Shown piece by piece: positions 1 to 64,000 of a stretch of 64,000 nt of DNA. The translations under genes and the position numbers were made by a program. Below the pieces are notes generated by a model. It saw only the letters and a list, made by a program, of their open reading frames with translations. It did not search any database and had not been told where the DNA came from. Position 1 is the first letter of the stretch. Every line of letters begins with the position of its first letter. Location: assembly GCA_012032285.1 (NCBI GenBank), contig JAAURJ010000002.1, positions 1-64,000 of the forward strand, written 5' to 3'. This DNA comes from Sphingomonadales bacterium. GTDB lineage: Bacteria; Pseudomonadota; Alphaproteobacteria; Sphingomonadales; Sphingomonadaceae.

Positions 1-2
1 AT

Positions 3-368
3 TGGACGTTAGGACCAACGACCCAGAAACTGTCTGAATTGGGTGGCGGCGCGGATTATGGTTTGTTCCTCTATAGCTATGATAGCTATGGTTCCACAGG
101 ACGCAAAGCCGCACAGATTGTCGGTTTGATTTTGGCTGCGAACCTGATTCCATCGGGCGTACATATCGGCTATGCTGCTTTGGTGGATTTGAAAACCGGC
201 GATATGGTCTGGATCAATGCCGATATCTCAATGGGCGGGGATATACGGACACAGGAGGGGGCGGAAAAACGGGTGATGCAATTATTGGAAGGTTTTCCTT
301 CCCGTAAGGCCACCGAAGGAGGCACGCAGGGCCAGCCGGTTGTGACAGTGGGTGCGAAAGACAAATGA
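3..368 (+). CDS. Conserved hypothetical protein, 5' end outside window (frame open to the window edge)
   Basis: ORF 39..368 starts at an alternative TTG; the same frame is open upstream to the edge (WTLGPTTQKLSELGGGADYG...). Stop overlaps the next ATG. Confidence 0.6.
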   Translation, partial: WTLGPTTQKLSELGGGADYGLFLYSYDSYGSTGRKAAQIVGLILAANLIPSGVHIGYAALVDLKTGDMVWINADISMGGDIRTQEGAEKRVMQLLEGFPSRKATEGGTQGQPVVTVGAKDK

Positions 369-1540
369 AGTATAAAATTGCCCTTATATTAACACTTATG
401 GCGTCCGGCAGCCTTTGTTCCTTTGATCTGCGGGCGAATGAAGCACAGCCTGCACTGACTCCCACCGCTCTGGACTATCTGCCGCAGGATGATGATGAAC
501 GCGGCCTTTGGATGCAAATGGACGAGCTAGAGCGGGAGGTAAAAAGCTCCCAGTCGCTAATCAAGGATCCGGAATTAAACGCTTATGTCCGTAAAATTTT
601 GTGTAATACCGTAGGGGATACGTGCGGGCGGGTGCGGATTTACATTATGCGCACACCCTATTTTAACGCTAGCATGGCGCCGAATGGCATGATGATCATC
701 TGGTCAGGCTTGTTATTGCGTACGGAAAATGAGGCAGAGCTAGCATCCGTTCTGGGACATGAATTTAGCCATTTTGAAAAACAGCATTCGCTACAATCCT
801 TTCGCAACATCCGTCAGAAAACAGATGCCATGGCTTGGATGTCCTTTGTTCCCTATGTGGGTATGATCGGACAGATTGGCGCGATCGGCTCGATATTTTC
901 TTTCAGCCGTGAAATGGAACGGCAAGCAGATCTTGTCTCGCTCGATTATCTTGCGGACGCAGGATATGATCCAAACGCAGCCTCCGATATTTGGCGCAGG
1001 CTGCGTGCCGAAATGGATGCAACGGCAGCAGAGAGAAAACGCAAAAGTCAAAAAGATGACAATGGCGGTTTTTTTGCATCCCACCCCAATAGCGGTGAAC
1101 GCATGGAGTATCTGGAACAAGCAGCGGGTAAGAAGCCGCCGAAAAACTATATGCACGGGCAGTTGGAATATCGCCGCGCCATGGCAAAATGGTGGCCGTT
1201 ACTGATCGATGACCAGATTAAACTCAATGATTTTGGCGCAACCGAATTTTTGCTTGGGCAATTGGGTGAAGGGGGTTGGACACCGCAGTTGCTCTATGCC
1301 AGGGGCGAGCTTTATCGCGCAAGGGGAAAGGATGATGACTTTGCCAAGGCCGCTGGTTTTTACCGCCAATCGCTTTCGGGTGATGCTGGCTTGCCAGAAA
1401 GCTGGCGCGGTCTTGGTCTTGCGCTCATCCGTTCGGGAGATAGGACAGGGGGAATTGCTGCGCTGCGCCGCTATTTGCGGGCTAGTCCGGAGGCATTTGA
1501 CCGGGCAATAATCGAAACGATGGCGGGAACAGACGAGTGA
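365..1540 (+). CDS. M48-family zinc metalloprotease with C-terminal TPR-like region
   Basis: HExxH motif in 'SVLGHEFSHFEKQHS', signal peptide-like N-terminus, 'EMERQADLVSLDYLADAGYDP'. Confidence 0.9.
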   Translation: MKYKIALILTLMASGSLCSFDLRANEAQPALTPTALDYLPQDDDERGLWMQMDELEREVKSSQSLIKDPELNAYVRKILCNTVGDTCGRVRIYIMRTPYFNASMAPNGMMIIWSGLLLRTENEAELASVLGHEFSHFEKQHSLQSFRNIRQKTDAMAWMSFVPYVGMIGQIGAIGSIFSFSREMERQADLVSLDYLADAGYDPNAASDIWRRLRAEMDATAAERKRKSQKDDNGGFFASHPNSGERMEYLEQAAGKKPPKNYMHGQLEYRRAMAKWWPLLIDDQIKLNDFGATEFLLGQLGEGGWTPQLLYARGELYRARGKDDDFAKAAGFYRQSLSGDAGLPESWRGLGLALIRSGDRTGGIAALRRYLRASPEAFDRAIIETMAGTDE

Positions 1541-2139
1541 GGGTATTTGCATATGCCGCTATATTGACCGCGCTGACATTTTCTATGCCAGCGCAGGCTG
1601 GCTGGAGCCTGCGTGAAGACGGCAAACAGGTAGAAGTTACTAAGTCGAAGATGTCGGTAACGCCATCGGGCGATTGGAATCGTTGGACCTCGCGTCCGTC
1701 CAAAAGGGGAGAGATTTGGACACGCGACGGATTGTTGCTTAATGAGCTTAGCTTCTTTGCGGAGATTTCGGACGGGGAAACGCTGTACCGCGAATATGAC
1801 AAACGGAACAGTCCGCTGCCCAAATTCAGCGCCAATATGCTGCCCACGGATATTGTCGAACTGTTCGAAGCTTCAACCCGTATTGTCCTGCAAACATCGG
1901 TTTTTGAAATGCAGGAAATTGGCCCTGCCAAGCTGGATGGGCATGACGGTGTGCGTTTCAGTTATAAATATGCCGCAGGTGATGACCAGTTGGCCCGCAA
2001 AGGGGAGGGCATAGCAGCGATTATTGGTGGACGCCTTTTCCTGATCAATTATGTTGCCCCTGAAATCCATTATTTTGATAAGGATTTGCAGAATTTTCGT
2101 GATATGACCGCGACAATTACACTGGCAAAAGATAAATAA
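1537..2139 (+). CDS. Hypothetical secreted protein
   Basis: Intact ORF with N-terminal signal peptide (TALTFSMPAQA), overlapping the M48 gene by 4 nt. Confidence 0.7.
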   Translation: MRVFAYAAILTALTFSMPAQAGWSLREDGKQVEVTKSKMSVTPSGDWNRWTSRPSKRGEIWTRDGLLLNELSFFAEISDGETLYREYDKRNSPLPKFSANMLPTDIVELFEASTRIVLQTSVFEMQEIGPAKLDGHDGVRFSYKYAAGDDQLARKGEGIAAIIGGRLFLINYVAPEIHYFDKDLQNFRDMTATITLAKDK

Positions 2140-2232
2140 GGCGAATAGCCCGATTTTCGGCTCCATCGGCTCTTGCCCTATTGCATCTTTGCCGTTAAGG
2201 CCGCGCGACCGGCTTTCAGGCAATGGGTTGGC

Positions 2233-2317
2233 GCGGGTGTGGCGGAATTGGTAGACGCACCAGATTTAGGTTCTGGCATCGAGAGATGTGGGGGTTCGAG
2301 TCCCTTCACCCGCACCA
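2233..2317 (+). tRNA. tRNA-Leu(TAG), CCA encoded
   Basis: GCGGGTGTGGCGGAATTGGTAGACGCACCAGATTTAGGTTCTGG...GGGGTTCGAGTCCCTTCACCCGCACCA; acceptor stem GCGGGTG/CACCCGC, anticodon loop TTTAGGT. Confidence 0.95.
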
Positions 2318-2395
2318 TAATGCCTGTTTTATAAAGCCGATAAAAATTCAAACAGGCGCGGCAACGCGCCAGCCGTCAGGATTAGAGAAGCAGCT

Positions 2396-3940
2396 ATGCA
2401 AACGCAAGAAACGACAAACGAAGGCCTGAAACGGGCATATAAATTGACCATCACCGCTGCTGAAGTGGAATCGCGGGTTGATGCGGAGGTAAAGAAGATC
2501 GCACCGCAAGTGCGTATGCCCGGTTTCCGTCCAGGAAAGGTTCCCGCCAACCTAGTCAAGAAAATGCATAAAGACAGCCTGATGCAAGAAGCGCTGAACA
2601 GCTCAATTCAGGAAGGCGTGCAAAAGACACTGGCCGACAATAAATTGCGCCCTGCAACGCAACCGCATCTGCATTTGGACAAGGATTATGAACCCGGCAA
2701 AGATGTCGTCGTTGATTTTCACTTTGAAGTCCTGCCCGAAATCACACTGCCTTCTATTGATGGTTTGAAACTGAACCGGTTACAGGTTGAGCCAACCGAA
2801 GCCGAAATCAACGAGTCGATTGAGCGTTTGGCCGCAAATCAGAAGCGATTTGAAACCGCTGCAAAATCTTATAAAGCCGCTCAAGGCGATCAGGTTATCA
2901 TTGATTTTGAAGGCAAAGTGGACGGCGTTCCTTTTGAGGGCGGCAAGGGTGAAGCCATGGCCGTGGAAATCGGTTCCGGCCAATTGATCCCCGGTTTTGA
3001 AGACCAACTGATTGGTTTGAAGGCCAATGACGAGACAATAATCAACGTTACTTTCCCCGACAATTATGGTGCAGAAAATCTGAAGGGTAAACCTGCGACT
3101 TTCGATATCGTGGTGGGCGAAGTTAAAAAGCCCGCTGAAACAAAAATTGACGATGAAATGGCCAAAGGCTTCGGTCTTGAAGGGCTGGAGCAATTGCGCG
3201 AATTGATGAAGGGGCAGGTGGAGCAAGAACTAAACGGCCTGACTCGCACCTATATGAAGCGGCAATTGCTCGATATTTTGGCCGCCGATCATGATTTTGA
3301 TGTTCCGCCTTCGATGGTTGAAGCTGAATTCAATCAGATTTGGCAACAATTGGAGCAAGAAGCCGATCGCGAAGAGGATCCGGAAGCTGCCAAGGCGGAG
3401 ATGGAAGCTGAAAAAGATGACTATCGTGACATCGCCGCACGGCGTGTGCGTCTGGGCTTGCTGCTTTCCGAAATTGGTCAGGCCAATGGCGTTGAGGTTA
3501 ACCAGCAGGAGATGAATATGCTGGTGCAACAAGCCGCCCAGCAATATCCGCGCGATCAGCATGAAGCCTTTGTCCGTTACTTGCAGGAAAATCCGATGGC
3601 TGCGGCGCAGCTGCGTGCGCCCTTGTTCGAAGATAAGGTTGTCGACTTTCTGTTTGAAAAAGCCGAAGTGACCGATAAGTCCGTAACCCGCGAAGAGCTG
3701 GAAGCCGCAATCGAGGCCGAACCGGAAGCGAAATCGGGTGGTAAAACAGCCGCTGCCAAAAAACCGGCAGAGAAAAAACCGGCAGCGAAAAAAGCACCTG
3801 CCAAGAAGGCTGTAGCCGAAGATGCTAAGCCTGCCGCGAAAAAGGCTCCGGCCAAAAAGGCACCAGCAAAAAAAGCCAATGAGGAAAAGCCGGCTACGAA
3901 AAAAGCAGCCGCCAAAAAACCGGCTGCCAAAAATAATTAA
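2396..3940 (+). CDS. tig: Trigger factor with Lys/Ala/Pro-rich C-terminal extension
   Basis: Trigger factor N-domain, FKBP-like domain ('GDQVIIDFEGKVDGVPFEGG'), tail of KKPAAKKAPAKKA repeats. Confidence 0.95.
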   Translation: MQTQETTNEGLKRAYKLTITAAEVESRVDAEVKKIAPQVRMPGFRPGKVPANLVKKMHKDSLMQEALNSSIQEGVQKTLADNKLRPATQPHLHLDKDYEPGKDVVVDFHFEVLPEITLPSIDGLKLNRLQVEPTEAEINESIERLAANQKRFETAAKSYKAAQGDQVIIDFEGKVDGVPFEGGKGEAMAVEIGSGQLIPGFEDQLIGLKANDETIINVTFPDNYGAENLKGKPATFDIVVGEVKKPAETKIDDEMAKGFGLEGLEQLRELMKGQVEQELNGLTRTYMKRQLLDILAADHDFDVPPSMVEAEFNQIWQQLEQEADREEDPEAAKAEMEAEKDDYRDIAARRVRLGLLLSEIGQANGVEVNQQEMNMLVQQAAQQYPRDQHEAFVRYLQENPMAAAQLRAPLFEDKVVDFLFEKAEVTDKSVTREELEAAIEAEPEAKSGGKTAAAKKPAEKKPAAKKAPAKKAVAEDAKPAAKKAPAKKAPAKKANEEKPATKKAAAKKPAAKNN

Positions 3941-3942
3941 AA

Positions 3943-3973
3943 GGGCCCGGTTCATTTACCGGGCCTTTTTTTT
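3943..3973 (+). terminator. Rho-independent terminator after tig
   Basis: GGGCCCGGTtcatttACCGGGCC followed by TTTTTTTT. Confidence 0.85.
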
Positions 3974-4066
3974 CAGCGCTTAACGTAAAATTTGTTTTTC
4001 ACCTTGAAAGAAACGGCGCTGCGTCCAATGTAGGGGCGAGAGAAACCAGTTAGCGAGAGTCCGACT

Positions 4067-4701
4067 ATGATCAACGATATGCCCATCCCCGAATCTTTAA
4101 TCCCCGTTGTTATCGAACAATCAAACAGGGGCGAGCGGAGCTGGGACATTTTTTCTCGCCTTTTGCGCGAACGCATCATCTTCGTCACCGGTCAAGTCGA
4201 AGACAATATGGCGTCGATCATAACAGCACAGCTTTTGTTTCTGGAATCGGATAATCCCAAAAAGACATTTGGATGTATATTAATTCGCCCGGCGGTGTGG
4301 TGACTGCGGGCATGGCGATCCACGACACCATGCAATATATCCGCCCGCGCGTTGGCACGGTATGCATTGGTCAGGCGGCGTCTATGGGCAGTTTTTTGCT
4401 CGCATCCGGTGAACCGGGGATGAGGGTTGCGTTGACCAATAGCCGGATCATGGTGCACCAACCTTCCGGCGGCGCTCGCGGTATGGCATCGGATATCGAA
4501 ATTCAAGCCAAAGAGATATTGCGTATTCGCAAGCGGCTCAATGATCTTTACGTCAAATATACCGGTAAGTCACTGAAAGAGATCGAAAAGGCAATGGACC
4601 GCGATACATTTTTGGAAGCAGATGAAGCAAAGGCATTCGGCATTGTTGATGAGGTATTTGACAAGCGCCCAATGACAACAGATAGCGAAGAGAATAAGTA
4701 A
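4067..4701 (+). CDS. clpP: ATP-dependent Clp protease proteolytic subunit, split by a single-base frameshift
   Basis: ORFs 4067..4303 and 4273..4701 join as ...[34 protein letters not shown]... if one base is restored near 4258-4265. Confidence 0.93.
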
Positions 4702-4848
4702 CGCTCATTTTTCTGTGAAATTAGGATTTAATGCACCTTGTTTGCTAAACTGGCACAAGGGGCTTTCTGCTATTGCCAAATTCATATGTGGCGATAAGAT
4801 TACAGGCTACTCAAAATGCGCAAGGGTAGGCGCACCGTAGGATATTAT

Positions 4849-6120
4849 ATGACGAAGTTGAGCGGAACCGATACAAAGAGCACCCTTTATTGCTCCTTTT
4901 GCGGGAAATCGCAGCATGAAGTACGTAAGCTGATCGCTGGTCCCACCGTGTTCATCTGTGATGAATGTGTGGAGCTTTGCAATGATATTATCCGCGAAGA
5001 AACCAAAGGCAATCTGACTGGCCGTAAAGAAGGCGAGGTTCCTAGCCCTCAAGAAATTAATGATGTCCTGAACGACTATGTTATTGGACAAGCTCGCGCA
5101 AAACGGGTGCTGTCGGTTGCTGTGCATAATCATTATAAGCGCTTGAATCATTCGGTGAAAAATAATGATGTTGATCTGGCCAAATCCAATATCCTGATAT
5201 TGGGGCCGACAGGCTGTGGAAAGACATTATTGGCGCAGACATTGGCCAAGACATTTGACGTGCCGTTTACCATGGCCGATGCGACCACATTGACAGAGGC
5301 AGGCTATGTCGGGGAGGATGTGGAAAATATCATCCTGAAGCTGTTGCAGGCGAGCGACTATAATGTCGAAAAAGCGCAGCGGGGTATCGTTTATATTGAC
5401 GAAATCGACAAGATCAGCCGCAAGGCAGAAAACCCGTCGATCACCCGCGATGTCAGCGGTGAGGGCGTGCAGCAAGCGCTGCTCAAATTGATGGAAGGCA
5501 CAACCGCCTCTGTCCCGCCGCAGGGTGGACGCAAACATCCGCAGCAGGAATTTTTACAGGTCGATACCACCAATATCTTGTTCATTTGCGGCGGTGCCTT
5601 TGCTGGGCTTGAAAAAATCATCTCCAACCGTTTGGAGGGCAAATCAATTGGCTTTGGCGCCCATGTCGCTGAACCTGATGAGCGCCGGGCAGGTGAGGTG
5701 CTGAAACAGCTCGAACCTGAAGATTTGCTGAAATTCGGCCTGATCCCTGAATTTGTCGGCCGTCTCCCAGTTATGGCGACGCTCGAAGACTTGGATATAT
5801 CCGCGCTTGTCAAAATCCTGCGTGAACCCAAAAATGCATTGGTGAAACAATATAGCAAGCTGTTTGATATGGAGGACACATTGCTGACCTTCACCGATGA
5901 TGCATTGGAGGCGGTTGCCAAAAAAGCGATTGAGCGCAAAACAGGCGCTCGCGGTCTTCGCTCTATCTTGGAAAGCATATTGCTTGATACAATGTTCGAC
6001 CTGCCGACGATGGACGGCGTGTCGGAAATCGTTGTCGACAAAGATGTGGTCGAAGGCAGAAAAGAGCCTGTGAAGGTGTTTGCTGAAACCGAAAAAACCA
6101 AAAAAGAAGACGCGGCTTAG
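4849..6120 (+). CDS. clpX: ATP-dependent Clp protease ATP-binding subunit ClpX
   Basis: Zinc finger [14 protein letters not shown]...CDEC, Walker A GPTGCGKT; start chosen at MTKLSG within the 4816 ORF. Confidence 0.97.
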
Positions 6121-6243
6121 CACCCTAATTTTTGTTGCATTGCAGCAACAGTTGCTAAATAAAATGGATTAAGCAAGAAATTTGCACATGCTCATTCGCT
6201 TGGCTCTCCAAGCTTATCTGCGATAATCTGTAATTTAGAAATC

Positions 6244-6297
6244 ATCTTACGTAAGATTATGTCATATGCATGACATAATAGTAACAAGCATGACATA
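6244..6297. promoter_or_regulatory. Candidate operator cluster upstream of the TonB-dependent receptor
   Basis: ATCTTACGTAAGAT perfect 14-bp palindrome (6244-6257) overlapping ATTATGTCAT-ATGC-ATGACATAAT (6256-6279); GCATGACATA directly repeated at 6268 and 6288 (20-bp period). Confidence 0.5.
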
Positions 6298-6396
6298 TAA
6301 GGCCATCAGTGAACGGCGCAGAGGATCGGTCTACAGGGCCGATTCTTATAATCGGCATGACCGATTTGAAACTTACACTTATCAAGGGGAAGTTGA

Positions 6397-8910
6397 ATGC
6401 AAATCCGTTTTTACATGGCTGCAAGTGTTGCCGCGATTGGCGTCGCCGCGCTAACAGCCCCCACCGCCCATGCGCAATCGACTGGTTCGGTTGACTTTGA
6501 AGATGAAATTGTTGTTACAGGATCGTTGGAAACTAGCGTTGGTGGTATCGAAATTCCCGATACGCCCAAGGCTAAGCAGGTATTGGATGAAGAAGCCATC
6601 CGCCGTCAGCGTCCGGGCCAAACGGTAAATGATATTGTCAACTTGGTTCCAGGCGTTAGCTTCCAAAATAATGATCCATGGGGTTCATCGGGCGGCGGTT
6701 TTACCATTCGCGGCTTCGGCGCGGACCGGGTTTCGCAGACTTTAGATGGTCTCCCGCTCAACGATTCGGGCAATTATGCTCTCTACACCAATCAGCAGGT
6801 CGACTCAGAGGTTTTGGAATCGGTCAACGTTAATCTTGGAACCACAGATGTGGATAGCCCGACTGCTTCGGCAACCGGCGGTACGATTAACATTCGTACT
6901 CGCGAGCCGGGCGATGATTTTGGCCTGATCACGACGATGACTTTTGGCGATGTGCTGGCAAAAGGGGCGACAGATACGCTATATATGCGCGGATTTGGTA
7001 TGGTTGATACTGGAGACTTTACCGGTGCAGGAACCAAAGCGTTCGCTTCTGTCAGTTACACACGTTATGGCGTGCCCTATAACCCTTATGGCCAAGTTGA
7101 TAAGACTCAGTTTAACGGCAGCATTTGGCAAGACATTGGCAGCAATGGCGATTTCATCTCAATTTCGGGCCATTATAATGTAAACCGTAACAATTTTGCT
7201 GGCTCAGAATCAATCGCCAACCTTCTACTTTACTATAGCGGTTTATTCGACAAGGAAGACCGCTTCAGCGTTTACGAATTTAGCGGCGAATTCCCTTGCT
7301 CTGTCCCTGCAGGACAAATTCTTAATGGCGGCGGCACCAATGGTGTATCTGAACGTTATGATGATCGTAATGGTTGCGGTGCGGCATTCTACCGCCGCTA
7401 TAACCCATCCGATACTGGCAATATCCGGGGTGCGTCACGTTTCTCCCTAACCGATAGTTTGACCTTCACATTTGATCCAAGCTTTCAATATGTGAAGGCC
7501 AATGGCGGCGGGCCGGATGATTTGCGTGAAGAATTTTTCACGCCTAGGGGCACGACTACACCTCTTACCGGCGCATTTAACGGCGGTTATTATTTTGGCC
7601 GTGACCTTAATGGTGACGGTGACTTGCGTGACCGTGTTGCAGGAACCGATCCCAGCCAGACACAAACCAACCGCTACGGCGTTGTCGCCAACCTGATCTA
7701 TGACCTTAATGAGGATCACCGCGTGCGCTTGGCTTATACATGGGATCGTGCTCGTCACCGGCAAACCGGTCAAATTGGCGATATGCTGCCCAATGGTGAG
7801 CCGAGCGATGTGTTTGCAATCGATAATCCCGTGCTTGATGTAAATGGATTGGAAGTTAATAAGCGTGACCGCTTGTCTTTTGCGATTTTGCATCAAGTTT
7901 CGGGCGAATATCGCGGGAATTTCGGTGATTTGACAGCCGTTATTGGCCTGCGTGCTCCTTTCTTCACACGCGAGCTAAACCAAAATTGCTACACAACTTC
8001 GATTAACGGTTTTGTCGATTGCCCCAATCCCGGACAGGATTTGACTCAATATGAAGCGGCTAATCCGACATATGTCGCGCCGCTGTCGCGCACCTATAAA
8101 TACGATAGTCTGCTGCCCAATATTGGTTTCACCTATCATTTCGGCGACTCTGCGTCGATCTTCGGCAATTATGCGAAGGGTTTGTCGGTTCCTGGAACCG
8201 ATCCGTTATACGACTCGCTGTTTTTGGCCGATAATGACCGGGCGCGCCCGGTGCCGGAAACAACCGACAGTTTTGACCTTGGCTTGCGGTTTAATTCAGG
8301 TAATGTCCAAGCGCAGATTGGCGGTTATTACACTCAATATAACAACCGTTTAGCATCCGCTTTTGATCCCGATGCGAATATGGGTGAAGGAGCGGTTGTA
8401 TTCCGCAATTTGGGCCGTGTCGACAAATATGGCATCGACGGATCGATTGCATATCGCCCGACATCGAAATCATTGCTTTATGTCTTTGGTTCGATCAACA
8501 AATCGGAAATCAAGGAAGATGTCCAATCCGGTGTTGATGCAATGGATAATCCTATTTTTCTTGCCACCGGTGGAAAATCGGAATCGGGTACGCCCGACTA
8601 TTCTTTCGGCGCACGCGGACAGCTTGCCTTTGGCGATTTTGAAGTTGGCGCACAGGTAAAGCGCACCGGTCCACGTTGGATCAACGATTTGAACTTGGAC
8701 CGGGCTCCAGCCTATACGATTGTTGACTTGGATGCGCGTTGGACTGTGGGGCAGTTTGCAACCGGCGGTGATGTCGCGGTGCAGTTGAACCTGACCAACT
8801 TGCTGGATGAATATTATATTGGCTTCTTCGGTGGTTCGCTGGACGGATTTGGTTTTGCCCAGATTGGCGCTCCTCGTGCGGGCAGCGTATCGTTGATTAT
8901 CGGTTTCTAA
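6397..8910 (+). CDS. TonB-dependent receptor
   Basis: Signal peptide, TonB box-like DEIVVTGS, plug domain (VNDIVNLVPGVSFQ...GFTIRGFGADR), beta-barrel ending in aromatic residue (SLIIGF). Confidence 0.93.
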   Translation: MQIRFYMAASVAAIGVAALTAPTAHAQSTGSVDFEDEIVVTGSLETSVGGIEIPDTPKAKQVLDEEAIRRQRPGQTVNDIVNLVPGVSFQNNDPWGSSGGGFTIRGFGADRVSQTLDGLPLNDSGNYALYTNQQVDSEVLESVNVNLGTTDVDSPTASATGGTINIRTREPGDDFGLITTMTFGDVLAKGATDTLYMRGFGMVDTGDFTGAGTKAFASVSYTRYGVPYNPYGQVDKTQFNGSIWQDIGSNGDFISISGHYNVNRNNFAGSESIANLLLYYSGLFDKEDRFSVYEFSGEFPCSVPAGQILNGGGTNGVSERYDDRNGCGAAFYRRYNPSDTGNIRGASRFSLTDSLTFTFDPSFQYVKANGGGPDDLREEFFTPRGTTTPLTGAFNGGYYFGRDLNGDGDLRDRVAGTDPSQTQTNRYGVVANLIYDLNEDHRVRLAYTWDRARHRQTGQIGDMLPNGEPSDVFAIDNPVLDVNGLEVNKRDRLSFAILHQVSGEYRGNFGDLTAVIGLRAPFFTRELNQNCYTTSINGFVDCPNPGQDLTQYEAANPTYVAPLSRTYKYDSLLPNIGFTYHFGDSASIFGNYAKGLSVPGTDPLYDSLFLADNDRARPVPETTDSFDLGLRFNSGNVQAQIGGYYTQYNNRLASAFDPDANMGEGAVVFRNLGRVDKYGIDGSIAYRPTSKSLLYVFGSINKSEIKEDVQSGVDAMDNPIFLATGGKSESGTPDYSFGARGQLAFGDFEVGAQVKRTGPRWINDLNLDRAPAYTIVDLDARWTVGQFATGGDVAVQLNLTNLLDEYYIGFFGGSLDGFGFAQIGAPRAGSVSLIIGF

Positions 8911-8930
8911 TTCAAACCAAGAAAAAATAT

Positions 8931-8966
8931 AGGAAGGCGGGGCTTGCAAAAGCTCTGCCTTTTTTG
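8931..8966 (+). terminator. Probable rho-independent terminator after TonB receptor
   Basis: AAGGCGGGGCTTgcaaAAGCTCTGCCTTTTTT, imperfect stem with T-tract. Confidence 0.6.
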
Positions 8967-8976
8967 TGTTTGCGGT

Positions 8977-9687
8977 TTATTTATAAATGCAGCTATCGAG
9001 CCCGTCGCGCTTCACAATATTGATCCGTGAGGCGATGCTGTTGCCATAGCGGCGGGTGAAGCCGCGGGCACCGTTGACGGCGCGTTTTTTGGGTGATGGT
9101 AGGGCGGCTGCGATACGTGCGGCTTCCTGGCGCGTCAGGTTTTTGGCCGCTTTTTCATAGTAACGCCTGGCTCCCGCTTCGGCTCCATAAGTGCCAATGC
9201 CGGTTTCGGCGACATTCAGATACACTTCCATGATCCGGCGTTTCCCCCAGATTTTTTCGATAAGGAATGTGAACCAGATTTCTGGAACTTTGCGGACATA
9301 GCGGCTATATCCGCTGCCCTGCCAAAGAAAGACATTTTTGGCGGTTTGTTGGCTGATGGTGGATCCGCCGCGCTGTTTCTTGCCTTTCGCGTTACTCTCT
9401 ATCGCTTTTTCAATGGCTTCGCGGTCAAAGCCATCATGACTGCAAAATTTGCTATCTTCAGCCGCAATCATGGCGCGGGCCAAATTGGGTGAGATGTCGG
9501 TTAACGAAGCCCATTTGCGTTCTGCACCATTGCTGTCAGTCAACATGGTGATTGTTGTGGGCACAGGCACAAAGGCGTATAGGCAAACGATTAGCACGCT
9601 GCCAATGACGAAATAAAATATAGCTTTGAAAATAAATCGAAAAAAACGACGGAGTGGTGATGCTTTTACAGTGGTCATATACTCCAC
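8977..9687 (-). CDS. mtgA: Monofunctional biosynthetic peptidoglycan transglycosylase
   Basis: GT51 motifs: 'AAEDSKFCSHDGFD', 'RGGSTISQQTAKNVFLW', 'KRRIMEVYLNVAETG'. Confidence 0.93.
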   Translation of the reverse strand: MEYMTTVKASPLRRFFRFIFKAIFYFVIGSVLIVCLYAFVPVPTTITMLTDSNGAERKWASLTDISPNLARAMIAAEDSKFCSHDGFDREAIEKAIESNAKGKKQRGGSTISQQTAKNVFLWQGSGYSRYVRKVPEIWFTFLIEKIWGKRRIMEVYLNVAETGIGTYGAEAGARRYYEKAAKNLTRQEAARIAAALPSPKKRAVNGARGFTRRYGNSIASRINIVKRDGLDSCIYK

Positions 9688-9725
9688 TTATCGCACCCCT
9701 CAACCTCCGTCATTCTTTTTATAAC

Positions 9726-10637
9726 TCACGCCGCAGATAGCATCCGGTTTTCACCGGCGATACGCAGCATCGCTTTTTGCAGCTTTTCAAAGGCGCGAAC
9801 CTCTATCTGACGCACGCGTTCGCGGCTGACATTATAAACTTGGCTCAACTCTTCCAATGTCTTGGGGTTATCAACCAGCCGCCGCTCGGCCAAAATATGC
9901 TTTTCGCGGTCATTAAGCCCTGCCATCGCCTCGCTCAGCATCCGGCTGCGCAGATTATCTTCCTGTGCATTGGCAACGCGTTCGTCCTGCAAGGGTTCGT
10001 TATCGACTAGCCAATCCTGCCATTGGCCGCCACTTTCGCCTTCATCGCGCATCGGCACATTAAGCGAGCTGTCGCCGCCCATTGCCATGCGGCGGTTCAT
10101 ATTATTCACTTCCTCTTCAGATACGCCCAGATCAGTTGCAATCTTAGCCAAAGCTTCTGGATTTAAATCTCCATCTTCAAAGGCTTCTAGGTTGTTCTTC
10201 ATACGGCGTAGGTTGAAGAAAAGCTTCTTCTGTGCGGCGGTGGTGCCAATTTTCACCAAGCTCCAACTGCGCAGGATAAATTCCTGCATTGACGCGCGAA
10301 TCCACCACATTGCATAGGTTGCAAGACGGAAGCCGCGATCGGGGTCAAATTTCTTTACGCCTTGCATAAGGCCAATATTCCCTTCGGAAATCAGCTCCGA
10401 TACGGGAAGGCCATAGCCGCGATAACCCATAGCAATTTTGGACACGAGCCGCAAATGCGACGTGACCAATTGTTCGGCTGCTTTGGGATCGCCATGCTCT
10501 TGATAGCGTTTGGCCAGCATGAATTCCTCTTCGGGTTTCAACACTGGAAATTTGCGGATTTCCGCCAAATAGCGGTTAAGGCTTTGGTCCCCCCCAAGGG
10601 CAGGGATTGTTGCCGGAACGTTTCTCGTCTCTGACAT
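9726..10637 (-). CDS. rpoH: RNA polymerase sigma-32 factor
   Basis: Sigma70-family regions 2 and 4; 'GYRGYGLPVSELISEGNIGLMQGVKKFDPDRGFRLATYAMWWIRA', 'QKKLFFNLRR' RpoH box. Confidence 0.95.
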   Translation of the reverse strand: MSETRNVPATIPALGGDQSLNRYLAEIRKFPVLKPEEEFMLAKRYQEHGDPKAAEQLVTSHLRLVSKIAMGYRGYGLPVSELISEGNIGLMQGVKKFDPDRGFRLATYAMWWIRASMQEFILRSWSLVKIGTTAAQKKLFFNLRRMKNNLEAFEDGDLNPEALAKIATDLGVSEEEVNNMNRRMAMGGDSSLNVPMRDEGESGGQWQDWLVDNEPLQDERVANAQEDNLRSRMLSEAMAGLNDREKHILAERRLVDNPKTLEELSQVYNVSRERVRQIEVRAFEKLQKAMLRIAGENRMLSAA

Positions 10638-10711
10638 ATATATTCCTCATATTATGTTTCCCACCGGGCCTTCCAATTAAGCACCCATTGGTGAAACGGT
10701 TATCTTCTATC

Positions 10712-11593
10712 TTATACTCGTAACTGAGTTAACAGTTCCTGCATATCGTCAGGAAGGTTACTGGAGAAAGACATTTTTTCTCCTGTAATTGGATGGATAA
10801 AGCCAAGATTTGCCGCGTGCAAGGCCTGCCGCGCAAAAATGGACTGATTTGGTCCAATTCTATATGCTTTTTGTCGATTAGCGTAAACGGGATCACCGAT
10901 CAGGGCGTGGCCGATATGCGCCATATGAACCCGCACCTGATGCGTGCGCCCTGTTTCCAGCGTGCAACTAACCAAAGCGCATTTATTCAGCGCTTCTTCC
11001 ATCTTATAATGGGTAACGGCCCGCTTGCCCTTGCTTTCGGATAAGACAGCCATTTTTTTGCGGTCATGGGGTGATCGGCCAATTTGACTGCTTATTGTGC
11101 CAGCGGGCGGGGCAGGAATCCCTTTTACAATGGCGAAATAGCGCCGATATATATCATGCGCTGCGAACAGCTTGGCCAACCCTTCATGCGCGGCATCGCT
11201 TTTGGCCACGGCGAGCAGGCCAGAGGTGTCTTTGTCGATCCGGTGGACAATTCCGGGCCTCTCAACACCGCCTATGCCCGATAAGCTTCCCTTGCAATGG
11301 TGGAGCAATGCATTGACTAACGTGCCGTCGGCATGGCCCGCCGAAGGATGGACAACAAGGCCAGCAGGCTTGTCAACAATGATCAGATGATCATCCTCAT
11401 AGACAATTGGCACGCCGATATCCTGAGCAATGGCTTGGGCAGGGCGGACAGGGGGCAGGGTGAGGGCGAAACTTTGTCCCTGATATTTTTTGCTCGCACT
11501 ATCATGAACAGCCTGCTGGCCGATTACAAGCCCGCCATCCGCTATCAGAGCCTGGAGCCGCGCACGCGATAAATCCGGCAGCGCCGCCGCCAA
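10712..11593 (-). CDS. rluD: RluA-family 23S rRNA pseudouridine synthase; true start likely upstream (~11657) with an indel in a C5T6 tract
   Basis: 'PGIVHRIDKDTSGLLAVAKSD', 'TGRTHQVRVHMAHIGHALIGDPVY'. In-frame upstream codons NTILTGIIGEGRLDRALAAALPDLSRARL resemble the S4-domain N-terminus, but no normal start is in that frame. Confidence 0.9.
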   Translation of the reverse strand: MAAALPDLSRARLQALIADGGLVIGQQAVHDSASKKYQGQSFALTLPPVRPAQAIAQDIGVPIVYEDDHLIIVDKPAGLVVHPSAGHADGTLVNALLHHCKGSLSGIGGVERPGIVHRIDKDTSGLLAVAKSDAAHEGLAKLFAAHDIYRRYFAIVKGIPAPPAGTISSQIGRSPHDRKKMAVLSESKGKRAVTHYKMEEALNKCALVSCTLETGRTHQVRVHMAHIGHALIGDPVYANRQKAYRIGPNQSIFARQALHAANLGFIHPITGEKMSFSSNLPDDMQELLTQLRV

Positions 11594-11659
11594 TGCGCGG
11601 TCTAACCTTCCTTCACCGATTATGCCGGTTAATATGGTATTTTTTCCCCCATATCATAA

Positions 11660-12100
11660 ATGTGGGGCATGACATTGTGCATATCAAGACAGCATCTGGC
11701 CCAAATGGTCGATTATGCAAAGGCGGCGCATCCGAAAGAATGCTGCGGATTGTTATTGGGAGAAGAATGCCGGGTTCTCAAAATATTACCAGCAGCGAAC
11801 ATTGCAGAGGATAAACACGTTCGTTTCGAAATAGATCCTGCGGCTTTACTATCTGTTCAAAAATCGGAACGCGAAGGCGGAGCGAAGTTGATCGGCTATT
11901 ATCACTCCCACCCAAATGGCAGGCTTGAACCTTCGCAAACAGATGCCGCCATGGCGGCACAGGACGGCAAATATTGGCTGATTATTGCAGATGGGCAGTT
12001 ATCTGCTTGGGTCACGTCCCAAAAAGGGAGGCTGCATAACCGTTTTGATCCTGTAGAAATGATTTCTAAGGTTGAAACACATGGACCGAGCGGCCATTAG
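11660..12100 (+). CDS. JAMM/Mov34 (M67 family) metallopeptidase
   Basis: ECCGLLLGE ... YYHSHPNGRLEPSQTD: E + HxHPx(7-8)SxxD JAMM signature. Confidence 0.88.
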   Translation: MWGMTLCISRQHLAQMVDYAKAAHPKECCGLLLGEECRVLKILPAANIAEDKHVRFEIDPAALLSVQKSEREGGAKLIGYYHSHPNGRLEPSQTDAAMAAQDGKYWLIIADGQLSAWVTSQKGRLHNRFDPVEMISKVETHGPSGH

Positions 12101-12116
12101 GGGGCGGAGTTTCAAA

Positions 12117-12135
12117 TTAAAGAGCATTTAACCAT
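12117..12135 (+). promoter_or_regulatory. Candidate CtrA binding site at chpT (TTAA-N7-TTAACCAT)
   Basis: TTAA AGAGCAT TTAACCAT at 12117-12135; chpT ATG at 12134. Confidence 0.6.
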
Positions 12136-12784
12136 GTCCGATACCCAGATTGATCTTGCCAGCCTGCTTTGTTCGCGTCTGTGCCATGATCTGCTTAGCC
12201 CGGTGGGCGCAATGAATAACGGTCTTGAATTGCTGGCCGACGAAAATGACCCGGAAATGCAGAAACGATGCCTGCAATTGCTGACTGACAGCGCGAAATC
12301 GGCTGCGGATAAGCTGAAATTTTTTCGTCTTGCCTTTGGCGCAGCAGGCGGATTTGGTCCTGCGGTTGACCCTGCAGAGGCAAGGGCCGTGATTGAACCC
12401 TTGGTGACGGGCAGTGGCAGGACAGAGCTTGTCTGGTCAGTTCCGGCAGAATTACTGTCAAAGCGGGTGGTGAAAATCCTGCTCAATCTTGTTTTTATCG
12501 CCAATGATATGCTGGTGCGTGGCGGAACATTGTCGGTTGGTGCAGAAAACCGCGGGGAAGAACAGGAAATCGTGATCAGTGCCACAGGGCCAAAGGTGAT
12601 TTTGGATGAGGCTATTAAGGCGGCTTTGACCGGCGATCTTGACGAATCCTCGATTGATTCGCGCAATGCGGCGGCATGGATGGTGCGCGGACTTACAGTG
12701 CGAGATGGCGGTGTGTTGCAGCTTGCTGAACCAGATGCAGAAACCAAGATATTTGGTGCGATCATCCGGGGCGGAGCCGCATAG
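12134..12784 (+). CDS. chpT: Histidine phosphotransferase ChpT
   Basis: 'LASLLCSRLCHDLLSPVGAMNNGLELL' with phosphoacceptor His context typical of ChpT; position upstream of cheA. Confidence 0.92.
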   Translation: MSDTQIDLASLLCSRLCHDLLSPVGAMNNGLELLADENDPEMQKRCLQLLTDSAKSAADKLKFFRLAFGAAGGFGPAVDPAEARAVIEPLVTGSGRTELVWSVPAELLSKRVVKILLNLVFIANDMLVRGGTLSVGAENRGEEQEIVISATGPKVILDEAIKAALTGDLDESSIDSRNAAAWMVRGLTVRDGGVLQLAEPDAETKIFGAIIRGGAA

Positions 12785-12892
12785 CTGGCGCCTGATCCTG
12801 ATTATCCCGCCTGCGGGGATTGACGCAGCGCTGTAAACAGCTTTTTAACCATATTTGTCCAAAGCTGATCCCGAACCAATTGGGATGGATCT

Positions 12893-15290
12893 ATGGACGA
12901 CCTGTTAGAAGAATTTATTGCCGAGACTCGAGAGACGCTGGAATTGCTATCCGGGCAGCTGGTACAATGGGAAAAAGAGCCCGACGACCGCGCCCTTGTC
13001 GACAGCGTTTTCCGTTTTGTTCATACGGTAAAGGGCAGCTGCGGCTTTCTCGATCTGCCGCGCTTGTTGCGGCTTAGCCATGCGGCCGAAGATTTATTAA
13101 GCAGCGCTAGAGATGGCCTTGTGTCGCCAACCACCGACCTTGTAACGGCGGTTTTGGCGGTGATTGACCGGATTGCCGACCTTACCAATGCTTTGGAAAG
13201 CGGCCAATCGGTTTACGACAATGATGCCGAATTGATTGATGCGATGCTCGCCTTTGTGCCCAAGGGTGATAATGATAGCTACAGCGTTTCGATTGATCCA
13301 TCCGAAGCGGTTAAGCAAATGGCCGACATCGACCTTGAAATGGCCGACGGCATGGTTGGTAATCCCAAAAACCGTTCCGTGCGTGTTTCGTTGCAATTAC
13401 TTGATAAGCTCATGAACGGTGTATCTGACATGGTGCTGGCCCGGAATGAGGTTTCGCGGCAGCTGCGTAAAAGCCATATTAATTCCGATCTGGATCATAG
13501 CTTTAGCCGTCTTTCTTCTTCGGTTGCTGAAATGCGGGATGCTGTTGGTCTGATGCGAATGCAGCATATTGACCGGCTTTTTTCCTCTCTGCCCCGTTTA
13601 TTGCGCGATATATGTCAGGAATTGGGTAAAGATATTGACCTGCATATCGAAGGCAGCGAAGTAGAAGTGGACCGGGAGATGGTTGAGGCGCTGCGCGACC
13701 CGCTTGCGCATATTTTACGCAATGCAGCCGACCATGGTATTGAAAGCGTCAATGAGCGCCGAGCCGTAGGCAAAAGTCCAACAGGCTTGATAAAAATTAC
13801 CGCGCGGCAATCGGGCAATCAGATCATGATTGAAATTGCCGATGATGGCCGGGGCATCGACCTTGAAAAATTGGCGACAAAAGCCATCTCCTCGAAACTG
13901 ATATCCGCACCACAATGGCAGAAAATGGCGGAGAAGGCACAGCTTGCAACAATATTTATGCCGGGATTATCAACCGCTGAATCGATAAGCTCGATTTCCG
14001 GTCGTGGTGTAGGCATGGATGTCGTCAAAACCAATTTACAGGCTGTAGGCGGCACAATTGATTTGGAAAACCATGTAGGGCAGGGGCTAAAAATGACATT
14101 GCGCCTGCCACTGACCTTATCGATCATTGCCGGGCTGTCGGTTAAAGCAGGGGACCAGATTTTCGGTATATCGCGCAGTTCGGTCATCGAGATATTGTCA
14201 ACCTCCAACAAAAATGTAGTGATTGAGGAAGTTGGCGGCACCAATATTGCCTGTATTCGCGGCATCCGTATGCCCTATGCCGGCAGAGGATATTGCTCAG
14301 GCTTGGAAATGGTTTCAGCTGAAAAGAAAATAGCCGCACATTAATCGTCATTCGTCCCGCCGTCGGTGCGACCTTTGCACTTGATGTAGCGGCGGTCATT
14401 GACAATGAGGAACTGGTTGTGAAACCCGGTGCGCCGCTGATTATGGCAACGGGCCTTTACGCCGGCGCATCGCTGCCAGATAATGGCCGACCGATGCTGC
14501 TTCTCGATTCGAGCGGTCTTGCTGCTGCAATTGGTATTGATTTGCAGGACAAGAATTTCACCGAAGAGCAAAAAGCGAGCGATCAGGAAACCGATAGCGC
14601 TCGTCTGGCGGCTTTGCTGTTCATTGGCATTGATGGAAAAAATCGGCAATCCGGCTTTCCGTTATCGACCGGATGGAGGATTTTGCTGCGGAAAAAATCC
14701 GTTTTTCGGGTGGAAAATTGCGGGTTGCATCGGACGGCGACTTAATAGAGATTTTTGGCCTTGAATCAGCGCCGGAGCGCGGCGATGTTCAAATGCTTCG
14801 CTTGTCCGATGGCAGGGAAAGCAAATATCTGGCCGTATCCGAGGTGCTCGATATATTCTCAGTTGATGGTGATATTGTGCCCAGCGCCCTGCCGGATCAG
14901 CACGAAGGCATTGTGCAGGTTGGCGATGAGATGATTGAACTTGTCAATCCTTTCCAGTTTTTTGAAGCAAGCCAGAGTAACCGCTTTGCAGGCGGCAAAC
15001 GCCCCTTATGCTTTGTCGAAGCCCGCGAAGATGATTTGTGGGAACGACGGATTTTGGAACCCTTGCTAACCGCTTCGGGGTATAAGGTTAGCTATGACGT
15101 TGCCGACCGGGAAAAAGCCGAAGTGGTTTTGGGCAAGGAAGATAGCGACGCATCGGAGCAGGTTGATGGCCGTTTGCTGCGGCTTCGCGATAGCAGCTTT
15201 GCCGGACCTGCCGCCCATCCCAGTATCTATCGCTATGACCGGATCGGTCTGATTTCTGCGATAGAACATAAATTGGCAGGAGGCCGTTAA
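12893..15290 (+). CDS. cheA: Chemotaxis histidine kinase CheA, disrupted by several single-base frameshifts
   Basis: Hpt 'FRFVHTVKGSCGFL', dimerisation and HATPase domains; continues in other frames as LIVIRPAVGATFALDVAAVIDNEELVVKPGAPLIM (~14340-14640) and MEDFAAEKIRFSGG...AGGR (14673-15290). Confidence 0.9.
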
Positions 15291-15291
15291 T

Positions 15292-15726
15292 ATGCAATGC
15301 CTATATCTTATTGCTCGTATCGATGGTGCCCGGGTCGCGATTGAAAGCGATTTGGTTGAATCTGTGGTTCATGTGAATGATGTGGTGCCTGTTCCGCAAA
15401 GTGACCCTGCAATTTCCGGCCTGTTCGCTTTGCGCAGCCGGGTGCTGACTTTGATTGACAGCCAATATATTGTGACGGGAAATCCAAAGCCAGTGGAGAA
15501 AAAATCGCTTGCTATTATAGCCGAAATTGCCGGCCATCATTTTGGCTTATTGGTGGAATCGGTCGAAGATGTCGTCACAATTGATAGTGCGCAGATTGAA
15601 AATAATGTTTCGCCTCCGGTCAAATGGGCCGGGCTTGCAACCGGATTGGTGGAAGTCGGCGGTGAGATTGCAATCATTATCGATCCCGCGCAATTGGTGT
15701 CGGGGAATAAAGCACTGGCAGCTTGA
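15292..15726 (+). CDS. cheW: Chemotaxis protein CheW
   Basis: CheW-like domain following cheA: 'ISGLFALRSRVLTLIDSQYIV', 'GHHFGLLVESVEDVVTID'. Confidence 0.88.
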   Translation: MQCLYLIARIDGARVAIESDLVESVVHVNDVVPVPQSDPAISGLFALRSRVLTLIDSQYIVTGNPKPVEKKSLAIIAEIAGHHFGLLVESVEDVVTIDSAQIENNVSPPVKWAGLATGLVEVGGEIAIIIDPAQLVSGNKALAA

Positions 15727-15768
15727 TCGCATCCACATTCGCAATAAATTTCTGAAATTTGGGCAAAA

Positions 15769-15783
15769 TTAACCATTCGCTAA
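15769..15783 (+). promoter_or_regulatory. Candidate CtrA site upstream of cheY (TTAACCATTCGCTAA)
   Basis: TTAACCAT octamer plus TTAA-N7-CTAA spacing, ~56 bp upstream of the cheY ATG. Confidence 0.45.
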
Positions 15784-15831
15784 CACCAGCCATTTATTCC
15801 TTAGACAGGATGTTCTCATAAGGTGGATGGT

Positions 15832-16194
15832 ATGAAAAACTGCTTGATAGTTGATGATAGCAAGGTGATCCGTAAGGTTGCCCGGCATATATTGGAAACA
15901 ATGGAATTCAATGTTTCGGAGGCCGCAGATGGTCAGGAAGCGTTGGAACATTGTAATGACAATTCGCCGGATGTGATCTTGCTTGATTGGAATATGCCGA
16001 TCATGAGCGGCATGGATTTTCTAAAGGCCTACCGGGCCGCTGCTGCTTCTTCAGCAAAAGTAATTTTTTGCACCACAGAAAATGGCATTGGTCATATTCA
16101 AGCGGCTATTGCGGCAGGCGCCGATGAATATGTTATGAAACCATTTGACCGTGAAACGCTTGAGGCGAAACTGCAAATTGTTGGCTGTATCTAA
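15832..16194 (+). CDS. cheY: CheY-like response regulator
   Basis: 'CLIVDDSKVIRKVARHILE', 'DVILLDWNMPIMSGMDFL', 'ADEYVMKPFD'. Confidence 0.93.
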   Translation: MKNCLIVDDSKVIRKVARHILETMEFNVSEAADGQEALEHCNDNSPDVILLDWNMPIMSGMDFLKAYRAAAASSAKVIFCTTENGIGHIQAAIAAGADEYVMKPFDRETLEAKLQIVGCI

Positions 16195-16206
16195 GGCGGC
16201 TGGAAA

Positions 16207-17295
16207 ATGCTCGCTTTGAAACCCGACTATGGCGACCGCAAAAGTCCTTCTGGCAACCCGATTAGGGTGATGCTGGTCGATGATAGCGTTGTTGCGCGTT
16301 CTATTTTTGAACGCATATTGTCAGGAAGTCAGCAAATAGAAATTGTCTGTCAGGCCGAAAATCCGGATATAGCGATTGATTTATTGGCCAGGCATAAGGT
16401 CGATATCATCCTTCTCGATATTGAAATGCCGCGCCGTTCGGGATTGGATGCGCTTCCAGACCTGCTTCAAAAATCCAGTGGTGCGCGAATTCTGGTTGTG
16501 TCTTCCTTCGCTGAGGAGAATGGGCCGGGCGCAATCCAGGCTCTGTCCTTAGGTGCCTGCGACACCCTTGGTAAACCTGGCAGGTCCGGTTTCACCGGAC
16601 GCTTTTCCCAGACACTACTCGAAAAAGTGATCCATTTAGGCAATTCAGAGCGGTCAAATGACATTGCAGTCGCAGAAGTGCCTACTGTCCAGCCGCAAAG
16701 CAAAGTCGAATTAAAAATGCCCGATTGCATCGCAATTGGTGCGTCCACAGGCGGTATACCCGCCATTTATGATGTTATTGCAAATTTGAAACCAGACATT
16801 GACTGTCCGATTTTCATAACCCAGCATCTGCCGCATACATTTATGTCCTTTTTTGCCAAGCAATTGGGCAGTCAGACAGACAGGATTGTCTGCGTGGCGG
16901 AGCCTGGCATGGCGGCGAAGAAAAACCACATCTATATTGCACCGGGCGAAGCGCACCTTATTTGCCGTAAATCAGGACGTGATGTCGTAATGGATCATTT
17001 CGAGGATCAGGAAACAACGCGATACTGCCCTTCGGTCGATATCATGTTCGCATCTTTGGCACAGGTTTATGGTGACGGTGTAATTGCTGTGGTGCTGAGC
17101 GGAATGGGTAGCGATGGTACGATAGGCGCAGAAAAGCTATCTGACAGCGGAAGCCATATTTTAGCTCAGGATGCGGCTAGTTCTGTCGTTTGGGGGATGC
17201 CGGGTAATATCTCTCGACTAGGTCTAGCGTCGGGAGTTATGCCGCCCGCAGCCATCGGCAAGATGATTTCTAATGCTTCCGGGGGAGTTGGATGA
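16207..17295 (+). CDS. cheB: Chemotaxis response regulator protein-glutamate methylesterase CheB
   Basis: Receiver domain plus methylesterase motifs 'IGASTGGIPAIYDV', 'ITQHLPHTF', 'VVLSGMGSDGTIGA'. Confidence 0.95.
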   Translation: MLALKPDYGDRKSPSGNPIRVMLVDDSVVARSIFERILSGSQQIEIVCQAENPDIAIDLLARHKVDIILLDIEMPRRSGLDALPDLLQKSSGARILVVSSFAEENGPGAIQALSLGACDTLGKPGRSGFTGRFSQTLLEKVIHLGNSERSNDIAVAEVPTVQPQSKVELKMPDCIAIGASTGGIPAIYDVIANLKPDIDCPIFITQHLPHTFMSFFAKQLGSQTDRIVCVAEPGMAAKKNHIYIAPGEAHLICRKSGRDVVMDHFEDQETTRYCPSVDIMFASLAQVYGDGVIAVVLSGMGSDGTIGAEKLSDSGSHILAQDAASSVVWGMPGNISRLGLASGVMPPAAIGKMISNASGGVG

Positions 17296-18152
17296 TGCAG
17301 ACGGAAAATGCCTATAAGAAATTGTCCGATTTGCTGGAGGAGCGCACGGGCCAGGTGCTCGTTGCGAACCGCCATTGGCGCGTGGAAATGGCGCTAAAAC
17401 CCATTATGCGGGAAAATTCCATACCCGATATCAATACATTGACAGCGATATTGGACGGTGATTCCAATAGCAATTTGGCAAAGCAATGCGTGGAGGCGAT
17501 GATTAATAACGAAACCTGTTTTTTTAGAGACCAAGCCAATTTTGCCTTGCTGACCGGCCCCATTTTTGATTCGATGCGCGAACACCGCAGCCAAAGCAAA
17601 AGGCTAAGGATTTGGTCATCGGCCTGTTCCACAGGGCAGGAAGCCTATTCTTTGGCGATGAGCCTATCGGAAAATCGTGACAAATGGCGTGATTGGAATA
17701 TTCAGATCATGGCAACCGATGTGTCAACCTCCGCTTTGGAGCAGGCGCGCGCCGGGCGTTATTCCCAATTTGAGATACAACGCGGCCTTCCAGTGACCAT
17801 GATGCTGAAATATTTCACACAGGATGGCGAGGAATGGGTAGCAAATCCGTCTTTGAGCAAGATGATCAATTTTGCCGAGCATAATATGTTGAAGCCCGGT
17901 CACCATATGGGGCAGTTTGATATCATTTTATGCCGCAATATGCTGATGTATCTGTGTGATGAAAAGCGTAAACTCGCTCTGGAGCAGCTTAATGGATCAC
18001 TTGCACCCGATGGCATCTTGATGCTGGGCGCAGCAGAAACGGTCATCGGTCAAACTGAAAAATTCCGTTCAAGCACTGAGTTTCGCGGTTTTTACGAAAA
18101 GAGCGACCGGCCTACGGCTGAATCCATGTTTGCGCGGCGTGCATCCGCGTAA
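17292..18152 (+). CDS. cheR: Chemotaxis protein methyltransferase CheR
   Basis: 'NNETCFFRDQANFALL', 'RIWSSACSTGQEAYSLAM', 'FDIILCRNMLMYL'. Confidence 0.95.
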   Translation: MMQTENAYKKLSDLLEERTGQVLVANRHWRVEMALKPIMRENSIPDINTLTAILDGDSNSNLAKQCVEAMINNETCFFRDQANFALLTGPIFDSMREHRSQSKRLRIWSSACSTGQEAYSLAMSLSENRDKWRDWNIQIMATDVSTSALEQARAGRYSQFEIQRGLPVTMMLKYFTQDGEEWVANPSLSKMINFAEHNMLKPGHHMGQFDIILCRNMLMYLCDEKRKLALEQLNGSLAPDGILMLGAAETVIGQTEKFRSSTEFRGFYEKSDRPTAESMFARRASA

Positions 18153-18216
18153 AGCCGTCCAAACCTGTTTTCTTAAACGGATTGGCAAGCGCGGCCGCTT
18201 TGCCTAAAACGTCCCA

Positions 18217-18903
18217 ATGATTTGGACACCGTCCCCCAATTTTGGCGAGCGCACTTTACCTGTTAGCATATTGGTTTTGCATTACACGGGTATGCAAAGC
18301 GGGCCAGCGGCAATTGACTGGCTGGCCAACCCTGTTTCCGGCGTTTCTGCGCATTATGTCGTCGAGGAAGATGGTCAAGTGGTGCATATGGTGCGCGAGG
18401 AGCAACGCGCCCATCATGCTGGCAAATCGCATTGGCGCGGTATCACCGACATTAACAGCGCCAGTATTGGAATAGAAATTGTCAATCCTGGACATGAATG
18501 GGGCTATCGTCCCTTTCCAGCAGAACAGATGGAGGCGGTTGCGCGTTTGTCATCGGAAATTGTGCAAACATACACCATCGAACCCCGCAATGTGGTGGGT
18601 CATAGCGATATTGCGCCGGCGCGAAAGGAAGATCCCGGTGAGCTTTTCGATTGGGAGTTATTGGCCAAATTAGGGATTGCTGTTCCTCGTCCAAGGAAAA
18701 ATCTGGTGGATCCAGGCTGGAGCGACGCATCCTTCTTGCTGGCTTTGGGCAGATATGGCTACGACATTAGCGACGGGCGGGCCGCTGTTGTGGCATTTCA
18801 ACGCCGTTTTCGCCCTGAAAATATAGATGGTATGATAGACGGGGAATGCCGTGCGATTTTATGGAAGCTTTTATTGGAATATGAAACGGGTGGCACTATA
18901 TAG
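18217..18903 (+). CDS. N-acetylmuramoyl-L-alanine amidase (AmpD/AmiD type) with peptidoglycan-binding C-terminus
   Basis: 'VLHYTGMQSGPAAIDWL', 'SAHYVVEEDGQVVHMVREEQRAHHAGKSHWRG', 'VVGHSDIAPARKEDPG'. Confidence 0.92.
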   Translation: MIWTPSPNFGERTLPVSILVLHYTGMQSGPAAIDWLANPVSGVSAHYVVEEDGQVVHMVREEQRAHHAGKSHWRGITDINSASIGIEIVNPGHEWGYRPFPAEQMEAVARLSSEIVQTYTIEPRNVVGHSDIAPARKEDPGELFDWELLAKLGIAVPRPRKNLVDPGWSDASFLLALGRYGYDISDGRAAVVAFQRRFRPENIDGMIDGECRAILWKLLLEYETGGTI

Positions 18904-18908
18904 GGTTT

Positions 18909-19324
18909 GCCAGAGGGCCGGGCGGCCGCTGCCATAGGGGTAACCTTATGGGGGAGGAAAGTCCGGGCTCCAGCGAGGAACGGTGCCGGGTAACGCCCGG
19001 CGTTTTTTTCTTTCGGGGAAAATTCAGGGATAGTGCCACAGAAATCATACCACCGCGCTTCGGTGCGGCAAGGGCGAAACGGTGCGGTAAGAGCGCACCG
19101 CGGCAATGGCAACATGGCCGGCACGGTAAACCCCACCGGGAGCAAAACCGAATAGGGACGGCGTATCCTTTACAGGATGGGCATCCTCCTGCCTAGTCGT
19201 CCGGGTTGGTTGCTAAACCGTTGCAGCAATGCAGTGGGTAGAGGAATGGTCGCACATCTGCTTTTACCTTGGCGCTATGTCTAGGTGAGGCGGAGGACAG
19301 AACCCGGCTTATAGGCCCTCTGGC
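18909..19324 (+). ncRNA. rnpB: RNase P RNA (class A)
   Basis: P1 GCCAGAGGGCC/GGCCCTCTGGC; conserved GGGGGAGGAAAGTCCGGGCTCC, GTGCCACAGAAATCATACC, GGTAAACCCCACCGGGAGCAA, GGACAGAACCCGGCTTATAG; T-tract downstream. Confidence 0.96.
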
Positions 19325-19366
19325 ATTTTTTTGGGCTTTGAATAATCTCACGGCCCTGTTTATGGG

Positions 19367-19903
19367 ATGGATATGGCAAGATCATCGGGCAATAATTGGG
19401 GTTTTCCGCGCGAGAGGGGTTATGGCACTGCGCGTGATGCACAGCAGGTGCGTATTTGCGACCGGAATGGTTGTAATGATGTTGGCAATTGTCCCGCCCC
19501 CAAATCACCCAACAGCCCGGAAAGATGGATGTTCTGCGAAAAACACGCTGCCGAATATAATCGTGGATGGGATTATTTCGAAGGGCTGAGCAAAGAAGAA
19601 GCCGCTGCGCGCGAAAAGCAGGAGCGGAGCGATTTTTCGGGATATAGGGAATCGGCCCATTATGGCTGGGCCGGTTCGGGTGATGGCAGCCGCAGTGCGG
19701 ACGAGATGCGGGCGATCGAGATATTGGGATTGGACCCCGATTGCACTTTTGAAGATGCGAAAAAAGCTTGGCGCAAAATTGCCAAGGAAACGCATCCGGA
19801 CGTCAAGCCCGGTGACGAGCAAGCGGCCAAGGAATTTCAAGCCGGGCAGGCGGCTTATGATGTGCTGCGTGTTGCCGAAGAAATGCGGGAGTGGAAAGGG
19901 TAG
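19367..19903 (+). CDS. J-domain protein with N-terminal Cys-rich region
   Basis: C-terminal J-domain with HPD ('AWRKIAKETHPDVKPGDEQAAKEFQAGQAAYDVL'); N-terminal CDRNGCNDVGNC...FCEKH. Confidence 0.88.
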   Translation: MDMARSSGNNWGFPRERGYGTARDAQQVRICDRNGCNDVGNCPAPKSPNSPERWMFCEKHAAEYNRGWDYFEGLSKEEAAAREKQERSDFSGYRESAHYGWAGSGDGSRSADEMRAIEILGLDPDCTFEDAKKAWRKIAKETHPDVKPGDEQAAKEFQAGQAAYDVLRVAEEMREWKG

Positions 19904-19922
19904 GCTGTTCGCTTACCCTGCA

Positions 19923-20327
19923 TCAGGCAAGCCTTTGTGCGGTTTCTTTAATCAAGGCGATCATATTGGGGATCCCTTGTGTCCGGTTCGAGGACAGCTG
20001 ATTTTTCAGGTCAAATGGCGCAAGGGCGGTGTCGATATCTGTGCTTAAAATCTCTGCTGCCTTTTTACCCTGAACGGTTTTCAGAACCAGGGCTATGATA
20101 CCCTTTGTGATTGCCGCGTTGCTGTCAGCAAGGAAATCCAGATTTCCCTCTTCCAATTGGGTGGGATAAACCCATACCGATGCCGAACAACCGCGCACAA
20201 GCGTCGCATCGGTTTTTAGTGCATCGGGCATAGCGGGCAATTGCCTGCCCAAATCAATCAACAACCGGTACCGGTCGTCGGCGTCTAAAAATTCATATTC
20301 TTCTTGAATGTCGGCTAGGTCGGTCAT
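19923..20327 (-). CDS. sufE: SufE family Fe-S cluster protein
   Basis: 'DLADIQEEYEFLDADDRYRLLIDLGRQLP', 'TLVRGCSASVWVYP' active Cys context. Confidence 0.92.
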   Translation of the reverse strand: MTDLADIQEEYEFLDADDRYRLLIDLGRQLPAMPDALKTDATLVRGCSASVWVYPTQLEEGNLDFLADSNAAITKGIIALVLKTVQGKKAAEILSTDIDTALAPFDLKNQLSSNRTQGIPNMIALIKETAQRLA

Positions 20328-20351
20328 GGTCATCGCCATAACCGCCACGCC

Positions 20352-20596
20352 TTAAATATCAATCCCCGCTGCAATTGCCTCTAGCTTTTTCACCCTTTCT
20401 TTGAGATCGGCGACTTCGATCCGCGATGTTGCGACGGGGCCGTATTGTCCAGTTGCCTGCGGTCCAGCTCTGCGTGTTTCAACGCGATCCATTCACGCCA
20501 ACCACGAAGCGATACGAAAGAGACGATCATAATGGCGGCGAGGGCGAAGCTGCCGATAACAAAATAGAAATTCGGATCCTGTGTCATGGATGTCAT
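20352..20596 (-). CDS. PspB-like single-TM coiled-coil protein (array member 4), frameshifted
   Basis: N-terminal TM in ORF 20390..20596; restoring one base gives ...AELDRQATGQYGPVATSRIEVADLKERVKKLEAIAAGIDI ending at 20352. Confidence 0.65.
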
Positions 20597-20617
20597 TCCT
20601 TTCGCTATATCATATCC

Positions 20618-20890
20618 TTAACGGCTGCGCAGCTCTTCAATCTGGCGGTTGATGTCGTGGGCGCTGCTGTTATCGGTGGCGATCCGTTCGAGCACTTTGA
20701 CCCGCTCTTTCAAATCGCTGATTTCCTGCGCCATGCGATTCTTATCGGCATCATGGGCCAGGCGCTGGGTTTTATTGCCCAACATATCTTCATCTTCGAT
20801 AATGCCATGCTTGGCTTGGTAACGCGCACGCAATATGCTGCCGATTGTTACGATCAAAACAATGCCTATCACCATTTCAAACGGGTTCAT
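20618..20890 (-). CDS. PspB-like single-TM coiled-coil protein (array member 3)
   Basis: N-terminal TM 'MVIGIVLIVTIGSILRARYQAKHG' and tail 'ISDLKERVKVLERIATDNSSAHDINRQIEELRSR'. Confidence 0.82.
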   Translation of the reverse strand: MNPFEMVIGIVLIVTIGSILRARYQAKHGIIEDEDMLGNKTQRLAHDADKNRMAQEISDLKERVKVLERIATDNSSAHDINRQIEELRSR

Positions 20891-21204
20891 TGGGTCATTT
20901 CCTTTTGCTTTTTATATTCGGGGAGTGGCACACCGCTGTCTTGCGGTTCTTTGCGCAACTGTTCAATTTCCTGGGCGAGGCTATAGCCTTGGTCGGTAAT
21001 GATGCGTTCCAGCACCTCTACCCGTTCCTCAAGGCGGCTTTTATCGGAAGCATATTGCGCTGCTTTTTCGGCTACCATTTGTGCATCCAATTCCATTTGC
21101 CGCTGCTTCATTGTGATCCAAGGTTTTACAATGGCGCCAGCAAATATGGCGAGAAGGCCGCAGCTAATACCGAGTATAGGGATAAGTAGGGGATTGATTT
21201 CCAT
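20887..21204 (-). CDS. PspB-like single-TM coiled-coil protein (array member 2)
   Basis: N-terminal TM and tail 'RLEERVEVLERIITDQGYSLAQEIEQLRKEPQDSG'. Confidence 0.82.
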   Translation of the reverse strand: MEINPLLIPILGISCGLLAIFAGAIVKPWITMKQRQMELDAQMVAEKAAQYASDKSRLEERVEVLERIITDQGYSLAQEIEQLRKEPQDSGVPLPEYKKQKEMTQ

Positions 21205-21232
21205 CTGGGTCTGTTCCTCCTGATTTACGCTT

Positions 21233-21523
21233 TTAGCGTAGATTTTCGATTTCTTGGGACAGCCGTCCCGATTTGTCGGTTACGATCCGTTCCAAAACGG
21301 CAATTCGTTCTTCCAAATGGCTGACTTTGTTGTTCAGCCCTTCATTTTCGGATGAAAGAAGCGCGATTTTCCGCTCCGCATTCGCATCCTTTTTTTCGGT
21401 CTTTCCGCCCCATTCATCTTCGAGAGCATAGCCATGTTTGGCCCTGATCCAGTTGTTGATTATCCATCCAGCGGTGCAAATAGCGATGATGGCGATAACA
21501 AATCCGGGACCACTAAAATTCAC
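21233..21523 (-). CDS. PspB-like single-TM coiled-coil protein (array member 1)
   Basis: GTG start MNFSGPGFVIAIIAICTAGWIINNW overlaps the upstream TGA (GTGA); tail 'HLEERIAVLERIVTDKSGRLSQEIENLR'. Confidence 0.82.
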   Translation of the reverse strand: MNFSGPGFVIAIIAICTAGWIINNWIRAKHGYALEDEWGGKTEKKDANAERKIALLSSENEGLNNKVSHLEERIAVLERIVTDKSGRLSQEIENLR

Positions 21524-21681
21524 GGTAAATCCTTCCACTTTATGCGGCTTTGAACTTTTTTGGCATCGGTTTCACCGCGATAATCAACATTCCATTTTTT
21601 GGATTCTGCTTCATATTTTTTCTTTTTCAAATGGCTGAAAAAGAACAATCCGACAACGGCCAAGATGATAAGGGTCCACAT
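21520..21681 (-). CDS. 53-aa small membrane protein in the psp array (not in supplied ORF track)
   Basis: ATG..TGA = 162 nt: MWTLIILAVVGLFFFSHLKKKKYEAESKKWNVDYRGETDAKKVQSRIKWKDLP; stop overlaps next start. Confidence 0.7.
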   Translation of the reverse strand: MWTLIILAVVGLFFFSHLKKKKYEAESKKWNVDYRGETDAKKVQSRIKWKDLP

Positions 21682-21704
21682 GGGATCACTCCTTTTCTTT
21701 AAGA

Positions 21705-22085
21705 TTAGCGCAGGCTGTCTATTTCATCAGACAGCTGTTTATTTGAACTTACATAGTAGGTTTCGAGGTCCGCGAGCCGTCTATCAATGGCGCGGAAACG
21801 CGATTTAATACCGCGTGTGGTGCGGGCAGGCGATTGGCGTACACCTTGCCAGAATTTTTGATCCTGTTCGTCGCTATACATATCAAGGGGCTTTTTTTCC
21901 GCCGTCATGGCCGCAACTATATAAGCAATGATTGTCCATGGAAATCCGCCCATTAATGTTAGCATTATCGCGCCAAGGCGAACCCATAGAACATCAACGC
22001 CGGTATAATCGGCAATCCCTGCACAAACTCCTTTGATTTTACCGTTCATCCGATCGAGATAGAATTTTGTGTGCTTGCTCGACAT
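21705..22085 (-). CDS. pspC: Phage shock protein PspC-domain protein with coiled-coil tail
   Basis: 'FYLDRMNGKIKGVCAGIADYTGVDVLWVRLGAIMLTLMGGFPWTIIAYIVAAMTAEKKP'; start at MSSKHTKFY 2 nt after the pspB stop. Confidence 0.92.
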   Translation of the reverse strand: MSSKHTKFYLDRMNGKIKGVCAGIADYTGVDVLWVRLGAIMLTLMGGFPWTIIAYIVAAMTAEKKPLDMYSDEQDQKFWQGVRQSPARTTRGIKSRFRAIDRRLADLETYYVSSNKQLSDEIDSLR

Positions 22086-22086
22086 T

Positions 22087-22377
22087 TTAGCGGTTCCTTT
22101 CCAAACGGCGGATATTCTCTGCGGTATAATTGTCGCCTTCATGATCAATGCGGCGCGGTTCCCAGTCGGCATTATCGGCGGCGACCAGGCGCTCAACGGT
22201 ATCAAGCCGTTCTTCGAGGCGGCGAGCAAGGTCATGCATTTCGCTCAACATACGTTCGTCATCATTGCTAAGCGTTGCTGCGGTTTTCCATTTGGTAACA
22301 TGGTGCAAGATCAGCCATGGCAGGCCGATAAACAAAGTGCCCATAACTATCGGGACTATGATCATATCCGAATCCAT
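22087..22377 (-). CDS. pspB: Phage shock protein PspB-like
   Basis: Small TM protein 'IIVPIVMGTLFIGLPWLILHHVTKWK' + 'LARRLEERLDTVERLVAADNADWE' between pspA and pspC. Confidence 0.88.
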   Translation of the reverse strand: MDSDMIIVPIVMGTLFIGLPWLILHHVTKWKTAATLSNDDERMLSEMHDLARRLEERLDTVERLVAADNADWEPRRIDHEGDNYTAENIRRLERNR

Positions 22378-22406
22378 GTTTTAGGCTCCCTTTTTCTGTG
22401 CTTGTT

Positions 22407-23063
22407 TCAGCGCCTTTTCATCGCCTCTAATTCTTCATCAACCTGATCGGTATCGGCCAGAGCCGCTATTTCGTCGCCAAGGGTAAGCGGCCCTTCGCTT
22501 CCGATATTCATGGCTTCTGCCCGACCTTCGGCGCTATCAACACGGCGTTCCAATATATCGAAGCGCGATAGTGCCTCTTTAACCTTGTCACCGTTAAACA
22601 TGGTGCGCATCCGCACTTGGTTCTCGGCGGTTTCAAGCCGGGTCATTAACGCATTTTGGCGGCTGCGCGCATCGACAAGCTTCTTTTGCAGCTTGTGTAT
22701 ATCTTGCTCAGACGCTTTTAACGCATCATCCAATACCTGAACCTCGGCGCGGAGCTGATCGGCCATGTCGGTCGCTTTGCGCTTTTCCAGCAAAGCCGCC
22801 TTCGCCAAATCTTCGCGGTCTTTGGACAACGCCAGTTGCGCTTTTTCGGTCCAATCATCCTGCAAAACATCCAATTTCACAATATGCCGACTCAATTCTT
22901 TCTTATCGGCAATGGTGCGAGCGGCGGATGCGCGGACTTCTACCAAGGTTTCTTCCATTTCCATAATGATCATGCGGATCATTTTCGCCGGATCCTCGCT
23001 GTTTTCCAACAGGTCGGAGAAATTGGCGGCGAAGATATCGCGGGTTCTTGAAAATATTCCCAT
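22407..23063 (-). CDS. pspA: Phage shock protein A
   Basis: 'MGIFSRTRDIFAANFSDLLENSEDPAKMIRMIIMEMEETLVEVRASAARTIADKKEL', long coiled-coil; PspA/IM30 family. Confidence 0.96.
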   Translation of the reverse strand: MGIFSRTRDIFAANFSDLLENSEDPAKMIRMIIMEMEETLVEVRASAARTIADKKELSRHIVKLDVLQDDWTEKAQLALSKDREDLAKAALLEKRKATDMADQLRAEVQVLDDALKASEQDIHKLQKKLVDARSRQNALMTRLETAENQVRMRTMFNGDKVKEALSRFDILERRVDSAEGRAEAMNIGSEGPLTLGDEIAALADTDQVDEELEAMKRR

Positions 23064-23110
23064 GTAGAAACTCCGGTTATTGGTGCTTTTTGCGACGTTA
23101 TAAAAGGGGT

Positions 23111-23166
23111 GATCGAAGCGGCGAGGGGGAGAGTAGGGGGCTGGGGAGCGCCTTGCCGCTTCGATC
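23111..23166. repeat. 12-bp perfect inverted repeat with C-rich loop in the pspA leader
   Basis: GATCGAAGCGGC (23111-23122) / GCCGCTTCGATC (23155-23166). Confidence 0.7.
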
Positions 23167-23180
23167 GGGAACCATGCGTG

Positions 23181-23354
23181 TCAGGCAAGGTAGCTGACGG
23201 CGATTGGTCTGTTATTATGGTCATTGTCATGTGACATATCTTTCTGCTGTGCCATTGCAGGAGCAAAACAGATGGTTATCAATGCCGTCAGGGAAAGCAT
23301 CAAAGCTGCGCTTTTTTGCGCTGACGCTTTCAATGGTGGAAAAAATAGGTTCAT
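23181..23354 (-). CDS. 57-aa putative secreted protein between the sigma54-type promoter and pspA (not in supplied ORF track)
   Basis: AGAAGGA RBS then ATG: MNLFFPPLKASAQKSAALMLSLTALITICFAPAMAQQKDMSHDNDHNNRPIAVSYLA; signal peptide with AMA|QQ cleavage-like site. Confidence 0.55.
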   Translation of the reverse strand: MNLFFPPLKASAQKSAALMLSLTALITICFAPAMAQQKDMSHDNDHNNRPIAVSYLA

Positions 23355-23407
23355 CTGCTATAATCCTTCTTAATGGGTCACGTCCCTCTCGGGCTTGTAA
23401 ACAGAAT

Positions 23408-23423
23408 AGCAGGAAGCGTGCCA
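23408..23423 (-). promoter_or_regulatory. Candidate sigma54 (-24/-12) promoter of the psp operon
   Basis: Minus strand TGGCACGCTTCCTGCT; GG and GC separated by exactly 10 nt; divergent to pspF. Confidence 0.75.
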
Positions 23424-23524
23424 ATTTTCCCGAAGCCATGCGAAACTGCCAAAAATTCATTTTTCTGCGATAAATCGCATGGTGCATATTGCCAAAAGGT
23501 GGTGATATGTGCCAATATTTGTAA

Positions 23525-24577
23525 ATGGAGCGGGATAATCAATTCATCGGACAATCCTCGGCATTCCTTGATGCTGTTGAAAGGGCGTCGGGAGCCGCCT
23601 CTCTCAACCGGCCTGTATTGGTGATTGGTGAGCGCGGTACGGGAAAGGAGCTGATAGCCGAACGCCTGCACCGGTTGAGCCAGCGTTGGGACGGTCCGCT
23701 GGTCACCATGAACTGCGCCGCGTTGCCCGAAACCCTGATTGAGGCGGAATTGTTCGGTCATGAAGCGGGGGCCTTTACCGGTGCGACAAAAGCGCGCGAA
23801 GGGCGATTTGAAGAAGCCGATGGCGGCACATTATTCTTGGATGAACTGGGCACTTTAAGCTCAGGAGCGCAGGAGCGGCTTTTGCGTGCGGTGGAATATG
23901 GAGAGGTGACGCGAATCGGTTCATCACGCCCGGTTCGCGTCGATGTCAGGATCGTGGCCGCTACGAATGAAAACCTACCGCAAATGGTGGAGGAAAGCCG
24001 TTTCCGCGCTGACCTGCTTGACCGGCTGTCTTTCGAAGTTATCACGCTTCCCCCGCTGCGCGTGCGTGATGGCGATGTGGAGGTGCTGGCGGACCATTTC
24101 GGACGGCGCATGGCCGCAGAGCTTGCTTGGGACAAATGGCCAGGCTTTGGCGATGTCGCTATGCGGGCAATGGAAAAGCATTTATGGCCGGGCAATGTAC
24201 GCGAGCTTCGCAATGTGGTGGAGCGGGCGGTATACCGGTGGGGCAATGATGATCAAGCGATAGACTATATCCAATTTGATCCCTTTGACAGCCCGTGGAA
24301 GCCTTTGTCATCCAAAGGAACGGGGCAAAATGGAACAGGGTCTTCTGATCAACCGGCATATGAAAATGGCGGCGCTTCTACTGACCTGAGCGAGTTTATT
24401 TCCCCCGCCAATCTGGATGTTGATGATTTCCGCCTTGCCACCGAAGCCTATGAAAAAGCGGTTTTGGAACAAGCTATGGCCAAGCATCGTTATAACCAAA
24501 GGCAAACAGCAAAAGCGTTGAACTTGTCCTACGACCAGCTGCGTCATACATTGAAAAAGCATGACCTTCTGGGCTGA
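23525..24577 (+). CDS. pspF: Sigma54-dependent transcriptional activator PspF
   Basis: 'GERGTGKELIAERLH', 'ELFGHEAGAFTGA' (GAFTGA loop), Fis-type HTH C-terminus, no N-terminal receiver; divergent from pspA. Confidence 0.94.
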   Translation: MERDNQFIGQSSAFLDAVERASGAASLNRPVLVIGERGTGKELIAERLHRLSQRWDGPLVTMNCAALPETLIEAELFGHEAGAFTGATKAREGRFEEADGGTLFLDELGTLSSGAQERLLRAVEYGEVTRIGSSRPVRVDVRIVAATNENLPQMVEESRFRADLLDRLSFEVITLPPLRVRDGDVEVLADHFGRRMAAELAWDKWPGFGDVAMRAMEKHLWPGNVRELRNVVERAVYRWGNDDQAIDYIQFDPFDSPWKPLSSKGTGQNGTGSSDQPAYENGGASTDLSEFISPANLDVDDFRLATEAYEKAVLEQAMAKHRYNQRQTAKALNLSYDQLRHTLKKHDLLG

Positions 24578-24667
24578 ATAGATTTTACCTGCCTTGCGGT
24601 ATATGGCTGACTGGTGCTAGCGCGGAATTTGTCTAATCATGATGACCCTATAATATGGAGTAATAAA

Positions 24668-25290
24668 ATGGCATTCTCTCTTCCTGACCTTCCCTATGCA
24701 AAGGATGCATTTGGTGACATCTTGTCGTCAGAAACCTTTGATTACCACCATGGCAAGCATCACAATGCTTATGTGGTGAAAGCCAATGAGCTGATCGCGG
24801 CCGATAGCGTGCTGCAAGGCAAGTCGCTGGTCGAATTGATCAAAAGCTCCTCCGGCGGGTTGTTCAACCAAGTTGGGCAAATTTGGAACCACAGCTTTTA
24901 CTGGCTGTGCCTTAGCCCTGAAAAAAAGCACCGTCGGGCAAATTAGCCGAAATGATCGACAGCCAATTTGGTTCAACGCAAAAGCTGGTCGATGATTTGA
25001 AAGCAGCAGCGGTAGGCCATTTTGGCAGCGGATGGGCGGCGTTAAACCTGACCGATGGAAAATTGGAAGTGACCTCTTATCATGACGCCGATTGCCCGGT
25101 CGCGCATGATGCAGTGCCGCTGCTGATCCTCGATGTTTGGGAGCACGCATATTATGTTGATTATCGCAATGCCCGGCCAAACTATGCCGATGCGGTATTG
25201 AGCAATGCTATTGATTGGGACTTTGTAGCGCTTAATCTGGACGGCCAAGGCGCAAGCCGCGCGATCAGGCGGGCTAAACAAAACCGTTAG
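24668..25290 (+). CDS. sodB: Superoxide dismutase (Fe type), frameshifted
   Basis: MAFSLPDLPYAKDAFGDILSSETFDYHHGKHHNAYV...; one extra A in the A7 run at 24921-24927 restores ...SPEKKAPSGKLAEMIDSQFGS...DVWEHAYYVDYRNARPNY. Confidence 0.93.
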
Positions 25291-25298
25291 AGAATAAA

Positions 25299-25335
25299 AA
25301 AGCCTCGTTTCATAAGGTCGAAGCGGGGCTTTTTA
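25299..25335. terminator. Probable bidirectional terminator between sodB and ispZ-like gene
   Basis: AAAAAAGCCTCGTTTCATAAGGTCGAAGCGGGGCTTTTT imperfect stem flanked by A and T tracts. Confidence 0.6.
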
Positions 25336-25962
25336 TTGTTTCTCTTCGCCTTCGTCCTCACCCAATTTCAAACCATGGCGCATCAGCATCGGGATTTGCG
25401 TCATGTTAAAGAGAAAGAATAAAGCGGTCACACCCCACACTTTTAGCAGTAGCCAAGTGTCAAAACTGAACCAGCGATCCTGCCGGATGATCTCGTTCAA
25501 TCCGGCCATAGCCACAAAGAACAAAGCCCAGTTGCGCGACAATTTCATCCAGCCAGCATGATCAACCCCATCAAATGCATATTGCAGTAGATATTGCAGC
25601 AACGCCTTGCCGCGCAGCAATCCGCCGAACAAGATAGCTGCGAAGAGAAGATAAATTAGTGTCGGTTTGATCTGAATAAATTTGGGATCCCGAAACCATA
25701 ATGTAAGCGCACCAAAACCGGTGACCAAGACCGCAGAAACCCACATCATTGGGGATATTTTACCCAATTTCCATTTGGAGATAATCAAGGCCGCGATAAT
25801 GGCTACCATGAAAACGCCCGTGCTGATGATTGGACCGCGTGTCGGATCCGCTTTTGACCCAAACCACCAATTGGTAAGAAAGAAAAGCAGCAACGGGCCA
25901 TAATCGAGCACCGGGGACAGCCATTTGGGCGGCGGTGATTTGCCCGTTTCTAAATCACTCAT
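25333..25962 (-). CDS. Inner membrane septation protein (YciB/IspA family)
   Basis: 'LDYGPLLLFFLTNWWFG', 'LLRGKALLQYLLQYAFDGVDHAGWMKLSRNWALFFVAMAGLNEIIR'. Confidence 0.9.
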   Translation of the reverse strand: MSDLETGKSPPPKWLSPVLDYGPLLLFFLTNWWFGSKADPTRGPIISTGVFMVAIIAALIISKWKLGKISPMMWVSAVLVTGFGALTLWFRDPKFIQIKPTLIYLLFAAILFGGLLRGKALLQYLLQYAFDGVDHAGWMKLSRNWALFFVAMAGLNEIIRQDRWFSFDTWLLLKVWGVTALFFLFNMTQIPMLMRHGLKLGEDEGEEKQ

Positions 25963-26890
25963 GCCGCACCTCCTGTAATAGCACGGGCAAGGTCACGCGG
26001 ATCGAATGGACGCAAATCGTCGATGGTTTCGCCCACACCTATGGCGTGAATTGGCAGGCCAAATTGCTTGGCGGCCGCACCAATATCCCGCCTCGTGCGC
26101 TGCCGTCTAATTTGGTCATGACGATACCGGTTACATTTGCAACTTCTTTAAATACCTCGATCTGAGATAAGGCATTTTGTCCCGTTGTGGCGTCAAGCAC
26201 CAGCACGACGTCATGCGGCGCTTCGGGGTTTAAGCGGCCCAATACGCGCCGGATTTTGGCAAGCTCGTCCATCAACTCGCGCTTATTTTGCAGCCGTCCT
26301 GCGGTATCGACGATCAGCACATCTATACCTTCTGCCGTTGCCTGCTTTACAGCGTCAAACACGACACCTGCGGCATCGCCGCCTTCCGGACCGCTTACAG
26401 TCTTGATACCAAGCCGCTGTGCCCATACCTGCAATTGCCCGATAGCAGCGGCACGGAATGTATCACCAGCAGCGAGCATTACGCCATAATCCTGTTCCAG
26501 AAATAAATGCGCCAGTTTTGCAATTGTGGTTGTCTTACCAGAGCCGTTAACGCCAATGACGAGTATGACCTGAGGCCTCGGAAAGGCATCAATCTCTATC
26601 GGTTTGGCAACAGGAGAGAGGATGTTTGCAATCTCATCTTCTACAATCAAGCGGACGCCTTCTTCATCCAGTCCTTTGTCAAAGCGCTCGTTTGCTAGTT
26701 TTTCCCGTATTTGCGAAGCTGTCGCAGGGCCAAGGTCAGAGACGATCAATGCCTCTTCGATATCATCCAGATCGGCCATATCCAACTTTGCCTTGGTGAC
26801 AAGGCCGGTCAAATTGCCGGTCAGCTTCCCCGATGTTTTTTTCAGGCCGCCGAATAGTTTTTCCCGCCAGCCTTTTTTCTCTTCATTCAT
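25959..26890 (-). CDS. ftsY: Signal recognition particle receptor FtsY, frameshifted near the C-terminus
   Basis: 'GVNGSGKTTTIAKLAHLF', 'DTAGRLQNKRELMDEL', 'TKLDGSARGGILV'; restoring one base at ~26075-26085 gives AAKQFGLPIHAIGVGETIDDLRPFDPRDLARAITGGAA. Confidence 0.95.
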
Positions 26891-28140
26891 TGGGCAATAA
26901 CCTCAGCCTGCAATTTTCCGTTTTCTGCTTTGTTTATCCGTGCGGGCACAACGGTGCCTTCGGGCATTTTCCTGTCCATAACGACATAAGCAAAATTTTC
27001 CGCATGACCGCCCATACCGCCGTTTTCAATAGCGACATTTTGGGTGCTGCCAATCAAGCTACCTAGCCATGTGCTGTTTTTTTCCGCCACTTTCTGCCGC
27101 AGCATTAAGGCGCGTTCTTTTATCGCCTTGCTTGTAACTTGCGGCACTTTGGCGGCAGGTGTTCCCGTTTTGGGTGAATAAGGAAAGATATGGCCATGGA
27201 CGATATTGCAATCGTCAATCAGCTTTAGGCTGTTTTCAAACATCGCCTCATCTTCGGTGGGGAAACCGGCAATAATATCCGCGCCAATGGCTATCTCGGG
27301 GCGGGCCGCTTGCATCCGTGCAACAAGATCAACGGCGAGCGCCCGGCTGTGACGGCGCTTCATACGTTTCAAAATCATATCATCACCCGATTGCAGCGAC
27401 ATATGGACGTGCGGCATCACCCGCTTCTCGCTGGTCAACAAATCAAATAGCCGCTCATCAATCTCAACGCCGTCAACGGAGGAAAGGCGCAGGCGCGGAA
27501 GGCCCGGCACATGGCGCATAATCCGCTCGACCAACTGGCCCAAATTGGGCTTACCAGGCAAGTCATGGCCATAGCTTGTCACATCGACTCCGGTCAGCAC
27601 AACCTCTTGAAAACCCTCATCTACCAGTTTTTTGATATGCTCCACCACAGAACCAGCAGGAACCGAACGGCTATTGCCCCGGCCAAAGGGAATGATGCAA
27701 AATGTACAGCGGTGATCGCAGCCATTTTGGATTTCTACAAAGGCACGGGTCTTGCCGGAAAAAGCGGTAACCAGATGCGGCGCAGTTTCTTCAATCGTCA
27801 TGATGTCGGAAACCAATATATTGCTGTTGCGCGATTTTTCTAGGAATAGGTCGGGGCGCTGTTTTTCTGCATTGCCCAAAACGGTGCTCACCTCCGGCAT
27901 GGCGGCAAAGCTCTCTGGATCAACCTGAGCAGCGCAGCCGGTGACAATGATCCTTGCATCTGGGCGGCGTTTGCGGGCGCGGCGGATGGCCTGGCGCGTT
28001 TGGCGCACGGCTTCATTGGTCACCGCGCAGCTATTTACAATGATTAGATCGCCCGCATTATCAGAAAGCTGCTGCTCCAACGCGCTGCTTTCGGCAAGGT
28101 TAAGGCGGCAGCCCATGGTGATGACTTCTGCGCCGCTCAT
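26887..28140 (-). CDS. mtaB: tRNA (N6-L-threonylcarbamoyladenosine(37)-C(2))-methylthiotransferase
   Basis: MTTase domain 'MGCRLNLAESSALEQQL', radical SAM 'QNGCDHRCTFCIIPFGRGNSRS'. Confidence 0.92.
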   Translation of the reverse strand: MSGAEVITMGCRLNLAESSALEQQLSDNAGDLIIVNSCAVTNEAVRQTRQAIRRARKRRPDARIIVTGCAAQVDPESFAAMPEVSTVLGNAEKQRPDLFLEKSRNSNILVSDIMTIEETAPHLVTAFSGKTRAFVEIQNGCDHRCTFCIIPFGRGNSRSVPAGSVVEHIKKLVDEGFQEVVLTGVDVTSYGHDLPGKPNLGQLVERIMRHVPGLPRLRLSSVDGVEIDERLFDLLTSEKRVMPHVHMSLQSGDDMILKRMKRRHSRALAVDLVARMQAARPEIAIGADIIAGFPTEDEAMFENSLKLIDDCNIVHGHIFPYSPKTGTPAAKVPQVTSKAIKERALMLRQKVAEKNSTWLGSLIGSTQNVAIENGGMGGHAENFAYVVMDRKMPEGTVVPARINKAENGKLQAEVIAQ

Positions 28141-28943
28141 TTAAAAATCATCCCAATTGGCGGTGCCGTTAAAACATGGGCGGCTGGCCCTTTCATGATG
28201 ATAGAGCCGCCCTCTTGCCATGCGATATTGATTGTGCCTCCGGGTAGGGTGACATCCACCGGCGATTTGGTAAGGCCTTTACGAATCGCTGCTACACCGG
28301 TCGCGCAGGCACCGGTTCCACAAGCGCGGGTCAGGCCAGCGCCGCGTTCCCAAACGTGCAATTTGATGCGGCCATCATGGACCGAGGCGATATTGACATT
28401 GACCTTTTGCGGAAAAACAGGGTCCACTTCGATAAGCGGGCCAAGCTTGGCTAGGTCAATCATATCAGCATCGGGGACAAAAAATATAATATGAGGATTG
28501 CCGACATTCACGGCCATGGGGGTTTCCAATTCCTCCCATGCGAGCGGCATTGCTGCGCTATCCATGGCGAAGGCTAGGGGGATATGCTGCCAGTCGAAAC
28601 GCGGCATTCCCATATCGACGGCTATCAAATTCCCGTCCAATTTTCCTGAAATGATTCCGCCAGCAGTCTCAATCCTGCAGTCCCGCCCCATCAAAGCTAT
28701 GACACACCGTGTTGCATTACCGCAGGATTCAACTTCGCTGCCATCGGCATTAAAGATACGCATCCGTACATCGGCACAGTTCGAATTTTCAAGCAGTATC
28801 ATCTGATCACAGCCGATTCCGGTTTTCCGGTCGGCGATGGCGCGGGCGCGGCTATTTGTCATCGGCACGCTATTCGTGCGGCAATCAATGATGACAAAAT
28901 CATTGCCCAGCCCGTGCATTTTATGAAATTCGCCTGCGGTCAT
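28137..28943 (-). CDS. dapF: Diaminopimelate epimerase
   Basis: 'KMHGLGNDFVIID', 'ESCGNATRCV', 'ERGAGLTRACGTGACA'. Confidence 0.96.
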   Translation of the reverse strand: MTAGEFHKMHGLGNDFVIIDCRTNSVPMTNSRARAIADRKTGIGCDQMILLENSNCADVRMRIFNADGSEVESCGNATRCVIALMGRDCRIETAGGIISGKLDGNLIAVDMGMPRFDWQHIPLAFAMDSAAMPLAWEELETPMAVNVGNPHIIFFVPDADMIDLAKLGPLIEVDPVFPQKVNVNIASVHDGRIKLHVWERGAGLTRACGTGACATGVAAIRKGLTKSPVDVTLPGGTINIAWQEGGSIIMKGPAAHVLTAPPIGMIFK

Positions 28944-29003
28944 GCGCGGCGGTTTAGGGGCGTAACGTCCGCAAGTCTAGTAATCTAGTTATCAGCAAGC
29001 GCT

Positions 29004-30698
29004 TTAGATTGCAGCTCGTGCTTTGTCCCCGCCTGAGATCATATCATCGGAAACGCTGCTCTTCTTATAGCTATGCTTACGCGAAGGCAGCATATCTTTG
29101 TCCATTAGCAATTTGCGAACTTGCTCGATCGACATAGGTTGTCCGAAATGCCAGCCCTGTCCTTTGGAACAGCCAAGTTCATTCAGCTTTGCAATCACGC
29201 TTTCATCTTCAATGCCCTCAGCGGTAATTGGCACCGCAAGGCTGGCGCCAAGGCCCGCAATTGCGCTCACAATAGCGGCGCTTTCTGCATTATCATCCAT
29301 AGAGGATACAAAGCTGCGGTCGATTTTGATCCGGTCAAAAGGCAGGGCGCGCAAATGGGCAAGCGAACTATAGCCAGTGCCAAAATCATCGAGCGCTATT
29401 TGGATGCCCTGATTTTTAAGACTGCCGACAATAGACTGCGCCAAATTCAGGTTTTTGAACAGCGAGCTTTCGGTGATTTCCACTTCCAGCCGGTTCGCTT
29501 GAAATCCTGTTTCCACAAGCAGCTTGACTATTTTCTGTGCAAGCCAAGGGTCTTTTAGCTGAACCGGCGAAATATTGACAGATATAGTCAGCGCCTGATC
29601 CCAGTTTTTTGCCTCCAAAAGGGCTTTGCGAATGATGCTCATCGACAAATCGCCGATCATACCGGTTTCTTCAGCTACCGGAATGAATTCATCAGGGGGG
29701 ATCAAACCGCGCACCGGTGAAACCCAGCGGGCCAGCATTTCAAAACCGACTAACTCACCCGAAGAAAGATCAACCTGTTGTTCAAAATAGGGCACAAATT
29801 CATCATTGGGTATCGCGGCGCGGATGTCTGCTTCCAAAGAGTTGCGGGTCCGCAATTCTATTTCCATACCATTTTCGAACCAGCTAAAACCGTTGCGGCC
29901 ATTTTTCTTTGCCGCATAAAGTGCAATATCGGCACGGCGGATCAGCATATCGATGGAATCGCAGTCAAATTCAGGCCGTGCTATGCCTATGGATGCTGTC
30001 ACCTGTTGGTCTGCATCGGCAATAGTAACGGGCCGGGCCAGCGCTTCGATCAGATCTTCGGCGACGCGGTCGACGGTTTCGGGATATTCCGGTTCAAAAA
30101 CCATGCAGATGCCAAATTCATCGCCGCCAAGCCGGGCGATGATACTGCTGGGAGGAACAACGTCGCGCATACGGTCGGCCACCTCCCGCAGCAGCAAATC
30201 ACCGCTGTCATGACCGTAAAGATCGTTGATTTTCTTAAAGCCGTCCAAATCAACCATCATGAAGGCGATTGATTTACCCCGGCGGGATGCACGCGCACTA
30301 AGCTCGGTTGTTTTTTCTTTTACAGCGCGCCGGTTGAACAAATTGGTCAAAGGGTCGGTCATCGCCAGATGCTGGGCACGGACCTCAGCTTGACGGTAGA
30401 CATCAACTTCATCACTGAGCGCGGTCGTTTTGCGCCATATCAAGAGGATAAGGGCTATATTAAGGATTAGGGCAGTGACCATTGCTTGATCGGCCCCTTT
30501 TGAGGAGCCAATCAATTGTCGGACCATATCGGTACCAACCGATCCGCCAATGTATACAAACAACCCTAAAGCGGCTAATAAAATACCACTATAGATAAAG
30601 GAGCTGATATTGCCGATCTTGGCAAAAATCCCTGTTTTTGGCGCTGCTGGCTCTGAAATTGGATGGTCCAATGTATTTACCCCGTTTCTAACCTTCAC
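29004..30698 (-). CDS. Membrane-anchored GGDEF-EAL protein
   Basis: GGDEF site 'ARLGGDEFGICM', EAL-type site 'ELVGFEMLARWVSPVRG', 'LDDFGTGYSSLAHLRALPFDRIKID'; two TM helices. Confidence 0.92.
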   Translation of the reverse strand: MKVRNGVNTLDHPISEPAAPKTGIFAKIGNISSFIYSGILLAALGLFVYIGGSVGTDMVRQLIGSSKGADQAMVTALILNIALILLIWRKTTALSDEVDVYRQAEVRAQHLAMTDPLTNLFNRRAVKEKTTELSARASRRGKSIAFMMVDLDGFKKINDLYGHDSGDLLLREVADRMRDVVPPSSIIARLGGDEFGICMVFEPEYPETVDRVAEDLIEALARPVTIADADQQVTASIGIARPEFDCDSIDMLIRRADIALYAAKKNGRNGFSWFENGMEIELRTRNSLEADIRAAIPNDEFVPYFEQQVDLSSGELVGFEMLARWVSPVRGLIPPDEFIPVAEETGMIGDLSMSIIRKALLEAKNWDQALTISVNISPVQLKDPWLAQKIVKLLVETGFQANRLEVEITESSLFKNLNLAQSIVGSLKNQGIQIALDDFGTGYSSLAHLRALPFDRIKIDRSFVSSMDDNAESAAIVSAIAGLGASLAVPITAEGIEDESVIAKLNELGCSKGQGWHFGQPMSIEQVRKLLMDKDMLPSRKHSYKKSSVSDDMISGGDKARAAI

Positions 30699-30741
30699 AG
30701 CATTGGCGGAAAAAGGTCAAAATTTAATTAATCTTATCAGC

Positions 30742-30757
30742 TTAGGGTCAGGACCTA
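30742..30757 (+). repeat. Solo copy of the terminal repeat of the 62023-62291 element
   Basis: TTAGGGTCAGGACCTA, 16-bp exact match. Confidence 0.75.
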
Positions 30758-30982
30758 CCAAGCAGAGCGTCATGGCATTGAACCTGTCTTTAATGGATAA
30801 GGGTTGATTTTGTAGTTTCACTCGTCTAAGCGGCGACGCATTCGGGCCATTTGGTCCTTTATATATGTGATAGGATATTATCTTGTTCACGCTGGTCGGC
30901 GAGGTTTCGCCCACCGGCGTTTTGTTCGTTTATTGCCATTGGGCCGTGATTGATTTGGCCGTAGTTAAATTGAGGAAATGCG

Positions 30983-32452
30983 ATGTTTGAGAAGCTGAGC
31001 GACCGGTTGGGAGGGGTGTTTGATCGCCTTCGCGGGCGCGGTGCGCTCAATGAACAGGATGTCCGCGAAGCGATGCGCGAAGTCCGCGTTGCTTTGCTAG
31101 AGGCCGATGTCGCGCTGCCGGTTGTTCGGGATTTTGTTGAAAAGGTTACCGAAAAAGCGGTGGGTCAGTCGGTGCTGAAATCGGTTACACCCGGGCAGCA
31201 GGTTGTCAAAATCGTCAATGACCAGCTAACCGAAATGCTGGGTGCGCTGGCCAGCGAATTGAATATCGCGGTTGCGCCGCCCGCTGTCATCATGATGGTT
31301 GGCCTGCAAGGTTCGGGTAAAACAACCACAACCGCCAAAATCGCCAAATTGTTAAAGGGCAAGCAGAATAAAAAAGTTCTGATGGCCTCGCTTGACGTCA
31401 ACCGTCCGGCGGCGCAGGAGCAGCTTGCTACTTTGGGTAAGCAGGTTGAGGTTGCGACGCTGCCGATCATCGAAGGTCAGCAACCCGTCGAAATTGCCAA
31501 ACGCGCATTACAGGCCGCGAAGCTACAAAGCTTTGATGTTGTCATGCTCGATACCGCTGGACGGCTTCATGTCGACCAGCAGTTGATGGACGAGATGAAG
31601 GCGGTGGCCAATGTCACCTTGCCGCATGAAGTGTTGCTGGTGGTTGACAGTTTGACTGGGCAGGATGCGGTCAACGTGGCCAAGAATTTTGGCGAACAGG
31701 TTGACCTGACCGGTATTGTGCTGACCCGGATGGACGGTGATGCTCGCGGTGGTGCGGCCCTGTCGATGCGGGCAGTGACCGGAAAGCCAATTAAGTTTGC
31801 TGGTGTTGGCGAAAAACTCGACCAGATTGAACCCTTCCACCCAGAGCGTGTCGCCGGGCGCATTTTGGGCATGGGCGATGTCGTCGGCCTTGTCGAACGT
31901 GCATCGGAAATGGTGCAAAAGGACGAGGCAGAGGCGCTGGCCGCAAAAATGGCCAAAGGTCAGTTCGACATGAACGACCTGCGCACACAGCTTCGCCAGA
32001 TGACCAAAATGGGCGGGCTTGGTGCGCTGGCCGGAATGATGCCGGGCATGAAGAAGGCGAAAGCCGCCATGGCCGGGCAGATGGACGATAAGGTGCTGGT
32101 TCATATGGACGCAATTATCGGTTCGATGACCCCCAAGGAACGCGCCAAGCCTGAATTGTTGAACGCCAAACGCAAAATTCGCATTGCCAAAGGGTCAGGC
32201 ACGACGGTGCAGGATGTCAACAAGCTGATTAAAATGCATCAGGAAATGAGCCGTGCGATGAAGCGGATCAAGAAGATGGGCGGCCTGAAAGGTCTTGCCG
32301 CCATGTTCGGTAAGGGCGGCGGCGATTTGGAGGGAGCTATGGAAGGCATGGCTGGCCTTCCCAAAGGCAGCTTACCCCCTGGACTTGGCGGAATGCCCGG
32401 TGGAGGCGGGGGATTGCCCCCTGATCTGGCCCGGCTCCTAAATAAAAAATAG
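30983..32452 (+). CDS. ffh: Signal recognition particle protein Ffh
   Basis: 'MFEKLSDRLGGVFDRLRGRGALNE', 'GLQGSGKTTTTAKIAKLL', Met-rich M domain. Confidence 0.97.
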   Translation: MFEKLSDRLGGVFDRLRGRGALNEQDVREAMREVRVALLEADVALPVVRDFVEKVTEKAVGQSVLKSVTPGQQVVKIVNDQLTEMLGALASELNIAVAPPAVIMMVGLQGSGKTTTTAKIAKLLKGKQNKKVLMASLDVNRPAAQEQLATLGKQVEVATLPIIEGQQPVEIAKRALQAAKLQSFDVVMLDTAGRLHVDQQLMDEMKAVANVTLPHEVLLVVDSLTGQDAVNVAKNFGEQVDLTGIVLTRMDGDARGGAALSMRAVTGKPIKFAGVGEKLDQIEPFHPERVAGRILGMGDVVGLVERASEMVQKDEAEALAAKMAKGQFDMNDLRTQLRQMTKMGGLGALAGMMPGMKKAKAAMAGQMDDKVLVHMDAIIGSMTPKERAKPELLNAKRKIRIAKGSGTTVQDVNKLIKMHQEMSRAMKRIKKMGGLKGLAAMFGKGGGDLEGAMEGMAGLPKGSLPPGLGGMPGGGGGLPPDLARLLNKK

Positions 32453-32500
32453 TTTATTCTAGTAAGTTAAAGCAGTATTTCAGAAAGGTGAGTTAATTTT

Positions 32501-32980
32501 ATGGCAGTAGTAATGCGTTTGTCGCGGGGCGGTTCAAAGAAGCGTCCTTATTACCGGATCGTTGTTGCGGATGAACGCGCACCGCGCGACGGCAAATATA
32601 TTGAGAAAATCGGCAATTATGACCCGCGTTTGGCCAAAGACAGCCCGGACCGCGTGACGCTTGACGCTGACCGTGCAAAGCATTGGCTGTCGGTAGGGGC
32701 ACAGCCATCGGACCGTGTCGCCCGTTTCCTTGATGCCGCCGGCGTTCGTGAGCGCGCCGCCCGCAACAACCCGAAAAAGGGTGAATTGGGTGCCAATGCC
32801 AAAGAGCGCTTGGAAGAAAAAGCCCAAAAAGCCGCTGAAGCAGCAGAAGCCGCAAAAGAAGCAGAAGAAGCCGCAAAAGCAGCCGCAGAAGAAGCCGCAA
32901 ATGCTCCTGCTGAGGAAACACCTGCCGCTGAGGAAGCTCCTGCCGCTGAAGAAGCTGGCGAAGAAAAGGCCGAGGGATAA
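32501..32980 (+). CDS. rpsP: 30S ribosomal protein S16 with Ala/Glu-rich C-terminal extension
   Basis: '[40 protein letters not shown]' then ~60 aa [12 protein letters not shown]... tail. Confidence 0.96.
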
Positions 32981-32983
32981 TCC

Positions 32984-33466
32984 TTGGCAAAGGACAGCCC
33001 TGTTACGCTTGCCGCCATTGCCGGTGCGCATGGCGTAACAGGGGAAGTCCGCCTAAAGCTGTTCACAGAGGATTTGGACGGCTTAAAACGCCACAAAAGC
33101 TTCAATGACGGAAAGCTGACATTAAAAGCTATCCGGCCGCACAAGGGCGGAGCATTGGGGCGTTTTGCCGAAATAACAGACAGAAACACCGCAGAGGCGA
33201 TGCGCGGAACGGCATTAACCGTGCCCCGCGATGCATTGCCGTCACTGGATAACGGTGAGTATTATTATACCGATTTAATCGGCTTGCCCTGTATCGGCAC
33301 AGACGGTTCGGCTTTGGGCTTATGTGTCGCGGTAGAAAATTATGGCGCCGGTGACGTCATAGAAATCAAAAAGCCGGACGGCAAAAAATTCATGGTTCCG
33401 ATGAACCATGATGCAGTGCCCGAATGGGGGGAGCAGTTGGTTATCAACTTAGATTTTGTTGATTGA
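32984..33466 (+). CDS. rimM: 16S rRNA processing protein RimM
   Basis: 'VTLAAIAGAHGVTGEVRLKLFT', 'YYYTDLIGLPCIGTDGSALG'; between rpsP and trmD. Confidence 0.94.
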   Translation: MAKDSPVTLAAIAGAHGVTGEVRLKLFTEDLDGLKRHKSFNDGKLTLKAIRPHKGGALGRFAEITDRNTAEAMRGTALTVPRDALPSLDNGEYYYTDLIGLPCIGTDGSALGLCVAVENYGAGDVIEIKKPDGKKFMVPMNHDAVPEWGEQLVINLDFVD

Positions 33467-33511
33467 CGTTATAATAGGCATTACCCTGAATATCCAAACA
33501 GAGATACTAAT

Positions 33512-33880
33512 ATGGGCGGATTTATAGTTTTTGCTTTGCTGATCATCGCTCTAGTGGCGATCATGGTTATACCTGCGATCCTCATTGCGGCCATTAGCAG
33601 CTATATTCTGAAAATGATTATCAAACCAAGGTACAATTTCCTGGCCGTTATGGCGTCAGTGATATTGGGGTCAGGGTTCCATGTGTATGTGCTGTTAAAT
33701 TCGCTGCTGGTGCGGGTTGATTGCGCCGGGGCGGCGGAGCAATGCTATATGCTTGATAATGATTTTATTGGGATAGCCGGATATTTTGCCGCGCCAATTG
33801 CGGTAATTGCCGCGCTTATGGTGTCGCTAATTATCCTAAAACGGCCAAAGGATAGTCATAAACGGGCGATCAATGAATGA
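33512..33880 (+). CDS. Hypothetical membrane protein
   Basis: Intact ORF with several hydrophobic helices between rimM and trmD; stop overlaps trmD start. Confidence 0.7.
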   Translation: MGGFIVFALLIIALVAIMVIPAILIAAISSYILKMIIKPRYNFLAVMASVILGSGFHVYVLLNSLLVRVDCAGAAEQCYMLDNDFIGIAGYFAAPIAVIAALMVSLIILKRPKDSHKRAINE

Positions 33881-34627
33881 CATTCACCGCTCAGATACTC
33901 ACCCTATATCCGGATATGTTTCCCGGGCCGCTAGCCATGTCATTGGCTGGCCGGGCGCTTGGAGACGGTAAATGGTCCTGCACGCCTGTCCAGATACGTG
34001 ATTTTGCGACAGATAAGCATAAGTCAGTTGATGATACGCCAGCTGGCGGCGGGGCCGGAATGGTATTGCGCGCGGACATTATTGCAAATCTTGTGGATTT
34101 TGCGGAACAACAGCATCCCGATGTCCCTATTCTGGCGATGACGCCGCGCGGCAAACCGATAACACAGCGCCGCATAAGGGAGCTGGCATCCGGCCCCGGT
34201 GTCACCATCTTGCGGCCGTTTTGAAGGATTTGATGAACGGATTTTTGAAGCCCGGCCCAAAATTGAACAAATAAGCATGGGCGATATTATCCTTTCGGGC
34301 GGTGAAATAGGGGCATTGATGCTATTAGATGCTTGCATTCGCTTGCTTCCCGGCGTAATGGGCGCGTCTTCAAGCGGGGATGACGAGTCTTTTGAACAAG
34401 GCTTGCTCGAATATCCTCACTATACCCGGCCCAATGATTGGGAAGGGCGCTTGATCCCTGAAGTGCTGCGATCGGGGGATCATGCGAAAATCGAAGCCTG
34501 GCGTAAGCAAAGGGCGGAGATGGATACACGGTCACGCAGGCCTGACCTTTGGGAGCGGTATATCGCCGCTCGGGACAAGTCTGCCTCTGGTGCGCGGCGC
34601 GAAGAAGAAAAGGAAAATGGGGCATGA
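33877..34627 (+). CDS. trmD: tRNA (guanine-N1)-methyltransferase TrmD, frameshifted
   Basis: '[19 protein letters not shown]', '[16 protein letters not shown]', then in another frame '[41 protein letters not shown]'; break at ~34206-34214. Confidence 0.95.
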
Positions 34628-35022
34628 ACCTCATCCAAACACTTGAGCAAGAGGCCATTGCCGGTCTTGCTGCAAATAAAGAAATCCCTGCATTTCGTGC
34701 AGGAGATACCGTAAAAGTCGGCGTGAAGGTCACCGAAGGTGAGCGCAGCCGTATCCAGTTTTATGAAGGTGTATGTATTGCCCGTTCGAACCGCGGCATG
34801 GGTTCCAACTTCACCGTGCGCAAAATGTCTTTTGGCGAAGGCGTGGAACGTGTATTTCCGCTTTACAGCCCCAATGTAGACAGCATCACCCTTGTGCGCC
34901 GCGGTGTTGTGCGCCGTGCCAAGCTTTATTATCTTCGCGGACTTACCGGTAAGAAGGCTCGTATCGCCGAACGCCGTGACGTCAAAACCACCATTAAGAC
35001 AGAGATTAAGACCGGCGAATAA
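34624..35022 (+). CDS. rplS: 50S ribosomal protein L19
   Basis: '[44 protein letters not shown]'. Confidence 0.96.
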
Positions 35023-35059
35023 GCCGCTGATCTCGCACGTTCTAAATCAGATAAGAACA

Positions 35060-35089
35060 GGCCGGGGTCGCAAGAGCCCGGCCTTTTTT
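35060..35089 (+). terminator. Rho-independent terminator after rplS
   Basis: GGCCGGGgtcgcaagagCCCGGCCTTTTTT. Confidence 0.88.
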
Positions 35090-35123
35090 AATGCCCAATA
35101 TTATGTCATAAAGGAAATTTGAA

Positions 35124-36149
35124 ATGGGTTATCGTATCGTCGTTGCTGGCGCCACAGGCAATGTGGGCCGTGAAATGCTCAACATTCTCGCCGAGCGTGA
35201 ATTTCCGATTGAGGAAATCGCGGTGCTTGCCTCCAGCCGATCGACCGGAACGGAGATTGAATTTGGCGACAGCGGAAAAATCCTAAAAATCCGTAATATC
35301 GAAACATTTGACTGGGCTGGATGGGATATGGCTCTGTTCGCCATCGGCAGCGAAGCAACCGAGAAATTCGCGCCCATAGCAGCCAAGGCGGGTTGCGTTG
35401 TGATCGACAACAGCTCTCTTTACCGGATGGATCCGGATGTCCCGCTCATCGTGCCGGAGGTAAATCCCGATGCGATTGATGGTTATAAAAAACGCAACAT
35501 CATTGCCAATCCCAATTGTTCGACCGCACAAATGGTCGTTGCGTTGAAACCTTTGCATGATGCGGCGACGATCAAGCGGGTGATTGTGTCCACCTATCAA
35601 TCGGTATCGGGCGCTGGAAAGCAAGGCATGGACGAACTGTTCGAACAAAGCCGTAATATTTTTGTCGGCGACGCGGCTGAACCGGTGAAATTCACCAAGC
35701 AGATCGCCTTCAACGTCATTCCGCATATTGACAAATTCCTCGACGATGGTTCGACAAAAGAGGAATGGAAAATGGTCGTTGAAACGAAGAAAATCCTTGA
35801 TCCCAAGATTAAAGTCACCGCGACCTGTGTGCGCGTTCCGGTTTTTGTCGGTCATAGCGAATCGATCAACATAGAATTTGAAAAGGAATTGTCGGCCGAG
35901 CAAGCGCAAGACATTTTGCGCGAAGCCCCCGGTATCATGCTAGTCGATAAGCGCGAGGATGCGGGATATGTCACTCCTATCGAATGCGTAGGCGACAGCG
36001 CAACCTATATCAGCCGTGTACGCGATGATTCGACCGTTGATAACGGCATTGCTCTTTGGTGCGTGTCGGATAATCTGCGCAAGGGTGCGGCGCTTAATGC
36101 TGTGCAAATCGCCGAGCTGCTGGGGCGCAGACATTTACAAAAAGGTTGA
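35124..36149 (+). CDS. asd: Aspartate-semialdehyde dehydrogenase
   Basis: 'VAGATGNVGREMLNILAER', 'IIANPNCSTAQMVVALKPLHD', 'VSTYQSVSGAGKQGMDEL'. Confidence 0.96.
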   Translation: MGYRIVVAGATGNVGREMLNILAEREFPIEEIAVLASSRSTGTEIEFGDSGKILKIRNIETFDWAGWDMALFAIGSEATEKFAPIAAKAGCVVIDNSSLYRMDPDVPLIVPEVNPDAIDGYKKRNIIANPNCSTAQMVVALKPLHDAATIKRVIVSTYQSVSGAGKQGMDELFEQSRNIFVGDAAEPVKFTKQIAFNVIPHIDKFLDDGSTKEEWKMVVETKKILDPKIKVTATCVRVPVFVGHSESINIEFEKELSAEQAQDILREAPGIMLVDKREDAGYVTPIECVGDSATYISRVRDDSTVDNGIALWCVSDNLRKGAALNAVQIAELLGRRHLQKG

Positions 36150-36208
36150 TACCTTCAGTTATTTTTATAACATACCACAAAATCTGTTCGATCCCTTCGG
36201 AAGTTTTT

Positions 36209-37161
36209 ATGAGAACTTTCATGAAAGTCATAGCGTTCGTTCTTACCTTCGCCGCGACAACCGGCGCAAAGGCAGACGATTATGGTTGGGCGCATTATAA
36301 AACCTATGGTGATGCGCCCAATCGGCAAGTTATTATCTATGATCAGGACAGTATTGGCTGGACATTGGATCTGGATAATATGGGGTGGGTGGAAAGGAGA
36401 AGGATTATTCTCTAGTCGAATTTACAATGGGTGTGGTTTATGAAGACCCCGCTGAACCCACAATGATGTCGGCGGATTATGAGATTAACTGTCATTATAA
36501 AATCTTTCGTCCCATCCGGACCAATATATTTTGGCGCGATAATGGTTTCACACAAGAGGAGGATCAGCGGTTCCGCCCAGTTGTTGCCGGAACGCCGCTT
36601 GCTGAGATGATCCCAATTGTGTGCAAATGGGGCCCCAAAAAGCCTTCTGCAAGGCGCAAGGAAATGGTCGCGGCATTCAGCAATGCTTATTTGCCGATAA
36701 GCGATGTATGGGACAAGTTGCTTTCCGGTGCAAAACGTCCTTTACCCACAACCAGCAAAAGTGAACGCCAAATTGAAGCGGAAAAAGCCCATAATGTGAG
36801 ACAGCAGAAAATCGCCCAAGAGTTGGAGATCATGAGGCAAAAGCAAGCGGAGCGTGAAGCAGAGGAACGCGAGTTTCGTGACAGGCTTCTTGAATGGAAA
36901 CATTCGGTTGGAGATCAGGGCAATCCGACAATGCATAGCTGGATCGGGGCCAAAATTGGCGAACTGACATCAAGCTGGGGTTACCCCACCAGCAGCCGTT
37001 ACTCAGGCAATGGAAAGCAATTGATTTATAGCAGTTACAAAAGCTTTCCGATTTTTAATGGCGGCGTTCAAATCGGCCTTCAGGAATATTATTGCCACAA
37101 AAGCTTCTTTACCGAACGCGACTATGTTGTAACCTGGAGGGAAGAGGGCAATAATTGCTGA
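36209..37161 (+). CDS. Hypothetical secreted protein, frameshifted
   Basis: Signal peptide MRTFMKVIAFVLTFAATTGAKA; ORFs 36146..36415 and 36385..37161 join at ~36381-36395 with one restored base. Confidence 0.6.
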
Positions 37162-37169
37162 TTTTGCCC

Positions 37170-37769
37170 CTACAGCTTACCAGTGAGGCATTTTCGCATC
37201 TTATTCCTAGCGGCATGACCTTTTGTCCATGCGCTCTCAAAAATTTGTTTGCCGTCCAAAGATACCCTGACCCCTTCTTCATCTTCCATTGCATCAAGCG
37301 CTATATCGATAGAAGGCAACGTAAAAATAATCACGCCATGCTTAAAATCAGGCAGTGTCCAATGTGTAACATTAACGGTCTGATCAGACTCCCCGTTGGT
37401 GGACAGGGTGGCTTTTACCTGTTTTGCTTTTTTGCTGACAGGGACTTTGGGGCCGGTAACCAGAAAAATAGAAGCTTGGCTATCTTGTGTTGGGCCTAGA
37501 TAGGCGACCAGATTATCTTCGTTAAAATGGCTTATTGAGCACCCTTTAGACGGAGTTTCAGGATTATTGAACAATTTCCAATACGGCCCGCTAGGAATTA
37601 ACTCCTCATCAGGGGTCGCATCCGGGTCACTGCCGTCGATAACGGATATACCCCTATTGCTATGCATGGGCTTGACCAGTTGCTCTTCCAAAGGTGTTTG
37701 GGCCAGAACTGAACTTGATAATGTCAAAATCATCAATCCTAAAATTGGCTTAATACATGACATTGACAT
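37170..37769 (-). CDS. Hypothetical secreted protein
   Basis: Intact ORF with signal peptide (LMILTLSSSVLAQ). Confidence 0.7.
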   Translation of the reverse strand: MSMSCIKPILGLMILTLSSSVLAQTPLEEQLVKPMHSNRGISVIDGSDPDATPDEELIPSGPYWKLFNNPETPSKGCSISHFNEDNLVAYLGPTQDSQASIFLVTGPKVPVSKKAKQVKATLSTNGESDQTVNVTHWTLPDFKHGVIIFTLPSIDIALDAMEDEEGVRVSLDGKQIFESAWTKGHAARNKMRKCLTGKL

Positions 37770-37901
37770 ACCTTTTTTGCGGGCTTTCTATAATCGCCAT
37801 ATACAATGATGCTGAACAAATTGTAGAGTATTTTCTTGCTTATAACGTGCTGAAAAAATTTCCTGCTTTCGCTTCATATTGAATATGTTAAATTGCCATC
37901 A

Positions 37902-38552
37902 ATGATCCTTTATGCCGACATATTCTGGTCCTTTCGTTCACCCTACAGCTATTTGGCGACGCGGCGTTATGTGGCGTTACAGGCCGAATATGACCTTATG
38001 CTCAATCTTCGCCCGGTTTATCCGCTGGCAATTCGCGAGCCGGATTTTTTTGAAAAGAACCATCCCAACTGGCTGCGCTATACGTTCGTTGATGTGATGC
38101 GTCTTGCCCAATATCTTAAAATTCCGATGGCCCTGCCGCGGCCCGACCCGATTATACAAGATATGCTAACGCGCAAAATAGCGGCGGAGCAACCTTATAT
38201 TTTTCGTCTCACCCGGCTAGGACAGGCGGCCGCCCGGTGCGGGAAAAGTCTGCTATTTTGTGATGCCGTATCGCGGCTTATCTGGGGCGGGACGGAAAAC
38301 TGGCATGAGGGCGATTATCTGGCCCAGGCGGCGAAGATGGCAGGGCTGGACTACAGCATATTGGAAGCTGAAGTGAACAGCGATGCAGATGCGCTCGACT
38401 CTGAAATTGCGGATAACCAAAAAGCATTGGAAGCCGCCGGTCATTGGGGCGTGCCGACCCTAGTTTTTGATGGTGAGCCCTTTTTTGGACAGGACCGAAT
38501 TACCCTTGCCCTTTGGCGTATGGAACAAAAGGGGCTTCAGAAGAGGGGGTAA
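37902..38552 (+). CDS. DsbA-family / 2-hydroxychromene-2-carboxylate isomerase-like protein
   Basis: 'ADIFWSFRSPYSYLATRRYVAL', 'AAGHWGVPTLVFDGEPFFGQDRI'. Confidence 0.88.
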   Translation: MILYADIFWSFRSPYSYLATRRYVALQAEYDLMLNLRPVYPLAIREPDFFEKNHPNWLRYTFVDVMRLAQYLKIPMALPRPDPIIQDMLTRKIAAEQPYIFRLTRLGQAAARCGKSLLFCDAVSRLIWGGTENWHEGDYLAQAAKMAGLDYSILEAEVNSDADALDSEIADNQKALEAAGHWGVPTLVFDGEPFFGQDRITLALWRMEQKGLQKRG

Positions 38553-38559
38553 GGACGGT

Positions 38560-39324
38560 ATGATGGCAGAAATAAAAAGCTATAGCTTCACATCCTTTGA
38601 CGGCGTTAAACTCGCTATTCACGAATGCGGTGATGAAAATGGGCGGCCTATACTCCTGCTCCACGGGCTATTTTCATCCGCCGATATGAACTGGATCAAA
38701 TTTGGTCATGCTGCAAAGCTGGCCGTAGCTGGTTTTCGCGTTATCATGCCCGATTTTCGTGCGCATGGCCAAAGTGAGGCTTCCCATGATCCGGCGGCTT
38801 ATCCCGAAGATGTGTTGATGACCGACATATTGGCCCTGCTCGATCATTTGTCTCTGGAGCATTTTGATCTGGGTGGATTTTCGCTGGGTGCGCGCACCAC
38901 AGCAAAGATGCTCTGCCAAGGCATAAAGCCGCGCCGTGCGATATTGGCCGGTATGGGCTGGGAAGGGCTGCAGGGTTGGGATAGTCGCCGTCAATTTTTT
39001 GTCGATGCCATCAATATGCGCGACAACGTAAAACGCACTGATCCGCATTTCATGGCGGTGCAGTTTTTCAAAAGCCAGAAAATTGACCCAGTGGCTTCGC
39101 TTTTAATGCTTGGCAGCTTTGGATCAATGCAGACAGAAAAACTGTCTGACCTGTCTTTGCCAATCGCGGTTATTTGCGGTGCAGATGATAGCGATAATGG
39201 TTCGGCTCCGCTGTTGGCGGGAAAACTCGCGAATGCGAGATATATTGAAATTCCCGGCACTCATATGTCAAGTGTGACGCACGGAGAGCTGGGGGATGCC
39301 CTGGTTGCTTTTTTAAGCCATTAA
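38560..39324 (+). CDS. Alpha/beta fold hydrolase
   Basis: 'ILLLHGLFSSADMNWI', nucleophile elbow 'GGFSLGARTT', catalytic His 'PGTHMSSVTHGEL'. Confidence 0.9.
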   Translation: MMAEIKSYSFTSFDGVKLAIHECGDENGRPILLLHGLFSSADMNWIKFGHAAKLAVAGFRVIMPDFRAHGQSEASHDPAAYPEDVLMTDILALLDHLSLEHFDLGGFSLGARTTAKMLCQGIKPRRAILAGMGWEGLQGWDSRRQFFVDAINMRDNVKRTDPHFMAVQFFKSQKIDPVASLLMLGSFGSMQTEKLSDLSLPIAVICGADDSDNGSAPLLAGKLANARYIEIPGTHMSSVTHGELGDALVAFLSH

Positions 39325-39418
39325 TCTTTGGCACGCGGATTTTGATTAGCTTGACCTATGCGAAACAAAGTTTCAATCTACCGCAATATCGAAATTCTAA
39401 GAGGATGAGGATCACCCC

Positions 39419-41308
39419 ATGAAAAATCTCGTTTCCATAGCAGCGATAACGATCGCAATGCTATCGGCTCCCGCTTATGCCGATCATCATGCACAAAAGC
39501 AGATGGCCGCAAAGGTCGATGCTTCTGCGCCAACTGCGGCTGATGCCGATGCATTTATCGCGCGGGCAGAATCGGCACTGCTTGCCTTTTCCAATGAAGC
39601 TGGCCCTGCTTTTTGGCTTCAGGAAACCTATATTAACGAAGACAGTGAAGCCGTTGCCGCGAGCTATGGTGCAAAGGGGACAAAAATGTCCGTGGACCTT
39701 GCGCTGGAGGCAGCCCAATACCAAAATGTGACCGGACTATCCACCGAAACCGCACGAAAGCTGAATATGCTGCGGACCGCGATTGTTCTTCCCGCCCCGA
39801 CAAGCGAGGGCGCAGCAAAGGAATTGGCAGGCATTTCCACAAAGTTATCGGGTATGTACGGCAAAGGCAAAGGAACGCTGAACGGCGAGCCGATTAACGG
39901 CAGTGACATCGAAGCCAAAATGGGCACAAGCCGCAACCCTGAAGAGTTGAAAGAAATGTGGGTCAGCTGGCATGATAATGTCGGCACCCCCATGCGTGAG
40001 GATTATACAAAGCTGGTCAGCATCGCCAATGCCGGAGCAAAAGAGCTGGGCTATGCCGATACCGGTGCATTGTGGCGTTCCAATTATGATATGCCAGCGG
40101 ATGATTTTGCACAGACTATGGACACGCTTTGGCTGGAGGTGAAGCCGCTTTATGATGAGCTGCATACATTTGTTCGTACCAAGCTCAATGAAAAATATGG
40201 TGATGCGGTACAGGCCAAGACAGGACCAATACGCGCTGACCTGCTCGGCAATATGTGGGCGCAGGAATGGGGCGGCATTTACGATATCGTTGCTCCTGCG
40301 GGCAGCGGCGATTTGGGCTATGACATTGGTGAGTTGCTGAAAGCAAAGGGTTATACCGAAACAACAGCGCAGAGCGCAGAATCCGATAGAGGTAAAAGCG
40401 AAAAGGAAATGGTGAAAATAGGGGAGGGTTTCTTCTCTTCGCTAGGCTTTGAACCACTGCCAGATACATTTTGGACACGCAGTCAGTTTATCAAACCGCG
40501 TGACAGGGAAGTCGTCTGCCATGCGTCGGCTTGGGATCTGGATAATAAGGATGATCTGCGCATCAAAATGTGCATCAAGGTCAACACAGATGATTTTGTG
40601 ACTATCCATCACGAACTTGGCCATAATTATTATCAGCGCGCCTATAATGACAAAAGCTACCTATATCTAAATGGTGCCAATGACGGCTTTCATGAAGCGA
40701 TTGGCGATATGCTGGCTTTATCGATTACGCCGGAATATCTGGTACAAATTGGCCTGATGGATAAATCGCAGGTGCCCGGTGCGGATAAGGACACCGGCCT
40801 GTTGCTGCGACAGGCGATGGATAAGGTGGCATTCCTGCCTTTTGGCCTGTTGGTCGATAAATGGCGTTGGGGGGTGTTCAACGGTGATATTCCCACTGAT
40901 CAGTTCAATAAAGGCTGGACTGATCTCCGGCTGAAATATCAGGGGATTATTCCACCAGTGGAACGGGATGAAAGCAAATTTGATCCCGGAGCGAAATATC
41001 ATATTCCCGGCAACACACCCTATGCCCGTTATTTTTTAGCCCGGATATTGCAATTCCAATTTTACAAAGCCGCCTGTGATGCCGCAGGGTGGAAGGGGCC
41101 GCTGCACCGCTGTTCTTTCTATGGTAACAAACAAGTGGGTGAGAAATTAAATGCGATGCTTGAAATGGGCGCGTCTAAGCCATGGCCCGACGCATTGGAG
41201 GCCTTCACAGGGAGCCGTGAAATGTCAGGTAAACCGATGATCGAATATTTTGCGCCGCTGATGACTTGGCTCAAAAAGCAGAATGAAGGGAAAAATAAAG
41301 GGTGGTAA
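39419..41308 (+). CDS. M2 family (ACE-like) peptidyl-dipeptidase
   Basis: 'VTIHHELGHNYYQRAY', 'GANDGFHEAIGDMLALS', signal peptide. Confidence 0.93.
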   Translation: MKNLVSIAAITIAMLSAPAYADHHAQKQMAAKVDASAPTAADADAFIARAESALLAFSNEAGPAFWLQETYINEDSEAVAASYGAKGTKMSVDLALEAAQYQNVTGLSTETARKLNMLRTAIVLPAPTSEGAAKELAGISTKLSGMYGKGKGTLNGEPINGSDIEAKMGTSRNPEELKEMWVSWHDNVGTPMREDYTKLVSIANAGAKELGYADTGALWRSNYDMPADDFAQTMDTLWLEVKPLYDELHTFVRTKLNEKYGDAVQAKTGPIRADLLGNMWAQEWGGIYDIVAPAGSGDLGYDIGELLKAKGYTETTAQSAESDRGKSEKEMVKIGEGFFSSLGFEPLPDTFWTRSQFIKPRDREVVCHASAWDLDNKDDLRIKMCIKVNTDDFVTIHHELGHNYYQRAYNDKSYLYLNGANDGFHEAIGDMLALSITPEYLVQIGLMDKSQVPGADKDTGLLLRQAMDKVAFLPFGLLVDKWRWGVFNGDIPTDQFNKGWTDLRLKYQGIIPPVERDESKFDPGAKYHIPGNTPYARYFLARILQFQFYKAACDAAGWKGPLHRCSFYGNKQVGEKLNAMLEMGASKPWPDALEAFTGSREMSGKPMIEYFAPLMTWLKKQNEGKNKGW

Positions 41309-42135
41309 GATTACCGATCACAGCTGCTATATTGGCGTTTTTCATACAGGTGCAGGTGCAGGCTGCTCCTCCTGCCTTACCGGATGTGGCAAAAGGAGAA
41401 ATGCTGCTCACGGTCACTGGCAGGGGGGTTGTTCAGCAACAACCTTCGCGTATTTCCAGCATTTGCACTTTGAGCGCGTATGCAGAAACAGAAGAGGCGG
41501 CAAAGGCGCAGCTTAGGGCAAAAACCAATCAGCTAAAGGCCAATATCCCTAACGGTGCTAGTTTTGATTTCTCAAAACCGGTGGACGTCTCCGATTCTGT
41601 GTCCTCTGTATACGGTAGTGATGTCGCAGAAGCCGCTGTTGCTGCTACAGCCGCCGCTGTTCCAGGTGAGGCGGGGGTAGAAGCTGCAACTGAAGCAGAA
41701 GATGCTTATGCAACCATCTCTATAGGCGTTTCCCAAAAAATTGGTTTTTCGGCCACAAGTGCTGACGCTTTCCTAATGGCTCGCAAATCAATTGGTGAAG
41801 CGGGGTGCGATGAGAATTACAGGGTCCGCAAGAATCCGATGATGGAAATATCTGATCCGGTTAATGCCAAAAAAACTGCCGTGCAGGCGGCTTTGGCAGA
41901 TGCCAAGCAAAAAGCTTCGGATTATGCGGCGGCGCTGAATTTGCAGGTGAAAGCTATGGTAGCAGTAGAGGATAGCAATGCAATCCGCGCCTTTATTGGC
42001 GATGAGATGGCAGATGCATTTTTGAACGAAGTGACGCGTGATATTCTTCTCGATAGGAATGGTGAGAAGCCAGAGCAACTGGTTGTGACCACAAGCCAAG
42101 TGTTATCGGTCCAATATCTGCTGGCACCCAAATAA
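41302..42135 (+). CDS. SIMPL domain (DUF541) secreted protein
   Basis: 'LLTVTGRGVVQQQPSRISSICTLSAYAETEEAAKAQLRAKTNQL'; signal peptide. Confidence 0.78.
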   Translation: MVRLPITAAILAFFIQVQVQAAPPALPDVAKGEMLLTVTGRGVVQQQPSRISSICTLSAYAETEEAAKAQLRAKTNQLKANIPNGASFDFSKPVDVSDSVSSVYGSDVAEAAVAATAAAVPGEAGVEAATEAEDAYATISIGVSQKIGFSATSADAFLMARKSIGEAGCDENYRVRKNPMMEISDPVNAKKTAVQAALADAKQKASDYAAALNLQVKAMVAVEDSNAIRAFIGDEMADAFLNEVTRDILLDRNGEKPEQLVVTTSQVLSVQYLLAPK

Positions 42136-42138
42136 AGC

Positions 42139-43584
42139 TTATCGGAACGGCGGTTCGTTAAAAGCGCGCAGTTTCCGGCTGTGCAAGCTATTGCCTGCCT
42201 CGCGCAGCAGATTGCAGGTTTCTATGCCAATCTGCAAATGTGCGGCAATTGCTTCTTCATAAAAGCGGTTCGCCTGCCCCGGTAGCTTAATTTCGCCATG
42301 AATCGGCTTGTCTGATACACATAACAATGTGCCATAAGGAACACGGAACCTGTATCCTTGCGCTGCTATGGTGGCGCTCTCCATATCAATACCAATGGCA
42401 CGGGATTGCGAAAAGCGGAGCGCGGATGCGGAATAACGCAGTTCCCAGTTGCGATCATCAGTGGTCACGACCGTACCGGTGCGCATCCGGCGCTTAAGGT
42501 CTGCACCGCTGGTGCCCGATATTTTCTCAGCAGCTTCTGCCAAAGCCTGTTGAACCTCCGCAATTGGCGGGATCGGGATTTCGGGAGGCAGCACCTGATC
42601 AAGGATATTGTCGTCGCGTAAATAGGCATGGGCAAGTACATAGTCGCCGATCCGCTGGGTTTCCCGCAAACCACCGCAATGCCCGATCATCAGCCAGGCT
42701 TCCGGGCGCAGGACGGCGAGATGGTCACAGATGGTTTTGGCATTGGAAGGACCAACGCCGATATTCACTAAAGTTATACCAACCGCATTTTCGGCGATCA
42801 GATGATAGGCAGGCATTTGGTGCTTACGCCAGGTGCTATCGGCGACCAATTGCGCAGCATTTTCGGTATGTTTATCGACAAAAAGCCCGCCCGCTCCGGA
42901 TAGAGCCAGATAGTTTCCATCGCCAACTTGAGCGCAGGCCCAGTCAACAAATTCATCAACATAACGGTGATAGTTTGTAAATAGTATGAACCTTTGAAAA
43001 TGCTCCGGCGGCGTGCCAGTATAATGGCGCAGCCGCGCAAGTGAAAAATCAGTGCGCAAGGCATCGAAAAGCGCCAGCGGGGCACCGCCATTTTGTTCCC
43101 CGTCAAACATTCCGTCGGCTATCTCATCGCCAATATCGGCCAGCTCCGTTGTCGGGAAATAACGAGCTAGCTCCACAGGGCTGACCTCACCAAGGTCGAG
43201 ATCAGCGCTGCCGTCCAGAACATAGGGGAAGGGGATTTCCTGCGTGCTACGTAAAATTTCTACTTTAATTTCATATTGTTCGAGTAGTAAATCGAGCTGG
43301 CTGGCAAGATATTTGGCGAACAGATGCGGCTGTGTCACCGTGCTGCGATATACGCCCGGCTTTTCCATGCGGCCAAAGGCAAGGTTCGAAACATTGTCCT
43401 TTTGCCCGCCATTATACTGGATAATGATTTCAGGATAAGCATAATCAAAATTGGCACGCGCCGTATGATCGGGCAGTTTGCGAAATTTCAAATAATCTGC
43501 AATGGCCGCCCTAAGCCGCTGGACTGAGGCTTCATAAGCAGAAATTATGTCTTCAACGATGCGGATTGCTTGAACAGATGCCAT
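42139..43584 (-). CDS. amn: AMP nucleosidase
   Basis: 'GVGPSNAKTICDHLAVLRPEAWLMIGHCGGLRETQRIGDYVLAHAYLRDD', 'IGIDMESATIAAQGYRFRVPYGTLLCVSDKPIHGE'. Confidence 0.95.
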   Translation of the reverse strand: MASVQAIRIVEDIISAYEASVQRLRAAIADYLKFRKLPDHTARANFDYAYPEIIIQYNGGQKDNVSNLAFGRMEKPGVYRSTVTQPHLFAKYLASQLDLLLEQYEIKVEILRSTQEIPFPYVLDGSADLDLGEVSPVELARYFPTTELADIGDEIADGMFDGEQNGGAPLALFDALRTDFSLARLRHYTGTPPEHFQRFILFTNYHRYVDEFVDWACAQVGDGNYLALSGAGGLFVDKHTENAAQLVADSTWRKHQMPAYHLIAENAVGITLVNIGVGPSNAKTICDHLAVLRPEAWLMIGHCGGLRETQRIGDYVLAHAYLRDDNILDQVLPPEIPIPPIAEVQQALAEAAEKISGTSGADLKRRMRTGTVVTTDDRNWELRYSASALRFSQSRAIGIDMESATIAAQGYRFRVPYGTLLCVSDKPIHGEIKLPGQANRFYEEAIAAHLQIGIETCNLLREAGNSLHSRKLRAFNEPPFR

Positions 43585-43620
43585 GGGCGATATGTGTCAC
43601 TTTCCGGCAATTGTGCAAGC

Positions 43621-43652
43621 AAAAAGGGACGGAAGTTTATCGCTTCCGTCCC
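43621..43652 (-). terminator. Rho-independent terminator after the peroxiredoxin gene
   Basis: Minus strand GGGACGGAAGcgataaaCTTCCGTCCCTTTTT, perfect 10-bp stem. Confidence 0.88.
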
Positions 43653-43683
43653 CTCCACAAAAATAAGTGCAATGCAGAAGCGA

Positions 43684-44163
43684 TTACATCTGTTCCAGCA
43701 TATGTTCTGCGGAGCTGACCTTGAAATCACCTGGTGCTTCGACATTCAATTGCTCTACAACGCCGTCATTGACCAGCATCGAATAGCGCTGACCCCGCTT
43801 ACCCATGCCAAAGCCGCTTCCGTCCATGGTCAGGCCAATAGCTTCGGCAAAATCACCATTGCCATCGGCAAGCATTGTGATGAGGTCTGATCCGCCTGCC
43901 TTATTCCATGCGCCCAGAACAAAGGCATCGTTGACAGCAGTGCAGGCGATTTCGTCCACGCCTTTTGCTTTTAACTGATCCGCTTTTTCTACATAGCCCG
44001 GCAAATGCTTGGCCGAGCAAGTTGGGGTGAATGCACCAGGTACCGAGAAAAGCGCTACTTTGCGCCCGGCAAAATATTCGGAAGACTGCACTTGTTGCGG
44101 CCCTTCGGCGGTTGCTTTTACCATTTTGACATCGGGAAGTTTGTCGCCAACGGAAATAGTCAT
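43684..44163 (-). CDS. Peroxiredoxin (Prx5 type)
   Basis: 'GRKVALFSVPGAFTPTCSAKHLPGYVEKAD', 'LTMDGSGFGMGKRGQRYSMLV'. Confidence 0.95.
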   Translation of the reverse strand: MTISVGDKLPDVKMVKATAEGPQQVQSSEYFAGRKVALFSVPGAFTPTCSAKHLPGYVEKADQLKAKGVDEIACTAVNDAFVLGAWNKAGGSDLITMLADGNGDFAEAIGLTMDGSGFGMGKRGQRYSMLVNDGVVEQLNVEAPGDFKVSSAEHMLEQM

Positions 44164-44349
44164 GGGGGATAGTCCTTTTATTGGTGAATGATGTTATCGC
44201 AGCTATGTGGGGCGCGGGCTGGCGAAGTCAAGCGGGGAATTATGATCTATTTATTCAGATCGGCTTTGCCTTGCGTATACCCAAGTTTGTCAGAGCGGAT
44301 AATAGGCTGCACACCAGCCAAATCCAATCGGGTCATTAGCAATAAAATC

Positions 44350-44369
44350 ATATAAAGGAATCTTTATAT
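44350..44369 (+). promoter_or_regulatory. Candidate operator upstream of ahcY
   Basis: ATATAAAG-GAAT-CTTTATAT perfect 8+8 bp inverted repeat, 70 bp upstream of the ahcY ATG. Confidence 0.5.
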
Positions 44370-44438
44370 TTGATTTCAATCCCGATGCGCGTTAGGGGCA
44401 TGGCCAATCTCAACCCCTATTGACCGGAGAATGACCCC

Positions 44439-45830
44439 ATGTCTTTCAACGACTATGTAATTGCGGATATCGGCCTTGCTAATTTTGGCCGTAAGGAATT
44501 GAATATTGCCGAAACTGAAATGCCCGGCCTAATGGCTCTGCGGCAGGAATATGGAGCGGCTCAACCGTTAAAGGGCGCACGGATTGTGGGGTCATTGCAT
44601 ATGACCATCCAAACCGGCGTTCTGATCGAAACGCTTGTTGCTTTGGGTGCGGAAGTCCGCTGGGCCACCTGCAATATTTTTTCGACGCAGGATCATGCTG
44701 CTGCGGCTATCGCGGCACAGGATATACCGGTCTTTGCGGTAAAGGGCGAAAGTCTTTCTGATTATTGGGACTATGTCGGCCGTATCTTTGATTGGGGTGA
44801 TGTTACCGCCAATATCATTCTGGACGATGGCGGCGATGCGACGGCATTTGCGCTTTGGGGTGCGAAGCTAGAGCGCGGCGAAAGCTTTGGCGAACCGGAA
44901 AATGAAGAAGAAGTGGAAATGCAGCGTGCGGTTAAGGAATTTGTCGCCCGCAAACCCGGCTATCTGACCGAAACGGTCAAAAAACTGCACGGCGTGTCGG
45001 AAGAAACAACCACTGGTGTTCACCGTCTATATGAAATTGCAAAGCGTGGCGAATTGCCTTTTCCGGCGATCAACGTGAATGACAGCGTCACCAAATCGAA
45101 GTTTGATAACCTTTATGGTTGCCGCGAATCTTTGGTCGATGCGATCCGCCGTGCCACTGACGTCATGCTGTCGGGTAAGGTCGCTTGCGTTGCCGGTTAT
45201 GGCGATGTCGGTAAGGGATCTGCGGCTTCGCTGCGTCAGGGCGGTGCTCGCGTGATGGTGACAGAAATCGACCCGATTTGTGCGCTGCAAGCGGCGATGG
45301 ACGGTTATGAAGTCGTCAGCATGGATGAAGCAGTTAAGCGCTGCGACATATTCTGCACCGCGACCGGCAATGCCGATGTTATCACCGCAGAACATATGAA
45401 AAATATGAAGCCGATGAGCATTGTATGCAATATCGGTCATTTTGACAGCGAAATTCAGATTAGCGCCCTGTCCAATTATGAATGGGACGAAATCAAACCC
45501 GGCACCGACATGGTGACTTTCCCGGATGGAAATAAAATCTTGATTTTGGCCAAAGGCCGTCTGGTCAATCTGGGCTGCGCCACTGGGCACCCTTCTTTCG
45601 TAATGTCGGCGAGCTTCACCAATCAGGTATTGGCGCAGATTGAGCTGTTCACCAAGGGCGATGCATATGAAAATAAAGTTTATGTCCTGCCCAAGCATCT
45701 GGATGAAAAGGTCGCCATGCTGCACCTTGAAAAGTTAGGCGCAACGCTCAGCAGTCTAAACGAAAAACAGGCCCGCTATATCGGTGTACCTGTGGAGGGG
45801 CCATTTAAGCCCGATCATTACCGTTATTGA
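44439..45830 (+). CDS. ahcY: S-adenosyl-L-homocysteine hydrolase
   Basis: '[42 protein letters not shown]', C-terminal '[10 protein letters not shown]'. Confidence 0.98.
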
Positions 45831-46036
45831 TAATGTAATTGGTTGGGCGGCAATGTGCTGCCTAACCCATTTTGTTCAGGCTTGGGCGGAACGCTTTGCG
45901 TCATGGGCTTTGGAATCAAGCCGAGCCAAAAGTGCTTTTTCCCAAAAGCAAAAATTTGCTGCGTATACAAAGCGGCATTGCATCTTTTTGGGTAGCGGAT
46001 AGAAGCATATCCCATGTTTCGGGATTATCGCCACCA

Positions 46037-48379
46037 ATGAACGCAGACGGTCTTTCCACCGCGATTATCGGTCTGTTAATGGCTATATGGTTGGTCGCCG
46101 CGACGGTGGCGATATGGTATGGTCTTTCGCTGCGTAGGCGGGCATCCAAATCCTTGCGTCAAACCGCGCGTCTTGGCCGTTTACTGGAGACGGCACCTGC
46201 TGTTCCGGTGGTGGTGCGGGGGGACGGGCGGATCGAGGCTTCGGACCGTTTTTCCAGGCTTTTGGGCCTGAACCACAATGCCGAGACAATAAATGATCTG
46301 CAAAATGGCAAGGACAGCGGCATCGCGGATGATGATTTTGCCGGTTTGGATAGTAAAATCCGGGAGACACAGCGCACCGGCAGCAATTTTTCACAGGCAC
46401 TGCGTATCGCCGGATCAGAGCGCAGGATGCTGGTCATTGGCGGCATTGCCGATCCGGTTATTTACCCCAATGGCGCGGCATTGCTTTGGTTTTTCGATCT
46501 AACAGACAATTTGCGTGAATGGGAAAAGGTGAAGATTGAGGCGGAGGAGGCAAAGGCCGCTTTTGCTGCGATCAGCGGCCTTATCGAAGAAGCGCCAATG
46601 CCGATATGGCATCGCGGGCCAGATTATAGGCTTAATTTTGTCAACCGGGCTTATGTGAAGGCAGTCGGCGCGCATAATAATGTCGATGCGGTGGAGCAGG
46701 GCCTGGAGCTGATCGAAGAAAGCGACGGCCATAGCGAACAGGCATTTGCCGCCGCGGCCTATAAATCAGGTCAGGTGCAGGAACGCCATGTCTCTTCGAC
46801 ATTGGACGGAAACCGGCGTCAGATGCGGGTCTTTGATATACCGCTGGGCGCCGTTGGTGTCGGCGGGCTGGCCATCGACATACAAGAATTGTCGGATGCG
46901 CAGAGGCAATATCACCGTTTGTCGGAGGCGCAGCGCGGCCTGCTCGACATGATGTCGGCAGGTGTGGCGCAATTTGATGCCGATCGGACGCTAAGCTTTG
47001 CCAACCTGCCGTTTCAGCGGCTTTTTGCATTGCGCGATAATTGGCTATCGGACAGGCCCGAATTTGCCCGTCTGCTCGACCGGATGCGGGAGAATAGCAA
47101 AATTCCCGAAGTGCGCGATTTTCCCGAATGGCGGACTGAAAAGGAAAAATGGTTTCTGTCTGCCGATCCTGATGAGGAAAATTGGCTTTTGCCCGATGGC
47201 ACGCATTTGCGGGTTTTGGCACAGCCCATGCCAGGCGGCGGATTGCTGTTGATATTTGAAGATCGCACAGAACAGGCGCAATTGGCCAGTGCACGCGACA
47301 TATTATTGCGTGTGCGTACCGCGACATTTGACAATTTGTTTGAATCGGTCGCGGTTTTTGCCGCCGATGGTCGCCTGAGCATATGGAACCGGCGTTTTGC
47401 CGATATTTGGGGGTTGGAGGAGGAATTGCTCGCCCGCCATCCGCGGTTGGATGAATTGCTGCCAATATTGGCAAAGCTTCTTAAAAAACCGGCACAAATA
47501 TCGGTTGTTGCAGAAATTTTACGTATGACCACCGCGAATAGGGAGCAGCGCAAGAGCCGCGTTTCATTTGCCGATGGCCGGATATTCCAGATTTCAACTG
47601 TGCCCTTGCCCGACGGCAATGCGCTGTTCACCATGCTTGACATGACCGACAGCGTTGAGGTGGAGCAGGCTCTGCGCGAACGCAATGAGGCTTTGTCAGA
47701 AGCCGACGCAATGAAGAGCCGTTTCCTTGCCAATATGAGCTATGAATTCCGCACGCCATTGACCTCGATCAGCGGTTTTGCTGATCTGTTGAAGGCTGGC
47801 ATCGCCGGTGAGCTTAACGGACAGGCAATGGAATATATCGAGGCCATTTTGGCATCGGCGGAGCGCCTGTCGCAGCAGATCAACACCGTGCTGGACTATA
47901 GCCAAAGCCAGGTTGGCGCTTTGCCGATTGCAAAGGAGCCAGTTGATATTGCCGTTCTGCTTCAGGAGCTTGTCGCCAGCCATGGAGAATTTGCCGCCAG
48001 CAGGGGGATTGATCTGGCGCTGGATATGTCATCTGCGCCCGGTATCATTGAAGGTGATGGCCGCCGCCTGACGCAGACGATAGGCCATATCCTAGACAAT
48101 GCGCTGCGCTATAGCCGGGAGGATGGCCGGGTGATCATAGTCACCCAAAATCAGAAGAATGAGCTTGCGATCATCATATCAGATGATGGTCCGGGTATGA
48201 ATGAAAAGGCGCAGGCGGCTGTTTTTGATACTTTTTCTCGATCTAAAAATGGAGTAGGCGATAATGGCCTTGGCCTGCCGCTTGCTCGGCAATTGATTGA
48301 ATCGCATGGCGGGACGCTGGAATTATATTCGAAGGAAAACCAAGGGACCAGCGTCATTATGCGTTTGCCCAAAGCGTGA
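46037..48379 (+). CDS. divL: DivL-like PAS sensor kinase homologue with Tyr in H-box
   Basis: N-terminal TM, PAS domains, H-box 'MKSRFLANMSYEFRTPLTSI' (Tyr569 in place of His), intact HATPase motifs; next to ahcY/tsaE. Confidence 0.88.
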   Translation: MNADGLSTAIIGLLMAIWLVAATVAIWYGLSLRRRASKSLRQTARLGRLLETAPAVPVVVRGDGRIEASDRFSRLLGLNHNAETINDLQNGKDSGIADDDFAGLDSKIRETQRTGSNFSQALRIAGSERRMLVIGGIADPVIYPNGAALLWFFDLTDNLREWEKVKIEAEEAKAAFAAISGLIEEAPMPIWHRGPDYRLNFVNRAYVKAVGAHNNVDAVEQGLELIEESDGHSEQAFAAAAYKSGQVQERHVSSTLDGNRRQMRVFDIPLGAVGVGGLAIDIQELSDAQRQYHRLSEAQRGLLDMMSAGVAQFDADRTLSFANLPFQRLFALRDNWLSDRPEFARLLDRMRENSKIPEVRDFPEWRTEKEKWFLSADPDEENWLLPDGTHLRVLAQPMPGGGLLLIFEDRTEQAQLASARDILLRVRTATFDNLFESVAVFAADGRLSIWNRRFADIWGLEEELLARHPRLDELLPILAKLLKKPAQISVVAEILRMTTANREQRKSRVSFADGRIFQISTVPLPDGNALFTMLDMTDSVEVEQALRERNEALSEADAMKSRFLANMSYEFRTPLTSISGFADLLKAGIAGELNGQAMEYIEAILASAERLSQQINTVLDYSQSQVGALPIAKEPVDIAVLLQELVASHGEFAASRGIDLALDMSSAPGIIEGDGRRLTQTIGHILDNALRYSREDGRVIIVTQNQKNELAIIISDDGPGMNEKAQAAVFDTFSRSKNGVGDNGLGLPLARQLIESHGGTLELYSKENQGTSVIMRLPKA

Positions 48380-48386
48380 GGGGTAA

Positions 48387-48818
48387 ATGAAGGAAAAACG
48401 CTTCACAATTATCGATGAGGCCGCAATGCACGATTTTGGAGCGCAATTGGCTGGCGCGTTAAAGCCGGGCGATTGGGTTGCGATAAACGGCCCTTTGGGG
48501 GCAGGAAAGACGGTATTGTGCAAAGCGGTCATTCGGCATTTTGGCTATACTGGCGAGGTATCCAGCCCCTCCTATGCGCTCGTCCATCATTATGATGGTG
48601 CCGAAATGGACTTCCCGATCGTCCATGCTGACCTATACAGACTGAGTAATATCGAGGATTTGGAGGAATTGGGGCTTGATGATGGCCGTGATGACTGCAT
48701 AACATTGGTCGAATGGGCAGAGAAAAGCGGCGATTATTTTGGCGATGCCGATTTTGAATTGACGGTTATACCCTATGGTGAGGGCCAGCGGACAGTGATT
48801 TTGCTTCAAAGGAATTAA
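48387..48818 (+). CDS. tsaE: tRNA threonylcarbamoyladenosine biosynthesis ATPase TsaE
   Basis: 'INGPLGAGKTVLCKAVIRHFGYTGEVSSPSYALVHHYDG'. Confidence 0.94.
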   Translation: MKEKRFTIIDEAAMHDFGAQLAGALKPGDWVAINGPLGAGKTVLCKAVIRHFGYTGEVSSPSYALVHHYDGAEMDFPIVHADLYRLSNIEDLEELGLDDGRDDCITLVEWAEKSGDYFGDADFELTVIPYGEGQRTVILLQRN

Positions 48819-48826
48819 AGAAATTT

Positions 48827-49834
48827 ATGGGTGATATAAGTATGATGCTGCCGCCTGCCGGGTTGGATGAGTTTTTGGAGGAGCTTGGTTGGAACAATGC
48901 GGCGATCAGTCCGGTTGCAGGTGATGCATCCTTCCGCCGTTATTTTCGCGCCCAGAGAAAAGACGGTCGGCGTGCGATTATCATGGATGCTCCCCCCCCG
49001 CATGAAGACCCACGCCCCTTTATCGGATTGTCTAAATATTTGATCCAGTTGGGTTTTCGTGCACCTGCTATTTGGGGACAGGATCTTGAAAAGGGTATCG
49101 TTCTTCTTGAGGATTTTGGCGATGTGCAAATGCGTATGCATCTGGATGAGCATCCAGACGAAGAGTGGGACGTCTATAGGCAAGCCATAGATACGCTGAT
49201 CCAATTGTCTGACAAGCCGCCCGCGCCGGTGCCCCCTTATGATATGGACACCTATTTGCGCGAGGTTGGATTGCTGACTGAATGGTATATGCCGGCTATG
49301 GCATTACCAGTTGATCAGCAGGGATATGATACCATGTGGCGCAGCGCCCTTTTGCCCTTGGAGCAAGAAGCGCATAAGGTGACGGTGCTGCGCGATTATC
49401 ATTCTGAAAATATCATGCTGCTCGATAATGCACGCAAAGGCGCAGGGCAGGGCATTATTGACTATCAGGACGCGCTGGTTGGTCACCCCGCTTATGATCT
49501 GGTGTCGATATTACAAGACGCCCGCCGCGATGTCAGCCCGGAATTGGAAAATGAAATGTTATGTTATTATCAGGAGCAAACCGGTTTCGGCGATGATTTT
49601 GCCTATCATTATGCATTATTAGGGGCGCAGCGTAATACGAAGATTATTGGCATTTTCACGCGGCTGTGGAAACGTGATGGCAAGGCGCGTTATCTCGATT
49701 TCCTGCCGCGTATGTGGGGGCTGTTGCAACGCGATCTGGATCATCCGCGTCTTGGCATTTTGAAGGATTGGTTTGACCGCCATATCCCGGAACAGGTTCG
49801 GAAAAGCAGACCGGAAGGAGCGCCCCCGGCATGA
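48827..49834 (+). CDS. amgK: Aminoglycoside phosphotransferase-family sugar kinase (AmgK-like)
   Basis: 'VTVLRDYHSENIMLLDNARKGAGQGIIDYQDALVGHPAYDLVSIL'; next to a MurU-like gene. Confidence 0.85.
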   Translation: MGDISMMLPPAGLDEFLEELGWNNAAISPVAGDASFRRYFRAQRKDGRRAIIMDAPPPHEDPRPFIGLSKYLIQLGFRAPAIWGQDLEKGIVLLEDFGDVQMRMHLDEHPDEEWDVYRQAIDTLIQLSDKPPAPVPPYDMDTYLREVGLLTEWYMPAMALPVDQQGYDTMWRSALLPLEQEAHKVTVLRDYHSENIMLLDNARKGAGQGIIDYQDALVGHPAYDLVSILQDARRDVSPELENEMLCYYQEQTGFGDDFAYHYALLGAQRNTKIIGIFTRLWKRDGKARYLDFLPRMWGLLQRDLDHPRLGILKDWFDRHIPEQVRKSRPEGAPPA

Positions 49835-50559
49835 CCAAGACGGCTATGGTAATGGCGGCGGGGTTAGGCACGCGGATGCGGCCCTTAACCAATGACAGGC
49901 CCAAGCCCTTGGTAATGGTTGCCGGAAAGACATTGATCGACCATAGTCTCGATAAACTCCATGAAGCTGGAGTAAGTGATATTGTCGTCAATATCCATTA
50001 CCTGCCAGAGATGGTCACCGCGCATCTTGCGGAAAAAGCGATGGATTTCAAAATCACTATATCAGACGAGAGCGAACAGTTACTCGAAACCGGCGGCGGC
50101 TTGATTAAGGCGCTACCTTTTCTTGGGGAGGACCCGTTTTTCTGTATTAACAGCGATAATATCTGGACCGAAAATGGCGGCATAGCGCTTCAAAAACTGG
50201 TTGGGGCTTGGGATGCCGAGCATATGGATGCACTTTTGCTGGTAGTGCCTGTTGCCGGTGCCCATAATCATCAGGGCGCAGGAGATTTTTACCTTAGCGA
50301 AGATGGCAGGCTCGAACGGCGCGGGGAAAGGGAAAATGCACCATTCATTTACACCGGCATACAGATGATTAGCCACCGTTTGCTGCGTGATCCGCCAAAA
50401 GGCGCGTTTTCGACTAATATCCTTTGGACGCGGGCGATTGATGAAGGGCGGTTATACGGGTTTGTCCATAGCGGGGAATGGTTTGATATCGGATCGCCCG
50501 GCGCGATTGCCCCGACCGAGGCGCGTCTGGCGGAATTGGAACGGACGGTTCATGCCTGA
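49831..50559 (+). CDS. murU: Nucleotidyltransferase (MurU-like)
   Basis: 'AMVMAAGLGTRMRPLTNDRPKPLVMVAGKTLIDHSLDKL'. Confidence 0.88.
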   Translation: MTKTAMVMAAGLGTRMRPLTNDRPKPLVMVAGKTLIDHSLDKLHEAGVSDIVVNIHYLPEMVTAHLAEKAMDFKITISDESEQLLETGGGLIKALPFLGEDPFFCINSDNIWTENGGIALQKLVGAWDAEHMDALLLVVPVAGAHNHQGAGDFYLSEDGRLERRGERENAPFIYTGIQMISHRLLRDPPKGAFSTNILWTRAIDEGRLYGFVHSGEWFDIGSPGAIAPTEARLAELERTVHA

Positions 50560-53556
50560 ACCAATACGGCCTTCGCTTTATACTTGTTTATTTGGTCAGG
50601 ATTTATGCGATTGCACCGTGGAGGCGATTTTGGCCCGCACGGGCGAAGATCCACTCCGTTTGAGTGAGGCAATATTACTGCTTCCCAATAACCGTGCGAT
50701 AAAAGCGATGACGGAGGCTTTTGTCCGAAAGGTTAAACCGGGCCTGTTGTTGCCGCGCATGGCCGCGCTTGGCGATCTGTCTTTGCATGATGCATTGGGG
50801 CCGTTATTTGACCCGCTGGATGCAGATGAGCCCATTCCGCCGGTGATTGAACCCATGGCTCGGTTGTTGCTGTTGGTGCGGTTGGTGATGGAACAGCGAA
50901 AGGCGGCGGGACAGAATATCACCGCTACCGAAGCATTAAAACTCGCCCGTTATCTGACGCAGGTGCTGGATGAGATTGAAGCTGCAAAGCTTCGGTTTGA
51001 CCGGTTTGACATCATCAAGCCCGATGGGCAGGATTTGAGCGGGCATTGGCAAAATAGCTATAAGCAGCTTTTGGAACTGGTCCCGTTATACCAAAAAAAA
51101 CTGGCGGAGATGGGCCGGATCGATGCGGCGCGGCGGCGCAATATACTGCTCGAAAACTTTGCCCATTCTCTTAAAGAAAACCGGCCTGACCGCTTCATCG
51201 TAGCGGCGGGCGTTTCCACGGATGCCCCCGCAATTGCTGCGGTTTTGAAACAAGTGGCTTTGCTGCCCAATGCGATGGTTATCCTGCCCGCACTCGATTT
51301 GGATATGCCGGACAAGGAATGGGAACAGATCGGTCCGCATCTGCCCATAAAGGGCGAGTTATTGTCCCGGCCTGGCCATGAAAGTCATCCGCAATATCAT
51401 CATAAATCGCTGCTCAATGCCATGGATTTCGGGCGGGGCGAGGTGCAGCCGTTGAAAAAGCGCAAGGCGGAAACGCGCACCGCCGAAACAATACGGCATA
51501 TATTCTGCCTGCCCGATGCTACCGCGCACTGGCAGTTATTAAAACCGGCACAAAAAAAGCTACCCCATGTAAGGGTAATGACCTGCGACGATAGCAGTCA
51601 GGAAGCATTGTCTATTGCAATTTTGATCCGGGGGGCATTGGAACATCCGGAAAGGCGCATTGCGCTGGTCACCCCAGACCGGGAACTTGCTATGCGAACT
51701 GCGGCGCAGCTGAAACGTTGGAATATCAATGCCGATGACAGCGCAGGCCGTCCGCTGGTGCAAAGTCCGCCTGCCTTGTTCATCATGGCGCTTTCCGAAT
51801 GCTTTGCAACCGGCTTTGCGCCAGTGCCTCTGCTTGCTGCGCTTAAACATCCGTTGGCACAGCAAGGGGAGGGGCGAACGCGGTGGCTGGATCAGGTGCG
51901 GCGGCTCGACCTTCTGTTGCGCGGACCGAATGAAGGGGTGGGCCTTTGCGCCATTACCGCTGCCATTGCCGCCGAAAAGGCCAAAGACGCAGGCGACCGG
52001 CGGATATTGGATCCTGATATTTGTGCGGCGTTGGAGCTATGGTGGGGGGAGGTTGCAGCGATACTCGCGCCGCTTGCAAAAGCGGCGGAAGGCGATTTGC
52101 CCGCGATATTGGCCGCGCTACAGACTGTTTCTGGAACGCTGAGCCATGATGCCCTGTGGAAGGGAAATGCCGGGCGGCAACTTGCCGGTTTTTTGAGGAT
52201 TTGGGCCAAAATAATCTGTCCATTATGGGCAGGCCGGTCGCAGAGGCGATACCGTCTATCCTGACCGAGTTGATGTCCGACCAAAGCGTGCGGCTTCCCT
52301 ATGGCGGGCACCCACGTATTGCCATTTACGGTTTGTTGGAGGCACGGTTGCAGAAGGCCGATATGGTGATTTGCGCCGGGCTGAATGAAGGGGTATGGCC
52401 GCAATTGCAAGCGCCCGATCCGTGGCTTGCTCCGAGGATACGGCGTGATTTGGGTCTGCCCGCTCCAGAGCGTAATATAGGTCTGTCTGCGCATGATCTT
52501 GCCAGCGCCTTGGGTGCGGGCGAAGTGGTGCTAAGCCGGGCGCGGCGGAACCGCGGCGGGCCGACTGTGGCTTCGCGCTTCTTACTGCGTATTCAATCAT
52601 TGCTGGGTCAGGGGTTGGCGGTGGAAGAGGAGGCGGTGCGGCTTTCGGCGCTGCTCGATAAGCCAGATGTTTATAGCCCGCCTTATTTCCGTCCTGCCCC
52701 TGTGCCCTCTTTGGAGCAGCGGCGCGTGGCGGTGTCGGTCACACAATTTGATGCCCTGAAATCCAATCCCTATTCCTTTTATGCGTCCAAGATTATGGGT
52801 CTGAATGTTCTCGATATGGTTGACGCCGAGCCAAGTCATGCATGGCGCGGGACGGTGATCCACCGGATATTGGAATATTGGCATAAGCAAGATGGCAGCG
52901 CCCCCGAAGCATTGATCCAGCGGGCGGAGGAACTGTTGTTGAACAAGGCGCTTAATCCCGCGCTGCGTGCCCTTTGGCAGCCGCGTATATCAAAGGCCTT
53001 GTGCTGGGTTGCCGAAGAAACACAGCGGCTTAATAACGAAGAGGGGCGCAGCGTTTTAATCTCCGAGGCAGACGGGGAGATGGCGCTTTGCGGCGTAAAG
53101 GTGCGCGGGCGGGCGGACCGGATTGACGCGCTACCCGATGGCAGCCTTGCGATTGTGGACTATAAAAAAGGCACCGCCCCAACGGCGGCAAAGGTTGCGG
53201 CGGGGTTTGCGTTACAACTTGGGCTGATCGGCATGATGGCGGAGAAGGGCGGGATAGCCGGGGTTAAGGGCAACGCCACCCAGTTTGAATATTGGAGCCT
53301 AGCCAAGGATAAGAGCGGATTTGGCGTGATCAAAAAACCGGTGAGCGATGTGATCAAGAAAAACACCATCCTTTCCAGCGAATTTGTGGACTTTGCCGAA
53401 GTGCAGGCGGCGGCTTTGCTCAACGCTTATATCAACGGCGATGCACCTTTTACAGCGATGCTGGAGCCTGCTTATGCCTATGGTGACCATGACCAGTTGA
53501 TGCGGTTGCAGGAATGGGACGGGCGTGAAGCGCAAAAGCAGGAAGATGAAGCATGA
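50552..53556 (+). CDS. addB: Double-strand break repair protein AddB, frameshifted at a T6 run
   Basis: Two ORFs join at 52189-52194 (GGT TTT TT[T] GAG GAT TTG); C-terminal nuclease domain 'RADRIDALPDGSLAIVDYKKGTAP'. Confidence 0.9.
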
Positions 53557-56500
53557 GCGTCGCTACAAACAAAAAAAAGGAACCGCTCTATCCGCTGACC
53601 GATGGTCAAGAAGATGCGGTCCTGCCATCCGACAATATTTGGCTCAGCGCCTCCGCCGGAACAGGCAAGACACAGGTGCTGGCCGCGCGGGTGATCCGGC
53701 TTTTGTTGCAGGAAGATGTGCGGCCAGAAAACCTGCTTTGTATTACCTTTACCAAGGCAGGGGCGGCGGAGATGGCAGAACGGATCAACCGCCTGCTCGC
53801 GTCCTGGGTGCAAATGAAGGGCACGGAGCTGGGCGCTGATCTGATGGCATTGGGGGCTGATAATGGGCCTGCAACGCTGCTTCGTGCACGGCAGCTTTTT
53901 GCCCGCATATTGGATGCGCCGGGCGGAGGGCTACAAATCTTGACGATCCATAGCCTCTGCCAGTCGCTGCTGGGGAGTTTCCCCGAAGAGGCGGGGTTGA
54001 TTCCGGGTTTTGAACTGGTTGAGGGGCGCGAACGGGACGAGCTTTACCGCGAAGCGCTGCACGAAATGATCGTTGAGGCTGAGGTGCAGGGGCGCGATAA
54101 TTTGATCGGAAACTTGCAGCAAATGAGCCTTGATATGGGTGAGGACAGAGCGTTCAAATTTCTGCACCGCTGCGCTGCGCAGCCTGATGCGATGGCATGG
54201 GTGCCACAGGACCAAGGCGCACTTGTTTTGCCAGACGGATTGCCGGCGTGGCCTTCACTGGCAGCGTTCAGAATTACCTAGAGGAGATGCTGTCCGACAG
54301 CGTGATCGACCGCGCATCTATAAACGCACTCGCCGATATGAACCGGCAATGGGGCACAAAACGCGGCAATGAACGCGCGGATACAGTGGTGCAATGGCTG
54401 GCCATGGATATGCCCATGCGGGCGCAAAATTTTGGCCTGATCCGGTCCTGCTGGACAAATGGCAGTGGGGCGGCGCTGACTACATCCAAAAACTACACCC
54501 CGACCGACCCCGCTTATGCCGAAATAGCGCTGGCGCTTTATCAATGGACAGAGTCCATTGGGGGGCAAATCCAACTGGCCAAATATGCAGACAGGTTGGC
54601 CCCAGCCTTGCTGGCGGGCAAAGCCTTTGCTCTGAAATATCAGGAGTGCAAACAAGCGCGCGGACTGGTCGATTTTGATGATATGATCGGCAAAACAGCC
54701 GCGTTATTGTCTCAAGGCGGAATGGCGGATTGGGTGCGGTATAAACTGGACCGGCAATATGATCATATATTGATTGATGAGGCACAGGACACCAATGAAG
54801 CACAATGGGATATTGCCCGCGCACTGAGCGACGATTTTTTAGCGGTGCTGGCGGCAAGGGTGGCAAAAGCCGCACCATTTTTGCGGTGGGCGACTATAAG
54901 CAGGCGATTTTCGGCTTTCAGGGCACGGATCCCGAAAATTACCGTGCGGCAGGAGCGGATTTTGCCGAGAAGGTTGCCGAAACCGGTAAGGAGTTAAAAC
55001 GGCTCAACCTGTCGCGCAGTTTCCGTTCGGCAAAGCCAGTATTGGATTTTGTGAACAGCATCATTGACTGCGCCGGGGCCGAGGCATTTGGCATAGATGG
55101 TCAGATTGAGGATCATTATAGCAAGGGAAAGCCGGATATTGGCTCTGTAGAATTATTCCCCCCGGTTTTGCGCCCTGATGGCGACATTAATAGCGAGAAT
55201 GGCGAAAATTCCGCGGGTGACGAAGAAAAATGGCTTAGCGGTGAACAGCGCATCCTGTCGCATCGCCTTGCCGCTTATGTCCGCGATCTGGTCGATGAAG
55301 CGCCAGTTTTAGCCAGCACCAGCCAGCCGCTCGTTCCGGGCGATATTATGATCCTGCTCCGTAAACGCGGAGATATGGCAAGCTTTCTAGTCAGCCAGCT
55401 ACATGACAAAATGTGCCGGTCGCCGGTATCGACCGGCTGCGCCTTAGGCAGCCTTTGGCAGTGCAGGATATGCTATCGGTGATCCGCTTTGTTCTGCAAC
55501 CTGATGATGATTTAAGCCTTGCCAGCATTTTGGTGTCGCCGCTTATTGGCTGGTCGCAGAATCAACTGCTGAATCATGGCTATCGCGGGCCGGGGCATAA
55601 GGGCAAAAGCCTGTGGCAATATTTGAAATCGGGCGAAAAACATCCAGATGTGACGGCACCGTTATCCGGTCTGCTTGCCGCCACCGACTTTACTGGTATT
55701 TACCCCTTTTTGGAGGAGATATTATCTGGCCCAATGCAAGGCCGCCGTAAATTCATTGCCCGCATGGGTGAAGAAGTGCGCGTGCCATTGGATGAAATAC
55801 TCAACGCCGCAATCGAATTTGAACAAAGACGTGGCGGCACTTTGCAAAGCTTTTTGGCATGGTTTGAACGTGGTGATACCGAAATCAAACGCGAAGGTTT
55901 GTCCAGTAGCAATGAAGTAAGGGTGATGACCGTACATGGGGCCAAAGGCTTGCAAGCGCCCGTTGTGATAATGGCTGATATATTATCGGATCCCGATAGG
56001 AATAATGAACGCGATTATACGCTGGACCTAGCGGATGGCGGGAAAATCCCGCTATTACCAGTCAGCAAGGAATTCCAATCTGGGCGGCTTGGCGAAACAG
56101 TGGAGAAAAAACTGAAAGCCGACCTCGCCGAACATCATCGCTTGCTCTATGTGGCGATAACCCGGGCGGAAGAAAGGCTGGTGATGGCGGGTGCCATCAG
56201 AGCGCCGAATAAAGATGGCAGCTATCCAGAAAATAGCTGGTATCCACTATTGCTCCGCGCGATGGAAAATATGGGCTGTTGCTGGCAGGAGGAACCAGTT
56301 TTTGGTCAGGTCATGCGTTTCAGCGGCACCGGGCAAGCGTATATAAAAACGCAAAAGGAAAAAGATTTCAAAAAGGCCGCATTCGCCGAAATTCCCGCAT
56401 GGTTGAGCGCACCTGCACCAGCCGAGGAAAAACCGCCGCGTCCTCTTGCTCCGTCGCATCTGGACGATGATGATTATGGCGAGGCTCCGGCAGGAGTTGG

Positions 56501-57002
56501 TGCAAAAAGAGCTGCGGAAAAAGGTCGGCTGATTCATGCTTTATTCGAACGGATTATTGGGACGGATTTAGACGCCACTCTACAAAAGGCGCAAATCTGG
56601 CTTGAGCGCAACAATCGCGACAGCAGCATCGACAATGGCGAGTTGCTGCACATGATACGCCGCATAATCGACAATCCTGAATGGCAGGATTTTTTCGGGC
56701 GCGACGCACGGGCTGAAATACCTTTGGCCGCTGTGGTCGGTGAAACAGTGATTAGCGGGCGAGTCGACCGTATGCATATTGGTGCAAACAAAGTAAGGAT
56801 TTTGGACTTTAAGACGGGCAGGGCGATCCCGGCTTCGCCTGAAGCTTTGCCTCGCGCTTATTTGCGGCAAATGGCGCATTATCATGCGGCGGCGGAGAAA
56901 ATCTTTCCTGGAAGAACGGTTGAGAGCTGTTTGTTGTTCACCCATGGTCCGGTAATGATGCCATTGGAGGAATCTGTATTGGCCCCGCACCGCCCGGTTT
57001 AG
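53553..57002 (+). CDS. addA: Double-strand break repair helicase AddA, three frameshifts
   Basis: Walker A 'LSASAGTGKTQVLAARVIRLLL', 'DHILIDEAQDTNEAQWDI', 'AVGDYKQAIFGFQGTDPENY', 'VMTVHGAKGLQAPVVIMAD', nuclease 'RVDRMHIGANKVRILDFKTGR' in four successive frames. Confidence 0.92.
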
Positions 57003-57137
57003 CTGAATTTTCACCCACGGGCAAAGCGGCATATTCGCCGATCCATTTAGTCTTGCCAATATTTTCTATCATCAATCCGTCTTGTCACCACTCCATGCGC
57101 CGCCTACATTCCCATTAATTTGATAAGGAGATTTCTT

Positions 57138-57461
57138 ATGGCTATTAAAGCAGTCGGTGACAGTGATTTTGAACAGGCCGTCTTACAAAGCGACAAGCCT
57201 GTCGTCGTTGATTTTTGGGCGGAATGGTGCGGGCCGTGCAAAATGATTGGGCCAAGCCTTGAAGAATTAAGTGACGAATTGGGCGAAAGCGTAACCATCG
57301 CCAAGCTGAATATCGACGACCATCCCGACACCCCGGCCAAATATGGCGTGCGCGGTATTCCGACGATGATCTTGTTCAAAAATGGTCAAGTCGCCGACAC
57401 CAAAGTTGGCGCTGCGCCCAAGGCGGCAATTAAGGAATGGATTGTCACCGCTGCGGGCTGA
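57138..57461 (+). CDS. trxA: Thioredoxin
   Basis: '[23 protein letters not shown]'. Confidence 0.97.
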
Positions 57462-57485
57462 TAAACCGCGGCGGCTGCTATAGAT

Positions 57486-58733
57486 TTAGCTGCGATAATC
57501 GGCGTTGATCGAAATATAACCGTGCGTTAAATCGCAGGTCCAAACCGTCGCGCGGCCATTGCCCATTCCTAAATCCACGCCGATGCTGATTTCGCTGCCT
57601 TTCAGATGCTCGGCAACCGGCGCTTCGTCATAGCTATCGGCGGCTAGTCCCGCCTGTGCCACCCATTTGTCGGCAAAGCGGATGGCGAGCCGGTCACGGT
57701 CGGCGGGCTCGCCTGCCTTGCCCACGGCCATCACCACGCGGCCCCAATTGGCATCCTCGCCCGCTATTGCGGTTTTAACCAGAGGAGAATTGGCGACCGC
57801 CATGCCGATACGGCGTGCACTTTCGTTGCTAACCGCGCCGGTAACGGCGATTTCGATGAATTTGCTCGCCCCTTCACCGTCGCGCACGACCAAATGGGCA
57901 AGGCGGAGGCACACATCGTCCAACGCAGCGGCAAAGGCATCCGCGCCAGGATCGTCAAAGGAGCCGAGTACCGCATTCCCCGCTTTGCCAGTAGCGAAAA
58001 CCAAAACCGTATCGCTGGTCGATGTATCACTATCCACTGTGATACAATTAAAGCTTTTGCGGGTTGCATTGGTCAAAAGCGCTTGCAGGAAAGCCGGTTC
58101 AATCGCTGCATCGGTGAAGATATAACCGAGCATTGTCGCCATATCAGGTGCGATCATGCCGCTGCCTTTAATGATTGCCGATAAATGGACAGTCTTGCCG
58201 CCTATAACTGCACTGGCTCCGGCGCCCTTGGGGAAGGTATCTGTAGTGGCGATTGTCGCTGCCGCCTCTTCCCAGCTGCACGGAGCTGCTGTGATAACGG
58301 CGTCTATGCCTGCATCTGCCTTATCCATGGGCAGCGGCACACCGATTACTCCGGTGGAGGAAACATAGACTTCTTCTGCTGCACAGCCCAGATGGGCGGC
58401 CATTTTGCCGATGATCAGCTCCACCGCCTCGCGCCCGCGAAAGCCAGTGAAGGCATTACTGTTCCCGGCATTGACCACCAATGCACGTGCAGTTCCTTTT
58501 TTCAGATTCTCCCGCGTCATTTCAACCTCGGTCGAACAGCAGATATTTGACGTGGTGACTCCTGCGACGCTGGTTCCCTCACATAGTTCAGCAAATGTCA
58601 GGTCGCACCGGTCCCATTCCTTGTACCGCGCTCTTGCAATACGCAGTTCTACGCCTGAAATTTCAGCTAGGGCAGGAAATTGGTCTGGCGCAAGGGGGGA
58701 TTTGGTAAGCAAGGCCGTATCTTTCTGTGGCAA
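57486..58733 (-). CDS. argJ: Bifunctional glutamate N-acetyltransferase/amino-acid acetyltransferase ArgJ
   Basis: 'ALVVNAGNSNAFTGFRGREAV', 'KGSGMIAPDMATMLGYIFTDA', 'DANWGRVVMAVGKAGEP'. Confidence 0.96.
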   Translation of the reverse strand: MPQKDTALLTKSPLAPDQFPALAEISGVELRIARARYKEWDRCDLTFAELCEGTSVAGVTTSNICCSTEVEMTRENLKKGTARALVVNAGNSNAFTGFRGREAVELIIGKMAAHLGCAAEEVYVSSTGVIGVPLPMDKADAGIDAVITAAPCSWEEAAATIATTDTFPKGAGASAVIGGKTVHLSAIIKGSGMIAPDMATMLGYIFTDAAIEPAFLQALLTNATRKSFNCITVDSDTSTSDTVLVFATGKAGNAVLGSFDDPGADAFAAALDDVCLRLAHLVVRDGEGASKFIEIAVTGAVSNESARRIGMAVANSPLVKTAIAGEDANWGRVVMAVGKAGEPADRDRLAIRFADKWVAQAGLAADSYDEAPVAEHLKGSEISIGVDLGMGNGRATVWTCDLTHGYISINADYRS

Positions 58734-58872
58734 TATCTAAGGCGTTTCGCCTAGCTTATCAGATACCATGATTGCAAGAATTTGCGTCTTCGCACAGCTA
58801 TAGTTTAACGCTAATCTGTTCATAGTGCTGGACGAAGTGTGCGGGGATGATTATATGCGCGGTGTAAAGATC

Positions 58873-59154
58873 ATGATGACACGCGCTTTCCTGTTCCTTT
58901 TGGCAATAATGTCTGGCCTGACTACGGCGCAGGCAGCCGAATGTGTGCGCCCGGAACAAAGCACGCTGGGCCGTGATGCGGTGACGGCTGAAATCATTGT
59001 TGATGCCTTGATGGAGGATGGCAAAGCCGCTGTTCAAACAGATTTTTTTAACGCGTCATTGCCCGCAATTTCTGCCCAACGGCATTGTCACTTTTTTGCT
59101 TTTGTTGCTCCTGCCGCCTCCACCACTTACATTGGTGATCGTAACCGGCAATAG
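58873..59154 (+). CDS. Hypothetical secreted protein, possibly disrupted (low confidence boundaries)
   Basis: Signal peptide MMTRAFLFLLAIMSGLTTAQA|AECVRPEQSTLGRD; the same frame reopens after TAG with CGADGCACPSFPYQASETALLAIAPL up to secA. Confidence 0.4.
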   Translation: MMTRAFLFLLAIMSGLTTAQAAECVRPEQSTLGRDAVTAEIIVDALMEDGKAAVQTDFFNASLPAISAQRHCHFFAFVAPAASTTYIGDRNRQ

Positions 59155-59269
59155 GCCCTTTGCGGCGCGGATGGCTGTGCCTGTCCGTCTTTTCCCTATC
59201 AAGCTTCAGAAACAGCGCTGCTGGCAATCGCCCCGCTGACTATCATTATAGAATTTAAGGAAATATCAT

Positions 59270-62010
59270 ATGCTCGGCAAAATGGCCAAGTCGCTCTTCG
59301 GTTCGTCTAACGACCGTTATGTCAAATCGGTGATGAAAATCGTCTCCAAGATCAACGCTTTCGAACCGCAGATTGAAGCGCTCAGTGATGATCAGCTAAA
59401 GGCGCAAACCGGCCTTTTCCGCGACCGTTTGGCTGCGGGCGAAACGTTGGACAATATATTGGCCGAAGCCTTTGCCACAGTGCGGGAGGTATCGCGCCGG
59501 GTGATGGGGATGCGGCATTTTGATGTGCAGATGGTCGGCGGTATCGTCCTCCATCGCGGTGAAATTGCCGAAATGCGAACCGGCGAAGGTAAGACTTTGG
59601 TGGCAACGCTTGCCTGTTATCTAAATGCTTTGGAGGGCAAGGGCGTCCACGTTGTTACGGTGAACGACTATCTCGCTCGCCGTGATGCCGAATGGATGAG
59701 CAAGATATACGGCTTTTTGGGGCTAACCACAGGAGTTATTGTTCCTAATTTGACCGAATTTGAACGGCGCGAGGCTTATGCCTGCGACATTACCTATGCG
59801 ACCAATAACGAGCTGGGCTTTGATTATCTGCGCGATAACATGAAATATGAACGCGCAAAGATGGTGCAGCGCCCGTTCAACTTTGCAATTGTCGATGAGG
59901 TCGATTCAATCCTGATTGACGAAGCGCGGACGCCATTGATTATTTCTGGCCCGACCGATGATAAAACCGATCTGTATATCGCCGTCAACCAAATCGTCCT
60001 GCAATTAACCGAAGAGGATTATGAAAAGGATGAAAAGGCACGCAACGTTATCTTAACCGAAGATGGCACTGAAAAGGCGGAGCGTTTGTTGGAAAATGCC
60101 GGGTTGATCCAAGGGTCAAACCTCTATGATTATGAAAATACGCTTGTCGTGCACCATCTGGATCAGGCTCTAAAGGCGCAGGTGATGTTTAAGCGCGATA
60201 CCGACTATATCATCAAGGATGGCGAAGTTATCATCATTGACGAATTTACCGGGCGAATGATGGACGGCCGCCGCTGGTCAAACGGCCTGCATCAGGCGGT
60301 GGAGGCCAAAGAAGGCGTGGATATCAAGAAGGAAAACCAAACGCTGGCCACCATCACATTCCAAAATTATTTCCGTATGTATCCCAAAATTGGCGGCATG
60401 ACCGGAACGGCCGCAACCGAAGCGGGCGAATTTCATGAAATCTATAAGCTGAATGTTGTCGAAATCCCGACAAATTTACCGGTTCAACGGATTGATGAGG
60501 ATGACCAATTCTATAAAAACACTCAAGATAAATTTCTCGCCATTGCAAAGGCTATCCGAGAAGCCAATGTGCGCGGACAGCCTGTTTTGGTCGGCACGGT
60601 GTCGATTGAAAAATCGGAAATGTTGTCTGAATTTTTGACCAAAGATGGGGTCGAACACAGTATTTTGAACGCGCGAATGCACGAAAAAGAGGCGCATATC
60701 GTGGCGCAGGCAGGGCGGCTTGGCGCAGTAACAATTGCGACCAATATGGCTGGACGCGGCACCGATATTCAGCTGGGCGGCAATTTGGAGTTCCGGATTG
60801 ATGAAGAGCTGGGCGAAATAGAAGAAGGCCCAGCCCGTGACGAAGCCATTGCAAGGTTGAAGGAAGAGGTCGCAGACGAGCGGGCCAAGGTGCTGGAATC
60901 AGGTGGGCTTTTTGTTCTGGCTACTGAACGCCATGAAAGCCGCCGTATCGACAATCAGCTGCGCGGTCGTTCGGGCCGACAAGGTGATCCCGGCCTATCG
61001 CGTTTCTACCTATGCCTAGAGGATGATCTGCTGCGTATATTCGGTTCAGAATCGCTTTTTGCCAAGATGATGAACAGTTCATTGGAAGACGGCGAAGCGA
61101 TTGGCGGCAAAATGCTTTCCAAAGCGATCGAAACCGCACAGCGCAAGGTGGAGGCGCGCAACTATGACGTGCGTAAACAGCTGGTTGAATATGATGATGT
61201 TATGAATGACCAACGCAAGGTCATCTATGCCCAACGTGACGAGATTATGGACGCCGATGCGGTTGATGATGTGGTTGAAGATATGCGGAACGACACCGTC
61301 AATTCCATCATTGCCGACCATTGCCCAGCGGGCACCTATCCCGAACAATGGGATATAGACGGCCTCAAAACCCAACTCAAAGCGGTTTTGACGCTGGAAC
61401 CCGATATCGACGCATGGCTGCAGGAAGAAACAATCGAAGCGGAAATAATCGAAGAGCGCATTGCCGAACAGACAGAGGCCCTGTTCAAACAGAAAAGCGT
61501 CGAACTGGATCCAGAGACTTGGAAATCAGTTGAAAAAAGTATATTACTTCAAATGCTTGATCATCATTGGAAGGAGCATTTATCAACATTGGATGCGCTG
61601 CGTCAGGTTATTTATTTACGCGCTTATGCGCAAAAAACGCCAATCAATGAATATAAGCAGGAATCTTTTGGCCTGTTCGAAAAAATGCTGGCTGCTATCC
61701 GCGAAGATGTTACCAAAACTATCGCGACAAATGAATTCCGCACCGAAGAACAGATTGATGTGCCCGAACTGCCGGAGCTTCCCGACTTTTTGACCACGCA
61801 TATTGATCCTTTCACTGGTGAGGATGACAGCAATGACATTGATGCCGGTGATTTGGGCCTTGTCACCACAACCTTGCCGCTGCGCAAATGGGGGCGCCCA
61901 GCCCGCATAGCGATGATCCTTATGCTGGCAATACCGATTTGAAGCGTAATGATCCTTGTCTTTGCGGATCGGGGCGGAAATATAAACATTGCCATGGATC
62001 GTACAGCTAA
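59270..62010 (+). CDS. secA: Preprotein translocase subunit SecA, frameshifted near the C-terminus
   Basis: Long ORF with '[19 protein letters not shown]', '[17 protein letters not shown]'; zinc motif [20 protein letters not shown] is in another frame, ending at 62010; break ~61875-61910. Confidence 0.97.
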
Positions 62011-62022
62011 GCATTTTTTATA

Positions 62023-62291
62023 TTAGGGTCAGGACCTATTAAATACACCTTCGAGGCGACAAAATGGCAAAGATACCGGAGCGAAATGCAGACGGCAGGC
62101 AGTTTTTCTGCCTGCAAGGGGATTTCGCTTTGAGATCGAAGCCATTTTGGCGTCCTTCGGATTTGACCCATTTTGTCCATTGCTGCGTTGGCAAGCTTGG
62201 ACTTAGAACCACTAAGCCCAGCGCTTGCCGCCTTGCACTGAACAAAATGGCCTCAAACCTCGAATGGGCATTTAATAGGTCCTGACCCTAA
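62023..62291. mobile_element. 269-bp MITE-like structured element, ORF-free
   Basis: Perfect 22-bp terminal inverted repeats TTAGGGTCAGGACCTATTAAAT (62023-62044 / 62270-62291) plus two internal nested hairpins. Confidence 0.75.
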
Positions 62292-62296
62292 GTTTG

Positions 62297-62403
62297 TCAT
62301 TCCCGCGAATGCGAAAAACCAGCTCCTGAAAGTGAAATTTGACCCGTCATTTCCTGCGCAAATATATAGGCCCGGCTCTGAATTCCCGTATGCGCGGGAA
62401 TGA
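62297..62403. repeat. Short element bounded by TCATTCCCGCG inverted repeats
   Basis: TCATTCCCGCG (62297-62307) / CGCGGGAATGA (62393-62403). Confidence 0.55.
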
Positions 62404-62436
62404 TAGGCATGCCGGGCAGTTTAGGTTTGGCACATC

Positions 62437-63183
62437 ATGCATATTTTAGTCCTGCTCTTCGTATTTGTTGCGATGGTTTACGCATCGGTCGGTTTTGGTG
62501 GGGGATCGACTTATACTGCGTTGCTTGCGCTCTATGATGTCGATTACCGGCTAATCCCGGTCCTGTCGCTCTTGTGCAATCTGGTTGTCGTAACAGGCGG
62601 TGTTATTCGTTATAAAAGGGCAGGGCAGATTGATTTTCGCGCCTGTTTGCCGCTGATTATCCTTTCGGCGCCCATGTCCTTTCTGGGCGGGATGGTGGTT
62701 TTGTCGCAGGGGGTGTTTTTTGCCATATTGGGCGGTGCGCTGCTGTTGTCTTCGCTTGCTTTATTTCTGCCCTTAGAACGCCTGCCGCAGTGGCGCATTA
62801 AGATGCTGCCCTTAATGTTTCTATCAGCCTTTATTGGGCTTTTGGCAGGGCTGTCGGGGATTGGCGGCGGGATATTTTTCGCACCCATTCTGCACTTGAT
62901 CCGCTGGGCCGATGCGCGGCGAATCGCAGCTTTTTCATCCCTTTATATCTTGATCAATTCCGCTGCCGGTCTTACCGGACAGCTTTGGAAACAAAGCGGC
63001 ACCGATATAGGGATGCAGGCCATAGCCCATTGGCCGCTTTTGCTATCGGTTCTGATCGGCGGACAAATAGGCGGAATGATAGGTTTAAGGCTGCTTTCAC
63101 CGCGCTATTTACGCTGGATTACCGGTATATTGGTGGGATATGTGGCGGTTCGCCTGATATTGAAAGCCATTTTTCCGGCATAA
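62437..63183 (+). CDS. TauE/SafE-family sulfite exporter-like permease
   Basis: Multi-TM, 'ASVGFGGGSTYTALLALY', 'GLLAGLSGIGGGIFFAPILHLI'. Confidence 0.9.
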   Translation: MHILVLLFVFVAMVYASVGFGGGSTYTALLALYDVDYRLIPVLSLLCNLVVVTGGVIRYKRAGQIDFRACLPLIILSAPMSFLGGMVVLSQGVFFAILGGALLLSSLALFLPLERLPQWRIKMLPLMFLSAFIGLLAGLSGIGGGIFFAPILHLIRWADARRIAAFSSLYILINSAAGLTGQLWKQSGTDIGMQAIAHWPLLLSVLIGGQIGGMIGLRLLSPRYLRWITGILVGYVAVRLILKAIFPA

Positions 63184-63190
63184 TGAAAAA

Positions 63191-63264
63191 TGGCTCCCCG
63201 GGAGGATTCGAACCCCCGACCAATTGATTAACAGTCAACTGCTCTACCACTGAGCTACCAGGGA
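63191..63264 (-). tRNA. tRNA-Asn(GTT), CCA encoded
   Basis: Reverse complement TCCCTGGTAGCTCAGTGGTAGAGCAGTTGACTGTTAATCAATTGGTCGGGGGTTCGAATCCTCCCGGGGAGCCA; anticodon loop CTGTTAA. Confidence 0.95.
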
Positions 63265-63326
63265 ACAGTCCGGATCATCACCGGACAGCGGGCCTATAGC
63301 AGCGACTTTCACGACATTGCAAGCAC

Positions 63327-64000
63327 TCAAACAACAAATTGTTCCATTGCGATCCGATCGTCGAGCGCATGGTCTGGATCAAACAGCAAAGTCATAGCCC
63401 TGTTACGGTCCAACACGACCTCAACCCACGCCACTTCGCGGATTTCACGCTGATCCGCCACTGCGCTTACCGGGCGTTTATTTGATTCCAGAATATCAAG
63501 CCGGATGACATATCGGTCAGGTAAAATTGCTCCTTTCCAACGTCGCGGACGAAACGGGCTGATCGGAGTGAGCGCGAGCAGAGAAGAATCAAGCGGCAAT
63601 ATCGGGCCATTAGCGGACAGATTATAGGCGGTTGAACCGGCCGGGGTGGCTACTAATATCCCGTCGCAGACCAATTCCGCAATCACCGTACGGCCATTGA
63701 CGGCAATTCCGATCTTGGCCGCCTGACGCGTTTCACGCAGAAGGGAAACCTCGTTTATCGCGGGAAGGGTGAATTGTTGTCCGTCCACCGTTGCGGCGGT
63801 CATCATAAGAGGTTTTACGGTAAAGCTTTTGGCGCGGGCAAGGCTGCTTGCCAAATCGGTGGGATGCCAACCGTTCATCAAAAACCCAACCGTACCACGG
63901 TTCATGCCATAAACCGGAATGTCCCGCCGGTTTTCGAGCAGGCTATGCAGCACTTGCAGCATATAGCCATCGCCGCCCAATACGATCGCGGCGCTTGCCT
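63327..64000 (-). CDS. nadK: NAD kinase, 5' end outside window
   Basis: 'GGDGYMLQVLHSLL', 'YGMNRGTVGFLMN', 'CDGILVATPAGSTAYNLSANGPILPLDSSLLALTPISPFRPR'. Confidence 0.94.
   Translation of the reverse strand, partial: ASAAIVLGGDGYMLQVLHSLLENRRDIPVYGMNRGTVGFLMNGWHPTDLASSLARAKSFTVKPLMMTAATVDGQQFTLPAINEVSLLRETRQAAKIGIAVNGRTVIAELVCDGILVATPAGSTAYNLSANGPILPLDSSLLALTPISPFRPRRWKGAILPDRYVIRLDILESNKRPVSAVADQREIREVAWVEVVLDRNRAMTLLFDPDHALDDRIAMEQFVV

Follow-up and report, generated by a model that had tools for sequence, protein, structure and literature searches.

A mobile inverted-repeat element of Sphingomonadaceae with exchangeable ends and a structurally conserved core, inserted downstream of secA

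We report that a 263-bp inverted-repeat element located after secA in a draft genome of a Sphingomonadales bacterium (the analysed stretch of 64,000 nucleotides is referred to as the window) is a mobile miniature inverted-repeat transposable element (MITE), which duplicates a TA dinucleotide when it inserts. Overall, we consider with modest confidence that the data are best explained by a MITE mobilised by IS5-type transposases, having exchangeable ends and a core kept as RNA at mRNA 3' ends. The family appears to be new as far as we could search: Rfam 15, queried at a permissive threshold with the window copy and six distant copies, gave nothing credible up to E = 1, and the literature searches, with most subscription journals outside their reach, returned no description of the element family.

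The inverted-repeat stretch at 62023-62291 was as given in the initial annotation, i.e. 269 bp with perfect 22-bp terminal inverted repeats and a multi-stem fold. In the window copy the terminal inverted repeat lengthens to 34 nt at 91% identity. Folded as single-stranded DNA, a 309-nt stretch formed a closed multi-branch structure of -85.6 kcal/mol, compared to -39.0 +/- 4.1 kcal/mol for shuffled versions (z = -11.4; 0 of 100 shuffles equalled the real fold). The element proper, which begins with GGG, covers 62026-62288 and lies between two TA dinucleotides (Table 1), where no clear target-site duplication had been seen at first. It carries no transposase, and its length is below the 600 bp used as the upper size for MITEs; in the wider scan, copies in which both ends are clear were nearly all 262-266 bp, with a few of 253-288 bp. 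Its core (62057-62257) consists of two large arms and a 9-nt mini-hairpin.

Table 1. Features of the element in the window.
Feature	Position	Strand	Basis or remark
Left copy of the TA target duplication (site TTAA)	62024..62025	.	Sequence; TA duplication shown via empty sites at other loci
Left terminal inverted repeat, 31 nt, GGGTCAGGACCTATTAAATACACCTTCGAGG	62026..62056	+	28/31 paired in the window copy
Arm A, ~96-nt hairpin; constrained strand + by wobble pattern	62057..62152	+	
Mini-hairpin TCCTTCGGA between the arms	62153..62161	.	Alignment of relatives
Arm B, ~96-nt hairpin; constrained strand - by wobble; probable inverted paralogue of arm A	62162..62257	-	
Right terminal inverted repeat, 31 nt, GGGTCAGGACCTATTAAATGCCCATTCGAGG as read on the - strand	62258..62288	-	
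Right copy of the TA target duplication	62289..62290	.	

Empty sites, which had been proposed as a check, were found and carried the information on target duplication. Specifically, the convergent genes argJ and trxA share the stop site TTAA, which is uninterrupted in seven inspected relatives (L184, L186, L187, L188, L197, L202 and L203) and reads TTA[element]TAA in genome G044; hence, TA was duplicated on insertion. At a second site (L148), CTAA is uninterrupted in three relatives, and among 62 copies with definable borders YTAR was the insertion site in 53. The argJ/trxA site also has 12-bp palindromic scars, TA-GGGGCCTGACCC-TA and variants thereof (L185, L189-L191), looking like recurrent remnants or deletion footprints of element copies. 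In six copies (L276, L280, L284, L286, L305 and L326) the left border TA is altered, with CAG, AAG or GAG before GGTC and otherwise intact ends, possibly reflecting loss of a TAG stop.

With respect to the mobiliser, the genus holds IS elements of 837-849 bp that have TA on both sides and encode an IS5-family transposase in split form (NF033580; PF13340 together with PF01609/PF13586). Their tips are GGGTCAGGACTC/GGGTCAGGACCC (L249), GGCCGTGTACTCATAA (L214), GGGTCCGGACCC (L234) and GGCTCAGGATTCATTAA (L252), and the matching MITE end classes are GGGTCAGGACC, GGCCGTGAACTCATAA, GGGTCCRGAC and GGNCACAGACCC; the tips of the L249 IS read GGGTCAGG and those of the L214 IS GGCCGTG. Members of the IS427 group, which occurs in Alphaproteobacteria and was described in Paracoccus, measure 832-865 bp, have two overlapping ORFs and mostly generate 2-bp duplications (PMC3281130); the ~840-bp IS fit this group in size, split reading frame and 2-bp duplication, the group name being given by comparison with that report. 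The multicopy distribution, the empty sites with TA duplication and the IS5-family elements with matching ends bear out the earlier suggestion of a MITE mobilised in trans, and mobility by IS5-type transposases is well supported by these sequence comparisons. The search for a parent transposase was likewise successful for the genus, while the source genome gave a partial match only: this draft yielded no IS whose ends match closely, and one related IS on contig C39 has the tips GGGTCAGGATTCATTAA. Since these tips match only partly, the exact transposase partner of the window copy can only be inferred. At L221 (G026:C1) an IS5-family element with tips GGCCACAGACTCATTA, likewise a tip class present on the MITEs, abuts a MITE copy, the two having one TA in common; an IS-plus-MITE composite was considered for this genome and rejected in favour of this simple juxtaposition.

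On a tree of 185 cores the end class changes 29 times, the minimum possible being three, and for the GGCCGTG end class (class B) at least five changes are forced by well supported branches; the tree was computed using FastTree and has many weak branches. From this tree, the ends appear to have been repeatedly exchanged among IS5-type tip classes while the core was kept, and recombination between copies could be an alternative source of the pattern.

The source genome, a 96-contig draft, has approximately 16 loci of the element, of which three are full length (on C12, C5 and C19); most of the others are cut short because contigs end inside the repeat. The element is present in 31 of the 45 genus genomes, and the number of matches in a single genome reaches the tens; this answered the copy-number question raised at the outset. 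Copies were named in Sphingorhabdus, Sphingopyxis, Novosphingobium, Sphingobium, Croceibacterium, Altericroceibacterium, Altererythrobacter, Tsuneonella and Sphingosinithalassobacter. A covariance model of the core (R1) was used for the family and class scans. Of 251 family genomes, 40 gave matches, representing 24 of the 91 genera sampled; the class, which was covered only thinly, added six genomes from five other alphaproteobacterial families (E 3e-14 to 3e-26). Conservation of the core in these five families is weak; the inspected copies outside the family have the same layout, inverted ends and mostly YTAG/CTAR-type borders. Pattern matches in Magnetospirillum and a Devosia MAG disagreed with the core profile and were taken as chance.

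Shorter elements with intact ends and the core partly or wholly missing were also present, at G000:C65:25048-25095 (~48 bp), C42:43665-43733 (~69 bp) and C5:12327-12488 (~162 bp), and a recurrent short form without positions ~61-109 (L157-L159) belongs to the short derivatives seen in several genomes. As these derivatives lack much of the core, mobility does not depend on it. Single ends or other small elements that start with TTAGGGTCAGGACCTA and are without this core were noted at 30742-30762 and G000:C39:29927.

The core was aligned for 54 copies (205 columns). Over its 75 structural pairs, 93.4% of the cells are paired and 53 pairs show double changes; double-changed cells number 428 compared to 119.5 in shuffles, and the covariation score is 0.347 as against 0.054-0.082 when the structure was slid. 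Certain mismatches are conserved, e.g. a RAA/GAA internal loop and an A.G mismatch in arm A. A DNA palindrome in which neither strand is used specifically should show G.T and A.C changes equally often on a given strand. Counting events on a tree, and excluding two near-invariant positions that are C.A/A.C here and G.T on the opposite strand, arm A has 66 changes to G.T and 15 to A.C (p 9e-9), and arm B 33 to A.C and 11 to G.T (p 0.001), with p = 7e-10 in a Fisher comparison of the two arms. The ends, as an internal control, have no strand bias (92 G.T and 78 A.C cells, p = 0.32). The bias is repeated in 19 distant copies, where the G.T/A.C counts are 60/15 for arm A and 11/45 for arm B. The pair set of the wobble test was the union of both strands' folds; when restricted to pairs predicted on both strands the bias has the same direction and is weaker (17/13 for arm A and 10/30 for arm B), and the total folding energies of the two strands do not differ overall. 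Hence, the selection for a DNA or RNA structure proposed in the initial annotation is supported for the core by covariation across copies and by strand-specific wobble, and the opposite expectation, a single-copy element with stems not kept, clearly failed. Covariation beyond chance and strand-specific wobble, as expected of a structured RNA, are both present, and single-stranded DNA would show both too.

Compared directly as nucleotide sequences, arms A and B give a weak signal. A covariance model of arm A matches arm B only on the opposite strand in five of five copies (E 0.004-0.16), and in the source genome the arms occur inside elements only. The opposite wobble bias together with the opposite-strand match suggests that the core probably consists of two related hairpins in inverted orientation, with the constraint in each lying on the strand read inward from the end beside it; paralogy of the arms is likely, not proven.

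The position of the copies relative to genes was counted for non-coding placements only, with genes from simple codon-usage calls. Since the ends begin with G, insertion at TA rebuilds a TAG stop. In the genus, 30 of 52 copies lie exactly on the stop codon of a neighbouring gene as compared to 25 of 96 other non-coding YTAR sites (p 2e-4), and in the wider scan 16 of 27 as compared to 38 of 168 (p 3e-4), i.e. 58-59% of the copies versus 23-26% of the sites. Nine copies are on a stop common to two convergent genes. Among the genus copies, the convergent context is enriched (23/52 vs 18/96) and the divergent depleted (6/52 vs 24/96), while in tandem-gene contexts no bias in element orientation was detected (13 vs 10). 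Part of the stop-codon enrichment may be survivorship.

Based on these comparisons we propose the following. An IS5-family (IS427-group-like) DDE transposase made elsewhere, its particular identity being inferred, would act on the GG... tips and insert the element into TA within YTAR, which duplicates TA. A conserved inverted pair of hairpin domains is carried between the ends; as seen on the core tree, the ends have been swapped repeatedly for those of other IS5-type elements with the core retained, and end-to-end pairing is then probably restored through replicative template switching. As TA+G rebuilds the TAG stop, the protein would be unchanged by the insertion. A neighbouring gene transcribed into the element from either side would first meet the arm that is constrained in the transcribed strand; either orientation would thus give a structured mRNA 3' end, which could shield the message, trim it or end it. 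Probably the core is maintained because it acts as RNA, and a structured RNA at mRNA 3' ends is its most likely function.

The alternative is a single-stranded DNA hairpin bound by a protein, and the strand bias fits this as it fits RNA read in from either side; the data do not choose between the two, and the bias alone is no proof of RNA because single-stranded DNA, too, tolerates G.T better than A.C. Specifically, each arm could be recognised in one strand by a protein acting in transposition or replication or by a host factor, much as the paired REP hairpins are in REPINs, with the inverted layout reflecting the dyad symmetry of a transposition complex. The opposite-strand arm match, the conserved stem mismatches with the opposite wobble bias and the confinement of the arms to elements in the source genome all agree with such a role. 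Insertion and TA duplication are, however, already explained by a DDE transposase at the ends, and copies without much of the core have spread too; we regard it as possible and rather unlikely.

The pairing of the ends has another probable origin. Left and right ends of the same copy pair at 29.3 of 31 positions on average (181 copies) compared to 20.0 for ends taken from different copies; there are 121 different left ends, and 26 of the 31 end columns have compensatory types. Replicative template switching is known to equalise the arms of inverted repeats, to turn spacers around (PMC8604942), and both to generate RNA hairpins and to preserve them (PMC8794818). Because of this, and because loop flips and an inverted arm are visible, the end pairing was not used as evidence of function: among relatives the mini-hairpin loop is present in both orientations (TTC/GAA, TGC/GCA), and in L160 (G006:C1:1034685-1034897) arm A has the opposite orientation to the remainder of the element. 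At L131/L138, an orthologous insertion in two species, the ends differ between the copies and are paired within each. It could be argued that all pairing in the element arose by template switching between inverted repeats and that the core has no function, and the ends covarying without strand bias, the TTC/GAA flips, the inverted arm in L160 and the in-place compensated changes at the common insertion (L131/L138) speak for this. However, a functionless core predicts no arm strand bias and no kept mismatches, and both are seen; nor does it account for a core that can be recognised in different families even as its ends change. Template switching thus probably accounts for the perfect ends and leaves the strand bias and the conserved mismatches unexplained, and the functionless-core account, already weakened, is in our judgement improbable.

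The window element lies 12 nt past the true SecA stop (TAA, 62008-62010), which is the spacing originally noted, and its downstream neighbour is a gene for a TauE/SafE-type permease. The listed secA open frame stops early, at 61942, through an apparent frameshift; in 61880-62010 the C-terminal zinc motif runs on in another frame to the TAA at 62008-62010. An assembly error at GGGGG, in what is an essential gene, is the probable cause of the frameshift; the alternative is a real lesion. No promoter was found inside the element. Although the element sits 12 nt after the SecA stop, a dedicated 3' regulatory or terminator structure of secA, as first suggested, is hardly credible, given that the sequence after secA is without the element in all 29 relatives inspected (the insertion being private to the source genome), that copies lie at many unrelated loci, and that no convincing intrinsic terminator was found inside the element or its core; the multicopy distribution and the private insertion rule out a secA-specific role. 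Right after the MITE, at 62297-62403, there is a second inverted-repeat element (TCATTCCCGCGAATGCG ... CGTATGCGCGGGAATGA), a REP-like dimer resembling the CGTC-type REP dimers of PMC3733652.

Compared to known systems, IS5-family (IS427-group) MITEs are likewise short, multicopy and without transposase, with terminal inverted repeats and a 2-bp duplication. Typical MITEs are degenerate ISs of one transposase, whereas the present family has a core conserved far beyond any one IS, ends that match several IS5-type end classes and an interior that is a constrained structure. ERIC, NEMIS/Correia and RUP-like MITEs are mobile, lie beside genes and, folding as RNA, can make an mRNA more or less stable (PMC3733652); they are similar in mobility and gene-adjacent position, but no sequence relation was seen in Rfam or the literature, and they differ from the present family in its branched core, two strand-specific arms and exchangeable ends. 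The resemblance to REP/BIME/REPIN elements (GTAG or CGTC families), also suggested initially, holds as an analogy for two inverted hairpin units with conserved mismatches and not for the ends, which are DDE-type terminal inverted repeats with TA duplication, unlike those of REP-type elements. REP hairpins are 20-40 nt with an unpaired GTAG or CGTC tag, while the arms here are ~96 nt and the CGTC at the start of arm A lies inside a paired stem. Finally, covariation and conserved internal loops are shared with the structured ncRNA families of Rfam, from which the present family differs in being mobile, multicopy and without an Rfam 15 match.

MITEs are usually treated as decayed insertion sequences with an irrelevant interior. 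In the family described here the interior is conserved and the ends are replaceable, across many genera. Tentatively, we suggest a class-wide mobile family in which the inherited unit would be a two-arm structured RNA (or single-stranded DNA) module, one that may survive by end exchange among IS5-type transposases and persist via orientation-independent structured 3' ends at rebuilt stops. The family represents a natural test of transposase switching by a non-autonomous element, of the way in which identity between inverted ends is maintained, and of the possibility that a mobile element serves as a portable 3'-end module, and a covariance model is now at hand for a structured element that current annotation misses.
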